Positions 1 to 64,000 of a stretch of 64,000 nt of DNA are shown here, in pieces. The DNA comes from Balaenoptera acutorostrata (taxonomy: Eukaryota > Chordata > Mammalia > Artiodactyla > Balaenopteridae): assembly GCF_949987535.1 (NCBI RefSeq), contig NC_080080.1:58006668-58070667 (forward strand). Reading direction: 5' to 3'. The position numbers and the translations under genes were made by a program. The notes under the pieces were generated by a model. The model ran no database searches. It saw nothing but the letters and a program-made list of their open reading frames with translations, and had not been told where the DNA came from. Each line of letters opens with the position of its first letter. The stretch's first letter is position 1.

Positions 1-68
1 CTAACACAATATTGTAAATCAACTATACTTCAATTAAAAAAATTAAAAATTAAAAAAATAAATAAATG
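1..68 (+). mobile_element. L1 3' end fragment, cut by window edge
   Basis: The window opens inside the terminal L1 3' UTR motif (AATATTGTAAATCAACTATA followed by an A-rich tail). The same ending occurs at about 6190-6235 and 36110-36150. The 5' extent lies outside the window. Confidence 0.7.
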
Positions 69-1510
69 ACACAATCTAATATCAGGGAATGGTTTTAGAA
101 AACAGCCTTTTGTGCTTACTCAGCCTAACCTTCTAAAGCCTTTCTTTACATCTTCAATAAATTCTAAGCAATCAAAGTTTGTAATGGGGACCTGGAGCCA
201 TCATAAGTCTAAACCCATTTCCTGGTTACCTTTCTATTAATAAGACATTCTGTGTATTACAAGATGCCAATTCTTTGTCCATCAGGGCTTACTATGATAA
301 GAAAGACAATGAAGATTATACTTCTGGGACTCAGAAAAGCAAATAATCCTAGACAAAGAACACCTTTATGCCCAAAGATATACTTTGTGTTACTACAACT
401 TAATAGCCGAAAAATTATAAACAAGCTAAATGCCTGAAACATAATGATGTTAAGTACACTATGGCACATTTATTCAGAGGAATTCTGCTTTTTAAAATGA
501 TGCTTTTAATGTGCAAACAGTATAATCGGAAAATATTTTAAATATGTTCAATTTAAAAATCAGGGTATATCACTGCAAATAGACAAGGATCACAACCATG
601 CAATAAAAACATTGTACAAACTACTGAAAAAATATTAATCAAATATTAGTAATATTTGGGTAGTAGAGCCATTATTTATTTTTATTTTTTGGTAATTTCA
701 AAATGTTCTTTAACTATTTTAATATAAATATTACTTAATTTTTAATCCAAAAACATATTTTGATGCACTAACCCTGCCAACTTAAACCATTAGGCCAGTT
801 TAGTCCAATACACATTAGAAGTATCTAAGAGTCATTCAGCCATCTTAAAAAGTTGCTCTAAGTATTCTCTTGCCAAGCTTTGATTTCAATTCAGCAACCT
901 TCTATGGAGTACCTACTATGTGAAGTCTTTGTATTAGGCATTGGGTTGGGGGAGAGAAGATACAAAGATAACACATAATACGTCACAGCAAGCACTTCAC
1001 AGTCTAGTTAAGGGGCTACATACACCTGATTCCCAGTTGTCTCCAGCACAGCCTGTCTGTGTCAAATGTTCTAATAGAGATGAGAGTAAAGGGCTACATG
1101 GGATTTAACTCCACTCAGCAGCACTAGAGAAGTATGTACAGGAAGCTGACATTTGAGTTAGGAGTTAGGGATTGTGAAGTGTAAAGATGTGAGGGAGACT
1201 ATTCCAGAAACAGGAAGAAAGGCATTAAAATGCATGCAGAGTACTGAGTTGTCTTTGTGATGGGAACATTCAATAGGAGGTGGGGAAAGACTTGGAAGGA
1301 GGCGAATATAATTGCAGTAATGCATTTGTTGGCAGTGTACACAAAAAGCCTAAATAAACTTGATCCTCTTCCAAGTTTTAAATATTATAGACAATGTATT
1401 CTGAAATACTCATATACCTATAAACTTGATTTCCCATGTTTTGGCCTATTTTTGTTTTCAGTTCTGGACTTGCATAATTTTAATTTTAATAAGAAATATA
1501 ATAACAACAG
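69..1510. other. AT-rich sequence without recognised gene; weak L2-like patch
   Basis: No coding exon, RNA gene or clear repeat is recognised over most of this stretch. At about 885-1020 there is a weak match to the minus-strand L2 3'-end pattern (a 'two-word' stretch of the form 'taccTACTATGTG...' followed by '...CACAGTCTAGTTAAGG'). Open frames here are short and have no family signature. Confidence 0.4.
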
Positions 1511-1514
1511 CAAA

Positions 1515-1705
1515 TCTTTCTTCAGGATTTACCTGTGCCTAGACACTCTGCTAAGAATTTTCCATATATTATCTCACATGAGTTTCCTGAAAATCACAGG
1601 AGGTAGGTCTTTATCCCCATTCTACAGATGAATAAACTGAGTCACAGAAATATTAATTAATTTTCCCAAGGTCACACAGGGAGTAGGTAGGAATGAAAAG
1701 ACATG
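1515..1705 (+). repeat. MIR-like SINE
   Basis: Contains the MIR core pattern: 'CCCCATTCTACAGATGAATA', then 'AACTGAGTCACAGA', then 'CCCAAGGTCACACAGGGAGT'. This is an ancient tRNA-derived SINE with the usual divergence and no expected function. Confidence 0.65.
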
Positions 1706-2068
1706 AAAGCTCAGACAAATCACATCACATTAAATTAAAATTAATTCTTGGAGCTTGAGTAGACCAGACTAGGTCATGCCCTACCGATGTAGTTCAGCAG
1801 GATGGTCGCTAGATGGCAGAACCGGCCCAGCTTGGATAGAGTTTGGACCGGGCGCTGTCGAATCTTGGAAGCCCTTATGGGATTTAGCACTGGTTAGATG
1901 TAACTGTTTCTCTTCAAATTAAGCAGATTGGGACAGGAATAATATGCATCCCTACGTAGTTAAGCTGCAAAAGGAATTTTTTTTTTCAAAATGGAAAATC
2001 ACAAACAATCGAAATAATTTCCCATATATTGGGAAATTTATAATCTACAAAATACAACTAAAGAGGAT

Positions 2069-2184
2069 GTGAGTCTTCTCATTTCTTCCTTCACAGGAAT
2101 TTCTGGGAGTGGGATTACTAGGTCATCTGGTAAATGTATGTTTAACTTTTTAAGACTCTGCACCACAGTCTGGATGGGAATTTA
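2069..2184 (-). mobile_element. L1 ORF2 scrap, minus strand
   Basis: The piece 'GGGAGTGGGATTACTAGGTC' and the following 'TTTAAGACTCTGCACCAC' correspond to the antisense of the L1 ORF2 3' region, as at 23105-23180 in the young L1. It is short and diverged and abuts the candidate LTR that follows. Confidence 0.55.
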
Positions 2185-2610
2185 TCTACTGTGTGTAGTT
2201 CTTCTTTCTAAATTCCTGTCTGGAATAGTAAGAGGGCAAAGGGCCTCTCCCACAGGAAAGGGGCTGAGCCAACGCCTGTCTCTGGAGTTGCAGACATTTG
2301 CTATCGTTTGTATCTTGTTCTTGGCCAGAGAGTGAAAAACACCAAGATTTTTATCCGAGCCTGAGGAGATAGAGCTGTCAGGTGGTGCTGCGTCTCCTTC
2401 ACACATCTCAGGTGTGGGTCGACTTTGCTTGCTCTGGTGCATTTTACCAGTAACCCTGCATCGGGATCTGAACCACTCATAATAAAGCTGTCCTTGGCTT
2501 TTCTTTGTCAGTGTTTCTCTGAGTGTACTTCTCTCAAGGGAATGCCAAGGTAGAAGAAATGCTAGTACTACTGAATCCTCCAGACAAACGCTCTCCAATT
2601 GCACCCCTGA
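2185..2610 (+). mobile_element. Putative solitary endogenous retroviral LTR
   Basis: About 420 bp of higher-GC sequence with LTR-like layout on the plus strand. It begins TGTGTGTAG, has an AATAAA polyadenylation signal near 2482, then a T/G-rich downstream element, and ends near CAATTGCA at about 2604. No internal gag, pol or env sequence lies next to it. No convincing target duplication was found, so this is a solo LTR candidate only. The exact class is not identified. Confidence 0.4.
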
Positions 2611-2829
2611 CGGACCTTAATAGCCAGCATCTGTATGTATTAGTATCTGGAGCACAAATGCTAATGTTGAACATCATTCTGTAGTTCCAGAAGTTGGGAT
2701 TTATAATAGCTCAGACTGAATTTAGAATTTGGAAATCAAAATTTGGAATATCGGAGAAGGACTGAGAAGAGAAATTAACAATAAAATAAATGTATAGGTG
2801 TATAGGAGGCTCTTGCCTTGATTATATTT

Positions 2830-3260
2830 AATATGTATTTACTAGTATCTAGTAAGTTATACTAAGAACTGTTCTGGGCACTGGGTATACAGCAGCAAGC
2901 AAGAAAGACAAGATCTTGTCTTCATGGAGCTTATTTTTGAATGGAATAGGAAGATGACCAGTTCAATGAATGGGCAAACACACACACACACACACGCACA
3001 CACACCAACAAAAATATCAATGCTGGGCAAAGAATAAAATCAGGATGGTGTACTAGAAGGGAAGCCTCTCTGAAGAAGCCAAGCATATGTAGATCAGGGA
3101 AAGTGCATTCCTAGGCCCAAGAAGCAGCTAATGCAAAGGTTCTGGGTAGAACAACCCTGAGGAACAGAAAGAAAGTTGCTGTGGCAGAGTCTGGGGTGGA
3201 AGGGGAGGGAGTGCCTGAGGGAGAGAAGGCAGGGTACGGAGTCGAGAGTTTACATAATAT
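2830..3260 (-). repeat. L2-like ancient LINE fragment with (CA)n
   Basis: Begins with the antisense L2 3'-end pattern 'GAACTGTTCTGGGCACTGGG' and 'CTTCATGGAGCTTATTTTTG'. It continues with the purine-rich stretch that commonly follows it ('GCAAAGGTTCTGGGTAGAAC'). A (CA)n microsatellite lies inside at about 2980-3005. The family call is from pattern memory, hence moderate confidence. Confidence 0.45.
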
Positions 3261-4080
3261 ATAGTCTATATTCTGTCTCCAAACCCAAGGATTATTTTAC
3301 CTCACAGTTGAGAAATAAGAGACCTTAGAAGAAAATTAAAGTTAAAGGAATTGAGGTTGAGAATGAATTTATAAAAGTCTAATATATATTTTTCAGTTCA
3401 ATGAACAAAATAATAAAACAGATCAAGACATTGCCTTCTAAAGACATCACCTTTCTTTCCCTCTTCTTTGACACTACTCCTCAATTTTATTATCCAACCA
3501 CTTCCTCATAGTCTTAAAGAGTTTCCCTTGGGTTTATTTTATTTTATTTCATTTGCAGTTGTGATGGAGAAGCTCAAGAATTTTTGTCTGTGCTCCAATG
3601 TTATGCAAATTTATGCAAATAAATGATTATGTTTTTGAAAAGTTGTATCCCTGAGTGACACACAAAAACAATATGTGATATTTAAGCACTAAATCATGAC
3701 ATAAGCAGCATGAAGATCATTTATTTTCACAAGATAGCAAAACTGTGACAGATTACATACAGCATAGCCAAGGGGTAGAGAAGTTGAGAGGCCAACTGCT
3801 TGTCAGTCTCCCTGAAACTGTGAGCGAGGCAGGCTGCTCAGATGGGGCTGATTTTAGTTTACAATTTAGAACTCCCAGCAACTTGTACATATTTAATACA
3901 AAATTGTTACGGTTTATATGTGGTACACAGAAGTAAATCTGCAAATATTAAAATGCTATAGTAAGGGATTTTCTGGTTAGAAAGGATTTACTTACTTGAT
4001 TGAAATTCTTAGTAAAGAAATGTTATAATAGAAGGATGTCATTTCAAAGGATTTTAAAACTAAAAGATAATTGAGTCTGT
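3261..4080. other. No recognised feature
   Basis: AT-rich sequence. I see no gene, RNA or clear repeat. The overlapping 63-codon frames on both strands near 3745-3944 have no recognisable domain. Confidence 0.4.
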
Positions 4081-4084
4081 AAGA

Positions 4085-4345
4085 TTTCAGTTTATTCCCA
4101 ATTAATCCCAACTAATTATAATAGTGATTTACTATCCACTTATTTGGTCAAGCACTATACTAGAAATTTGTTTGTTTACTTATAACCTCATTTAATTCTC
4201 CCAACAATCTTATGCAGAAATTGAAGCTTAGGAATCTTAATTAACTTGTCCAATATCACACTTGCCAGTGATTCCATGGCCAGAGTTTTAATTCAAGTCT
4301 GTCAAAGTTCAGAGTCTCAGCTCTTAACCTCTACACACTACTGTC
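4085..4345 (+). repeat. MIR-like SINE
   Basis: Follows the MIR layout: 'CTCATTTAATTCTCCCAACA', a GCAGAAATTGAAGCTTAGG segment, then a 'TGGCCAGAGTTTTAATTCAA' end. Strongly diverged. Confidence 0.55.
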
Positions 4346-4379
4346 CCAGAATGAGGAAGAACCAGAAAATCATTTGCTG

Positions 4380-4560
4380 GGGTAGACAATTTCATAAAGA
4401 CTATGAAAAAGTGTGGGAGGGAGATACAAGAGGGAGGAGATATGGCAATATATGTATATGTATAGCTGATTCACTTTATTATAAAGCAGAAACTAACAAA
4501 CACACCATTGTAAAGCAATTATACTCCAATGAAGATGTTTAAAAAATTTTTTTTAATAAA
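4380..4560 (+). mobile_element. L1 3' end, heavily 5'-truncated
   Basis: Carries the L1 3' UTR end 'CTGATTCACTTTATTATAAA', 'GCAGAAACTAACA' and 'AAGCAATTATACTCCAATGA', followed by an A/T-rich tail. The same ending is seen at 20215-20290. Only about 150 bp remain. Confidence 0.75.
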
Positions 4561-4594
4561 TTACTTCTTTTGAGTAGGCTGGAGATACGTTTCC

Positions 4595-4740
4595 CTATTT
4601 CTATTCACTCATTCGTACAACAGGTATTTGTTGAGTACTTGCTATGGGCTGGTACGGGCCAGGCACTGTTCTATGTATGGAAAGCTACAGCAATGAACAA
4701 AACACAATCACTACTCCCCAGCAGTTTACATTGCAAAAGG
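4595..4740 (-). repeat. L2 3'-end fragment
   Basis: Antisense L2 end: 'TATTTGTTGAGTACTTGCTA', then 'GGCCAGGCACTGTTCTATG', then 'CAATGAACAAAACACAATCA'. Confidence 0.55.
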
Positions 4741-4756
4741 GAAGATGTGTTATTTT

Positions 4757-5045
4757 CCTAGGTCTGTCATAACAAATTAACACAAAACGGGTGGCTTAAA
4801 CCAACAGAAATTTATTTTCTCATAGTTCTGCAGACTGGAAATCAAGGTGTTGGCAGAGCCATGCTCCCTCTAAAGGCTCTCGCGGAGAATTCTTGGCTGT
4901 GGCTGCATAACCCCAATCTCTGCCTCCTTCTTCCCATGGCCTTTCCCTGCGTGTCTTCTCCCTTCCCTTCTCTTATGAGGACACTTGTAATTGAGTTAGA
5001 AACCACCCCGTTAATCCAGGATGATCTCATCTCAAAATTCTTAAC
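4757..5045 (-). mobile_element. MLT1-like MaLR LTR, first part (split by L1)
   Basis: Antisense MaLR LTR: 'GTCTGTCATAACAAATTAAC', 'GGTGGCTTAAACCAACAGAA' and 'TCTCATAGTTCTGCAGACTG', ending 'CTCATCTCAAAATTCTTAAC'. The expected continuation ('cctaattacatctgcacaga') is found 1.34 kb further on at 6383, so a later insertion split this LTR. Confidence 0.7.
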
Positions 5046-6273
5046 TTTCCACCAGCAGTGTGCTGGGGTTCCCTTTTCTCCACATCCTCACCAACATTTG
5101 TTATTTGTGGTCTTTTTGATGATGGCCATTCTGAAAGGTGTGAGGTGATATCTCATTGTGGTTTTGACTTGCATTTCCCTGATGCTTAGTGATGTTGAGC
5201 ATCTTTTAATGCACCTATTGACCAGCTATATATCTTCTCTGGAAAAATGTTTATTCAGATCTTCTGCCCATTGTTTGATTGGTTGTTTGTTTTTTTGATA
5301 TTGAGTTGTATGAGCTGTTTATATACTTTGGATATTAACCCCTTGTCAGTCATATAATTTGCAAATATTTTCTCCCATTCAGTAAGTTGATGGTTTCCTT
5401 TCCTGTGCAAAAGGTTTTAAGTTTAATTAGGTCCCATTTGTTTATTTTTGCTTTTGTTTCCTTTGCCTTAGGAGACAGACTCAAAAAAATATTGCTATAT
5501 TTTATGCTCAAAGAGTGTTCTGCCTATGTTTTCTTCTAGGAGTTCTATAGTTTCCATTCATGTCTCTAATCCATTTTGAGTTTATTTTTGTATATGGTGT
5601 GAGTATATCTGAAGGAAATGAAAACATTAATTCAAAAAGATATATGCACCCCAACATTCATAACAGCATTATTTACAATAGCCAAGATATGGAAACAACC
5701 TAAGTGTCCATCAACAGGTGAATGAATAAAGAAGATGTGGTGTGTATATATATATATATATGTATACACACAAAAGGATATTATTCAGCCATAAACGAGA
5801 ATGAGATTTTGCCATTTGCAACAATATGGATGGACTTGGAATATATTATGCTCAGTGACATAAGTCAGATAGAGAAAGACAAATACTGTATGTTATCATT
5901 TATATGTGGAATCTAAAAAATAAAACCAATGAATGAATATAATAAAACAGGAAAAGACTCACAGATATAGAAACAAATGAGCGGTTACCAGTAGGGAGAG
6001 GGAAGGGGGAAAGGACAAGATAGAAGAAGGGGATAAAAAGGTAAAAACTACTATATATAAAATAAATAAGCCTCAAGGATATATTGTACAGCACAGGGAA
6101 TATAGCCAATATTTTATAATAACTTTAAAAGGAGTATAATCTATAAAAGTATCGAATCACTATGATGTACACCTGAAATATAATATATAATACTGTATAA
6201 TGTTATAAATCAACTATACCTCAATAAATAAAATAAAAAAATAAGAATAAAGTAAATGCCAATCACACACCAA

Positions 6274-6368
6274 AAAGAATTATCAATGACACCTTTTTCA
6301 CATTGATTGCAAACATAGCGTTTTTCCTTCATGTGAGTTTTTTGGTGTGAATAAAGATTAGCTTTCTG
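6274..6368 (-). pseudogene. C2H2 zinc-finger exon fragment in L1 3' transduction
   Basis: Read on the minus strand, 6368 to 6274 translates as KANLYSHQKTHMKEKRYVCN followed by QCEKGVIDNSF. This is the end of one C2H2 finger (H-x3-H in HQKTH), a linker (MKEKRYV, standing for the usual TGEKPY-type linker), and the start of the next finger (C-x2-C in CNQC). The frame decays beyond this point. It is about 30 codons and cannot work alone. It lies between the L1 A-rich end and a second poly(A), antisense to the L1. The likely origin is a KRAB-type zinc-finger gene next to the progenitor L1; the parent gene cannot be named from this piece. Confidence 0.75.
6350..6355 (+). terminator. AATAAA used by the transducing L1 transcript
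   Basis: The hexamer AATAAA lies 15 nt before the second poly(A) tract (6371-6382). It falls in the antisense strand of the zinc-finger fragment and would have ended the read-through L1 RNA. Confidence 0.65.
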
Positions 6369-6382
6369 GCAAAAAAAAAAAA

Positions 6383-6500
6383 TCCTTAACCTAATTACAT
6401 CTGCACAGATCCTTTATCCAAATAAGGTCACATTCACACATTCTAGGAATTAGAACATGGCAGTGGGTGAGGAGGGGACTACAGTTCAACCCACTACAGA
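6383..6500 (-). mobile_element. MLT1-like MaLR LTR, second part
   Basis: Continues the LTR split by the L1: 'CCTTAACCTAATTACATCTG', 'CCAAATAAGGTCACATTCAC' and an end close to 'CAACCCACTACAGA'. Together with 4757-5045 it gives about 400 bp, a normal LTR length for this family. Confidence 0.7.
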
Positions 6501-6525
6501 TAAACAATTTTTAAAAACAAATAAC

Positions 6526-6893
6526 GGACTTCCCTGGTGGCGCAGTGGTTAAGAATCTGCCTACCAGTGCAGGGGACACGGGTTCGAGCCCTGGTCCGGG
6601 AAGATCCCACATGCCACAGAGCAACTAATCCCATGCGCCACAACTACTGAGCCTGCACTCTAGAGCCCACGAGCCACAACTACTGAGCCCGCGTGCCACA
6701 GCTACTAAGCCCATGTGTTGGAGCCCGTGCTCCACAACAAGAGAAGCCACCGCAATGAGAAGCACACGCACCACAAAGAGTAGCCCCTGCTCACCGCAAC
6801 TAGAGAAAGCCCATGCGCAGCAACAAAGACCTGACACAGACATAAATAAATAAATAAATTTATAAAAAATAAATAAAAGAACAGTTTAAAAAA
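6526..6893 (+). mobile_element. CHR-type SINE
   Basis: Starts GGACTTCCCTGGTGGCGCAG with the tRNA A-box/B-box head (B box within 'CACGGGTTCGAGCCCTGG'), then 'GAAGATCCCACATGCC', then the family body ending in an (AAAT)n/A-rich tail. A probable duplication AAAAACAAATAA flanks it (6513-6524 and about 6894-6905). tRNA-derived SINEs are mobilised in trans by L1 proteins. Confidence 0.9.
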
Positions 6894-6905
6894 AAAAACA
6901 AATAA

Positions 6906-7070
6906 ATACATAGTGACAATAAGTCCTATAGAGAAAAATAAAACAAGGAAGAGGAACGGTGAGCATAGGGAGGGGTGTTGTATTGATAATGACTGGAAGG
7001 TCTCACTGAGAAGGTAACATTTAAGAAGAGACCTAGAGAAAGTGACAGAAATCCAGATGTCTACTAGGGT
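6906..7070 (-). repeat. L2-like ancient repeat, left part
   Basis: Purine-rich sequence of the type 'AGGTCTCACTGAGAAGGTAA' and 'AAGAAGAGACCTAGAGAAAG', which usually continues from the antisense L2 pattern. It appears to resume at 7791 after an MLT1-like LTR and a SINE. Confidence 0.4.
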
Positions 7071-7450
7071 ATGGCAGAGGTAGTTAGCTACTCACCAGAA
7101 TCTTTCTCCCCTCCTGGCCCGAACTGAACAACATTTCCCAGCCCCCTTCTGTTAGGCCTGGCTGTGGGACTGAGTTCTAGTTGATACAGTATGAGTGGAG
7201 GCTATGACTGCCACATTCAGCCTGACCAACAAAAGCTCCCGCACGAACTCCTCCATGCTCTTTTCCCCTTCCGGCTTGCTGTAAAGGAGCACCCTCCAGA
7301 ACCTTGGAAGCCTCACGATGAACGTGGCATAACCTCCTTTATCCTGGGTTCCAGGGTGACAACATGGAAGAACATTAAATGAGGAAGAAAATGTCCACTA
7401 TGTTTGAGCCACAATAGAATTTTGGATCTGTCCATTACAGCAGTTATTCC
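7071..7450 (+). mobile_element. MLT1-like LTR
   Basis: Sequence of the type 'CCCGAACTGAACAACATTTC' ending 'AACATTAAATGAGGAAGA' and 'TGTTTGAGCCACAATAG', resembling an old MaLR LTR. It is diverged and lies inside the L2-like repeat. Confidence 0.4.
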
Positions 7451-7451
7451 T

Positions 7452-7790
7452 TAAAAAATACTCAGTGGTGGGTGTGTGTGTGTGTGTGGGGGTGCTTCCC
7501 TGGTGGCACAATGGTTGAGAATCTGCCTGCCAATGCAGGGGATGCGGGTTCGAGCCCTGGTCTGGGAAGATCCCACATGCCGTGGAGCAACTAGGCCCGT
7601 GAGCCACAACTACTGAGCCTGTGCGTCTGGAGCCTGTGCTCCGCAACAAGAGGCCGCGATAGTGAGAGGCCCGCGCACCGCAATGAAGAGTGGCCCCCGC
7701 TTGCCGCAACTAGAGAAAGCCCTCGCACAGAAACGAAGACCGAACACAGCCAAAAATAAATAAATTAATTAATTAAAAAAAAATACTCAG
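7452..7790 (+). mobile_element. CHR-type SINE with TSD and a 5' TG-rich extension
   Basis: The SINE head begins at about 7494 (GCTTCCCTGGTGGCACAATG). It carries the B box 'GGGTTCGAGCCCTGG' and a tail of 'AAATAAATTAATTAATT'. Duplicated flank AAAAAATACTCAG is at 7453-7465 and 7778-7790. Between the left duplication and the head lie 28 bp of TG-rich sequence (7466-7493), which is not part of the usual SINE. Confidence 0.88.
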
Positions 7791-8340
7791 GGGGAAGAGC
7801 ATTAAAGGAAGCAGGTAAAAAGTCCCAAGGCAAGGGCATGCTTTGTACGTTCAAAGGGAAGTAGGGCAGCCATTGTGGCGGGAAGAATGGGCAATGAGGA
7901 AAGGGTAGGAAGATGAAGTCGGAGAGGCCGGGGGACCACATCGTGTACCACAACAGCCCACAAGAGATCTTTGTAAATTTGGAAGCCATTGCAGAACTTA
8001 ACTGAGGAGTGACATGATCTCAAGGATGCGGGTGGCTGCTTTAAAAGAAAGGAGAGCGTAGAGGAGCATGTGTTGAAGCAGCGAGTCCAGGTAGGACGCT
8101 TAGGCAGGAATCAAACACGAGCTGACGGTGGCTTGGTCTGGGCTTGCAGCGGTCCAGGTGAGAGGAGTAGAGGAGTGATAGATGTGTTTGAAGGGGTGAG
8201 TCATCAGGATTTCCTGAGAGATTGGGCATAGGGTGTGATAGGATGAGAGAACACGAGGATGACGGTAAGGCATTTGGCCTGATCAACTGGAAGGATGGAG
8301 CTTGGCATGTACTCTGTTCAATAAAGGCAGCCCTGATGTC
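7791..8340 (-). repeat. L2-like ancient repeat, right part
   Basis: Purine-rich stretch with the recurrent patterns 'GGGGAAGAGCATTAAAGG', 'GAGGAGTGACATGATCTCAA', 'GTGGCTGCTTTAAAAG' and 'GATCAACTGGAAGGATGGAG'. These occur in an abundant ancient mammalian repeat that co-occurs with L2 3' ends. Family name is from memory. Confidence 0.4.
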
Positions 8341-9425
8341 AATATCTCATGTACACTGACAGTAATAATGATGCAGGCTTCACAGAGGCAAAGAAGCATC
8401 TGACTTAAGGATCCTTGAAGAACAATAATAGGGCTAAACAAGGTAAGTATCCTCTCTTCTTTGGAATGCTGTCTGAGTGTGCGACCATCCTCCCACACAA
8501 AAGATTTATTTTCCTTTTAAATGTGCCATCTATTCTACCTTTGACACTTGTGTGGTTTACTGTGTTATTTTCAAGTTCACATCAGCAGCTTCTGTCTGCC
8601 TAAAGAACAGGTTTACAAAACGTAGGAACCATTTCCATTTGAGTATTTATGTATTGTCTACTTAGGTACCTAATACAATAAATGAGGAACTTAAATATTT
8701 TTTGCAAACTGAGCACATCACCATTTTGATATATCAAAAAAATGTCCTCATAGAAAAAATCCTGTTATAGATAGCCCACCCAGCCCACAGAGCGGTCCCC
8801 TAAGGAACAAAAGGATTCAGCAGGTTATCATGACTTCTTTAGTATGAACAGAAGATTCTAGAAATAATCATAGAAGATAATTTCCCCTCTATTCCCAGAA
8901 AGTGCAAATTCCTTGGAGATAAAAACTAAGCTCAATATATATTTCACAATATAGGCATCCTTTTCTCCTGCTTCCTAGCCAATAAACAGACATTATTTCC
9001 AAATAAGTCATGTTAACCTTTTCTTACCACTAAATAAAAGTATCTTTGAGATTGCAACAGAAGAAAATGATTCAGAAAAGAAATACTGACAGGTGAATTC
9101 ATTTATGCAAAAGTTCCTTTGAAACAGGTATAGCCAAGTGCAGCTGGAAAGAATTTTTAAAAATGGAACAGCCCCAATCGTTTTTGGATACAGGTCTAAG
9201 TAGGATATGGGCTCTTGGACTGTCATCCTCTGGGTCACTGAATCAGGAAAAGAAGAATCTGGAGAGTTGTACCAACTCTTTCCAGCAAATGTTTATGGAG
9301 TACCTAATAATACAAGGCAATCTGCCTAATATTCAAAGACCCAGACCCTCTCCTCAATGGAGAGAGCAGACATCAAAACTAGACTTTAATTTCCTATTTT
9401 CCACCTGTGTTATATAGGGTAGGCT
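8341..9425. other. No recognised feature
   Basis: AT-rich, apparently unique sequence. Small open frames exist on both strands (for example near 9008-9417) but none shows a domain, splice-site context or known family. Confidence 0.4.
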
Positions 9426-9429
9426 TATT

Positions 9430-9740
9430 GCATTACAAACAAATCCAAAATGTTTAATGCCTCCAAACAACAGAGGTTTTGTTTTCTCCACAGTCAGTCC
9501 AATGTTGAGTCTCTTTTTCAGATCACCTTCTGTACATGGTGGGCCAATCATGGACCAAGACTCTTCCTTCTTGTGGCTCCCTCCTTCTCTCAATGCTCTT
9601 GTCTTCTCCAGTCAGTCCCAAGAGGGGAAAGAGCACAGGTAAAGCTGTGGGCGAGTTTTCATGACAGTCTTAGAGAAGGAACACATTTCTCCTCACATTT
9701 CATTAGTTAAAACTCAGTCACATGGACACAATTAACAGTG
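9430..9740. repeat. Unassigned ancient interspersed repeat (tentative)
   Basis: The stretch 'CTTCCTTCTTGTGGCTCC' ... 'GGGGAAAGAGCACAGG' ... 'CTCACATTTCATTAGTTA' ... 'AACTCAGTCACATGGACAC' follows an order I have seen in old mammalian repeats. I cannot name the family with assurance. Confidence 0.3.
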
Positions 9741-10800
9741 GAGGGTACGCAAGGTAGTCACGTGCCTAGGAGGGAAAGGAAATGGGTTATGGAGAACACA
9801 TCAGAAATTCATATGTTATTTCAAAACATGGAAATTGCCCCTGTTGTTGGCAAAATCTTGGCGATAAGCCTTTCCATATTACTGTTTGGCTTTGTTGATT
9901 TATTTATAAGGAAACATCACCCAGCCAGAGATAATAAAAAGAAACAGAAAAATATCTTGAGGCAGTCATAAGAATGTTTGAAATGGAATCTTTGAATTCT
10001 TTTGTCAGTTTCTCATTATTTATTATGTTAAGGAAAAGTTAAGCATCCCTTATATCCTATTTTTAAATATTAATTTTCCAGGGCTCTCCAGTTAGTTCTT
10101 CTGGATTTTGTGTAAGTTCATCATCTCTAGTCTTTCCTGGCTCTCTACTCTTCATAGGAAATCAGTCATCCTGGAGAACAAAGCAGAAGGAAATCTAAAT
10201 GTGTTATAATGCAGTAGGAGCTTCATCAGCCAGATCATCTTAATTGTCTCCAAAACCACGGCTGCAGAGAGAAACTATTGCCTGGAGCTTGAATGAATAA
10301 TAAGCCTCTCATAGGTGTACTGGCTTCATTTTGTTGGACTTTTTTCCAAATTTATATAGATAATCTTAAGATTCGTTAAGGACAAACTCAATTCAAAGGT
10401 TTGATGAAAAATTTTCAGTTGAATAATAAAATTCTGTAATTCATCTTATATTAAAAAGGAGGTCATTGTATTCAATAAGATTGGAAATGAAAGCTTTATT
10501 TCACATTCTAGAGGCAAAAAGGAAAGTAAGAAGCCCACTGCAGTATGATTCCACTCAATTAAGGGTGGAAGTCCACACACGGGCACACACAAGCATGCAC
10601 ACAAACATAAACAGAGTCTGGCACACATCCCCCCACCCTTACCCCCAAGTAAATCACCCTTTTGGACTATGTCCACAGCACATGGAGGCCCAAACATTCC
10701 ACTGTCACCATCACCCAACAATATATTTCAAAGTAAAATTGGCACCAGTCATTCTTCTTTAAGTCAACAGCCTCAGCTCAGGACAGTTCTAGCAGAGGAA
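9741..10800. other. No recognised feature
   Basis: AT-rich sequence with no gene or clear repeat, apart from a short CA-rich patch near 10574-10622. Confidence 0.4.
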
Positions 10801-10801
10801 T

Positions 10802-11126
10802 AAAAGGCAAACTGGGGGCTTCCCTGTTGGCGCAGTGGTTGAGAACCTGCCTGCCAATGCAGGGGACACGGGTTCGAACCCTGGTCTGGGAAGATCCCAC
10901 ATGCCGCGGAGCAACTAGGCCCGTGAGCCACAACTACTGAGCCTGTGCGTCTGGAGCCTGTGCTCCGCAACAAGAGAGGTCGCGATAGTGAGAGGCCCGC
11001 GCACCGCGATGAAGAGTGGCCCCCGCTCGCCGCAACTAGAGAAAGCCCTCACACAGAAACGAAGACCCAACACAGCCAAAAATAAATTAATAAATTAATT
11101 AATTAAAAAAAAAAAAGGCAAACTGG
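10802..11126 (+). mobile_element. CHR-type SINE with perfect 14-bp TSD
   Basis: Head at 10816 (GGGCTTCCCTGTTGGCGCAG), B box 'CACGGGTTCGAACCCTGG', body 'GAAGATCCCACATGCCGCGG', and a tail of TAAATTAATTAATTA and A's. The duplication AAAAGGCAAACTGG is exact at 10802-10815 and 11113-11126, marking L1-driven insertion. Confidence 0.93.
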
Positions 11127-11221
11127 TATGTTTTAGTCAGGAAAGTGTGTTTTGTATCCCAGTGCATTGCTACAATTCCTGGGGGTACAAGGTAGCTCAG
11201 CCTTGAGGCGGTGCCATGGAC

Positions 11222-11420
11222 CTATGTGCCAACCCATAGTACTTAACATACTATTCAAAAGACGGTCCCTCACACCAAATAGCACTGGCATCTCCTGAGA
11301 GCTTGTTAGAAATGAAAAATCTCAGTCCCCACCCAAGAGTGACTGGATCAAAAATCTGTGTCTTAACATGTTTGCCAGGTGATTTGCATGCACGTAAAAT
11401 ATGAGAATCACTGTCCTACA
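11222..11420 (+). mobile_element. hAT-Charlie-type non-autonomous DNA element (MER5/MER58-like)
   Basis: Pattern 'TAGCACTGGCATCTCCTGAG', 'CTTGTTAGAAATGAAAAATC', 'GTCCCCACCC', 'AATCTGTGTCTTAACA', 'CCAGGTGATTTGCATGCAC' and 'TGAGAATCACTG' matches the abundant short hAT-derived element. The exact subfamily was not resolved. Confidence 0.6.
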
Positions 11421-13630
11421 GGGTTCTGTGTCCTCTTTGCCACCATTTCATCTCCTATTAATTTCTTAACATGATTATCATGTGAAAACTCAATTGTGTT
11501 TTGTTGATATCTCTTTATAAACATCACTAAGAGGAGAAAGTCACTAGTTACACAATCCAACTTAATGAAATAGGCCTCTTAATTAGGACACAAAAGCTTC
11601 ATCTAGGATTAATCTAGTTGATTTCTTTGGTGGAGAAACTTAACTTGATTTACAAAGGGTAAAGGAATTGTGATGGGGTGGAGGGGCAGAGCCAGAAATC
11701 CTGATTTTCTTCAAAATCTACTTATACTAAATATTTTTAAATCTTTTACCACTCAATAATTATAGTCAACAAAATGAAATTTTATCTTGTTGCTAAAAAT
11801 TCACACTCAGTTATTAAAGGTATGAAAGCAAAATTATAAACAATTACAGCATGCATATTTATTTATTTGATTGGGAAATCCTACAGCATGCAGAGTACAT
11901 AACATTTCCAAGAGGAATTAATAGAAACTCTACCAGGTATATATGCATTTATGCAAACGAATTTACAAGTGTCAAAGATTATCAAAATACATCTGAAATT
12001 TTTAAAAATTTTTTGTTGTGACATTTTATGGATAGCATTATTCAAAAATTATTGACATACTTTAACTGGCAAAGGTTACAACGGCAACTATTATCATTGA
12101 GAGCTCTTTTCTACCTCTAGAAGTACAAGCCTAAGGCCATACTACAATTAGTATGAGTGGACTCCACTCTTTACAAAATGTGAGACCAATTATTCTCATG
12201 ACTGATGAAATCCCGAATGACCTTAAATATTCCCACAATATATCAAGAACATTTCTTTTGTGGAAAGTGCCAAGAACTTATCCAAGAACATCTTATGAAA
12301 AAGAGAATTTTCCCACAGTAGAAAAGAGGAAATGCATGCTGAAAGGCAACTACTAATAGGCAGTGTGAAGCATGTGACCTACTTAATTATGTGCCCTTGG
12401 GACATGCAATTCGTTTGCAAAGCAACAAAGGCCTTAAAGGTCACATTTGAGGAGCACAAATCAGATGTAAGAAGGAGGAGGAAGGAATTCTAGTTGCGTG
12501 GCATCTTAATGAGATGAAACATCCTGTCACATCTTTATAGTCTATGGCTATTGACTGTGGCTACAAACCCCCATGGGAAGGGGCAGAAATGCTTATTAAA
12601 ATAGTGAGAAGCATGCTGCATTTACAAATGAAATATGCTGCAATTGATGGATATTAACAAAGAATTGGATTGGGCTGGTTTTACCCTTAGATTATAAACT
12701 TATAAGTAAAATAAAATTACATTTTTCTAATCTAATGGTTTTCCTATTACAATCTTCAAGCCCCTTTGTGGAAAAAGAGGCAAGGATCATAGTTCCTTGC
12801 CAAATTACATCCTCAAAATAACTGTTCGCAAAATAAAATTCTTAAAAATCTCTCTCATGTAAATAATACATGGAGACTTGCGGACCCCCAAAGAGCCCCC
12901 GTGGATACTGATCCTCTCCATGTCTCTGATGGCACAAAGTAAAATGGGCAAAATAGTTGCCTTCTCACAAGTTCAATGTCCGTACCTCTAAAATGGCATT
13001 TCCCAAAATGGGTGTGTGCTTTTAATGAATTACAAATGCAGGTACCAAAGATGTGTTCTATGAAGGCAACCCCAGCAATTATAAATGGAACAACTATAAT
13101 GACTGTCAAAGTCAGCCCAAAGCTCATGAAATAATAATACCTTACACTTTGTATTTTTCTCCAAGGAGCTTTGCACACTTTACAAGCCTGGAAATGTTTC
13201 TCTTTTTAGTAAAACAGTCCTTTAAAGGCTATTCCTGAGTGTTGAGTGAGATAAATTACACTCATTTCAATAAGCTATTGTGCAGTTCTCAATATTTACA
13301 GTGTATTAAACTGTTCATCCGAGTGCATTTTTTATGTAGATGATGTAATAACACTTCCTGTTTTTTTTTTTTCAGGCTATCTTAATCCATCTCAGTCTTC
13401 TTATATTTAATTAAAATATTCTTTTTTAAGTTTTACATTGATTAAATAGACCAGACAAGGAAATATATGCTACGGTTGAATTTTAACGCATTTAACGTTT
13501 TGCACCTATGTGGGTTTTTTGCCCTTGTATATTTAAGAAGCCAAATTTTCTTGAGAAAGATTACATTTATGAAGTTGGTCAGTCCCTTGTTTAAATTACG
13601 TGCTATGTACTTATCTTCTTTTGGGGGGAG
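11421..13630. other. Apparently unique AT-rich sequence
   Basis: No clear mobile element, coding exon or RNA gene over about 2.2 kb, one of the longest such stretches in the window. The ORFs seen (for example 12153-12356 and 12855-13178 on the minus strand) lack recognisable domains. Only cross-species comparison could show whether 12350-13250 holds a conserved non-coding element. Confidence 0.4.
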
Positions 13631-13636
13631 GGAGGA

Positions 13637-14750
13637 GTTTAATCAGGTTCACTGAGGTATATTTTATACACATTGAAATTTTTCCTTTTAAGTGTACAGA
13701 TCAATGAATTTTTATAAATGTATATTTGATTAAGTCATCACCACCACAAACAAGATATGTAATATTTTTAATATTCCAAAATGTTTCCTCATGTCCCTTC
13801 ACCGTCTCAGCCCCACCCCCAGCCCCTGGCAACACTGATCTTTTTCCATCATTATAGTTTCGCCTTTTCTAAAATATATGAAATCATACAATATGTGGTC
13901 ATTTGAATCTAGCTTCTTCCACTTAGCATGTTTTTCAGATTTACCCACATTGTTGCAGGTATCAGTTCATTCCTTTTTATTACTGACTGGTATTCCACTG
14001 TATATACGTACTATACTGTTTATCCATGCAAGAGTTGATGGGTTGTTTTCCAGTTTGAGCGATTATGAATAAAATTGCTATAAACATTCACATCCAGATC
14101 TTAGTTTTGACACATATATTTATTTCTCTTCGATAAATACATAGGGGTGGAATTGCTGGGCCAGGTGGTAAGCAAATGTTTAACTTATAAGAAACTGACA
14201 ACCTGTCACCCAGAGTGGTTATGCCATTTTGTATTTGCACCAGCAGTGATTGAGAATCAGTTGCTCCCAACCTTGTTCACACTTAACATTATCAATTTTT
14301 CATTGAAGCCATTCTAGGTACGTATTAGTATCTCACTGCACATCTCCCTAATGACTAATGATATTAAGCATATTTTCATGTGTTTATTGGCCATTTGTAT
14401 ATCTTCTTTGCTGAAATGTCTCTTGAAATATTTTTCCATTTTAAAGTGCATTGTTTACTATTGATTTGTAAAAATTATATGTAGTCTGAGTACAAGTCCT
14501 TTATCAGATGTAGGTTTGTAAATATTTGCTCCTAGTCCGAGGCTTTTTTTTTTTTTCAATTTTCTTGAGAATTTCTTTAGAAGAACAGAAATTTTTAATT
14601 TGATGAGATTTAATTTATAAATGTTTTCTCTAATGATTTATGCTTTTTGCACTCATTTTCGTTTTCATATGCTCTCCATATTTAAAGGCTGTCTCTTGAA
14701 TATTAGCTAAAATAAAACAACCATTAGACATTTTCCTTTCTATTTTTAGT
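13637..14750 (-). mobile_element. Old L1 3' region (L1M type), minus strand
   Basis: Antisense L1 3' UTR ('TGAGGTATATTTTATACACA', 'CCCAGCCCCTGGCAAC') runs into antisense ORF2 end ('TGGTATTCCACTGTATATAC', 'GGTGGAATTGCTGGGCCAGG', 'CCAGCAGTGATTGAGAATCA'). No open frame survives. Divergence indicates a mammal-wide L1M-age copy. Confidence 0.75.
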
Positions 14751-14773
14751 TTAAGTCATCTCATGTCAGGCAC

Positions 14774-15280
14774 GTATTAGCTTCCTATTGCTGCTGTAAC
14801 ATATACCCAAGAATTTTTGGCTTATGACACTCATATAATATCTTATAATTCTTAAGGTCAGAAATCCAAAATGATTTTTACTTGGCTAAAATTAAGGTGT
14901 CAGCAGGGCTACATTCCTTTCTGGAGACACTAAGGAGTAATCCATTTCATTGCCTTTTACAGCTTCTAGAGGCTCCCCACGTGCCTTGGTTTGTGGCCCC
15001 TTCCTCCATCTTCAAAGCCAGCAATGACCTGTCTACTGCTTTTCACATCAAATCGCTCTGACCTTCTCTTCTGCCACTCTTTCCCACTTGTAAGGACCCT
15101 TGTGATTACACTGGTCCCACCTGAATAATACTGAATTATCTCCCTATCTTAAAGTCAGCTGATTAACAACCTTAGTTCTATTTACATCCTTAATTTCTTC
15201 TTGCCGGTGTAACATATTCACAGGTTCTGGGGGTTAGAACAAGACATCTTTGGGGGCCATTATCCTGCCTATCAGGGGCA
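14774..15280 (-). mobile_element. MLT1-like MaLR LTR
   Basis: Antisense LTR: 'TTCCTATTGCTGCTGTAACA', 'AATTAAGGTGTCAGCAGGGC', 'ACTTGTAAGGACCCTTGTGA', and the end 'GGTTCTGGGGGTTAGAACAA' with 'GGGGGCCATTATCCTGCCTA'. Confidence 0.7.
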
Positions 15281-15349
15281 AGTTGCTAAGAAATCAGACT
15301 AAAAGCATCTGTACTACCATAACCTCTGGCCTATCTTTTTACAGTACTT

Positions 15350-15570
15350 AAGAGACACACTGCACTGCCCCAGTCCATTTGTTTGTCTGCCTTCAATCCT
15401 TGAATTGTGAGCTCTTTGAGGAAAGAGACTGGATTTTTTTTAATCTCTGTAACCCTAACAGAGATAGGGCTGCCATATAAAAGGTAGTCAAAAAATATTT
15501 GATAGTTCATGAATAAGTGAATGGATGGATGAATGAATGAATGGATGGATGAATGAATGAATGAAATTTC
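15350..15570 (+). repeat. L2 3' end with (ATGA/ATGG)n tail
   Basis: Sense L2 3' end: 'TTGTGAGCTCTTTGAGGAAA', 'GAGACTGGATTTTTT', 'AATATTTGATAGTTCATGAA'. It runs into a simple repeat of ATGG/ATGA units at about 15515-15565, the usual L2 tail. Confidence 0.65.
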
Positions 15571-15684
15571 TTCAAATCAACCTGCTGGTCTTGCTCCCAC
15601 CTATTTTCATCAAGATACTTTATGCTGAGTGGGTTAAACCTTAGATCTATTGATTATTTGCTCCATGACTTTGAGTTTCTGGAT

Positions 15685-16240
15685 TCGATTATTATTGCAG
15701 CTGTAACAAATTATCACAAATTTAGCAACTTAAAAGAACACCCATTTATCATCTCACAGTTCTATAGTTCAGAAATTTGGTGTGGCTCAGTGGAGTCCTC
15801 TGCTTTGGGTCTCACAAGGCCAAAACCCAGGTATTGGCCAGGCTCTCATCTGAGGAAGCAAGGGAGAATTCATTTCCTCATGGCCGTTGGATTGAGGTCC
15901 CTGTTGCTGGCTTTCCTCCAGAGTCCACTCTCTGCTTATAAGGGCTGCCCACACACATGGGGCCCCTCCACCTTTAAAGCTACAGAATCGAGTCTGAGTC
16001 CTCACCCTTCAATTCTCTCTGGACTTTGGAATCTGCCCTTTAAAGGCTCATGTGATTAGATCAGACCCATCTGGATAATCTCCATGTCTTAAGGTCAACT
16101 GACTTGGGAGTTTAATTACAGCTGAGAAATCCCTTCACCACACTACCTAGATTAGTGTCTGATTAAATAACCAGGGGACTGGAATCATGAGATGTGGTGG
16201 GGCAAGGTGGGGAGAATCTAAAGATTTCTGTCTACCCTGG
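15685..16240 (-). mobile_element. MaLR-type LTR (MLT1-like)
   Basis: Antisense LTR: 'ATTGCAGCTGTAACAAATTA', 'CATCTCACAGTTCTATAG', 'AAAGGCTCATGTGATTAGAT', 'CAGACCCATCTGGATAATCT', 'TCTTAAGGTCAACTGACTTG'. It is longer than the other LTR copies here, about 550 bp, so the subtype may differ. The 145-codon open frame at 15622-16059 overlaps it and is not a gene. Confidence 0.6.
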
Positions 16241-16530
16241 CTTCTAACTTAACCAACCTGTACCTTCCTTCCCTTTTATAAAAAGTGAGGGTGGGAATTA
16301 TCCCTAACCCTTTTATTGCTATAGAAATTTAAATACCATAATCCATGTAATATGCCTAGCACAGATCCTAGACTGTAGTTGAAATTTAAAATATATTCAT
16401 TTTGTAATGTACAACAGGATTATTACAATTAGCACTGCTGTACGTTATATATGAAAGTTAAGAGAGTAAATCCTGAGTTCTCATCACAAGGAAAACGTAT
16501 TTTCTTTTTCTTTTATTTTGCCTCTATATG
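16241..16530. other. No recognised feature
   Basis: AT-rich sequence between an LTR and an L1 end. Nothing supportable seen. Confidence 0.4.
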
Positions 16531-16534
16531 AGAT

Positions 16535-16665
16535 GAGGGATGTTCACTAGACTTGTAATCATTTCATGATGCATGTAAGTCAAATCATTATGCTGTACCC
16601 CTTAAACTTATACAATGCGGTATGTTAATTGTATCTCAATAAAACCAGAAGAAAATATATATATT
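16535..16665 (+). mobile_element. Short L1 3' end (old L1M/L1MA type)
   Basis: Pattern 'AATCATTATGCTGTACCCCT', 'TAAACTTATACAATGCGG', 'TAATTGTATCTCAATAAAAC' is the L1 3' terminus with its AATAAA. Only about 130 bp remain. Confidence 0.65.
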
Positions 16666-17635
16666 CATTTTCTTACAAAAGTATATTCATTTTCACAAAT
16701 GTCTACATTATTTTTCTATTACTCCAGGAACTTATTGAAAAATCTGTGCAAGAATAAACTTGCCTCCTTTTAATAATTAAAGCTGAGTTTGCTCCCTGAA
16801 AAATCTATATTTTGCATGAAAAATAAGGAACTTTACCATGTAAATTTACATGGAATTCCATGTGGTGTTTTACATATTATTTTCGACATATTTGCAAACT
16901 TTGAATAAAGTATTCTAGGTGAATCGAAAAAAAATCAAATAGTCTTATATGCTTTACCATCAATAACAGATTTTCTAGGAAGCTTCCCTGCTCCAATTAG
17001 TTTTTATTATTTCCTACCTTCATTATAGGGAAACTAATGTTGTGGTATGCATTCTCTTTATACCAGGAACTAATTTGAACTAATTTAATCTCTTTAATAC
17101 CTCCCTAATTTACTAAAGAATCTTCCTAGTTCTTTGATGTGGAAAGACAAATGATCAACAGCTGTTCTCACCAGAGAGTTCCTAACCTCTGACATGGGCT
17201 AAGTGAGTTAATCTATAAAATGGTTGACATTCTGATGGCTAGGTTGAGGGCTTTTAATAGGTAAAATAATTATAAAAGAATGAATCAGATATTTCTGTCT
17301 CCAAAAATTACCTCATTTTCTCATCAGGCCTTTGGTTCCCTAATGATTTTGTCTGTCTTCCACATAAAATGAGAAGACAGATTTCTAACAAGATAACTGT
17401 GGTTTTCAGTTATTCCCAGTATTCTTCCAGCATTTATTTTATGAAATGTGTTTTTTTACCATGAACAGTTCATCTATTTATATATTAACAGTGACAAATT
17501 CATTTAACTCTATACTTATGGAAAAATATTCAAGTTAATTCAGAACAAAAATTCTAATAACTCACGGGGAATCCTTTTTCCCTTTTCTCGTTTTTGTTTT
17601 TGTTTTGTTTTGTTTTTAGAAGGACATTTGGTCTA
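16666..17635. other. No recognised feature
   Basis: AT-rich sequence. A short (TTTTG)n-like patch lies at about 17588-17618. No gene or clear repeat otherwise. Confidence 0.4.
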
Positions 17636-17639
17636 CTTC

Positions 17640-17840
17640 CATTTGTACAGTTTTTAAAATAATTTTCCATTATTTCATTTGGTCTTCACCACAGCCCCTT
17701 TGAGAGGTCAGATGACTGTTATTATCACCTTTTACCAGTGAGGAAATGGGCTTAGGGAGGATAATTGACTTGGTTATTTTCATGTTAGCTGGTAAGAAGC
17801 CGAGCTACGTCCTCTGATTTTTCATCCTGTGTTCTTTCCT
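17640..17840 (+). repeat. MIR-like SINE
   Basis: MIR core order: 'TCATTTGGTCTTCACCACAG', 'CAGTGAGGAAATGGGCTTAG', 'TTAGCTGGTAAGAAGCCGAG'. Confidence 0.5.
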
Positions 17841-18930
17841 TGATGCAACGCAGCAATTATATTTGAAACATCTCTCAGTTGACAGACTCGCCTTTAGGTG
17901 TAAATTATTTAGCCACATGCTAAGCTTTGCTAATTTGTTTTAGCTCACTCTATTCTGAAAAACATTAAAAAGTAGGACCCATACTACAGAAACCCTAAGA
18001 TTTTGTGTATAAATGTGAAATTTAAAAATTCTATTATGAGATATAATTAAAAATGCATTCATTATTGTTATCTTCCCATCATAAATTGCAGTAACTGTTC
18101 TCTGAATACTCTTTTTTAACTCTAATTTTTACAGTTCTAGTTTTGAAAGCCTCATTTTTCACCCAAAGTCCACAAAGCTATCTTAGCTACAGTAAGTGGT
18201 ATCATGCTTTTTGGGGGAAAGTTAATAAAAACTAGAGTAACTATATAATTTATCATCCAAACAAAGAAACTTTTGAGAGTGAAAGAAATACTATTAATAA
18301 TTATGCTGGAAAAAGAAGTATAAACCAGGTTGGGCCCAAGGAAACCAGGATATATGGTCACTCTAATAATAACCCCCCTAGCCCCCGACCTCAAAGATTT
18401 TCAGTGTCTTTAGTGGTAACAACATTTATCTTCATTACCCTCCCATTAAGCTGCCTAAATTTAAAACGGCTTTGGGCCTTGGGCCTTGTCATCACCCCAA
18501 ACTGTTTCATTTCCAAAATTTTGAACTCCAAAATTTTCCTTTCCTCCTTCCATTCCCACTGCCTCACTATTACTGATTCTGCCTTTGGTCCTCCAGTTCC
18601 TAGACCACTTCTGTTCTTACAACCCATCTACCAGACTGCAGGCTCATTTGTCTCTGACACAGACATTCCCTATGGGTAGCCATTGCAGTAAAGCTCTCAC
18701 TGGAAGCCTCGATCTCTTGTACACCATGTCCTTCCAATGAAACCAACTTTTCAGTTCTTAATCCTGGGTATTATCTCTTCCCTTCCTTATCATGATGCTG
18801 TTGGGCATAACCGAAGAAAGTCACAAAACCAAACTCGTCTGTTTGGTTTTTGTTTTTCAGATTCATCCTGTCTGTTAGCAACTGGCGCCTCCCCTCTATT
18901 TAACAATCCTTTCATTCATCATTAATTAAT
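17841..18930. other. No recognised feature
   Basis: Mixed-composition sequence. A pyrimidine-rich part at 18440-18760 resembles non-coding spacer. The opposite-strand frames at 18391-18679 have no domain. Confidence 0.35.
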
Positions 18931-19530
18931 GTGCTTTCTTCCATGCTCCTCAGGAATAAATCAGACATAATTTCTGCCTTCCAGGAGAATAAAAATAGTA
19001 GGACAGATAGTCATGGGTTCAAAAAGTACAATTAAGAATTATAGATATAAAGATAGCAGTATGTTGGGTTATAAAGAAAGAACATAAATAAAGAACAGGA
19101 TGAAACGAGCCAGGAAAGGTTTCACAGAGGGTTACTGACTGAACTAGGAGTTGAAAAGTGAATAGGCATCCTCAAGTAACAAGGAAGTGGGATGAAAGAA
19201 TATTCCAGGCAGAAAGAGCATCATGATCAAAAGCAGGAAGATATGAAATTGCCTAATGTACTTGGAGGATGGAAAGCACATCTGAATGTCTGACCTGTGC
19301 ACTTCAGATGAGGCTGGAGAAATGTGGACATTATACAGAAGACAATGGGGGCCACTGACTAAACAGGAGAGTGGTGTGGTTGGTTTTACATTATAAACAT
19401 ATCACTTTGGAGGTGAAGTGAAGGATAGACAGGAAGGATGCAAGATTTGAGCCTGCAGTAGCAATGAGTGACCATTGCAGATGTTTAGGTAAGAGGTTCA
19501 TGAAGAAATTACCTTGGAAGAGTTAAAACT
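18931..19530 (-). repeat. L2-like ancient LINE fragment
   Basis: Purine-rich antisense L2-associated sequence: 'CAGGAAAGGTTTCACAGAGG', 'GAATATTCCAGGCAGAAAGA', 'AAAGCAGGAAGATATGAAAT', 'CATATCACTTTGGAGGTGAA'. Same recurrent family as 7791-8340. Confidence 0.4.
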
Positions 19531-19837
19531 ATCTTGAATGCCCTACACAGTAGTACCCAATAGTGGGTGCCCAAGTAATACTTTGAAGAAAAGATAGTAA
19601 CTCAAACACGAAGAGAATGTGGATGTATTGAGTCACTGAGGTGCCCTCCATTCTCACTAAGATCTTATTTTCAGGAAATGTTGGAGAAATAGAAAAAGGA
19701 ATTATTGTCACCTGCAGACAAAATAAGCTTATGAAACCAAGAGCTAGTAATATTGAGAGGCAGATAGGCTTGAGATGACTGCTTCTAAACTAAACTAGCC
19801 CTTTGGGGCAGAAATAAGACGTCTAGTTAAGAATAGA

Positions 19838-20292
19838 GTCTGTCATACAGAGTGAAGTAAGTCAGAAAGAGAAAAACAAATACCGTATGCTAACACATAT
19901 ATATGGAATCTAAGAAAAAAAAAAAAAAAGGTCATGAAGAACCTAGGGGTAAGACGGGAATAAAGACACAGACCTACTGGAGAATGGACTTGAGGATATG
20001 CGGAGGGGCAAGGGTAAGCTGTGACAAAGTGAGAGAATGGCATGGACACATATACACTACCAAACGTAAAATAGATAGCTAGTGGGATGCAGCTGCATAG
20101 CACAGGGAGATCAGCTCAGTGCTTTGTGACCACCTAGAGAGGTGGGATAGGGAGGGTGGGAGGGAGGAAGATGCAAGAGGGAAGAGAAATGGGAACATAT
20201 GTATATGTATAACTGATTCACTTTGTTATAAAGCAGAAACTAACACACCATTGTAAAGCAATTATACTCCAATAAAGATGTTAAAAAAAAAA
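19838..20292 (+). mobile_element. 5'-truncated L1 3' end, plus strand
   Basis: Begins in the ORF2 end ('ACAGAGTGAAGTAAGTCAGA'), then 3' UTR ('TAGCACAGGGAGATCAGCTC', 'GTGACCACCTAGAGAGGTGG', 'TGATTCACTTTGTTATAAAG') and closes with AATAAAGATG and A12. It is the same 3' UTR family as the outer L1 at 20714-21420, in opposite orientation and about 350 bp from it. Confidence 0.88.
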
Positions 20293-20642
20293 AAGAATGT
20301 CAATTAGTCTCCTTAAGATGCCAATGGATGCAACAATGTTTTATACACTGAAGCATTTCATAGCTTGGTGTTCAACAGTATTCAGGTTTGTGAAGATGTT
20401 AGTTTCATTAGTAAATATATTTCCTAATGAACTAACACCTGAGAATTAATCCAACTGGGTTTGATTTATTTGCTATAGTTTCCTAAACCATAACAATTGT
20501 CTAGTATAGGTTTTTGATTAGAAAAATTATAGGGTGGGACTCAGAAAATAATTGTAACTTTATCATTCAGCCCAGCCTCTTGATATTTCCTTTCAAAAGA
20601 AAATTCCAAATGACTGGGAGAAAGAAGAAGAAATAGAAAACC
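20293..20642. other. No recognised feature
   Basis: Spacer between the plus-strand L1 end and the nested L1 complex. AT-rich with no supportable feature. Confidence 0.4.
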
Positions 20643-20651
20643 TACATTCAG

Positions 20652-20653
20652 TT

Positions 20654-20713
<60 letters not shown>
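20652..20713 (+). repeat. (TTTC)n microsatellite from an L1 poly(A) tail
   Basis: About 15 units of TTTC, i.e. GAAA on the L1 sense strand, replace the homopolymer tail of the outer L1. The 60-codon KERKKERK-type frame here is only this repeat read in frame. Confidence 0.9.
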
Positions 20714-21456
20714 TATTTAACATCCTTATTGAAGTATAATTGCCTTACAATGGTGTGTTAGCTTCTGCTTTATAACAAAGTGAATCAGTTATACATATAC
20801 AATATGTTCCCATTTCTCTTCCCTCTTGCATCTCCCTCCCTCCCACCCTCCCCATCCCACCCCTCTAGGTGGTCACAAAGCACCGAGCTGATCTCCCTGT
20901 GCTATGCGGCTGCTTCCCACTAGTTATCTATTTTACATTTGGTAGTGTATATATGTCCATGACACTCTCTTACCCTGTCACATCTCACCCCACCCCGTCC
21001 CCATATCCTCAAGTCCATTCTCTAGTAGGTCTGTGTCTTTATTCCCGTCTTGCCACTAGGTTCTTCATGGCCATTTTTTTTTTCCCTTAGATTCCGTATA
21101 TATGTGTTAGCATACTGTATTTGTTTTTCTCTTTCTGACTTACTTCACTCTGTATGACAGACTCTAACTCCATCCACCTCATTACAAATACCTCCATTTC
21201 ATTTCTTTTTATGGCTGAGTAATATTCCATTGTATATATGTGCCACATCTTCTTTATCCATTCATCTGTCGATGGACATTTAGGTTGCTTCCATGTCCTG
21301 GCTATTGTAAATAGAGCTGCAATGAACATTTTGGTACATGACTCTTTTTGACCTATGGTTTTCTCAGGGTATATGCCCAGTAGTGGGATTGCTGGGTCGT
21401 ATGGTAGTTCTATTTGTAGTTTTTTTTTTTTTTTTTTCCACACACACACACTGTAT

Positions 21457-21462
21457 TTTATT
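21457..21462 (-). terminator. AATAAA polyadenylation signal of the extended L1 transcript
   Basis: TTTATT on the plus strand is AATAAA on the L1 strand, 20 nt before the terminal poly(A). This is a textbook spacing and marks where the longer transcript was cleaved. Confidence 0.8.
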
Positions 21463-22110
21463 TTTACAAGAGATAGATAGACTGACACCAAGCATTGTAC
21501 ATGGATGACCACAACAAAAGCAACAATGATTGCAATTACCAAACATGAAACACACTTATACTATGTCATAACATTGACATTCAGTCCAGTAATCCTCCAC
21601 TGTAACAGCTCCTTTACTTTGCAGTGAAAATTGATTTGTATATTCTTTTCCTCTGAGTCCTTGTGGGATTTTTTTTTTTTTAATTCAGACAGAAAGTCAC
21701 AAAAATTATACTCATCCTCATCAGTTCACTCAGTCCCATGTAATTAATTTCTTTTTTTTCATCTTGATCTTTTGTTAGCACTTTTATGAGTTCATCAGTT
21801 TTTCATTAGAGTTCTGAAAATGCTTATTCATTCAGTTCAGCAGTACAGTCAGTTACCAGAAACCTGTACTTGTCAGAGTCTTTTCCATGAATTTCTTGAA
21901 GATGAAACTCTTTTATAGGAACATATTTGCAAAATCATCAGAGTACACCCAGAACTGTCTGTAAATGACAAAAGACTTAAAAATGACCATGGTTAAAGAT
22001 TTGATGAAAGTTCATAATAATGCAGTTGACAAGAAAATTAGTTATTTCTGAGATATACATTTTAAAGTAATAACTAGGATTATTACTTATAACATTATAC
22101 CAGAACATAT

Positions 22111-22584
22111 AAGATTTTTAGACGTTTCCTGTAATGTCTGAAACATTTATATTAACATATTTCCATACATATTTCCATACAAATACAAATATAAGATTTT
22201 TAGAAATTTCATGTAATGTCTGAAACATTTATATTAACATATTTCCATACATATTTCCATACAAATACAAATATAAGATTTTTAGAAATTTCATGTAATG
22301 TCTGAAACATTTATATTAACATATTTCCATACATATTTCCATACAAATACAAATATAAGATTTTTAGAAATTTCATGTAATGTCTGAAACATTTATATTA
22401 ACATATTTCCATACATATTTCCATACAAATACAAATATAAGATTTTTAGAAATTTCATGTACTGTCTGAAACATTTATATTAACATATTTCCATACATAT
22501 TTCCATACAAATACAAATATAAGATTTTTAGAAATTTCATGTAATGTCTGAAACATTTATATTAACATATTTCCATACAAATAA
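22111..22584 (-). repeat. 82-bp tandem repeat, about 5.8 copies
   Basis: Unit starts (AAGATTTTTAGA) fall at 22111, 22193, 22275, 22357, 22439 and 22521, so the period is exactly 82 bp with no indels. The first unit differs slightly (GACGTTTCC for GAAATTTCA) and the fifth has GTACTGTCTG for GTAATGTCTG. Otherwise the units look identical. Each unit holds an inner doublet of TTTCCATACA. The last copy stops at about 22584. Homogeneity implies recent expansion. Confidence 0.95.
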
Positions 22585-22611
22585 CCCAATGAAAGTTTAG
22601 TATTAGTTGTT

Positions 22612-22813
22612 TTGTTTGTTTTTTTATACTGCAGGTTCTTATTAGGCATCAGTTTTATACACATCCGTGTATACATGTCAATCCCAATCGCCCAATTCAG
22701 CACATCACCATCCCCACCTCATCGCAGTTTTCCCCCCTTGGTGTCCATATGTCCATTCTCTACATCTGTGTCTCAACTTCTGCCCTGCAAACTGGCTCAT
22801 CTGTACCATTTTT
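22612..22813 (-). other. 3' UTR of the young L1
   Basis: About 200 bp from the ORF2 stop to the A-rich end (AAAAAAACAAACAAAAC on the L1 strand). The L1's own poly(A) signal appears weak: the L1 strand has AATAAG (plus-strand CTTATT at 22638-22643) and no AATAAA. That would favour read-through into the downstream sequence. Confidence 0.7.
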
Positions 22814-25800
22814 CTACGTTCCACATACATGCATTAACATACGATATTTGTTTTTTTCTTTCTGACTTACTTCACTCTGTATGACAGTCTCTAGATCCAT
22901 CCACTTCTCAACAAATGACTCAATTTCGTTCCTTTTTATGGCTGAATAATATTCCATCGTATATATGTACCACAACTTCTTTATCCATTCGTCTGTTGAT
23001 GGGCATTTAGGTTGCTTCCATGACCTGGCTATTGTAAATAGTGCTGCAATGAACATTCGGGTGCACGTGTCTTTTTGAATTACGGTTTTCTCTGGGTATA
23101 TGCCCAGTAGTGGGATTGCTGGGTCATATGGTAATTCTATTTTTAGTTTTTTAAGGAACCTCCATACTGTTCTCCATAGTGGCTGTATCAATTTACATTC
23201 CCACCAACAGTGCAAGAGGGTTCCCTTTTCTCCACACCCTCTCCAGCATTTGTTGTTTGTAGATTTTCTGATGATGCCCATTCTAACAGGAGTGAGGTGA
23301 TACCTCATTGTAGTTTTGATTTGCATTTCTCTAATAATTAGTGATGTTGAGCATCTTTTCATGTGCTTCGTGGCCGTCTGTATGTCTTCTTTGGAGAAAT
23401 GTCTATTTAGGTCTTCTGCCCATTTTTGGATTGGGGTGTTTGTTTCTTTGATATTGAGCTGAATGAGCTGTTTATATATTTTGGAGATTAATCCTTTGTC
23501 CGTTGATTCATTTGCAAATATTTTCTCCCATTCTGAGGGTTGTCTTTTCGTCTTGTTTATGGTTTCCTTTGCTGTGCAAAAGCTTTGAAGTTTCATTAGG
23601 TCCCACTTGTTTATTTTTGTTTTTATTTCCATTACTCTAGGAGGTGGATCGAAAAAGATCTTGCTGTGATTTATGTCAAAGAGTGTTCTTCCTATGTTTT
23701 CCTCTAAGAGTTTTATAGTGTCCAGTCTTATATTTAGGTCTCTAATCCATTTTGAGTTTATTTTTGTGTATGGTGTTAGGGAGTATTCTAATTTCATTCT
23801 TTTACATGTGGCTGTCCAGTTTTCCCAGCACCACTTATTGAAGAGACTGTCTTTTCTCCATTGTATATCTTTGCCTCCTTTGTCATAGATTAGTTGACCA
23901 TAGGTGCGTGGGTTAATCTCTGGGCTTTCTATCTTGTTCCATTGATCTATGTTTCTGTTTTTGTGCCAGTACCATATTGTCTTGATTACTGTAGCTTTGT
24001 AGTATAGTCTGAAGTCAGGGAGTCTGATTCCTCCAGCTCCATTTTTTTGCCTCAAGACTGCTTTGGCTATTCGGGGTCTTTTGTGTCTCCATACAAATTT
24101 TAAGATGATTTGTTCTAGCTCCGTAAAAAATGCCCTTGGTAATTTGATAGGGATTGCATTGAATCTGTAGATTGCTTTGGGTAGTATACTCATTTTCACA
24201 ATGTTGATTCTTCCAATCCAAGAACATGGTATATCTCTCCATCTGTTGGTATCATCTTTAATTTCTTTCATCAGTGTCTTATAGTTTTCTGCATACAGGT
24301 CTTTTGTCTCCCTAGGTAGGTTTATTCCTAGGTATTTTATTCTTTTTGTTGCAATGGTAAATGGGAGTGTTTCCATAATTTCTCTTTCAGATTTTTCATC
24401 ATTAGTGTATAGGAATGCAAGAGATTTCTGTGCATTAATTTTGTAACCTGCAACTTTACCATATTCATTAATTAGCTCTAGCAGTTTTCTGGTGGCAGTT
24501 TTAGGATTCTCTATGTATAGTATCATGTCATCCGCAAACAGTGACAGTTTTACTTCTTCTTTTCCAATTTGTATTCCTTTTATTTCTTTTTCTTCTCTGA
24601 TTGCCATGGCTAGGACTTCCAGAACTATGTTGAATAATAGTGGTGAGAGTGGACATCCTTGTCTCGTTCCTGATCTTAGAGGAAATGCTTTCAGTTTTTC
24701 ACCATTGAGAATGATGTTTGCTGTGGGTTTGTCATATATGGCCTTTATTATGTTGAGGTAGGTTCCCTCTATGCCCACTTTCTGGAGAGTTTTTATCAGA
24801 AATGGGTGTTGAATTTTGTCAAAAGCTTTTTCTGCATCTATTGAGATGATCATATGGTTTTTCTTCTTCAATTTGTTAATATGGTGTATCACATTGATTG
24901 ATTTGCGTATATTGAAGAATCCTTGCATCCCTGGGATAAATCCCACTTGATCGTGGTGTATGATCCTTTTAATGTGTTGTTGGATTCTGTTTGCTAGTAT
25001 TTTGTTGAGGATTTTTGCATCTATATTCATCAGTGATATTGGTCTGTAATTTTCTTTTTTTGTAGTGTCTTTGTCTGGTTTTGGTATCAGGGTGATGGTG
25101 GCCTCATAGAATGAGTTTGGGAGAGTTCCTTCCTCTGCAATTTTTTGGAAGAGTTTGAGAAGGATGGGTGTTAGCTCTTCTCTAAATGTTTGATAGAATT
25201 CACCTGTGAAGCCATCTGGTCCTGGACTTTTGTTTGTTGGAAGATTTTTAATCACAGTTTCAATTTCATTACTTGTGATTGGTCTGTTGATATTTTCTGT
25301 TTCTTCCTGGTTCAGCCTTGGAAGGTTATACCTTTCTAAGAATTTGTCCATTTCTTCCAGGTTGTCCATTTTATTGGCATAAAGTTGCTTGTAGTAGTCT
25401 CTTAGGATGTTTTGTATTTCTGCGGTGTCTGTTGTAACTTCTCCTTTTTCATTTCTGATTTTATTGATTTGAGTCCTCTCCCTCTTTTTCTTGATGAGTC
25501 TGGCTAATGGCTTATCAATTTTGTTTATCTTCTCAAAGAACCAACTTTTAGTTTTATTGATCTTTGCTATTGTTTTCTTTGTTTCTATTTCATTTATTTC
25601 TGCTCTGATCTTTATGATTTCTTTCCTTCTGCTAACTTTGGGTTTTGTTTGTTCTTCTTTCTCTAGTTTCTTTAGGTGTAAAGTTAGATTGTTTACTTGA
25701 GATTTTTCTTGTTTCTTTAGGTAGGCTTGTATAGCTATAAACTTCCCTCTTAGAACCGTTTTTGCTGCATCCCATAGGTTTTGGGTCGTCGTGTTTTCAT

Positions 25801-26632
25801 TGTCATTTGTCTCTAGGTATTTTTTGATTTCCTGTTTGATTTCTTCAGTGATCTCTTGGTTATTTAGTAACGTATTGTTTAGCCTCCATGTGTTTGTCTT
25901 TTTTACGTTTTTTTCCCTGTAATTCATTTCTAATCTCATAGCGTTGTGGTCAGAAAAGATGCTTGATATGATTTCAATTTTCTTAAATTTACTGAGGCTT
26001 GATTTGTGACCCAAGATGTGATCTATCCTGGAGAATGTTCCGTGTGCACTTGAGAAGAACGTGTAATCTGCCGTTTTTGGATGGAATGTCCTATATATAT
26101 CAATTAAATCTATCTGGTCTATTGTGTCATTTAAAGCTTCTGTTTCCTTATTTATTTTCATTTTGGATGATCTGTCCATTGGTGTAAGTGAGGTGTTAAA
26201 GTCCCCCACTATTATTGTGTTACTGTCGATTTCCTCTTTTATAGCTGTTAGCAGTTGCCTTATGTATTGAGGTGCTCCTATGTTGGGTGCATATATATTT
26301 ATAATTGTTATATCTTCTTCTTGGATTGATCCCTGGATCATTATGTAGTGTCCTTCCTTGTCTCTTGTAACATTCTTTATTTTAAAGTCTATTTTATCTG
26401 ATATGAGTATAGCTACTCCAGCTTTCTTTTGATTTCCATTTGCATGGAATATCTTTTTCCATCCCCTCACTTTCAGTCTGTATGTGTCCCTAGGTCTGAA
26501 GTGGGTCTCTTGTAGACAGCATATATATGGGTCTTGTTTTTGTATCCATTCAGCCAGTCTATGTCTTTTGGTTGGGGCATTTAATCCATTCACGTTTAAG
26601 GTAATTATCGATATGTATGTTCCTATGACCAT
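22814..26632 (-). CDS. L1 ORF2 protein: endonuclease and reverse transcriptase
   Basis: Intact frame of 1272 residues, close to the usual 1275 or so for mammalian L1 ORF2. The N-terminal APE-type endonuclease (about 1-240) shows N15 in TLNVNGLN, E42 in LQETHF, D144 and N146 in VGDFNTSL, D204 in SRIDHILG and H229 in SDHN. The reverse transcriptase (about 450-770) has D599 in [10 protein letters not shown] and the catalytic FADDMILYI with D701/D702. The C-terminal cysteine-rich segment keeps C1129, C1133, H1141 and C1146 (CWRGCG...LLHCWWEC). Its role is target-primed reverse transcription: it nicks TTTT/AA DNA and copies L1 or SINE RNA there. It follows ORF1 by 58 nt, as in bicistronic L1 RNA. 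No frameshift or stop is seen. Activity is inferred from intact motifs, not shown. Confidence 0.95.
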
Positions 26633-26690
26633 TTTCTTAATTGTTTTGGGTTTGTTTTTGTAGGTCCTTTTCTTCTCTTGTGTTTCCCAC

Positions 26691-27596
26691 TTAGAGAAGT
26701 TCCTTTAGCATTTGTTGTAGAGCTGGTTTGGTGGTGCTGAATTCTCTTAGCTTTTGCTTGTCTGTAAAGCTTTTGATTTCTCCATCAAATCTAAATGAGA
26801 TCCTTGCTGGGTAGAGTAATCTTGGTTGTAGGTTCTTCCCTTTCATCACTTTAAGTATTTCATGCCACTCCCTTCTGGCTTGCAGAGTTTCTGCTGAGAA
26901 ATCAGCTGTTAACCTTATGGGGGTTCCCTTGTATGTTATTTGTCGTTTTTCCCTTGCTGCTTTCAATAATTTTTCTTTGTCTTTAATTTTTGCCACTTTG
27001 ATTACTATGTGTCTCGGCGTGTTTCTCCTTGGGTTTATTCTGTATGGGACTCTCTGCGCTTCCTGGACTTGGGTGGCTATTTCCTTTCCCATGTTAGGGA
27101 AGTTTTCGATTATAATCTCTTCAAATATTTTCTCTGGTCCTTTCTCTCTCTCTTCTCCTTCTGGGACCCCTATAATGCGAATGTTGTTGCATTTAATGTT
27201 GTCCCAGAGGTCTCTTAGGCTGTCTTCATTTCTTTTTATTCTTTTTTCTTTAGTCTGTTCCGCAGCAGTGAATTCCACCATTCTGTCTTCCAGGTCACTT
27301 ATCCGTTCTTCTGCCTCAGTTATTCTGCTATTGATTCCTTCTAGTGTAGTTTTCATTTCAGTTATTGTATTGGTCATCTCTGTTTGTTTGTTCTTTAATT
27401 CTTCTAGGTCTTTGTTAATCATTTCTTGCATCTTCTCAATCTTTGCCTCCATTCTTATTCCGAGGTCCTGGATCATCTTCACTATCATTATTCTGAATTC
27501 TTTTTCTGGAAGGTTGCCTATCTCCACTTCATTTAGTTGTTTTTCTGGGGTTTTTTCTTGTTCCTTCATCTGGTACATAGCCCTCTGCCTTTTCAT
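26691..27596 (-). CDS. L1 ORF1 protein: RNA-binding chaperone
   Basis: Intact frame of 301 residues, shorter than human ORF1 (338) mainly at the N-terminus. A coiled-coil region rich in E/K/I heptads spans about 35-125 (trimerisation in the family). An RRM-like domain spans about 125-220 ([37 protein letters not shown]). The C-terminal domain runs from about 221 to 301 ([40 protein letters not shown]). The protein coats L1 RNA and is needed for retrotransposition. The start chosen is the first in-frame Met (MKRQRAMYQ); an earlier start is not evident. It lies 58 nt upstream of ORF2 on the same strand. Confidence 0.93.
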
Positions 27597-28489
27597 CTTC
27601 TCTGTCTTTCTGTAACTGTGGTTTTTGGTCCACAGGCTGCAGGATTGTAGTTTTTCTTGCTTCTGTTGTCTGCCCTCTGGTGGTTGAGGCTATCTAAGAG
27701 GCTTGATGGGAGGCTCTGGTGGTGGGTAGAGCTGACTGTTGCTGTGGCGGTCAGAGCTCAGTAAAACCTTAATCCACTTGACTGTTGATGGGTGGGGCTG
27801 GGTTCCCTCCCTGTTGGTTGTTTTGCCTGAGGCAACCCAACACTGGAGCCTACCCGTGCTCTTTGGTGGGGTTAATGGCAGACTCTGGGAGGGCTCATGC
27901 CAAGGAGAACTTCCCAGGACCTCTGCTGCCAGTGTCCTTATCCCCACGGTGAAACAGAGCCACCACTCGCCTCTGCAGGAGACCCCCCAACACCAGCAGG
28001 TACGTCTGGTTCAGTCTCCCCCAGGGTCACTGCTCCTTCCCCTGGGTCCCGATGCACACATTACTTTGTGTGTGCCCTCCAAGAGTGGGGTCTCTGTTTC
28101 CCCCAGTCCTGTCACAGTCCTGCAATCAATTCCCACTAGACTTCAAAGTCTGATTCTCTAGGAATTCCTCCTCCCTTTGCCGGACCCCCAGGTTGGGAAG
28201 CCTGAGATGGGGCTCAGAACCTTCACTCCAGTGGGTGGACTTCTGTGGTATAAGTGTTCGCCAGTCTGTGAGTCACCCACCCAGCAGTTATGGGATTTGA
28301 TTTTACTCTGATTGCGCCCCTCCTACCGTCTCACTGTGGCTTCTCCTCTGTCCTTGGACGTGGGGTGTCCTCCTTGGTGAAGTCCAGGGTCTTCCTGTCA
28401 ATGATTGTCCAGCAGCCAGTTGTGATTCTGGTGCTCTCGCAAGAGGGAGTGAGAGCACGTCCTTCTACTCCGCCATCTTGGTTAATCTC
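27597..28489 (-). promoter_or_regulatory. L1 5' UTR / internal promoter
   Basis: About 890 bp, more GC-rich than the surroundings, preceding ORF1. In mammalian L1 this region holds the internal RNA polymerase II promoter that lets a full-length copy carry its own promoter. It starts with the YY1-type motif about 11 nt from the element end. An antisense open frame (27739-28161, plus strand) lies within it; see findings. Confidence 0.8.
28473..28479 (-). promoter_or_regulatory. YY1-type site at L1 5' end
   Basis: CCATCTT on the plus strand (AAGATGG, in CAAGATGGCGGAG, on the L1 strand) at about +11 to +17 of the element. In human L1 the site in this position fixes the transcription start at the first nucleotide. 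Its presence supports a complete 5' end. Confidence 0.8.
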
Positions 28490-28924
28490 CTATTTGTAGT
28501 TTTTTAAGGACCCTCCATACTGTTCTCCATAGTGGCTGTATCAATTTACATTCCCACCAACAGTGCAAGAGTGTTCCCTTTCCTCCACACCCTCTCCAGC
28601 ATTTATTGTTTCTAGATTTTTTGATGATGGCCATTCTGACCGGTGTGAGATGATATCTCATTGTAGTTTTGATTTGCATTTCTCTAATGATTAATGATGT
28701 TGAGCCTTCTTTCATGTGCCTGTAGGCCATCTGAATATCTTCTTTGGAGAAATGTCTATTTAGATCTTCTGCCCATTTTTGGATTGGGTTGTTCATTTTT
28801 TTGTTATTGAGCTGCATGAGCTGCTTGTAGATCTTGGGGATTAATCCTTTGTCAGTTGCTTCATTTGCAAATATTTTCTCCCATTCTGAGGGTTGTCTTT
28901 TGGTCTTGTTTACATTCAGTTTCT

Positions 28925-29008
28925 GAAAACTCTGAGTGAATGAACTAGAGCAGGGTTAGATCAGCAGTACCTCTGTTGTTTTACTGAAGAGTCTTTTCAA
29001 TTGCTTCA

Positions 29009-29042
<34 letters not shown>

Positions 29043-29900
29043 CCTCTCTCTCTCTCTCTTTCTCTCTCTCTCTTCAGGGAAATTAACATTTTCTGTAGGT
29101 GGGTTTTCTTATTCATTTTCCTGCTAATGGGAATAAATTTAGGATGATCTTACAAAATTTTTAGTATTTCACAGAGAGTTATTGTATTAGTGTTCAAGTT
29201 CCCTTCTAATAGATTTGATCCTTCTGAGACAAACAAAAAGTTATAAGCCTAATTAAATGTACATATCTCCCAGCCAAAGTGGAAAACAAAACATCTTTTT
29301 TTTCATTTTGTGATTCTCTTATTTGGACCTTTCCTTACAGGGGATAGTTGGCTTCAGAATCAAAACCAGCATTTCTAATTGGTGAAACAAAAGAGTGATA
29401 TTTGAAGTAATCAGTTGTGACAAGCCACAGATGATAATTTAGGCAGTTAGGATGTAGGAAAAAATATCAGGAAGATAAAACAGAATACTTAGAGATACAC
29501 AATTGGAAATGCAATTTTCAGATAAAATGAGCTATTTTACCAAATATTTTTAGAAAATTTTAAAACTTCCTCAGATATAAACTAGAACCATTTTAAGAAT
29601 TAATAACCTAAATGAAGATTTATAATATTAATTTTATGATATTTAGAGAACACTAATGAAATCAGAAATGATTAATAGTTATATTTTTGGTCTTGGAAAA
29701 AAGTTACACTCTGAAATTCATTTGAATTAAAATATTTATGAAGAGTATAAAGCTTGGAATGCATAAAATTTATGTGTAAGATATAGCTGCATATTATAAA
29801 ACATGAAATATGTAAAAGCATTCAGTAAATTCTAGACAGAAGATACATTTGAGAGATATTGCTTTATTTATGAGAAGACTTTAATAAATTAGAGGATCAA
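28925..29900. other. Spacer with (CA)n and (TC)n microsatellites
   Basis: A (CA)n run at about 29010-29040 is followed by (TC)n to about 29075. The rest is AT-rich with no recognised gene or repeat. Confidence 0.6.
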
Positions 29901-30164
29901 TAGTTATTTTGAAGACATGTTATCAGCCTATCACAAAATTTCACATGCTCTGAGTCTCAATGCAGAGACAGCTATTACAAAGGACCCTGAGTCAAACCTA
30001 CTTGCTGATCTTGGAGAGCCTCCTGGAAAAACAGGAGGCAACTGGGACTCCCTCTGGGGACATAGACCCTGGCAGCAGCCATTTTTGGAAACTCATTCTA
30101 ACACAAGGATACTGGTGCTGGCAAGAACCATTTTGGAGTCCTCCCTCTAGCTTATAAGCACTGG

Positions 30165-30345
30165 GGGCTTACCTGCCAACCAGCAAACTGGCACCAGCCC
30201 TGGGGCCCCCAGGGCCCCACAGCCACCTGCATGGGGACCTGGACTCACCCACCAGTGTACTGGCACCAGCCCTGGTCCCCCTCAGTCCCCACAGCCAGTT
30301 GCCTTGGGACACAGTCCCACCCACTAGTGGGCCAGGAGCCATTGC
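30165..30345 (+). repeat. L1 5' UTR tandem monomers, about 72 bp
   Basis: The motif CTGGCACCAGCCCTGG recurs at 30188 and 30260 (72 bp apart). A third diverged copy (CCCACTAGTGGGCCAGGAGC) starts near 30318, giving about 2.5 GC-rich units. Repeated 5' UTR units are known for some L1 families (for example mouse); here they belong to the old L1. Confidence 0.7.
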
Positions 30346-30599
30346 TTGAGACAGGGCCTGGAAGCCAACCAGGCTATGGACAAGCCCCACTCACCAGCAC
30401 ACCTACAGTACTCAGTCCCACCACAACAGAAGGGCCCACAAAGACCACATAGGGGGCACACCAAGAGCGTATAGCTCTGATGACCAGAAGGGAGTGTGCT
30501 GCTGGGCCCCATAGTACATGTCCTACCTAAGGCCACTCCTCCAAGGTTGGAAAATGTAACTGACCTGCCTAATATATAAAAATAAACACAGAGAATTAG

Positions 30600-31565
30600 G
30601 TAAAATGAGGAAACTGTTGGATATGTTCCAAACAAAGGAACAAGACAAAACCTCAGAAACTAAATGAAGTGGAGGAAAGAATCTACCTGATACAGAGTTC
30701 AAGGTAATGATCATAAAGATACTCAATGAACCTGGGAGAAGAATGGATAAACACAATGAAAATCTAACAAAGAGTTAGAAAATATAAAGTAGAGCCAAAC
30801 AGAGCTGAAGAATACAATAACTAAAATAAAAAGTACACTAGAAAAAATCAACAGTATTTTACATGATGAAGAGTAACAAATCAGTGAACTGGAGACAGAG
30901 TAGTGGAAACCACCTAAACTAAACAGAAAAAAAAGAATTCTTAAAAAATGAAGTTAGTTTAAGAGACTTGTAGGGCAGTGTCAAGCATACTAACATTTGC
31001 ATTAAAGGAGTCCCAGAAGGACAGGAGAGAAAGAAAGGGGTAGAAAACATATTTGAAGAAATAATAGCTGGAAACCTCCCTAACCTGGGGAACAAAACAG
31101 ACATCCAGATCCAGGAAGCACAGAGACACCCAAACAAAGTGAAACCAAAGAAATCCAAACCAAGAGATTATAATTAAAATGGCAAAAATTAAAGATAAAG
31201 AAAGAATATTAAAACCAGCAAGGAAAAAGCAACAAGTTACATACAAGTGAACTCCTATAAGGCTATCAGCTGACTTTTCTGCAGAAACTTTTCAGGCCAG
31301 AAGACAGTGGCAAGATATATTCAAAGTGATGAAAGAACAAAAGCTACACCCAAGAATACTCTACCTAACAAGGCTATCATTCGATTTGAAAGAGGGATAA
31401 AGAATTTTACAGATGAGCAAAAACTAAGAGTTCAGTACCACCAAACCAGCTTTACAGGAAATGTTAAAGGGACTTCTCCAATCAAAAAAGAAAAGACCAT
31501 GACTAGAAATATGAAAATTACAAAAGGAAAAATCTCATTGATCAAGGCAAACATACAATAAATGT
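30600..31565 (+). pseudogene. L1 ORF1 remnant
   Basis: Translated fragments resemble L1 ORF1. An early in-frame stop follows KEQDKTSETK near 30660. Later pieces show the CTD-like SYPAR/FERGIKNFTDEQKL block (31380-31430). Several frame breaks separate them. Not functional. Confidence 0.8.
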
Positions 31566-31773
31566 AGTAGATCAACCACTTATAAACCTAGTAGAAAAGT
31601 TAAAAGATAAAAGTAACAAAATCATCTATAGCCACAATAAGTAATTAAGGGATACCCAAAGGGAAAAATGTAAAATAGGATGTCAAAATATTAAATGTTG
31701 CTGGTGGGGGCCGGAGGAGTAAAAATGCAGGGTTGTTAGAATGCATTCAAATCGAAGAAAACATCAGCTTAAA

Positions 31774-31774
<1 letters not shown>

Positions 31775-31823
<49 letters not shown>

Positions 31824-31826
31824 ACA
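31775..31826 (+). repeat. (CA)n microsatellite in old L1
   Basis: About 25 CA units with one interruption, in the gap between the ORF1 and ORF2 remnants. Confidence 0.9.
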
Positions 31827-31989
31827 CCCCTCATGGTAACCACAAATCAAAAACCTATTATAGATACACACAAAAAAAAGATAAAGGAATTTAATACTGA
31901 ACATAACACTAAAGATAGTCATCAAATCACAAAGAAGAGAGAAGAAGAAAGGAACAAAAAAGACAAAACAACCAGAAAAATATCACAAA

Positions 31990-34900
31990 ATGACAAAAGT
32001 ATATACCTATCAATAATTACTTTAAATGTAAATGGACTAAATGCTCCTATCAAAAACATAGAGTGACTGAATCAATACAAAAACAAGATCATATATATGT
32101 TGCCTACAAGAGATTCACTTCAGATTTAAAGACACACATAGACTGAAAGTGAGGGGATGGGAAAAGGTACTCTGTGCAAATGGAAATCAAAAGAAAGCTA
32201 TGGTACCAATACTTAATATAGCAGTGAAAAAAGACTTAAAAATAAAGATTGTAACAGGAGACAAAAAAGGACATTATCTAGTGATAAAGGGATCAATCCA
32301 ACAAGAAGATATAACAATTATAAATGCATATGAACCTGACATAGGAACACCTAAATACATAAAGCAAATATTAACAGATATAAAGGATAATTTGACAGTA
32401 ACACAATATTAGTAGGGGATTTAACACCACACGTACATCAATGGAGTGATCATCTAGACAGAAGATCAATACAGAAGCACTGGCCTTAAATAACATATTA
32501 GACAACATGAACTTAATAGATATATGTGGAACACTCCAACCAAATGCAGCAGAATACAGATTATTTTCAGTTGCACATGGAACATTCTCTAGGATAGATC
32601 ACATGCTAGGCCACAAAACAAGTCTCAGTAAATTTAAGAAAATTGAAATCATTTCCTACCACAACGATATGAGACTAGAAATCAACTACAAGAAAAAAAA
32701 AGCTGCAAAAAACACAAATGTGTGGAGGCTAAACAATATGTTACTAAACAACAAATTGCTCACTGAAGAAATCAAAGAGGAAATAAAAACATACATGAAG
32801 ACAAATGAAAATGGAAACACAATGGTCCAAAACCTATAAGATGCAGCAAAGCAGTTCTAAGAGGGAAGTTTATAGCAATACAAACCTACCTCAGGAAACA
32901 AGAAAAATCTCAAATGAACAACTTAATCTTATACCTAAAGGCACTAGGAAAAGAAGAACAAAGAAAATCCAAACTTAGAAGAAGCAAAGTAATCATAAAG
33001 ATAAGAAAAGAAAAAAACAAAATAGACACTAAAAAAATAGTAGAAAAGATTAAGGACACTAAGAGCCAGTTCTTTGAAAAAAATAAACAAAATTGATAAA
33101 ACTTTAGTCAGACTCATCAAGAGAAAAGGGGAGAAAACTCAAATAAATGAAATCAGAAATGGAAGAGAAGTTACAACTGACACCAAAGAAATACAAAGGA
33201 TCATAAGAGATTGCTATAAACAATTATATGCCAATAAAATGGACCACCTAGAGGAAATGGATAAATTCCTGGAAATGAACAATCTCCCAAGACTAAACTA
33301 GAAAGAAACAAAAAATATAATAGATAAATTACCAGTAACAGAATTGAATCAGTAATAAAAACTCCCAGCAAACAAAACTCCAGGAACAGATGGCTTCACG
33401 AGTGAATTCCAACAAATATTTAAAGAAGAGTTAACACCTATCCATCTCAAAAAATTGCAAAAAATTGAATAGGAAGGAATGTTCCAACTCATCCTATGAG
33501 GCCAGCATTACCCTGATACCAAAACCAGACAAAAACACCAAAAGAAAAAAGGAAAATTACAGGCCAATACCACTGAAGAACATAGATGCAAAAATCCTCA
33601 ACATTTTCAAACCAAATTCAAGAATACATTAAGAGGATCATATATCATGATCTAGTGGGATTTATCCCAGAGATGAAAGTATGGTTCAATATATAAAAAT
33701 CAATCAGTGAGATACACCACATTAACAAATTGAAGAATAAAAATAATATGATTATCTCACTAGATGCAGGAAAAGCTTTTGATAAAATTCAACATTGATT
33801 TATGATAAGAACTTTCAACAAAGGGAATATACCTCAACATAATAAAGGCCATATATGACAAACCCACAGCCAACATTATACTCAATGGTGAAAAACGGAA
33901 AGCATTTCCTGTGAGATCAGGAGCAAAACTAGTATGCTCACTCTCACCACTTTTATTGAATAGAGTGTTGAAAATCCTAGCCACAGCAATCAGACAAGAA
34001 AAGGGGATAAAAGGAATCCAAATTGGAAAGAAAGAGGTAAAACTGTTACTGTTTGCGGATGACATGATACTGTATATAGAAAATCCTAAAGATGCCACCA
34101 AAAAACTATTAGAACTAGTAAATGAATTCAGTAAAGTTGCAGAATACAAAATTAATATGCAAACATCTGTTGCATTTCTATACACTAAAAATGGACTATC
34201 AGAAAGAGAAATTAAGAAAACTATCCCACTTATAATTGCATCCAAAAAAATAAAATACCTAGGGATAAATCTAACCAAGGCGGTAAAAGATTTGTACTCA
34301 GAAAACTATAAACATTGATGAAAGAAATTGAAGGCAACACAAACAGATGGAAAGATACACCTTGCTTATGGATTGTAAGAATATTACATATTAAATATTA
34401 ATATTATTAATATTTAATAATATTAATTAAAATGACCATACGCCCCAAAACAATCCACAGATTAAATGCAATCCCTATCAAAATACCAATGCATTTTTTA
34501 AAAAAAGAACAAATAATTCTAAAATTTGTTCAGAAACACTGAAGACTTTGAATAGCCAAAGCAATCTTGGAAAGAAGAAAGCTAGGGGTATTATGCTCCT
34601 TGATTTCAAACTACACTACAAAGCTACAATAATCAAAGCAGTATGGAACTGACACAAAACCAGATATATAGTTCAATGGAAGAGAATATACAGTCCAAAA
34701 ATGAACCCACATTTATAAGGTCAATTAATCTATGACAATGGAGGCAAGAAATACAATGGGAAAAAAAACCAGTCTTTTCAATAAATGGTGTGGGGAAAAC
34801 TGGACAGCCACACGCAGAAGAATCAGACTGGACTACTTTTCTCACATTATATACAAGAATACACTCAAAATAAATTAAAGACTGAAATGTAAAACCTGAA

Positions 34901-35825
34901 ACCATAAAACTCCTAGAAGGAAACATAGGCAGTACACTCTTTGACATCGATTTTAGCAATGTTTCTTTGGATATGTCCCCTCAAGCAAGGGAAAAAATAA
35001 ATAAATAAATAAATAAATAAACAAATGGGACTACATCAAACTGAAAAGCTTTTGTGCAACAGATGAAACTATCAGTAAAATGAAAAGGCAGCCTACTGAA
35101 TGGGAGAAGATATTTGCAAATGATATATCTGATAAGGAGTTAATATCTAAAACATACAAATAATTCATACAACCCAACATCAAAAACCAAACAACACAAT
35201 AAAAAAAAATGGGCAGAGAACCTGAATAGACATTTTTCCAAAGAATACATAGAAATGACCAACAGGCATGTGAAAGGATGCTCAACATCACTGGTCATCA
35301 GAGAAATGCAAATCAAAACCACAGAGATACCATTTCACCCATGTCTGAATGACTACCATCAAAAAGATATCAAATAACAAGGCAAGGGTTGTGGAGAAAA
35401 GAGAACCCTCATGCACTGTTTGTGGACTTGTAAATTGGTGCAGCTGTTACAGAAAACAGTATGGATGTTCCTCAAAAAATTAATAAAGAACTGCCATATG
35501 TTCCAGCAATTTCACTTCTGGATATTTATACAAAGAAAACAAAAACATTAAGTCAAAAAACTGTATGCACTCCAATGTTCATTGCAGCATTCTTTACAAC
35601 AGCCAAGGTATGGAAGAAACCTAAGTGTCCATTGATAGAGGAGTGGATAAAGAAGATGTGGTACATATATACAGTAGAATAGTACTCAGCCATTAAGCAA
35701 AATGAAATCTTTCCATTTGTGACAATACGGATGGATCTAGAAGGCATTATGCTAAGTGAAATAAATCAGACATAGAAAGACATATACCACATAATCTCCC
35801 TTATATGTGGAATCTAAAAACCTAA
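31990..35825 (+). pseudogene. L1 ORF2 remnant
   Basis: Starts with [12 protein letters not shown] (endonuclease start) and keeps [13 protein letters not shown], but the stretch holding the SDH motif is shortened to ISYHND. The polymerase motif [12 protein letters not shown] survives at 34052 onward within a 135-codon open piece (33911-34318). An AT-rich insertion (ATATT-type) disrupts it at about 34380-34430. It ends as in other copies near YTVE/'TATATGTGGAATCTAAAAA'. Multiple frameshifts and stops: not functional. Confidence 0.88.
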
Positions 35826-36179
35826 CCAGACAAACAAAACAAAAACAGACTCATAGATACAGACAAAAAACGGGTGATTGCCAGAAGAAATGGGGTTGTG
35901 GAGATAGGTGAAATACGTGAAGGAGATTAAAAGATATAAACCTACATTTACATAATAAATAAGTCTCAAGGATGTAATATGCAAGATAGAGAATATGGTC
36001 TATAATATTGTAATAAATTTATTTAGGGACAGATGGTTACTAGATTTATTGTGGTGATTATTTCATAATATATGCAAATGTAATACTATTATGTAGTACA
36101 CCTGAAACTAACATAATATTGTACTTCAACTGTATTTCAATAAAAAATAACATACCAGAAAGAACAAAAAAAAGCACTT

Positions 36180-36710
36180 AGGTGACTTTTTTCCCAGTTC
36201 TATCACAATATTTACTTTCTTAACTTTCTACGTTCCTTTTGAGTCAATTTAAGCAGTATATAGTTTACTCAAAATTAATATTTCATTAATATTTCAATTT
36301 TATTATTATCAAATAGTTTACTTTTCTACATCCAGGTTAGTCAGATAGAGTCCATTTTACTTTTTTTAGAGAACCAAATTATAAAATTATTTATTAACTT
36401 GGACAGTTTATGGTTTTAATTTATTAATTTTTATTACTTAATTCTTTCTCAATACTTCTTAAATTTAAATTCTTAAATTCAGTTGAATGCTGAATTTAGT
36501 TTTTCCTAAACTGCTCAGAAAAGCATTACACTGAGACGTTAATAAGTATACTATGAAAACAATTTTCTCTGATGAAATAGTATGGGAAACAATGAACACT
36601 ATATTTCCTCTTAGAGCTTTACAATGCTCAGTATCATGTTAAAGACACTCAGGAATTCTCAAGTTAAGAAATGTATAGCATTTTTAAAACAACGTTTTCC
36701 AAATAATTTT
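36180..36710. other. No recognised feature
   Basis: Very AT-rich spacer. No gene or repeat recognised. Confidence 0.4.
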
Positions 36711-36714
36711 TACC

Positions 36715-36890
36715 CCAGAAACACTTTCTATAGTATAGTATAGAACATAATAGTATAGTATGGTATATATACTTTCCATAGTTTAGTATAGTTTCTGCAG
36801 TACAGTATACTTTCTATAGTATACTACTAACATTTTGTGACATGGTGGTGTGCAGGACACCAGTTTGGGAAATTCTAGCCTCAGGTCTTT
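36715..36890. repeat. Possible hAT remnant with TAGTATAGTA cryptic repeat
   Basis: The segment has multiple TAGTATA words (36733-36830). It ends with 'GTGCAGGACACCAGTTTGGG' and 'AAATTCTAG', as in some short hAT elements. The central part looks locally expanded. Confidence 0.35.
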
Positions 36891-38930
36891 TAATAAGGTC
36901 ATTTAATTTTAAGTTGATTATTACAACTAATAGCTTTCATACTACATTTTTAGTCTAATTCTGTGCCATTGGCTACTTTAAAGCTTTTAAGAACATACTC
37001 AACCAAATTCTTCACTGGGAGTTATTATCAACTCCACAAATAAAATTTTCCTGTCTATTCCACTCCTCCCTCCCTATATTTGAAGTTGTAATATGTAATT
37101 CTAGACCTATTTCTTTTTACAATTAATTGTTTTATATTATTCATCTTCTACTTCAATAATTTTTACTGTTTTGTACTTGTGCATATCTTTTTGCTTGCTT
37201 GGATGAGAAATGAACATTTTACGCTAAATTGCTCCCAGGAAGAAAATCTACAGCCAATAATAAAGATGCTAAATCACACTTGTGAAAGTTTGGGGAATCC
37301 AGAGAGATATCAGAGAATGGAGGTTAGACTTTGTCAAAATACCTCTACTCAGTTGCCAGACAGTTAGTACTAGGGAATGAGATGAGGAAGAGGCTGGAAC
37401 AGCCAGTGGTTGTGACCGAGGGGATGTAGGGATTGACCACTTAAATGTCACTTGGCTTTACCTCTTAAAGTGAAGTGTGAGCAAAGGGCTGTCTCCCCAT
37501 CCACAGCACACAAAGACTTGTCAATGGGTATTTACTCTGAACATAGAGGCCACGCTTAGAAATTCCAGTTAGGAATGCATACTATGGATACTACATTACA
37601 CGCCGAAACTCAATCAACAAGCTGCTGTCATTTCAAGGTAAGCCGCTCACCCCTTGCTTTTTCCCAGGTTACACAAGATTCAACAAGAACTTATGCATTC
37701 TCAGATAAAGTTCCACCAATGCTGGGCCCCATAGAGAGGAGGACAGAGCTATTCCAAAAGGAATGACCAAATTGCCCTCTTCCCAGGCTGATGTTTCCAG
37801 TTCTTGGGCAAAGACTCTTTGCTATATCCAGATAGTTTTCTGCATAGAGGGAGACGTGCTGGGGAGCCTGCCCCAAGACAGAGACCCACCGTACCTAGGT
37901 TTAAGACTATATGTCATCATAGCTCATGGGGGGAAAGTTGGGAGTAAATTTTCTTTCCCAGTTTGTGAAGACTTCCTAGGGGAAAAAATAGGGCAAGATA
38001 ATTTATTCACATTCATTTTTAAATTAATACATTTAATGTTTTATATTAGAAATTTTCTGTTTCTCTTACTGAATTTGCTTTATAATCTGACAATAATTTA
38101 TGATTAAGCCTAAGGAGCCTAACCCATACCTGGCATACAGAAAGCCCTCAATAAATATTGTTGACTGATTTTCTAGACTCTCTCAAAGGCTACTTTGTGG
38201 AGAATTAATTGTTAAAAGTTTGATGTCAACCTTGCATTTTGTGAAACTGAGAATCTGTGGGATTTGTGATCCGCAAGACTCAAGTTTCGCTCCACAGGGG
38301 TATGACTAACCATCAAGTTCTATTAGGAGCTTGTACCAAATTAGACTATTATATCCAAATGGAGGCTTAATGGGGCATTTCCATACCCCACACCACTCTT
38401 CTCTTGACATCACATCAATACAAATCTTCCTGTATTCTTTCCTTAACTCAGTTAGGCCCTGAGCTGACATTAGCATAATTGACCTAGAAATTATAGATAA
38501 TAGAAGCAAGAAAAGGTTTTAACAGGCAAGACAGCATTATTTAGTCCTTTTCTATAATGCCCTTTTTATTACTGTTATTTCACTCTCTTTATTCTATTTA
38601 CCACCCCTTGTTGAAACACTGAGGTTTAGTGAGACTGCTATGAAGTCCCTTTTCCCTCAAAGACAAGCCTTCTTAAAATGTCATCATTCCTCACAATAAC
38701 CTTCAAGGTCAGTTACTTAATAATTTTAATGTTGCAAAGAGAAAGGGGAGACTCTAGGTTAAATGGCCTTCCCCAGACAAATCAGGAGAACAGCTGTGGT
38801 CAGAGCTCTTGTTCTTTGGGCTCCCAGCTAATTCAACTGGAAAACAATACATCCCTCTGGCTGGGATTGCTACCAGGACAACTCAGAATGTATAATATAG
38901 TGTTCTGATTGTGGGCCTGTATTTTAACTA
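36891..38930. other. Apparently unique sequence with a small L2 end
   Basis: No coding exon or RNA gene. A short sense L2 end lies at about 38118-38172 ('CTGGCATACAGAAAGCCCTC', 'AATAAATATTGTTGACTG'). The rest is unassigned. Confidence 0.45.
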
Positions 38931-38939
38931 TAATAAATA

Positions 38940-39697
38940 TTAAACCACTCCACTCCAATAGGACTTGAACCTAGATACACCACAGATTGGGACTTGAACC
39001 CACGATCCCTGACTTAAGAGGGGACTCAAACCCACAGTCTTTTAATTGAAACCGCTCACCTGGTATCAGGACTTACTGAAGCTCAGGTTCTTTTGTCTCA
39101 GTGCAGAAAGAATTCAGCATGAGGCAAAGTGGGAGGCAAAGAATGAGTTTATTAGCATAGGATGCTTGTGAGAGATAAAGCAGGCCAGCAAGGGAGCATA
39201 GCACTGAGAACAAAGAGGGCTACATTTTTATAATCAAAGAAAAAGTGGGGAGAGGAGAAGACCATCTTCTTCCTCATTCTTGGTTAGATGTCAAGGCTTA
39301 CATCATTAGTTCCTCCTTTGGCCCTGTATGGTCTAACTGGGACTGTCATGGTGCTATTTAAATCATATGTATAGAAACAAAAGGGTGTTAATATATACTA
39401 AAATATGGTAATTCGTCTCAGGTTTCGGTATAATGTCCCTTTTCACCTAGTTTCTTTCCCCTTTCACCTATATTTCTGTCTTGGCTACATGCAGAAATGT
39501 TACTCTTCAAAGACCATTAACTCCCTGACTTCATGTAACAAGATTCAGACCCCATATCTATTGTCTTGTGTTTTAACTATCAGGGTTTGTGGCTTGAGTG
39601 TGCCTAGTGCTTGAATGTACCTGGTCTTCCTTCAAAGTAGTGTAGATTGTTGCTAGGTTACTGGATTCTTTTCTTGAGTGGTCATTAGCCTGCAACA
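38940..39697 (-). mobile_element. Putative ERV-type solitary LTR, minus strand
   Basis: On the minus strand it starts TGTTGCAGGCTAATGACC at 39697. A polyadenylation signal (AATAAACTCATTC) lies near 39150. It then enters a U5-like region that ends in three T-arm-like words. There is no adjacent retroviral gene. Boundaries and class (ERV1-like) are tentative. The layout of U3, signal and U5 is seen in the sequence; the family is inference. Confidence 0.5.
38961..39033 (-). repeat. Three tRNA T-arm/B-box-like motifs
   Basis: On the plus strand: GGACTTGAACC at 38961, GGGACTTGAACCC at 38989 and GGGACTCAAACCC at 39021. On the minus strand these read GGTTCAAGTCC and GGGTTTGAGTCCC, close to the Pol III B box. 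Spacing is about 28-32 bp. They sit at the U5 end of the putative LTR. Confidence 0.55.
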
Positions 39698-39699
39698 GT

Positions 39700-41088
39700 C
39701 TCCCAAACTCCCTTAAAATTCCCTTTCTGTCTTTAATTCCCTAGTGGGATTTCTAAACTAACTTTTTAATTATCCTACTCTATCCCTATCAAATAGGCAT
39801 GCTTATCCATTTTAGATGACCAATCACTGGGCCTTGGTCTTTCAACTTAGCTACTAAGGTTTACATCAGGATTGAATCCAGGGCACTGTGTGAAATTCCT
39901 AGAATAAGAACCTTCTGCCTGGAAGCTTTCAATCAGCATTAATGTGGAAAACTCAAAAAGTACACTTCTTGCCATATGTGGAGCAGAATAACCTAGTTAA
40001 TGAACATGGAGTCTGTTCTTCTGGCACATAAGCACCTTTGGCCATAGTCCCAACAAATCTTTGCAACTATCCAAGATCAAGTTTCGTCAACACTTGCATG
40101 GAAGTCACCCAGAGAACACCCCAGGTGTGGCAGGAGATATGTTGATGATTCAGTAGTTGACATTCTCCCTTCTGAGTCAATAATTAACCCCAGCATGCTA
40201 TTATTGGCGTTCTGAAGACTTCCGTAATTTGCATGGCTTAAAAATTAGACTCAGTAGAAAATATTGGTGGTAAAAGTAGTCAAGAGGAAACAACGAACCT
40301 GGGTATAACTACATTTCAGAATTAATTGACTACATAAGTTCTGTCAAGTTCTTCTGGATTTGCTGTAGAGAACTTTTTTGCTTAATTTAACCATAAGATT
40401 ATAATTTCCTAATAAAAATTACTGTGGACATGACAGCTGTGAAGCAGCATCTTGACAGTGTTGTGGGAATAGTTTTCTCATGCCGGAGAATTGCTTGAGT
40501 TTCCCCCCGAAAAAGATGGCCATGTGTGAGTTGTTTGCAGTTGGGCAATGAGGCTACAGAAACCCTTCTCTTCGGGGAAAGGTACATATTTGAAAAAACA
40601 GTAGCAGAAATATTTATGCCTTTTTACTGTAGCCTTTTTCACTTATTTTCAGAATGTTGATGCTTAAGTTTCATAATTATACCTTCCCTTTATTGAACCA
40701 TAAATTCTTGATGTTTAGGACCAATAGTCTCACCACTCTTCTTACATAAAGGATGAACAAGGCAGCCATGTTGAGTAACAACAGTAAATACAGCCTGGAT
40801 TTCTTCCTGGTTCACTGTCCAGATGATACATCCTAGGCTAACATGTTCACGATGGTAAAATTTTCAAGCAGCTTAAGAAAATTACTTTCAACAAATATTT
40901 CTGAGGAAAAGAGATTAATCTAAAGGAAGGGTGAGGGGGTATAACTGATCCAGACATATTGGTCCTACTAAGGAATATTTTTTGATGAAAGGCCACTAGA
41001 ATTTGATACAGCTGGGAAACTGCTAAATTAGGAGGCCAATTAGAAGTCAAAATAGTAAATGTATAAATATTAAAACTACTCTTATAAG
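39700..41088. other. No recognised feature
   Basis: Unassigned sequence of moderate AT content. No gene or clear repeat. Confidence 0.4.
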
Positions 41089-43220
41089 CTCAATAATTTT
41101 TTAAAAAATTTCAGCTCTACTGAGGAATAGCTGACATACAAAATTGTAAGACATTTAAAGTGTACAGTGTGGTGATCTGATGTGCATATACATTGTGAAA
41201 AGATTCCCCCCATCAAGTTATTTAACACACCCATTCCCTCACATATTTATCTTTTTTTGTTTTTTGGTAGAACCATTTAAGTTCTACTCTCTTAACAAAT
41301 TTCAATTACACAATACAGTGCTATCAACCATTGTCACAGTGTTGTACATTGGATATTTGATCCTTAGACCTTATTCATCTTATAGCTGAAAGTTCGTACA
41401 CTTTCACCAACCTCTCCCTATTTTCCCAGCCCCAGCCCTTGGAAACCAGTTTTCTACTCGCTGTTTCTATGAGTTTAACTTCCCTTTTTTTTTTTTGTAT
41501 TCCACATATAGGTGATATCATACTTGTCTTTGTCTGTCTGGCTTATTCACTTAGTGTAATGCCCTCAAGGTTCATCCAAGTTTTCACAAACAGCAAGGAT
41601 TTCCTTCTTTTTAAAGGCTGAATAGTATTCCATTGTGTTTGTGTGTGAGTGTGTATATATTCTTTATCCATTCATGTATCTATGGGCACTTAGATTGTTT
41701 CCACATCTTGCCTATTATAAGTAAGTAAGGTTGTTTCCACATCTTGCAGTGAACATGGGAATGCAGCTATCTCTTCAATATCCTGTTTTCATTTCCTTTG
41801 GGTAGGTACCAAGAAATGGGACAGTTGGATCATATAATAGTATTATTTTTAATTTTTGGGAAACCATCATACTGTTTTCCATAGTCGCTACACATTACCA
41901 CTAACAGTGCACAAGTGTTCCCTTTTCTCCACATCCTTGCTAACTCTTGTTATCTCTTATCTTTTTGACAATAGCCATTCTAACAGGTGTGAAGTGATAT
42001 GCTTTTGATTTTCATTTCTCTGTTGATTAGAGATATGGAGCATCTTTTTATGTACCTATTGACCATTTGTATATCTTCCTTGGAAAAATGTTTGTTCAGT
42101 TCCTCTGGCCATTTTTTGATTAGATTGTTTGGTTTTTTGCTATTAAGTTGTATGAGTCCTTTGTATATTTTGGGTGTTAACCCCTTATCAGATATGTAGT
42201 TTGCAAATATTTTTTCCCACTCCATGGTTGCCTTTTCATTTTGTTGATGGTTTCCTTTGCTATGCAGAAGCCTTTTAGTTTGATGTAGTTCCACTTATTT
42301 ATTTTGCTTTTTTGTTTTGCCTTTGCTTCTGGTGTCAAATCCCCCAAAATATTGCCAAGACCAATATCAAGGAGCTTATCCTTTGTATTTTCTTCTAAGA
42401 GTTTTATGGTTTCAGGTCCTATGTTCAAGCCTTTATCCATTTTGAGTTGATTTTTGTATATGGTATAGGATAGGGGTCCAGTCCATTCTTTTACATGTGG
42501 CTGTACAGCTTTCCCAATACCATTTCCTGAAGATACTACCTTTCCCCATTGTATATTCTTGCTTCTTTGTCATACACTAATTGACCATATATGAATAGGT
42601 TTATTTCTGGACTCTCTATTCTGTTCGATCTATGTGTCTGTTTTTGTGCCAGTGTCATACTATTTTGATTCCTATAACTTTTTAATATAGTTTGAAATCA
42701 GAAAGTGTGATACCTCCAGACTTGTTCTTCTTTCACAAGATTGCTTTGGCTATTCAGAGTCTTTTGTGGTTCCATATAAATTTTAAGATTGTTCTGTGAA
42801 AAATGCCATTGGAATTTTCATAGGAATTGCACTGAAAATGTAGATTGCTTTGGATAGTATGGACTTTTTCACAATATCAAGTCCTCCAGTCCATGAGTAT
42901 GGAATATCTTTCTATTTATTTGTGTCTTCTTTAATTTCTTTAATTATTTTCTTATAGTTTTCAGTGTACAAATCTTTTATCTTCTTAGGTAAATTTATTC
43001 CCTATTTTTTCTGATACAATTGCAAATGGGATTTTTTTCCCAATTTCTCTTTCTGATAGTTTGTTGCTAGTGCATAGAAATGCAACTTATTTTTATATAT
43101 TGACTTCGTATTCTGCAACTTTACTGAATTTATTAGTATTAGTTTATTTGATTATTGGTTCTAACAGTTTTTTGGTGGAGTCTTAGGGGTTTTACATATA
43201 ATAGTACATCATCTGCAAAT

Positions 43221-43262
43221 AGAGATAGTTTTACTTCTTATAGAGATAGTTTTACTTCTTTT
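43221..43262 (-). repeat. 21-bp tandem duplication in L1
   Basis: AGAGATAGTTTTACTTCTTAT starts at 43221 and again at 43242, inside the ORF2 remnant. Confidence 0.85.
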
Positions 43263-43546
43263 CCAATTTGGATGAATTTTATTTTCTTTATCTTGCTTAA
43301 TTGCTCTAATTAATTGTCTAATTCCAGTAGTATGTTAAATAAAAGTTATGAAAGTGGGTATCCTTATCTTCTTTCTGATCTTAGATTGCAACATTAAGTA
43401 TGATGTTAGCTGTGGGCATGTCATATATAGACTTATGTTGAGGTATGTTCCCTCTGTTCATATTTTGTTGAGAGTTTTTATCGTGATTGGATGTTGAATT
43501 TTATTAAATGCTTTTTCTGCACATATTGAGAAAATCAGATGATTTT

Positions 43547-43894
43547 TATCCTTTATTTTGTTTTTTTTAATATTTATTTATTTATTTTGGCTGTGTCAGT
43601 TCTTAGTTGCAGCACGAGGGATCTTGGTTGAGGCATGTGGGATCTTTCGTTGTGGTGTGCGGGCTTCTCTCTAGTTGTGGGACATGGGATCTAGGATGCA
43701 TGGGCTCTGTAGTTTGTGGCACATGGGCTCTCTTGTTGAGGCACATGAGCTCAGTAGTTGTGGCACATTGGCTTAGTTGCCCTGCGGCATGTGGGATCTT
43801 AGTTACCTGACCAGGGATCAAACCCACGTCCCCTGCATTGGAAGGTGGATTCTTTACCACTGGACCACCAGGGAAGTCCCTATCCTTTATTTTG
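43547..43894 (-). mobile_element. CHR-type SINE, minus strand, exact TSD
   Basis: Body 43561-43880 in antisense: T-rich tail complement first, then the antisense B box ('GGGATCAAACCCACGTCCCC'), ending CACCAGGGAAGTCCC. The duplication TATCCTTTATTTTG is exact at 43547-43560 and 43881-43894. It lies inside the older L1. Confidence 0.93.
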
Positions 43895-44160
43895 GATGTG
43901 GTGTATCACATTGTCTGTGGGTGTTACATCTACATCATCCTTGCATTCCTGGAATAAATCCTTCTCAATCATGGTGTGTGATTCTTTTAAAGTACTGTTG
44001 AATTTGGTTTGCTAATATGTTGTTGAAAAGTTTTACATCTATGTTTATCAGGGATATTGGCCTGTAATTTTCTTTCTTGGGCACTAGATGTTGGGTCCAA
44101 ACCCTTCGCTCCTCAGGGAGAAGCTAGGAGTCATTAATTCCCTCCCAATTGTATATCATT

Positions 44161-44206
44161 GTGCCAGTGGTGGGGATTATGGTGTGCCAGTGGTGGGGAT
44201 TATGGT
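44161..44206 (-). repeat. 23-bp tandem duplication in L1 5' UTR
   Basis: GTGCCAGTGGTGGGGATTAT plus GGT occurs twice in a row (44161-44183 and 44184-44206), exact copies. Confidence 0.9.
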
Positions 44207-44408
44207 GAGACTGTGTCTCAGACTTTCCTATGCATTTTGATATGGATATCTCCTCATTAACCTGATGTTTAAAAGTCACTCAGCTAGTTTCTGGATTTCT
44301 TTCAGGAGCAATTGCTCCATGTGTAGTCATAGATTGGGTACATCCATGAGAGGAGGTGAGTCCAGGAGTCTCCTACATTACCATCTTGGACCCGAACTCA
44401 ATAATTTG

Positions 44409-45440
44409 TTTTAAAAAAACATTTAAGTTCAGAGCTGGAAGGGGTCTTAAAGATTTACTTAGTTCATACTTGAAGTTTAAAATAGGAAAATAACAGATTT
44501 ATATGACTGCCTTTCCTCATAGATATTCCCTGGGAAACCATGAAGAGGAAAATAAGTCAGTGTATATTCCTGACAACCCTAAGCAAAATGGGGCAGTGAA
44601 GATTTGTTCAGAGATCATAGTCAGCCTCTCAGTGGTCAGGCCCTCTTCCAATTCTAAGGCTCTCTCTTAGAGTTTTCCACTGTGACATCCTTTCCCAGAT
44701 TATGCTTATCTGAATATTTTACAACCTGCCTCCCGTGAAATGTGCCTGCTTTAGCTCCCCTTTCCCTCACTACTGGACCGTAGACTGGCTAATCTAATAG
44801 ACTCACTATGAAAAAATCTATTAATTGTTAATAATAATATAATATGCTATCTCCTTAATGTTACATTTTAACAACTGCTATCCATGCCTTAACCCACTGC
44901 TTTTTTAATTACTTAAAAAATAAAAATTGAAAAAGTCTTACTCATATCCCTTTGGTGACATGGGTGAGGAGGGAATGGGTAATGACTAGTGATAATATGA
45001 AGGGCTCATATTTTACGTCTATATTTTTGGAAAAGTAAATCTAAAAAACCATGGGGTATTCATTTAAAACAACCTTTTTCAGAAGCCACGATATATGTGT
45101 TGTTCTTTTTTTTTAAGCAAGAGAATTAGGAGGTGGAGTAGTAAAAGTAGGAAGGAGTAAGAAGAAGCATTAGAAAAGAAGTATTGAATAAGAACGAAGA
45201 ACACTGTCATTAGGAAAGGACAAAATAATTATATATAGTGGAAGCAGAATGCTGTTCTTGTCAAATGAGAAGGAACATATACATGCTTGCCTGAAATTAA
45301 GAGACCTAGTAGTTAAAAATAGTAAAATATTCTTGAGAAAAAATAACCACCTCTGAAATTATGCTGGCAATTTAGTGTTATTTTATGCGTTATTCGTGGT
45401 AAGCTAGAAAAAGAATTTTGGCCTAGGAAGAGCCTCTTTA
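44409..45440. other. No recognised feature
   Basis: AT-rich spacer without supportable gene or repeat. Confidence 0.4.
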
Positions 45441-45444
45441 AAAA

Positions 45445-45560
45445 GTGATTAATGTAAGTCCCTTGCTTTACAAATGTAGAAACTGAATCACAGAGAATTT
45501 AAATAACTTGCTTAAGATCAAACAGTAATAGAATTGACATTGAATAAATAAATAGCTCCT
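45445..45560 (+). repeat. MIR-like fragment
   Basis: 'CCTTGCTTTACAAATGTAGA', 'AACTGAATCACAGAGAATTT', 'AACTTGCTTAAGATCAAACA' follow the MIR core order. Confidence 0.5.
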
Positions 45561-45569
45561 AATCTAATG

Positions 45570-46075
45570 CTCAGTGATAGGCTAAGTAATGGCCACCCAA
45601 AGATGTCCACATCATAATCCCCAGAACCTATGAATATGTCACCTTAAATGTTAAAAAAAAAAAAAAAAAAAGACTTTACAGATGTGATTAAGTTAAAGAT
45701 TATGAGATGGGTAGATTACCCTGGTTTATCTGGGTAGATCCAATGTAATCACAAGGGTCCTTATAAGAGAAAAACAGATGGGTCAGAAAAAGAGATGTGA
45801 CTATGCAAGCAAAGTTCAGAGTGATGTGCTTTGAACATGGAGGAAGGGGCCACAGCCAAGGAATACAAGTGGTCTTGAGAAGCTGGAAAAGGTGAGTAAA
45901 TCTGTAGAGCTTCCAGCAGGAATGAAGCCCTGCCAACACCTTGATTTTAGTACATAAAACCCATTTCACATTTCTGACCTCTAGAAATGTAAGATAATAA
46001 ACTTGTGTTGTTTCCAGCCACCAGGGTCATGTGAATTCGCTATAGCAGCAATAGGAAACTAATAATAGGAAACTA
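45570..46075 (+). mobile_element. MLT1-like MaLR LTR, plus strand
   Basis: Has 'CAGATGTGATTAAGTTAAAG', 'CACAAGGGTCCTTATAAGAG', 'AACATGGAGGAAGGGGCCAC', 'AAGCCCTGCCAACACCTTGA' and the end 'AGCAGCAATAGGAAACTAAT'. An A-run at about 45652-45671 interrupts it. The last 15 bp (ATAGGAAACTAATG) are duplicated. Confidence 0.78.
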
Positions 46076-46339
46076 ATGCTCTTTCCATTTAAATAGCTTA
46101 GTTCCCTTCTTTAAAATAATCATGAGTGTTATTGAAAGGAACAGAGAAATCCAGGAACTTTACTGAAAATTCAAGTTTCAGTAAACTGAAACTGTGATGC
46201 AGTTAGATGGACCAACTTGCTAGTTTCCCACAGGCTAATAACATATGAACTAAACTCACTATTTTAAATTTAAAAACAACAACAACAAAGTTTAAAACAA
46301 TTTCCAAAATATGATAAAAGGATTTTAAAATAAAATGAA

Positions 46340-46800
46340 AGAACTACTCTGTTGGAAATCATTCGTTTGCAAGAAAACTAACTCTGGCTAGCTTAAATAA
46401 AATTGAAACTAAAGGCTGGTAGGGAAGCCAAACTATAGAAGGAACAGGAATCTTGCAAGAATCATGGTGACCACTTTATCTTTCTGTCTCATTCTGCATA
46501 GTCTTTTGGTTCGTCCTGTTTTTGTGCACAGGCTTACCTGCAACCTACCTTTTCTCATGCCAGGTGATCATGGCCACCCAATTTTGACTTTTTCTTATAT
46601 CCCCATTGGAGTCTAACAGACACTGACTGAAGTGAATTTTTCATATCTGATCTTCAAGGAGAGGAAAATCTGATTGGTCCAGTTGGATCAGATACCTACT
46701 AATCATCTGGGACTGGTTGAGTCCCATGTGACCAGTCATGGGACTGTAGGGTCCCACATTCCTGCTCATTAGAGGCTGCGCGGGCACACGATCAGAAAAG
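46340..46800. repeat. Unassigned ancient repeat (tentative)
   Basis: Segments such as 'AGGAACAGGAATCTTGCAAG', 'GATCATGGCCACCCAATTTT' and 'TGATTGGTCCAGTTGGATCA' recall a mammalian interspersed repeat, and 57770-58100 has a similar beginning. I cannot name it. Confidence 0.3.
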
Positions 46801-49110
46801 GGGAATATGCAGGACAGACCAAGTGACCAGTACGTCAATCATATCTCTAAACATGTAGGATGGAGCTGGATTCAGACAGAAAGTTTTAACATTCACCACT
46901 AGCATTGTTTTTAAAAGAGGAAATATATGCATTAACATTTTCATTAAATAGGTAAAAAGATTCACAATCAAACAAAGCAATATAAAACAAAACACATCAA
47001 TTAAAAAAAACAGACAAAATTTAGAATCAATCTCTTAAAGTATACACTCAAAATTTTTATGGAATGAAGCAAATGAAAAGATAAACCCTCATTAAGTCAA
47101 GTGAAGAAAGAGTGGAGGTCAACAGAAGTAAATAACACTATAAATAAGAAATAAAATAAAACCGCAGATACTCAAAACAATTAGAAAAGCAAGAGAGTAC
47201 CATGTACAACATATGGAAAAAGGTGAATATTATTTAGAAAATGACAAAATATTACTCCAATTGAAATAGAAAACCAGTAGTTCAGAATTTTTAAAATAAT
47301 AATTATCTTTCCATACTTTTTCTTGTCTGCTACCCAGTAGACAAAAAATACCTAGTAATATCTTTTGATGAAAGGCCGCTGTGATTTGACAAAACACACT
47401 CTATATTATCATTAGCCATTATCTATCCCCTATTCATTCACTTCCAGCTCACAAAATAAGAAAGCCTTACTTAGCCAATGATTTGTTTAAGCCTTCTAAT
47501 GAAATGCTGTTTTCATAAACTAACTACTATAGGAATTACTGGAATTTGCATCCACATTTTTCCTTTCCTTGAAGCTATTGCTCCTCTGAAATTTTAATGT
47601 CTTAACCAGATAAGGTTCCCTGGTACCTCAACAATATTGGAAACTGGACTGGAGAGAAATCTTTGAACAAATACAAGAAAGATGGAAGAAATAACCTGGT
47701 TACAAGATTAACCTTTTTAAGGTCAACTAGGAAGCAGAGTAAAGGGACTGGAGATCCCAGATGAGACATAGACATTCACAATGATCGAATGAATCCCTTG
47801 AGAGGGGCCTGATGTCCACGTGCTAGACAGCAGGTAGAACATGAGGTCAGGTACAAGATAGGCATTATCCTTGCACGCAATAAGTGCTGGGAAGTGTGGA
47901 GGGGGGCACGCTATCCAGGTGGTAGATTGCAGGTCAGGCACGAGGTAGCTACTGCTCTCCTGTGATGTCCATTTCCTAGTAATAATCACACCTGTGTGGA
48001 GAGTAGAGGAAACAAGGTCTAACTCTTTTCTGCCCTCTTAAAGAAACCTGCTGAAGCTATTAATGTATTTCCTGCTTTTCAGGATTGATTTAGGAAGTGA
48101 AATGAGGCCACTGAAAAGCAAAGACTGACTTTCACAACTAGCTCTTCTTTTCAGAAACTGAGATCCTTCCTTCTGAGATATTCCTCTTAATTCCATACCG
48201 TGAACATCACAGCAACTGAAGAAATCAAGAGTACTTAAAAGATTGTCAGAGATTAAATATAGGATATATGTGGCGATCTCATAAAGGAAAGAGAAAAAGT
48301 TTATTTTAAGTGGATATTTTTTTAAAATTCAGTAGTTGTTTTAGTCCCTTTGCTAATACACACCATTCCGATTAACAGGAATTAACCCAACTGTGCCAAA
48401 ATTAACAAGAGCCAAGATTGACAAATTTCTTTGGCTTTCTCCAGTACCTATTTTCTATACTTCCATTATCTTAACTCTGAATTTGGTCTGAAAATACATT
48501 GCAATTAACGTCTAACATGATGCAGCTTATGATGTGGTTATAGATTCTTCAGGGAACAGAATTAAACCATCAAACCCAGTTTCTAAGTCCAGGGTGAAAG
48601 GTTAATGGATTTATTAAAATGCTAAACAAATTCAAAGTAGTATCCCTTAGAGAGAGAGAGAGAGAGAGATGAGGAAAACATCAAATGCTTGTCTGGACAA
48701 TTTTTTCTCCATTCTGAAAATATTCTAAATAATGTCAAAGGAATTACATAAAAAATTATCAAGGCTAAACAACCAAATAATGATGAATCCTTTGTTACTG
48801 TCTTCCACTGAGGATTTCCTAGCAAATTCTAGATTTTACCTTGTTTCTTGGAAGGCACAGAATAGTAAGTCAACACCAAATGTTATCTACATTTAGCAGA
48901 TGGTAGAGATGAGATTCTGCAGAGAAGTTGATATGCTCAGCTTCTCACATCAGTAGTAGAAGGGGGAATAATATTCAGAACCTGGAAATCCAACTACATG
49001 ACTCATTACGTGGACTATCCTTTCTCTCTGAGAATTAAAAATATTGTCTTGCAGTTGAATACAAAAAAGTTATATTTCTTCAGAAAATCTGGGTTTAGTT
49101 GGAGATGGTA
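46801..49110. other. Apparently unique AT-rich sequence
   Basis: No coding exon or RNA gene. 47790-47960 contains a loose internal repetition (two 'CAGGT...GAGGT' blocks). A (GA)n of about 20 bp lies at 48650-48670. Confidence 0.4.
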
Positions 49111-49119
49111 TAGTATGTT

Positions 49120-49505
49120 ACGTTATTGTTTAAAAATATTCATCCTCCTCACTACCTCTGTAGGAGGAGTATTCTTCCCTGTCTTTAGACTTAGGGCTTG
49201 CCATGCAACTTGCTTTGACCAATGAGCTGTTGGCAGATCTGATGTCAGCAAGAGCTTGAAATGTGTTTCTGCAATTACCTTCCTGTGCCTCTGCGATTCC
49301 CATAAAAAGAGATTTCTCTGTGTATCTCTTTGTCCCAGAATAAAGACAAGTGGAGCCAACCAAAGCCAAGCTTACAGCTCAAAGCAGAGCCATCCAGCTG
49401 AGCCTAGATCTGCCAACTACCACCAACAAGCAGACCCATAAAAAATAAGCACTATTGTTGAATGGCACTGAGATATTATGGTTGCACAGTAAAAACTGAC
49501 CAAAC
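49120..49505 (+). mobile_element. MLT1-like MaLR LTR, plus strand
   Basis: Has 'CATGCAACTTGCTTTGACCA', 'AATGAGCTGTTGGCAGAT', 'GCTGAGCCTAGATCTGCCAA' and the end 'TTGAATGGCACTGAGATATT'. It is of the subtype with the 'TTTGACCAAT' word, also seen at 59200 and 60800. Confidence 0.6.
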
Positions 49506-50074
49506 GTGAGAATTGTATGGTCTATAGTCTAGGGTCTGAAGAGGGTTGATTTCTTTTTAACTCTGTTTCCTGAGCTACTTTTCCTATTTTTAACTCACGA
49601 GTTTTAATTTTCCCAGGCTAAGTTGATTTGCTCCAGCTCCCAGCTATTTCTCTAATTTGCCCTCAGTTTTGTTGTCTATACTACTGCTCCAATATTTACA
49701 GCTTCAATGACCATGACCTCTGGGTCCCACGTTGGCTGGCTTTTTCTGCTCTTGCCCAGAGCAATCCACAGAATCCCCAGGAATGTACATGGGTTGAAGG
49801 TATTAACAGATTTGGTATCTGCCTATTTTTTAATCTCCTGCTATATTCAGAAAAAAACAGTTCTAAGGTCGCTATTTGTACAGGATAGGTTTTATCACTG
49901 TGAAAATCTTATTTCATGTAACATTTAGAAAGTAGCTATTTATTATAGAATCTGAGTAGAGTCTCAATATTAAAACTAATAGGACATAAAAATTACTTTA
50001 TCATGTTATAAGTCCAGCTTATGTAGATATATCTATTGAAATACATAAGGGCATGTAATTCAGACTTGCAAATT

Positions 50075-50285
50075 ACAGTGTTCTAAATCTCAGCACTATT
50101 GGCATTTGGGCAAGACAATCTGTATTAGGAGGGGCTGTCTTGTGTATTGGTTAGCAGCTTCCTTTGTCTCTACGCACCAGATGCCAGCAGGACCCCCTCC
50201 CCAGCTGTATCAACCAGAAATAACTCTAGATATTTCCAAATGCCCCAGGACAAAATTATCCCAGTTGAGAGCCACTGAATTAGAG
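50075..50285 (+). mobile_element. MER5A-like hAT element
   Basis: Recognised by 'CAGCACTATTGGCATTTGGG', 'GAGGGGCTGTCTTGTGTATT', 'CACCAGATGCCAGCAGGACC', 'GATATTTCCAAATGCCCCAG' and 'CAGTTGAGAGCCACTGAATT'. Near full length (about 190-210 bp). Confidence 0.8.
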
Positions 50286-51295
50286 GGTACTGTAGTTTCA
50301 TTTATAAACTAAAGATACCTAACTCAGAAATTACTCCAATTTGCCTTTTCTCCCCAATGACTGTGCTAATCTGACTGATCTCTATTACTCTCCCCAAACC
50401 CAAAGGTAGTCATTCTTTCCTCATATCTGTCAAAGTTTAAAGAAATATTCCATAGCATTGAAGTCCAGTTGCAATGCAATGATAAATGTCAAAGCAACAT
50501 TCATGGAGGTAAATTCTTAAATAGGCAGGGCCTGGTGAACGTAGCATCAATTATGCTAAGTTTTTGGTTCAATAGTATATATTGAAACCATATCAACAGA
50601 ATACAGTAACCATGGGTCATGTGTACAAACCTGCACATAGTCTTATTATAGAGAGCTGGGCATCATAATGATATTCATTAAAGTGACATTTTACCTGGAT
50701 CTCATTGTCCTCAATTGTATAAAGTCAAGGGTAGGAAACTTCTCTACTGGTTTGAAGCTTTGCACTCTAAAACAGCTACAACTAGTCTGATTCTTATAAT
50801 TAGACAGTATAAGATTTTTGCATGCAAACACCATAATCATATTTTGTTTTCAATAAAAAGCCATCTGTTTTCTAAAAGATGCACTCCCAGCCATGCAATA
50901 TTTCATTTAGATATTATGGTGTTGCTGTATTTTTCCTTGCCACGTGAATCATAGCTACTGCAAGTGTAAAGTCCACAAGCCTTGTATTGCAATAAGGTTA
51001 TCTCCTTTTCCAATGTTAGTTTTGAGGCAACATGTCAATATTTTATGCATAGAGTGACATAGCAAATATGGGAGTAATTAAAACAGTTCAGTGGAGAGCC
51101 AGCTACACTGGCAGATGGTGAATGCCTCTTCACCAACAGTCTTTAGGCAGAGGCTATATAGTCAAGGATGTTTACTTGGAGAGGGCATTGGCCAATCTAA
51201 TCTCAACCATTCCTTCTGAGTCTAATATTATATTATTCTTATTTTTAAACACTCTGATTTCATTCAATAAACCATTAAACTATTTTTGGAAACTA
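50286..51295. other. No recognised feature
   Basis: AT-rich sequence without a supportable gene or repeat. Confidence 0.4.
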
Positions 51296-51299
51296 AGTG

Positions 51300-51510
51300 C
51301 TATGAGAGGTAATGCCTAACATATATCACATACATTATCTCATTTTATTTTCCACAAAGTCTGATAACATGGGTATCATTGTCTCCATTTTTACAGATGG
51401 AAAAATTGAGGCTTAAAAAGATTAAGTACCTCCTTCCAACTCAGTATCAAAGCAGAGATTTAAGCCCAGGTCTGATCTGACTATACCACCACTACCCTGA
51501 AGTAGTAGGC
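51300..51510 (+). repeat. MIR-like SINE
   Basis: 'TACATTATCTCATTTTATTT', 'ATTTTTACAGATGGAAAAAT', 'TGAGGCTTAAAAAGATTAAG' and 'TTTAAGCCCAGGTCTGATCT' in the MIR order. Confidence 0.6.
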
Positions 51511-51889
51511 CAGAGGTCAGAGTCATGATCATATGATGAGTTTGTAGCCAAATCACAGTACAGAAGCCACAGATTTTTGCCACACACAACAAACTCTTTC
51601 TCCATCCTTCTTAAAATCCTATGCTTTGTATCACTTATGATAAGGTTCTATATTAAATAAAAACTGACTAGAAAATGAAGAGAACAGTGTTAATAAGAGT
51701 GTCTTGTGGCAAATAAAGCTTCATTCTCTAGTTTTTAAGTAAGCATATTGGTTCAAAAACATAATTACATTTTCTACTCAAAAACTCAGTTAAAAGGGAA
51801 GAATAAAGCTGTATCATTTCAATTTTATTGCCTTTAAAACTGCATATACCAAATTAGTGAAATGATTTTTGTGTATAACTTTTGTGTGT

Positions 51890-52250
51890 GGGGGGTGGGG
51901 GGGGACTTTCCTGGCAGTGCAGTGGTGCCAATGCAGGGGACACGGGTTCGATCCCTGGTCCTGGAAGATCCCACATGCCACAGAGCAACAAAGCCTATGC
52001 GCCACAACTACTGAGCCTGCGCTCTAGAGCCCTCAAGCCACAACTACTCAGCCTGCGTGCCACAACTACTGAAGCCCGCGTGCCTAGACCCCGTGCTCTG
52101 CAACAAGAGAAGCCACCGCAATGAGAAGACGGCGCACCACACGGAAGAATAGCCCCCTCTCTCCGCAACTAGAGAAAGTCTGCGCGCAGCAACAAAGACC
52201 CAGCGCAGCCAAAAATAAATAAAATTAAATTTCGAAAAATAAATTAATTT
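51890..52250 (+). mobile_element. CHR-type SINE with deletion in tRNA head
   Basis: Head starts near 51906 (ACTTTCCTGGCAGTGCAGTG). A 14-bp stretch after CAGTGGT is missing compared with other copies here, so A and B boxes are brought closer. The B box 'GGGTTCGATCCCTGG' and body are kept. The tail ends in AAATAAATTAATTT next to a (GT)n. Insertion was probably in a TG-rich site. Confidence 0.85.
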
Positions 52251-52275
52251 GTGTGTGTGTGTGTGTGTGTGTGTA
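52247..52275 (+). repeat. (GT)n microsatellite
   Basis: About 13 GT units right after the SINE tail. Confidence 0.9.
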
Positions 52276-53325
52276 ATTTTTAAGAAGTAAGTTTTGAGTC
52301 TTAGGTTTCATGTTTATGCCATTCCTTTCCACATCTGTACAAAGATTGGTAAAGAAACACAACTGAAAATAGATCAAGAACCTTGTTTATGGTACAACTA
52401 TTTTCCTGATGGAAGTCAGAAAACTATAAAATGAGACAATTCATTGCAGTATATATATTATTTCAGAGCAAGATGAGGAAATATAATGTTCAAACCATGC
52501 ACTAGAAATGCTATTTCTGTATAAAAATAATGAAATGTCAGGATCAAAAGGAATCCCATAAATCACTATTATTCACTTCTGTTTCTTATTACATGAAATG
52601 CATGCAGCTATGGCTGTGAGACCTTTTCTCCTATTAAACCAACAATCGACTAAATTGACACAATTCCACACTCTCATTAAAAAAAAATAAAGCCATCCTA
52701 TCCAGATTACATGGTTTAGTTTTATCCATTATTTGACCTTTTCTTATCTCACATTTCTTGTTTATAGTGTCAAGCTTTGAAAGCTGGCTTGATTTATAAA
52801 AATATTTTCCTTATGGCAAACAAAATAAAGCAAGACGATTCCCACAGAGCACTTTATTATATTTATATCTCATCTTGTTCCAAAAGATATTTGAGAGGAC
52901 TTACAAAATGATGGTAGTAATATGACGATATTAAAAGAGATAAAAAGTCAGAGGCAAAGAAAATAAGAATAGCAAGAGGGAAAACTTTATAATGTGATTT
53001 ACCTAAAAGTGAAAGTGATTGACCACTGAGTCTCTATTATTTAAGATTATAAACAAAAGAACCAATTCCAGATGCATGTGCCTTACTGGTTTTACTCTAC
53101 CAGGCCATTTCTCTCTTCTTATGGCCCATTCTTACCTATTTCATAGAAAGTCTTTCTGGAAGGATGCTAGACTAGTAACAGTAAAACAATCATGGGTACC
53201 GTTTATTGAGCACTTTCTCTGTGTTAAACCCTAAATATCACTCATTAAATTTGGTCACAGTCGAAGCTGAATTCAGTTCAACTAGTAGACATTTGTGCAC
53301 TGCCATTTTATTTTTCTCCCACACA
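52276..53325. other. No recognised feature
   Basis: AT-rich sequence; nothing supportable. Confidence 0.4.
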
Positions 53326-53329
53326 TTTA

Positions 53330-53535
53330 TTTCTTGTGTGCCCTGTGAGGAGTGTAAGTCCTTCGAAAGCAAGGACAAGATATTTTACATTTTTATATTG
53401 TTCACTATGCCAATTCCACTACCTGCATACACCCCAAAAAACAAAAACAAAAACAAACAACTTTGTTACAAAAGCAGTCTGTGGGAAGAGCAGTCTTTGC
53501 CCTCTTTGTTGTGTGTGTGTGTGTGTGTGTGTCCC
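53330..53535 (+). repeat. L2-like fragment and (GT)n
   Basis: 'GTGCCCTGTGAGGAGTGTAA' and 'TCGAAAGCAAGGACAAGA' match the sense L2 3' pattern. A (GT)n of about 12 units lies at 53508-53532. Confidence 0.5.
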
Positions 53536-53629
53536 CTATTCTAAGCCTTCTCATTAGGGATCCTCAATTCCAACCCCCAAGCCTATAAATATATTTTTAA
53601 AAACTTGCAAGGAAAATCCAAAGAGGTTG

Positions 53630-54034
53630 TTATGGATTGAATTGTGTCCTTCCCAAAAGTCATATGTTGAAGTCTTAACCCCCCAATTCCTCAGACCTTA
53701 TTTAGAATTAGGGTATTTATAGAGGTAATTAAAGTTAAAATAAGGTCATTTCAGTGGGCGCTAATCCAAAATGACTGAGGTCCTGATAAGAAGAGGAAAT
53801 TTGGACACAGACACACAGAGACAAGACAATGTGAAGACACAGGGAGAAGACAGCCATCTACAAGCCAAGGGGAGAAGCCTGGAATTGATTCCTCCATCGT
53901 GGTCCTCAGAAAGAACAAACACTGCTGACACCTCGATCTCTGGCTTTTAGCCTCCAGAACTGTGAGAAATACATTTCCATTTAAGCCACCCCATTTGTGC
54001 TACTTTGTTACAGCAGCCCTAGCAACTAATACAG
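53630..54034 (+). mobile_element. MLT1-like MaLR LTR, nearly complete
   Basis: Starts 'GTTATGGATTGAATTGTGTC', contains 'AAAGTCATATGTTGAAGTCT', 'GTCCTGATAAGAAGAGGAAA', 'GAAGACACAGGGAGAAGACA', 'GCCTCCAGAACTGTGAGAAA', and ends 'AGCCCTAGCAACTAATACAG'. About 405 bp, typical length; one of the best preserved in the window. Confidence 0.85.
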
Positions 54035-54299
54035 AAGGGTTTTTTTGTTTGGGTTTTTAAACTTGCAGAAGCTAGGTATTTTTGGAGAATGCCTGAACTC
54101 ATTGAGGTAAATTTTGTACACATTTCACTCTTTGTATTTATATATAGCAAACTATTAAGAAAATATACACAGTAGGGTATAATATCAATATTTAGTTCCT
54201 ACTCATGATTAATGGGTGGTAATTTTTAACCAGTGTTTGCAAGAGAATAATATGTGTTCTGGTCCAGTATGAGGGATACAACTTGTAGTAACATCATCA

Positions 54300-54415
54300 T
54301 CAATAATGACATTTCATTGAGGTTTGACTCTGTGCCTAGTACAGTTCTAAGCACCTCATGTTAAATCATTTAATCCTGGCAATTATACTAGGAGAGAAAG
54401 GCTGCTATTAACTTC
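54300..54415 (+). repeat. MIR-like fragment
   Basis: 'CATTGAGGTTTGACTCTGTG', 'CCTAGTACAGTTCTAAGCAC' and 'TTAATCCTGGCAATTATACT' follow the MIR/MIR3 order. Confidence 0.5.
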
Positions 54416-54649
54416 ACACCTCACTGCTGTGCACAGCCAGGCCTTTCCTAATAAATATGGAAAGTTCTAGTCTTCCCTTTTGAATTTGCCTAAACTGTAT
54501 TTTTTCAAGAACTAATGTTTAGTAGCTAGTTTTCTCAGAAGACTTTCATTCTCTCTTATAAAATATATTCTGCAAAATGCGGGATATTAACATTGTAAGT
54601 TAATAGAAGTTTGTCATGAGAATGCAGCTCTACATTGTTCTGTGGATCA

Positions 54650-54812
54650 CCTATTTTGGAATCGCCTTAACTATCATTTAAAATTCTGGTTTTAAATTCC
54701 AGACTCTAGTCCAGATCTAATAAATTAGTTTCTATATATAAGACCCTGAAAACTGCCTTTGTGAACAAATTTTGTGGGTAATACACATTCTGATTTGAGA
54801 ACTGTGGCCTAT
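54650..54812 (+). mobile_element. hAT-Charlie-type fragment
   Basis: Diverged copy of the element type seen at 11222-11420: 'CAGACTCTAGTCCAGATCTA', 'ATTCTGATTTGAGAACTGTG'. Confidence 0.45.
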
Positions 54813-55355
54813 TTTGAAAATGTCATCTGTGTTTTCACTAAATATTAATTTAATAATTAATTTAATTAATAGATTAATTCATAGAGACCTTGCATATTTA
54901 TCATTCTGGAAGAGCCTTTTAAAATGATAAAAGAATAAACATAAAATTACAATAAAAATTTTAAAAATCAATGTAGCTTTAAAGCAGATTACATGCACAC
55001 TGTTAGATAGACAAGGAAAGTAAGCATTAATACTCAACAAATGAGCCTGAAGACATCACTAATCCATCTGCTTTACATTAAATGTCTCATTAAGGAGGAT
55101 AATTCTGGCATACAGTTACTGACCCTGTGGACTTTACCAATTATTTTGTAATAGTGCAATCCAAGTTACAAGTTCAGAGCATGTATTGACAGTGAAATCT
55201 AATGGACCAGAATGAAGAAAATAATTCATTATAAAAGATATGTTATTCTCATTATTTCAGAAAAATTTCCATCAACTTAATTTCCTAGAAGTCAGTAGTT
55301 TTATAGGAAAAGCTAAATATTGCTAAGTTCCTGGTTGGATTGGTAACAGGAAGAG
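54813..55355. other. No recognised feature
   Basis: AT-rich spacer, including a TTAAT-rich run at about 54840-54885. Confidence 0.4.
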
Positions 55356-55359
55356 GCAT

Positions 55360-55895
55360 GTTGTGGTAGCCAACCTTTTAAGATGCCCCCTGTGATCCTC
55401 AACTCCTGGCATTCATACCTTTGCCTAGTCCCTTCTGATACTGAATCAGGCTGACATGTCTAACCAATAAAATCTTGCAAAAAATGAGGGATTGGCACAT
55501 CTGAGGTTAGATCATAAAGGATTCTGGTTTTTTCCTGTTTTCTCTCATGGATCACCTACTCTGGTGGAAGCCTGTTGACATGCTGTAGAGTTGCTTAAGT
55601 ACCTCATGGAAAGACCCATGTGGAGAAGAACTGAGGCCTCCTGCCAACAGCCAGCACCAACTTTCAACTCATGTGAGTGAGCTCTCTTGGAAGCAAAACA
55701 CTCAGCCCCAGTCAAGCTTTCAGATAACTGCAACCTCAGCTGCCATCTTGTTTGCAACCTCATGCGAGACCCCTCCAAACCAGAATATTTCAGCTAAGCT
55801 ACTCTTGAATTCTTAACCCACAGAAGTTGTGTGATAATAGCAAATGTTTATTTTTTAGGATATTTTATTATATCACAATAGATAATTAATATAGT
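55360..55895 (+). mobile_element. MLT1-like MaLR LTR, plus strand
   Basis: Contains 'GTGATCCTCAACTCCTGGCA', 'GGCATTCATACCTTTGCCTA', 'CTCTCATGGATCACCTACTC', 'ACTGCAACCTCAGCTGCCAT' and the end 'TATCACAATAGATAATTAAT'. Confidence 0.65.
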
Positions 55896-55992
55896 TATAA
55901 ATGCAATATTCCCAAGGATGTTTGGAAAATGCTGGAATAACATTTGACACTATTTATCTATCCTTGCTTAGGCCTCCAAAACCAGGTTCCAT

Positions 55993-56081
55993 GTTCACTT
56001 TTCCACCATTTTTTTCAGATAGCTCCTACTAAGTTCACTTTTCCACCATTTTTTTCAGATAGCTCCTACTCAGTTCACTTT
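55993..56081 (+). repeat. 40-bp tandem duplication
   Basis: GTTCACTTTTCCACCATTTT starts at 55993 and again at 56033. A third partial start (GTTCACTTT) is at 56073. The two full copies differ by one base near the end. Confidence 0.92.
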
Positions 56082-56209
56082 GCTTTCTTCTTTATCTTCC
56101 TATCTGTTATGCATGACCATTTCCCAGAGATCTACTTTTCATTCTCATTGGTTCATTCAACCCATAACATATCATCTTCTCTATGAGGATGGTTTTCAAA
56201 TCTTTTTTC

Positions 56210-57010
56210 TGTAGCCCTCAGTGCCCCTTTTAGATTACATATACAAATGGTTCTCAGACATTTCCACTTAGATGTTCAAAGTCAACATATCTGCAACTGG
56301 AATTTGTCTTCTTGTCTTTAAAATTGATTGTCTCCTTCTGCCTTCACATCTGTTAGTAGGGCTAGTCATCTCTCTTTTGACCAACCATCAAACTACTAAT
56401 TCTCTACCTCTTCATTTATTTTTCTCTTGACTTCCATGTCCTATCTTAGATTCTGTGAATTTATGCTTCACAATATCTTTAAAATTGTCTGACTCTTTTC
56501 ATTCCTATGACCTGACTCACTGCCAGATCCTTGTGAGCTGATCATTATAATAACCCCATGAGGTAATAATTGAAGTAACCAACCAATCTACTCTTCTTGA
56601 CTCCAGCATTTCTTCACTTCCATCCACCATGCATGTGACTGTCAAATTAATCTTTCTAGACACCACATCCATTCCTCTTCCATGCACAAATTGTGGATGG
56701 CAATTCCTTATCTTTAGTTTACTTTCCAACCCCTTCTCTAATTACTGCATTACTTTAATACTTCTCAAATAAGCTGAAATTTTATTACCATCCTAACATG
56801 CCAAACACAGTTCCTCCTCCATACACCTTGCCCAGTCCATTCCTCACTCACTAATGCCCTCCTAAGTCTCTGCATATTCATAACATCTAAATCCTTGTCA
56901 TGCATCCCAACCCAGCTCAAGACTACATTTCTAATAGATTTTCCTGATGTCTCTGTTTCACAAAATGTTGCCAGCTTAAAATGTTCACAAAACATTGCAC
57001 AATGAATAAA
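56210..57010 (+). repeat. L2-type LINE remnant, plus strand
   Basis: Pyrimidine-rich L2-like pattern with 'CCTTGCCCAGTCCATTCCTC', 'CATCCCAACCCAGCTCAAGA' and 'TTTTCCTGATGTCTCTGTTT', as in the L2 3' region. Frames are broken. Confidence 0.45.
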
Positions 57011-57765
57011 AAGGCAATATTAGTCTGGAATTAAAAGGAAATGAAACTATCTATAAAAGATCTCTGAACTACTGTTACACTTGTTACTTGTTGCATCCAT
57101 CTAGAAATAAATAACATATATCTTTGTTTTTTCCACCAATGAGAATGTAGCTCAATAGGAATCAGCTGAAATACAATGACATTACTAGAAACCTCTGGAA
57201 ATTCCATAATTCCATCTGGAATTATGAATGAAGGTGGGTCATTAATAAACCAGCTCTAACCAGATCATGCCAAGATAAGTGGGCCAGAGTAAATTGTTGT
57301 AATTTAAAATAGAAAGACTGCACTGCCTGCAGTTGTTTGTTTTTCTTGCCATTGTTCAATATTGTAACGTTTAATTGATTAAGTTATATTTCTATACAAC
57401 ACTTTACTAGTAAGAGCAAGCACGGCTATCTTTCACTTAAAATTAAAATATTTTTATATGTCCCCAAAATCTCTTAAATGCTAGCCCTAACGGCCAAGCC
57501 CACATAATGGTACTTCTCTAATTGCACCAACACAAAACATCTACCAAAGTTCAAGGAGCACCTCATAAAGTTGTTTATGATTTGTCCAACCCCAAAAGAC
57601 TGACAATAATATCATGGCAATTTTTCATGTTTATGAGTCTCTTCTCCCTCCTTAGTTTGCTTGCCCCTGGCAGTCAGAAACCAGGTTCAATCATTCATTC
57701 AATAAATGTTTACTCAACATTGGTTCATGAGGATTCATTGGAAGATGTGAAGCTAAAATGTATGA
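57011..57765. other. No recognised gene; small L2 tail
   Basis: Spacer with a short antisense L2 end ('CATTCATTCAATAAATGTTT') at 57690-57720. Confidence 0.4.
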
Positions 57766-57769
57766 AGTG

Positions 57770-58480
57770 TTCAGAGTTCTCAGTTGTAAGCAACAGAAAC
57801 CAACCCTGGCCTATTTCAGGAGGAAAGGAAAACAATATATTGAAAAGCCATTGGGTGGCACACACAATCATGTGGAAGACTGGTGAACAAGGCACAGAGA
57901 ATAGGCAGGAAGAAAAGGCATAAAATTGACTGAGCAAGAACACTGATGCCTTACATCTGACCATGGGACACTGAAATTCCGGTCTCTGGAGGCCACTCCT
58001 CACACTTGCCTGGGAGACTGGATGTTGCTGCCACTTGTTGCTTTGGATTCAAATTCTGTAGCAGGAATGTCTGATTGTGCTAGCCTGGGTTGTTAGTGGG
58101 CACCCAGGGCAAGAGGCTGGCAAAACAGTGACAATTCTTTTCAGCTTCAATAGCAAGAGGCAAAACAAACCAAATGTAAGAATGAGATCCAGATGCCAGA
58201 CAACAAAAGTTACTTTTTTCAAAAAGGATATGCATCCACTATCAAAATGATATATTTTGATCATTTGCACGTTAGAAAGATCACCCTAACAGGAATGTTG
58301 AGAACAGATTACAGAAGCAAAATTAGAGTTTCAATTTGAGGCTGCGTGCAAAACATTATGAAACTAAGGGGAGAGGGAGGAAACAATGGATTTGAGAGAA
58401 AATAAAGTGATTAATTTGACAGAACCTGGAGACTGAACCTGATAAGCAAAGGAGAGTTGTTGATAATTTCTGGCCTGGGG
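57770..58480. repeat. Unassigned repeat followed by L2-like stretch
   Basis: 57770-58260 begins 'TTGTAAGCAACAGAAACCAA', like other old repeats. 58270-58480 has 'AGAAAGATCACCCTAACAGG', an L2-associated pattern. Names uncertain. The 133-codon frame at 57522-57923 is not supported as a gene. Confidence 0.35.
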
Positions 58481-58544
58481 ACCATATGAATTAAAACAGA
58501 AAATTCAGGAATATCAGCAAATTTAGGGAAGATAATAAATATCA

Positions 58545-58772
58545 GTTGGGGGCATGTCAGGTATAAGGTGTATGTGGCAGTTTGGCTCAGAGGCTGGACT
58601 GAGCTAGAACTGTCAACTGAAGCATCTACACACACACTGTGTCTCCATCCAGCTTGGTCTTTCACAATAGATTTTATATTAGCAAGAAATGAAACTTTGC
58701 TGTGCTAAACCACTAACATTTTGGGATTTATTATTGTAGCAGATCCGGCCCTATCCTGGACTAATACAATGA
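58545..58772 (+). mobile_element. MaLR-type LTR 3' part
   Basis: 'CCATCCAGCTTGGTCTTTCA', 'CTAAACCACTAACATTTTGG', and the end 'CCCTATCCTGGACTAATACA' match an MLT1-like LTR end. Confidence 0.5.
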
Positions 58773-58964
58773 TTTCTGAATATATAGCTACATCATATAA
58801 TGAAATATACTTTCATTTACCTTGTTTTCTTGTGTCTGTTAGCCTGGAGGCCAGCCTGAGGAATGTCCTTCTGTTCATGCATGGGCAATCTAGACAGCTG
58901 AGTTTCTGTTCAGTGAGGCACATGAAATACACATGACATGGACCAGGGTGCCCACCCTGCCATG

Positions 58965-59107
58965 CCATCTATAAATCGTGGTGCCTTGGATAAGTTAGAG
59001 AATATTTCTGAGCCTCTGCTTTCTCACCTGCAAAAAAGGAATGATAATGACAGTACTGAGGATTGTTGTGAGAATTAAACTAGATGAGACATCTATTATA
59101 TGGCAGT
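58965..59107 (+). repeat. MIR SINE
   Basis: 'GCCTTGGATAAGTTAGAGAA', 'TCTGAGCCTCTGCTTTCTCA', 'AAGGAATGATAATGACAGTA', 'AGGATTGTTGTGAGAATTAA' is a clear MIR core. Confidence 0.75.
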
Positions 59108-59117
59108 TGGAAAAAAA

Positions 59118-59590
59118 TATGGCCATAAATTTTCTTAGCAAGATGTGGAGTCTATTTCCCCACCCCCTTGAAATATACCTGGTCTTATGATTCAGTTTGA
59201 CCAATAGAATGTGGCAGAAGTAACATGACTGGCAAGTCTCAGTCGCAAGTGATCTTGTAGTTTCTGTTTTCACACTCTTAGAACATTGTCCTCACCTTGT
59301 GAAGAAGCTCAAGCTAACCTCCTGAGGACAAGAGATCACAAGGAGAAAGAGAGGCCCAGCCATTACAGTGTTCTGAGCTGAGACTTCAGGTATGTGAATG
59401 AGCCCACTCAGGACCAGCCAACTCATCATCTCACTGCAACCACCTAAGTGACCCCAGGCAAGACCGGAAGAACCATTCAGTTGAAACCCGCCCAAACTGC
59501 AGAATCATGAGCACGTAAATTATTGTTTGTTAAAGATACTACATTTTATGATGCTTTATTATACAGCAATAGAGAACTGATATATTGTCC
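59118..59590 (+). mobile_element. MLT1-like MaLR LTR, plus strand
   Basis: 'AGTTTGACCAATAGAATGTG', 'GCAGAAGTAACATGACTGGC', 'ACAAGGAGAAAGAGAGGCCC' and the end 'TATACAGCAATAGAGAACTG' give an almost complete LTR of the TTTGACCAAT subtype. Confidence 0.75.
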
Positions 59591-59599
59591 ATAGAATAT

Positions 59600-60474
59600 C
59601 CAGAGCAAAGTGTCCATTTGGGAGTTGGATATGAATATAGAGCACATAAGAGAGATAATATGACCATGATCATGATGGTCAATGCCAAGGACTGCATGAG
59701 ATCATCCAGCATGACGTCATATGGTTTTAGTTATGGGCAAAGGTGATAATATAAACCAACATTTAAGATATGAGTAGAGAAAAGAAATTAGTGAAGGAAA
59801 TTATAAAGGAGCAGCCAGTGCTGATTCAAGCAAATCCATTAGATTCCTCAACTAGGGAGTGACCTTGGAGGAAAAAATTTGTGTTTTTGAGTTGGTATAA
59901 AAACCAAGTGGAGATGGGCTGAGACATCAATAGAAAGTAAAGAAGAAGAGACACTAAATGGAGATATCTTTTTGCAAATATTTTCTTATGGCTGAAAGAT
60001 AGGGTAGATGTTGGAGTGTTTTTTTCCAAAGATAAAAATAGATACATGCATGTTTATAAAATGGCATGAAATTTTAAAAACATATTTAAATTATTCAATG
60101 ATTTCATTGAGATGTAAGGTCCCTAAGGAGAAAGTAGGGGAAGGGCATAGGAACAAGGATGAAGAGACCAGCTTTTTTCAGGAAGAACAGCTGAATATCC
60201 TCTAACCCTGAATGAAGAATAGAAAGATAGGTATCAGAACGGCTGATTCCTGGGAATGGTGCCAGGGTCTGGGTGGAGGGGGATAAGAGACACAATCTAC
60301 TGTAGATTAAGTGCCAGGTGGCAGCAAGAAAGAGAAGTAATTTCTGCCTAAGGTCCTCCATTTTCTCTGTAAAGTTAGGGATCATGTAACTTCCAAAAGT
60401 GGGGATACATGAAGTGCTAAAAGACCCAAGGAGAGTGGCAAAGATTTGAATAAAGAATGGGAGACAGTGTCTAT
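59600..60474. repeat. L2-associated ancient repeat (tentative)
   Basis: Purine-rich stretch continuing the type seen at 58270: 'CCATTTGGGAGTTGGATATG', 'GGAGCAGCCAGTGCTG'. No gene recognised. Confidence 0.35.
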
Positions 60475-60845
60475 GGTAATTTAAATGTGGCCATAAATTC
60501 TTGGCAGTTCTTTCTTTTTTTTTTTTTTAATTTATGTGGTTGGTTGCACCAGGTTTTAGTTGTGGCAGGAAGGCTCCTTAGCTGCAGCTCTCAGGCTCCT
60601 TAGTTGTGACATGCAAACTCTTAGTTGTGGTACGCATGTGGGATCTAGTTCCCTCACCAGGGATCGAACCCAGTTTCCCTGCATTGGGAGCTTAGAGTCT
60701 TAACCGCTGTGCCACCAGGGAAGTCCCTCTTGGCAGTTCTTAGCAAGAGCTAGAGTCTGTTTCCCCAACCGTTGAAATCCAGTTAGTCTTAGGACTTGTT
60801 TTGACCAATAGAATGTGGCTGAGATAAATGTGACTGGCAAGTCTA
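60475..60845 (+). mobile_element. MLT1-like LTR fragment split by a CHR SINE
   Basis: LTR pieces 60475-60512 and 60742-60845 ('AATGTGGCCATAAATTCTTG' ... 'TTTGACCAATAGAATGTGGC', 'GACTGGCAAGTC') match the start of the LTR at 59118. The SINE sits between them. Confidence 0.65.
60499..60741 (-). mobile_element. CHR-type SINE, minus strand, exact TSD
   Basis: Body 60513-60727: T-rich start, antisense B box 'AGGGATCGAACCCAGTTTCC', end CACCAGGGAAGTCCC. The duplication TCTTGGCAGTTCTT is exact at 60499-60512 and 60728-60741. It is shorter than the other copies (about 215 bp). Confidence 0.92.
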
Positions 60846-61015
60846 AGAGAGCTGGGTTCAAATGCTGGCTCTGCCAACTTTTTAGTTGTGTGACCAATGG
60901 GAAGTGTATTTGTTTGTTTATTCAGCACCTATTTGTCGGATCACAGACTCTCATATGTGTCAGGTAGTATGCAAAGTATTAGATATATAACAGTGAAAGA
61001 GAAAAAGGTAGCAAT
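60846..61015. repeat. MIR head followed by L2 end
   Basis: 'GAGCTGGGTTCAAATGCTGG' and 'TTTAGTTGTGTGACC' are MIR. 60905-61015 is an antisense L2 end ('TTTATTCAGCACCTATTTGT'). Confidence 0.6.
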
Positions 61016-61027
61016 AGAATCACTACC

Positions 61028-61398
61028 TGCTATGGTCTGAATGTTTATGTCCCCTCCAAATTCACTGCCCCATGTGAAATCCTAATGCCCAACGTGATGG
61101 CATTAGGAGGTGGGGCCTTTGGGAGATTCTTAGGTCATGAGGGTGGAGCGCTCATGAATGGGATTAGTGCTCTTATGAAAGGTACCCCACAGAGCTCCCT
61201 AGCCCCTTCCACCATGGGAAGACACAGAGAGAAATCAACAGTCTGCAACCCAGGAGGGGGCCTTCACCAGAACCCCACCATGCTGGCACCCTGATCTTGG
61301 ACTTCCAGCATCCAGAACTGTGAGAAATAGATTTTTGTAGTTTATGAGCTACCAGTCTGTAGTATCTTGTTATAGCAGCCAGAAGAGACTAAGACACT
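61028..61398 (+). mobile_element. MLT1-like MaLR LTR, nearly complete
   Basis: Starts 'TATGGTCTGAATGTTTATGT', has 'GATGGCATTAGGAGGTGGGG', 'GGTCATGAGGGTGGAGCG', 'GAATGGGATTAGTGCTCTTA', 'ATCCAGAACTGTGAGAAATA', and ends 'AGCAGCCAGAAGAGACTAAG'. Well preserved, about 370 bp. Confidence 0.85.
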
Positions 61399-61489
61399 AT
61401 CTTTATGGAATTTACAGTCCTTGGAAATTACTTACTTTGTGTCTCATTTGTCTTGTCTGAAAAATGTGTATTAAAAAAGGTAGCGATTA

Positions 61490-61730
61490 TACTGACAGTA
61501 GCTAACACTTAGTGACTGTTAGACTATGTGTATGACACCACTCTCAGCCTTAATTGTATTATTTTATTCTATTCTCCCAACAACACGAAGAGGTAGGTAC
61601 TTCTGTTTTTCCCATTTTGTAGATGAGAAAACTGAAATCAAGAGGTTAAATAACTTATCCAAAGTCACACATGCAATAAGTCGTGGAGCTAGATTTCAAA
61701 TACAAGTAAAATGACTCCAAAGTCTCTCTT
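61490..61730 (+). repeat. MIR-like SINE
   Basis: 'TTCCCATTTTGTAGATGAGA', 'AAACTGAAATCAAGAGGTTA', 'AACTTATCCAAAGTCACACA' and 'CGTGGAGCTAGATTTCAA' in the MIR order. Confidence 0.75.
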
Positions 61731-62045
61731 CCTTCCTATAGGGAAGCTTTATATAAACTGACTAATTAATGTTCATGAGGAAAGGAACAGAAGAACAAGG
61801 GGAAAATGAAAAACTCGTGAGAAAGAAGTTGCCATGGAGCAGAAAAAACTGTGACCAAATATTTAACAGTGCATTGAAGAGGGAGGGGAAAAGCTTAATG
61901 AAGCAATCACCACTATGAAACAAGTACATAAGACAGAAATGCAGGAACTTGGAAGAGAGATGGTAAGATAACAGGAAGGGATGAATTATGAGCTAGAGGA
62001 GTTTAGGAATAAATTAGAAGAAAAAAGATAATCATAATCAGAATA
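61731..62045. other. No recognised feature
   Basis: Purine-rich spacer with no supportable gene. Confidence 0.35.
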
Positions 62046-62049
62046 TAAT

Positions 62050-62640
62050 CAGAAATAACTGTAAAATTTGAGGGGATTTAAGGGAAGTGAACACTGCTAA
62101 AAGTCCCATGATGGACGCAGAAATACAAATTTAATGAATAAGCAAAAGGAAACAGAAATAGTTATTCAAGAAAACTTTTCTGAAATACATGACTTTACAC
62201 ATATTGAAAACTGACCATTTCCCAGAGTAAATTTACTCAGAAAGATCCGTGCTGAGAAATGCATTTATAAAGTCAATAATCTTTCAAAAGGAAGAAAACA
62301 TTTTGGGCACACAGAGAAAAAGATTTTAGATTGGTTTCAGACTTTTCTACACCTTTCAACATCAGAACACAATGGAGGAACACCTACAAAATCTTCAAGG
62401 AAAAATTGTGACTTTGGCATTTTATAGCCAATCTAACTGCTTTTCAGTTGTAAGGACAACAGACAAGTTGTCTCAAACATTCAAGCATTCAGGGAATATT
62501 GTTCCCATAAATCCTTATTAAGGAATCAACTAGAGGAAAGACTTTAGCCAACCACTGGCAGTGAGAATTGCAACTAAATAACTATAAAACTAAGACTAAA
62601 ATAAATATAGGAAACAGAGTGACAGCTGGAAACATTCTAA
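62050..62640 (+). mobile_element. HAL1-like (half-L1) remnant
   Basis: The order 'AATACAAATTTAATGAATAA', 'TTCAAGAAAACTTTTCTGAA', 'AACACAATGGAGGAACACCT', 'AAAATCTTCAAGGAAAAATT' and 'GCATTTTATAGCCAATCTAA' follows an L1 ORF1-type element as in HAL1. Heavily broken. Confidence 0.5.
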
Positions 62641-62899
62641 GCTCTAACAAATTATAAAAGGTATAATGGAAAAAAGTTAAGAAGAGTAGAGGGGAGAAGA
62701 GGTTAGATATACAATAAGTACCTTAGCCTGGGTTCCCTAGAAACAGAGCCTGCAACAAAGGCTTTGTGCAAATATTTTGTTGGAGAGTGTGATCTAGAGA
62801 GAAAGGCAAGGGATAGAAGAGGAACAAAAGGAGGGAGAGTCAATACAGAAATGTGTTATGGAGTTATATATTGTTTCAGACCCCGCCAACTGACCCAAC

Positions 62900-63560
62900 A
62901 TCGTTCATTGAAAACTCTACCTTTACCCTACTGATTTGGGGTGTCACCTTTTTATATGCTAAATCCTTTTATTTTAGACCTATTTCTGGTTTTACTATTC
63001 AATTCCATTGATCTGTCATTAGATTCAGGTACTGGTACTGTATTGAATATGCAGAAGAACTAGTCCTCCTCACTACTCCTCCAGATTTTTCTTGACTATT
63101 CATGTCTTTTATTTTTCCATTTGAACTTTAGTACCAGCCTGTCTGATTCCAAAATAAAAATGCTGTTGCTATTTTTATTGAATCACATCTTTATGATGTT
63201 GATTTTCTTCATCCAAGAAATGATACATCTAAAAAATAAAAAAAAAGAAATGATACACCTTTCTATATGTGTGTTTCAGTAGCATTTTAAAATCTTAAGT
63301 AGATCTTTGTATAAATCTCACTCTTGTTCCTAAATGTTTTATTTTTCTTATTGAATGGAATTTTTCCCTCCCTTTCATCGAATATATATAATTGATTTCT
63401 GTAGACTGTTTATTCACAACCTTACTAAGCAATCTTATTTTGATTGGTCTCTGAGTTTTTGTCATAGAATCTGACCTGCGTCTATATTGACTCAACTTTG
63501 ATAGATTTAATGTATCTTGAAGTCAAGAGCTACAACAATCCTTTGCATTTGGTAAATGAT
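62900..63560 (-). mobile_element. Old L1 ORF2 fragment, minus strand
   Basis: Antisense L1 ORF2 pattern: 'TTCAATTCCATTGATCTGTC', 'TTCAGGTACTGGTACTG', 'GATGTTGATTTTCTTCATCC', 'GATTGGTCTCTGAGTTTTTG'. At 63222-63258 an A-rich insert duplicates GAAATGATACA. Confidence 0.6.
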
Positions 63561-64000
63561 GTTATTTGAACCCAGATCACATCTTCTATGAAAGCATTAT
63601 TCCATCCTAGTATAGGCATATAAAGTAATGTTATGATTGCTGTTGATTTGTTTGCTCTTTCAAAATTGAAAACAATATTCAGCTGTTTTTTTTATTATCA
63701 TCAAGTAATCCATGGGTATCCTGGGAGCATATTTACTATAATTTAGAACTTTATCAGAAGAGGAAATATGTGGATTTTATCTTTAAAGAGTTTCAGTTAT
63801 TCTGGGATATGTTTTCTCTCTTACCATGAAACATCCAGCTGACTTCCCACACGTGCCTCAAGCTATACCAAGTCCTTCTTGAGCAGCAGTGATCACAAGC
63901 ACCAACTCTTTGGAACCAGGAATGTAAAGGATCAAGCAACTATCATTGATCGAAGCTAAGCACAGGTAGGTGAATTGATGCATGTATAAATCACAATAGT
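63561..64000. other. No recognised feature
   Basis: AT-rich sequence to the window end; nothing supportable. Confidence 0.4.

Follow-up and report, generated by a model that had tools for sequence, protein, structure and literature searches.

At one position in the genome of Balaenoptera acutorostrata, an L1 element carries a long additional 3′ segment with a polyadenylation signal and a poly(A) tail of its own. The question that this locus raises is whether the segment was carried along by this particular copy in a 3′ transduction, in which case it could be used to trace the progenitor element, or whether it is a fixed part of the L1 lineage to which the copy belongs. The first-pass annotation of the window (the whole stretch of 64,000 nucleotides that was analyzed) had proposed the former and named the latter as an alternative. 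The insertion lies on the minus strand and occupies 21410-28505 as a single unit, in which the L1 runs from 28489 to 22612, the extra segment (termed EXT; 1174 bp) from 22611 to 21438, and a tail of 18 A residues (T18 on the plus strand) from 21437 to 21420. The unit is enclosed by exact 16-bp target site duplications with the sequence CTATTTGTAGTTTTTT, one at the L1 5′ end (28490-28505) and one on the left (21410-21425); six of the A residues of the tail can be assigned equally well to the duplication. The nick at the left duplication (TTTTTT/AAGG) fits the site preference of the L1 endonuclease. The L1 body (22612-28489), which is full length as judged against other copies, holds two open reading frames on the minus strand, of 301 amino acids (26691-27596) and 1272 amino acids (22814-26632), which we take, by recognition, to be L1 ORF1 and ORF2. 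With an exact 16-bp duplication, a TTTTTT/AA nick, an A18 tail and ORFs of the L1 type, this is a LINE-1 insertion placed by target-primed reverse transcription.

The native part of the 3′ UTR is 202 bp long (22612-22813, minus strand) and offers TATAAA twice and AATAAG; a motif scan found no AATAAA in it. Between L1 and EXT lies an A-rich tract (22606-22628), whose length and sequence vary among old copies and which leaves the exact L1/EXT boundary uncertain by some bases. EXT itself (21438-22611, minus strand) is occupied in large part by a tandem array of 5.8 copies of an 82-bp unit (22107-22579). The sole AATAAA in the native 3′ UTR and EXT together is found at 21462-21457, 19 nt ahead of the tail. 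The anatomy that had been read in the first pass, an L1 with an A-rich native end and an extra segment with AATAAA and poly(A), all inside one exact 16-bp target duplication, was thus confirmed; the tail counts 18 A residues instead of 17.

The target of the insertion was an older L1, also on the minus strand, with its 3′ part at 20708-21425 (identified from the sequence) and its 5′ remainder at 28490-28911 (read by eye). This outer L1 is bounded by its own 13-bp duplication, ACATTCAGTTTCT, at 20644-20656 and 28912-28924 (also by eye), and a (TTTC)n run is located at its expected tail position. It picks up again directly at the right-hand 16-bp duplication and continues beyond both copies of the latter. 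We considered that EXT might be a piece of the outer L1 or of its target DNA, and rejected this possibility because the duplication is exactly where the outer L1 sets in again. Other L1 remnants are present in the window. Two old L1 3′ ends of another type (19834-20293 and 20708-21166) are inverted with respect to each other and 91-96% complementary, and the ORF1 region of an older plus-strand L1 (30765-31496) is 72-81% complementary to the young L1.

The genome from which the window stems (2.77 Gb) was then searched with EXT. The best 40 of 816 first-look candidates all spanned the 1174 bp at about 100% identity. Twenty of the 39 copies other than the window copy were read, and all of them consisted of an L1 3′ end, EXT and an A-tail, with flanks that all differed; their L1 parts were 98.8-99.8% identical to the window L1. 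In a second search the L1 3′ UTR alone served as the query, so that copies were not chosen by EXT. This yielded at least 40 exact 219-bp matches among the best 40 of 183 candidates. Seven of the 40 adjoin EXT matches found with the EXT query, and for 20 of the remaining 33 the junction was fetched: all 20 enter EXT (19 identical and 1 with one mismatch). Six more have an exact EXT tail at a distance of 1012-1179 bp, by which 26 of the 33 are covered. "Every young copy" therefore refers to samples, each genome search having scored its best 40 candidates. A 163-bp query from the EXT tail gave at least 40 exact matches (604 candidates), 27 on C1 and 13 on C2 up to 74 Mb, that is, within about 273 Mb; this suggests roughly 400 exact EXT tails genome-wide, an extrapolation that holds if the matches over this distance are complete and the density is even. 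Two C1 copies that had been found with the full EXT query, with one base changed relative to the window, are missing from these exact matches. In seven of the eight places where a UTR match and a tail match form a pair, EXT measures 1174-1179 bp; in the eighth it measures 1012 bp, as would be expected with two units fewer.

Many of the copies give the impression of being young and intact. Of the 21 copies, window included, 16 begin within L1 positions 1-48, and ORFs of 301 and 1272 amino acids were found in 12 of the 21 (those of copy L016 measure 297 and 1272 amino acids). Compared with their majority sequence, the 16 full-length copies differ by 0.08-0.44% in the L1 body and by 0 to 1 base in EXT; the sample of 21 was picked by EXT identity and hence leans young. 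The lineage is recently active, which is not to say that it is the only active one. A target site duplication was found for 19 of the 21 copies (the exceptions being L015 and L034), so EXT moves with L1. The scan for duplications was run without a shuffled control, and the cases of 9-11 bp (L023, L029 and L030) rest on their place after the A-tail. Of the 16 full-length copies, 14 have a stretch of 75 bp duplicated in tandem within their 5′ UTR; the window copy, where its place would be at about 27736-27816 (L1 positions 675-755), and L032 do not have it.

Older copies also carry EXT. When the L069 copy, which has a variant EXT end, was used as the query, the best 40 of 49 candidates showed 93-100% identity. 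In two of the more diverged copies, L074 and L075, the L1 3′ UTR is followed by the A-rich junction and then by EXT, in which the 82-bp unit occurs once. Compared with the window, EXT is 94.3% identical in L074 (598 bp) and 89.4% identical in L075 (605 bp). The EXT of L075 in turn found 2130 candidates, the best 40 of which were scored; besides L075 itself, 39 matched at 92-93% over all 530 bp. Four of these 39 (L076-L079) were read at the junction, of L1 only the A-rich end being covered, and all four showed the A-rich tract followed by EXT with one unit. In all six older copies read, EXT thus stands behind an A-rich tract and the array is absent. A comparison across about 520 shared sites gave 24 differences private to L075, 7 private to L074 and 15 private to the window copy. 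At a neutral rate of 1-2.2 × 10^-9 per year, L075 would be, as a rough estimate, some 20-45 million years old.

One-unit copies are old, copies with about six units are young, and the junction is the same in both; the array therefore came later than EXT. The presence of the segment at one junction in independent insertions, young and old, leads us to regard EXT as a 3′ UTR extension that is old and has been inherited within a recently active L1 lineage, with a probability of about 0.88. This supports the suggestion that the extension is fixed in an L1 subfamily, and two expressions of the first-pass annotation have to be corrected. The extension is older than "young" implies, its one-unit copies being several per cent diverged, and "non-L1 sequence" gives a wrong impression, as EXT is part of the L1 lineage itself.

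That the segment was transduced recently, in this copy alone or within a small family, from a progenitor that it could help to trace, is extremely improbable on these data. The anatomy in the window, with its duplication, AATAAA and tail, is indeed that of a 3′ transduction; against a private event stand the full-length EXT matches, at least 40 in number, the approximately 400 exact tails reached by extrapolation, and the junction shared by old one-unit copies. We rejected the idea on the grounds of copy number and old copies, EXT not being a single-copy flank. As EXT was present in 20 of 20 other copies and at 20 of 20 junctions chosen by UTR, without exception among the tested copies of the young lineage, it cannot name the parent of the window copy. 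The genome search that had been recommended as a check, carried out in the window's own genome, did find many copies on L1 3′ ends, but not a single-copy source locus.

An inherited segment need not have been acquired at all. This L1 clade could have had EXT as its 3′ UTR from the outset and have lost it wherever it is missing, a view to which the age of EXT and its abundance (the 2130 first-look candidates) lend some weight, as does the length of other artiodactyl L1s, the giraffe consensus being given as 7997 bp in the available text of PMC8620236. However, the window also contains old L1s of another type, with 3′ ends at 20293 and 20708, whose coding region is related to that of the young L1 but whose 3′ UTR is different, with its own polyadenylation signal and without EXT; moreover, the A-rich tract inside the present UTR suggests a former end at that point. 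We therefore consider an original UTR doubtful, and EXT probably began as a 3′ transduction. In that case EXT would have entered the lineage once, when a founder element was read through into its flank, and the A-rich tract at the junction is perhaps the decayed tail of the founder. The founding locus, that is, EXT as plain flank or an L1-EXT without tail, was not found among the best 40 candidates per genome search. With regard to the source of EXT, reading frames of its unique part had no Pfam match, and Rfam at gathering thresholds gave no match within the window. A piece of a coding gene was rejected as the origin, since Pfam gave no match and the sole PDB match was meaningless (E 1.4).

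The sequence beyond EXT indicates that additions have continued. In 11 of the 19 copies with a duplication, the duplication follows directly after the EXT tail. The other eight (L016, L017, L022, L024, L030, L031, L032 and L033) have further 3′ sequence past EXT, and their duplication is located 98-1748 bases from the EXT end, after the extra sequence and a further A-rich stretch. About 1.37 kb of this sequence is common to L016 and L030 (termed T2a), and 230 bp is common to L031 and L033 (termed T2b). Among the best 40 of 47 candidates for a 600-bp T2a query, at least 38 matches extended over 120 bp or more, with 97-100% identity, three shorter matches being left out of this count. Thirteen of them span the whole query; the others stop at several points or start late. 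Judged by the coordinates of the matches listed for EXT, its tail and the UTR, 9 of the 38 directly follow an EXT match, and one other lies 947 bp from an L1 end. At 11 further full T2a matches, seven showed the same T2a end with poly(A) and four showed other sequence at that distance. Several flanks hold additional features. Roughly 0.55 kb downstream of EXT, L017 contains a sequence with a poly(A) tail that looks like a retrocopy of U6 snRNA, and SINE sequence in copy flanks resembles the CHR family, a likeness that would suit a whale or one of its relatives. L032 (6301-9213) shows an L1-EXT, then a truncated L1-EXT and then a third EXT fragment, pieces that may have moved together, with the duplication at +1748; two EXT tails 441 bp apart (C1:100411599 and 100412040) may resemble this case.

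T2b had three full matches among the best 40 of 178 candidates, namely, L033, L031 and C1:43518963-43519192, the rest reaching 68-77%. At the C1 site, the sequence runs on without poly(A), and no L1-EXT stands directly in front of it. The sequence TATTAAGAACACTGG at this locus reads as an unfilled site, from which it would follow that the T2b parent is absent from the assembly. About 150 bp upstream of the empty site stands another full-length L1-EXT, which differs at the EXT end and is flanked by a duplication of its own; C1:43518963-43526490 contains both, a closeness that seems unlikely to be due to chance. An origin of T2b from this nearest L1-EXT (C1 near 43526472) was not supported, given its different EXT end and the fact that T2b does not adjoin it.

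Among the seven copies with the common T2a end, two pairs share new sequence in turn: T3a in the C20 and C13 copies and T3b in the C2 and C1 copies. The 5′ flank of the C20 element ends with AAGAATAGTCTG, which is the start of T3a, before the L1 5′ end, and in the C2 element the start of T3b (AAGAAATAGGTTAGT) is present in the 5′ flank, likewise before the L1 5′ end. Because the starts of T3a and T3b are located in these 5′ flanks, the C20 and C2 elements are the parents, named by their own duplications, and we regard the copies on C13 and C1 as their respective offspring. The 5′ flank of the C1 copy is unrelated; the stretch read for C13 stops short of an L1 5′ end and did not show a duplication of its own. 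For T3a, the two copies are the only full matches among the best 40 of 50 candidates. These loci bear out serial 3′ transduction, of second and third order, in the lineage.

The onward additions also bear on how EXT itself was joined to L1. EXT might have been inherited from a founder that arose by a template switch or by RNA joining with another RNA, and not by read-through. Its 3′ end with AATAAA does resemble that of an mRNA, and L1-RNA chimeras are documented; nevertheless, the chimeras described in the available text of PMC13174262 have the foreign RNA at the L1 5′ side, a transcript that had read through an older tail would be expected to have an A-rich tract between L1 and EXT, as is seen here, and T2b, T3a and T3b derive from the native flanks at sites of insertion. 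We judge such a joining to be unlikely and keep to read-through by a founder as the probable beginning. We infer that cleavage of the L1 RNA takes place at the signal in EXT and not at the native end, where an AATAAA is lacking; EXT would then set the 3′ end of the RNA and be inherited by each new copy. Transcripts that read past the EXT site would carry new flanks, from which the second- and third-order subfamilies have arisen. Whether these steps combine into a stepwise growth of the 3′ UTR, in which a transduced segment became 3′ UTR, its 82-bp unit expanded, and T2a and then T3a or T3b were nested behind it, with weak termination at the new end continuing to seed additions, is a matter on which we see the balance as even. 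If it is true, the turnover of an L1 3′ UTR can be traced step by step in one genome. The way in which L1 lineages exchange their 3′ UTRs generally has to be deduced from end states that lie far apart; this genome contains old copies, the current form and later additions side by side, and parents can be named. There is also a practical side, in that EXT and T2a, unless the right consensus is used, would be mistaken for unique transduced sequence and lead to false parent assignments. A literature search found no account of the extension, which does not show its absence from print, and repeat libraries may already contain EXT because it is old and abundant.

Known systems offer several points of comparison, given here according to the available text of the respective papers. 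A human L1 3′ transduction family of 14 members was described in 2019 as "the largest found to date" (PMC6425141). As in the window, the human families comprise L1, tail, transduced segment and second tail within one duplication, and offspring were traced to parents; in contrast to that family, EXT is old and present in all young copies tested, and T2a alone has at least 38 matches of 120 bp or more, followed by third-order segments. For dog L1, few transductions were mapped (about 1.8% of dimorphic insertions), and about 15% is quoted for full-length human L1 (PMC12458276); sequence beyond EXT was found here in 8 of 19 copies, a small sample that was counted differently. The same study describes "parentless" 3′ transductions in the dog, with a source site that lacks a parent L1 in the assembly, which T2b resembles in that its parent L1 is missing at the source site. 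In L1-RNA chimeras, foreign sequence joins L1, which the authors propose as a driver of 5′ UTR exchange (PMC13174262), whereas the change described here is at the 3′ end and is inherited by a whole lineage. L1 3′ transduction is thus a known kind of event, and it is the depth and scale that are unusual in this lineage: a segment became its own 3′ UTR, additions are nested to the third order, and T2a is found in dozens of places.
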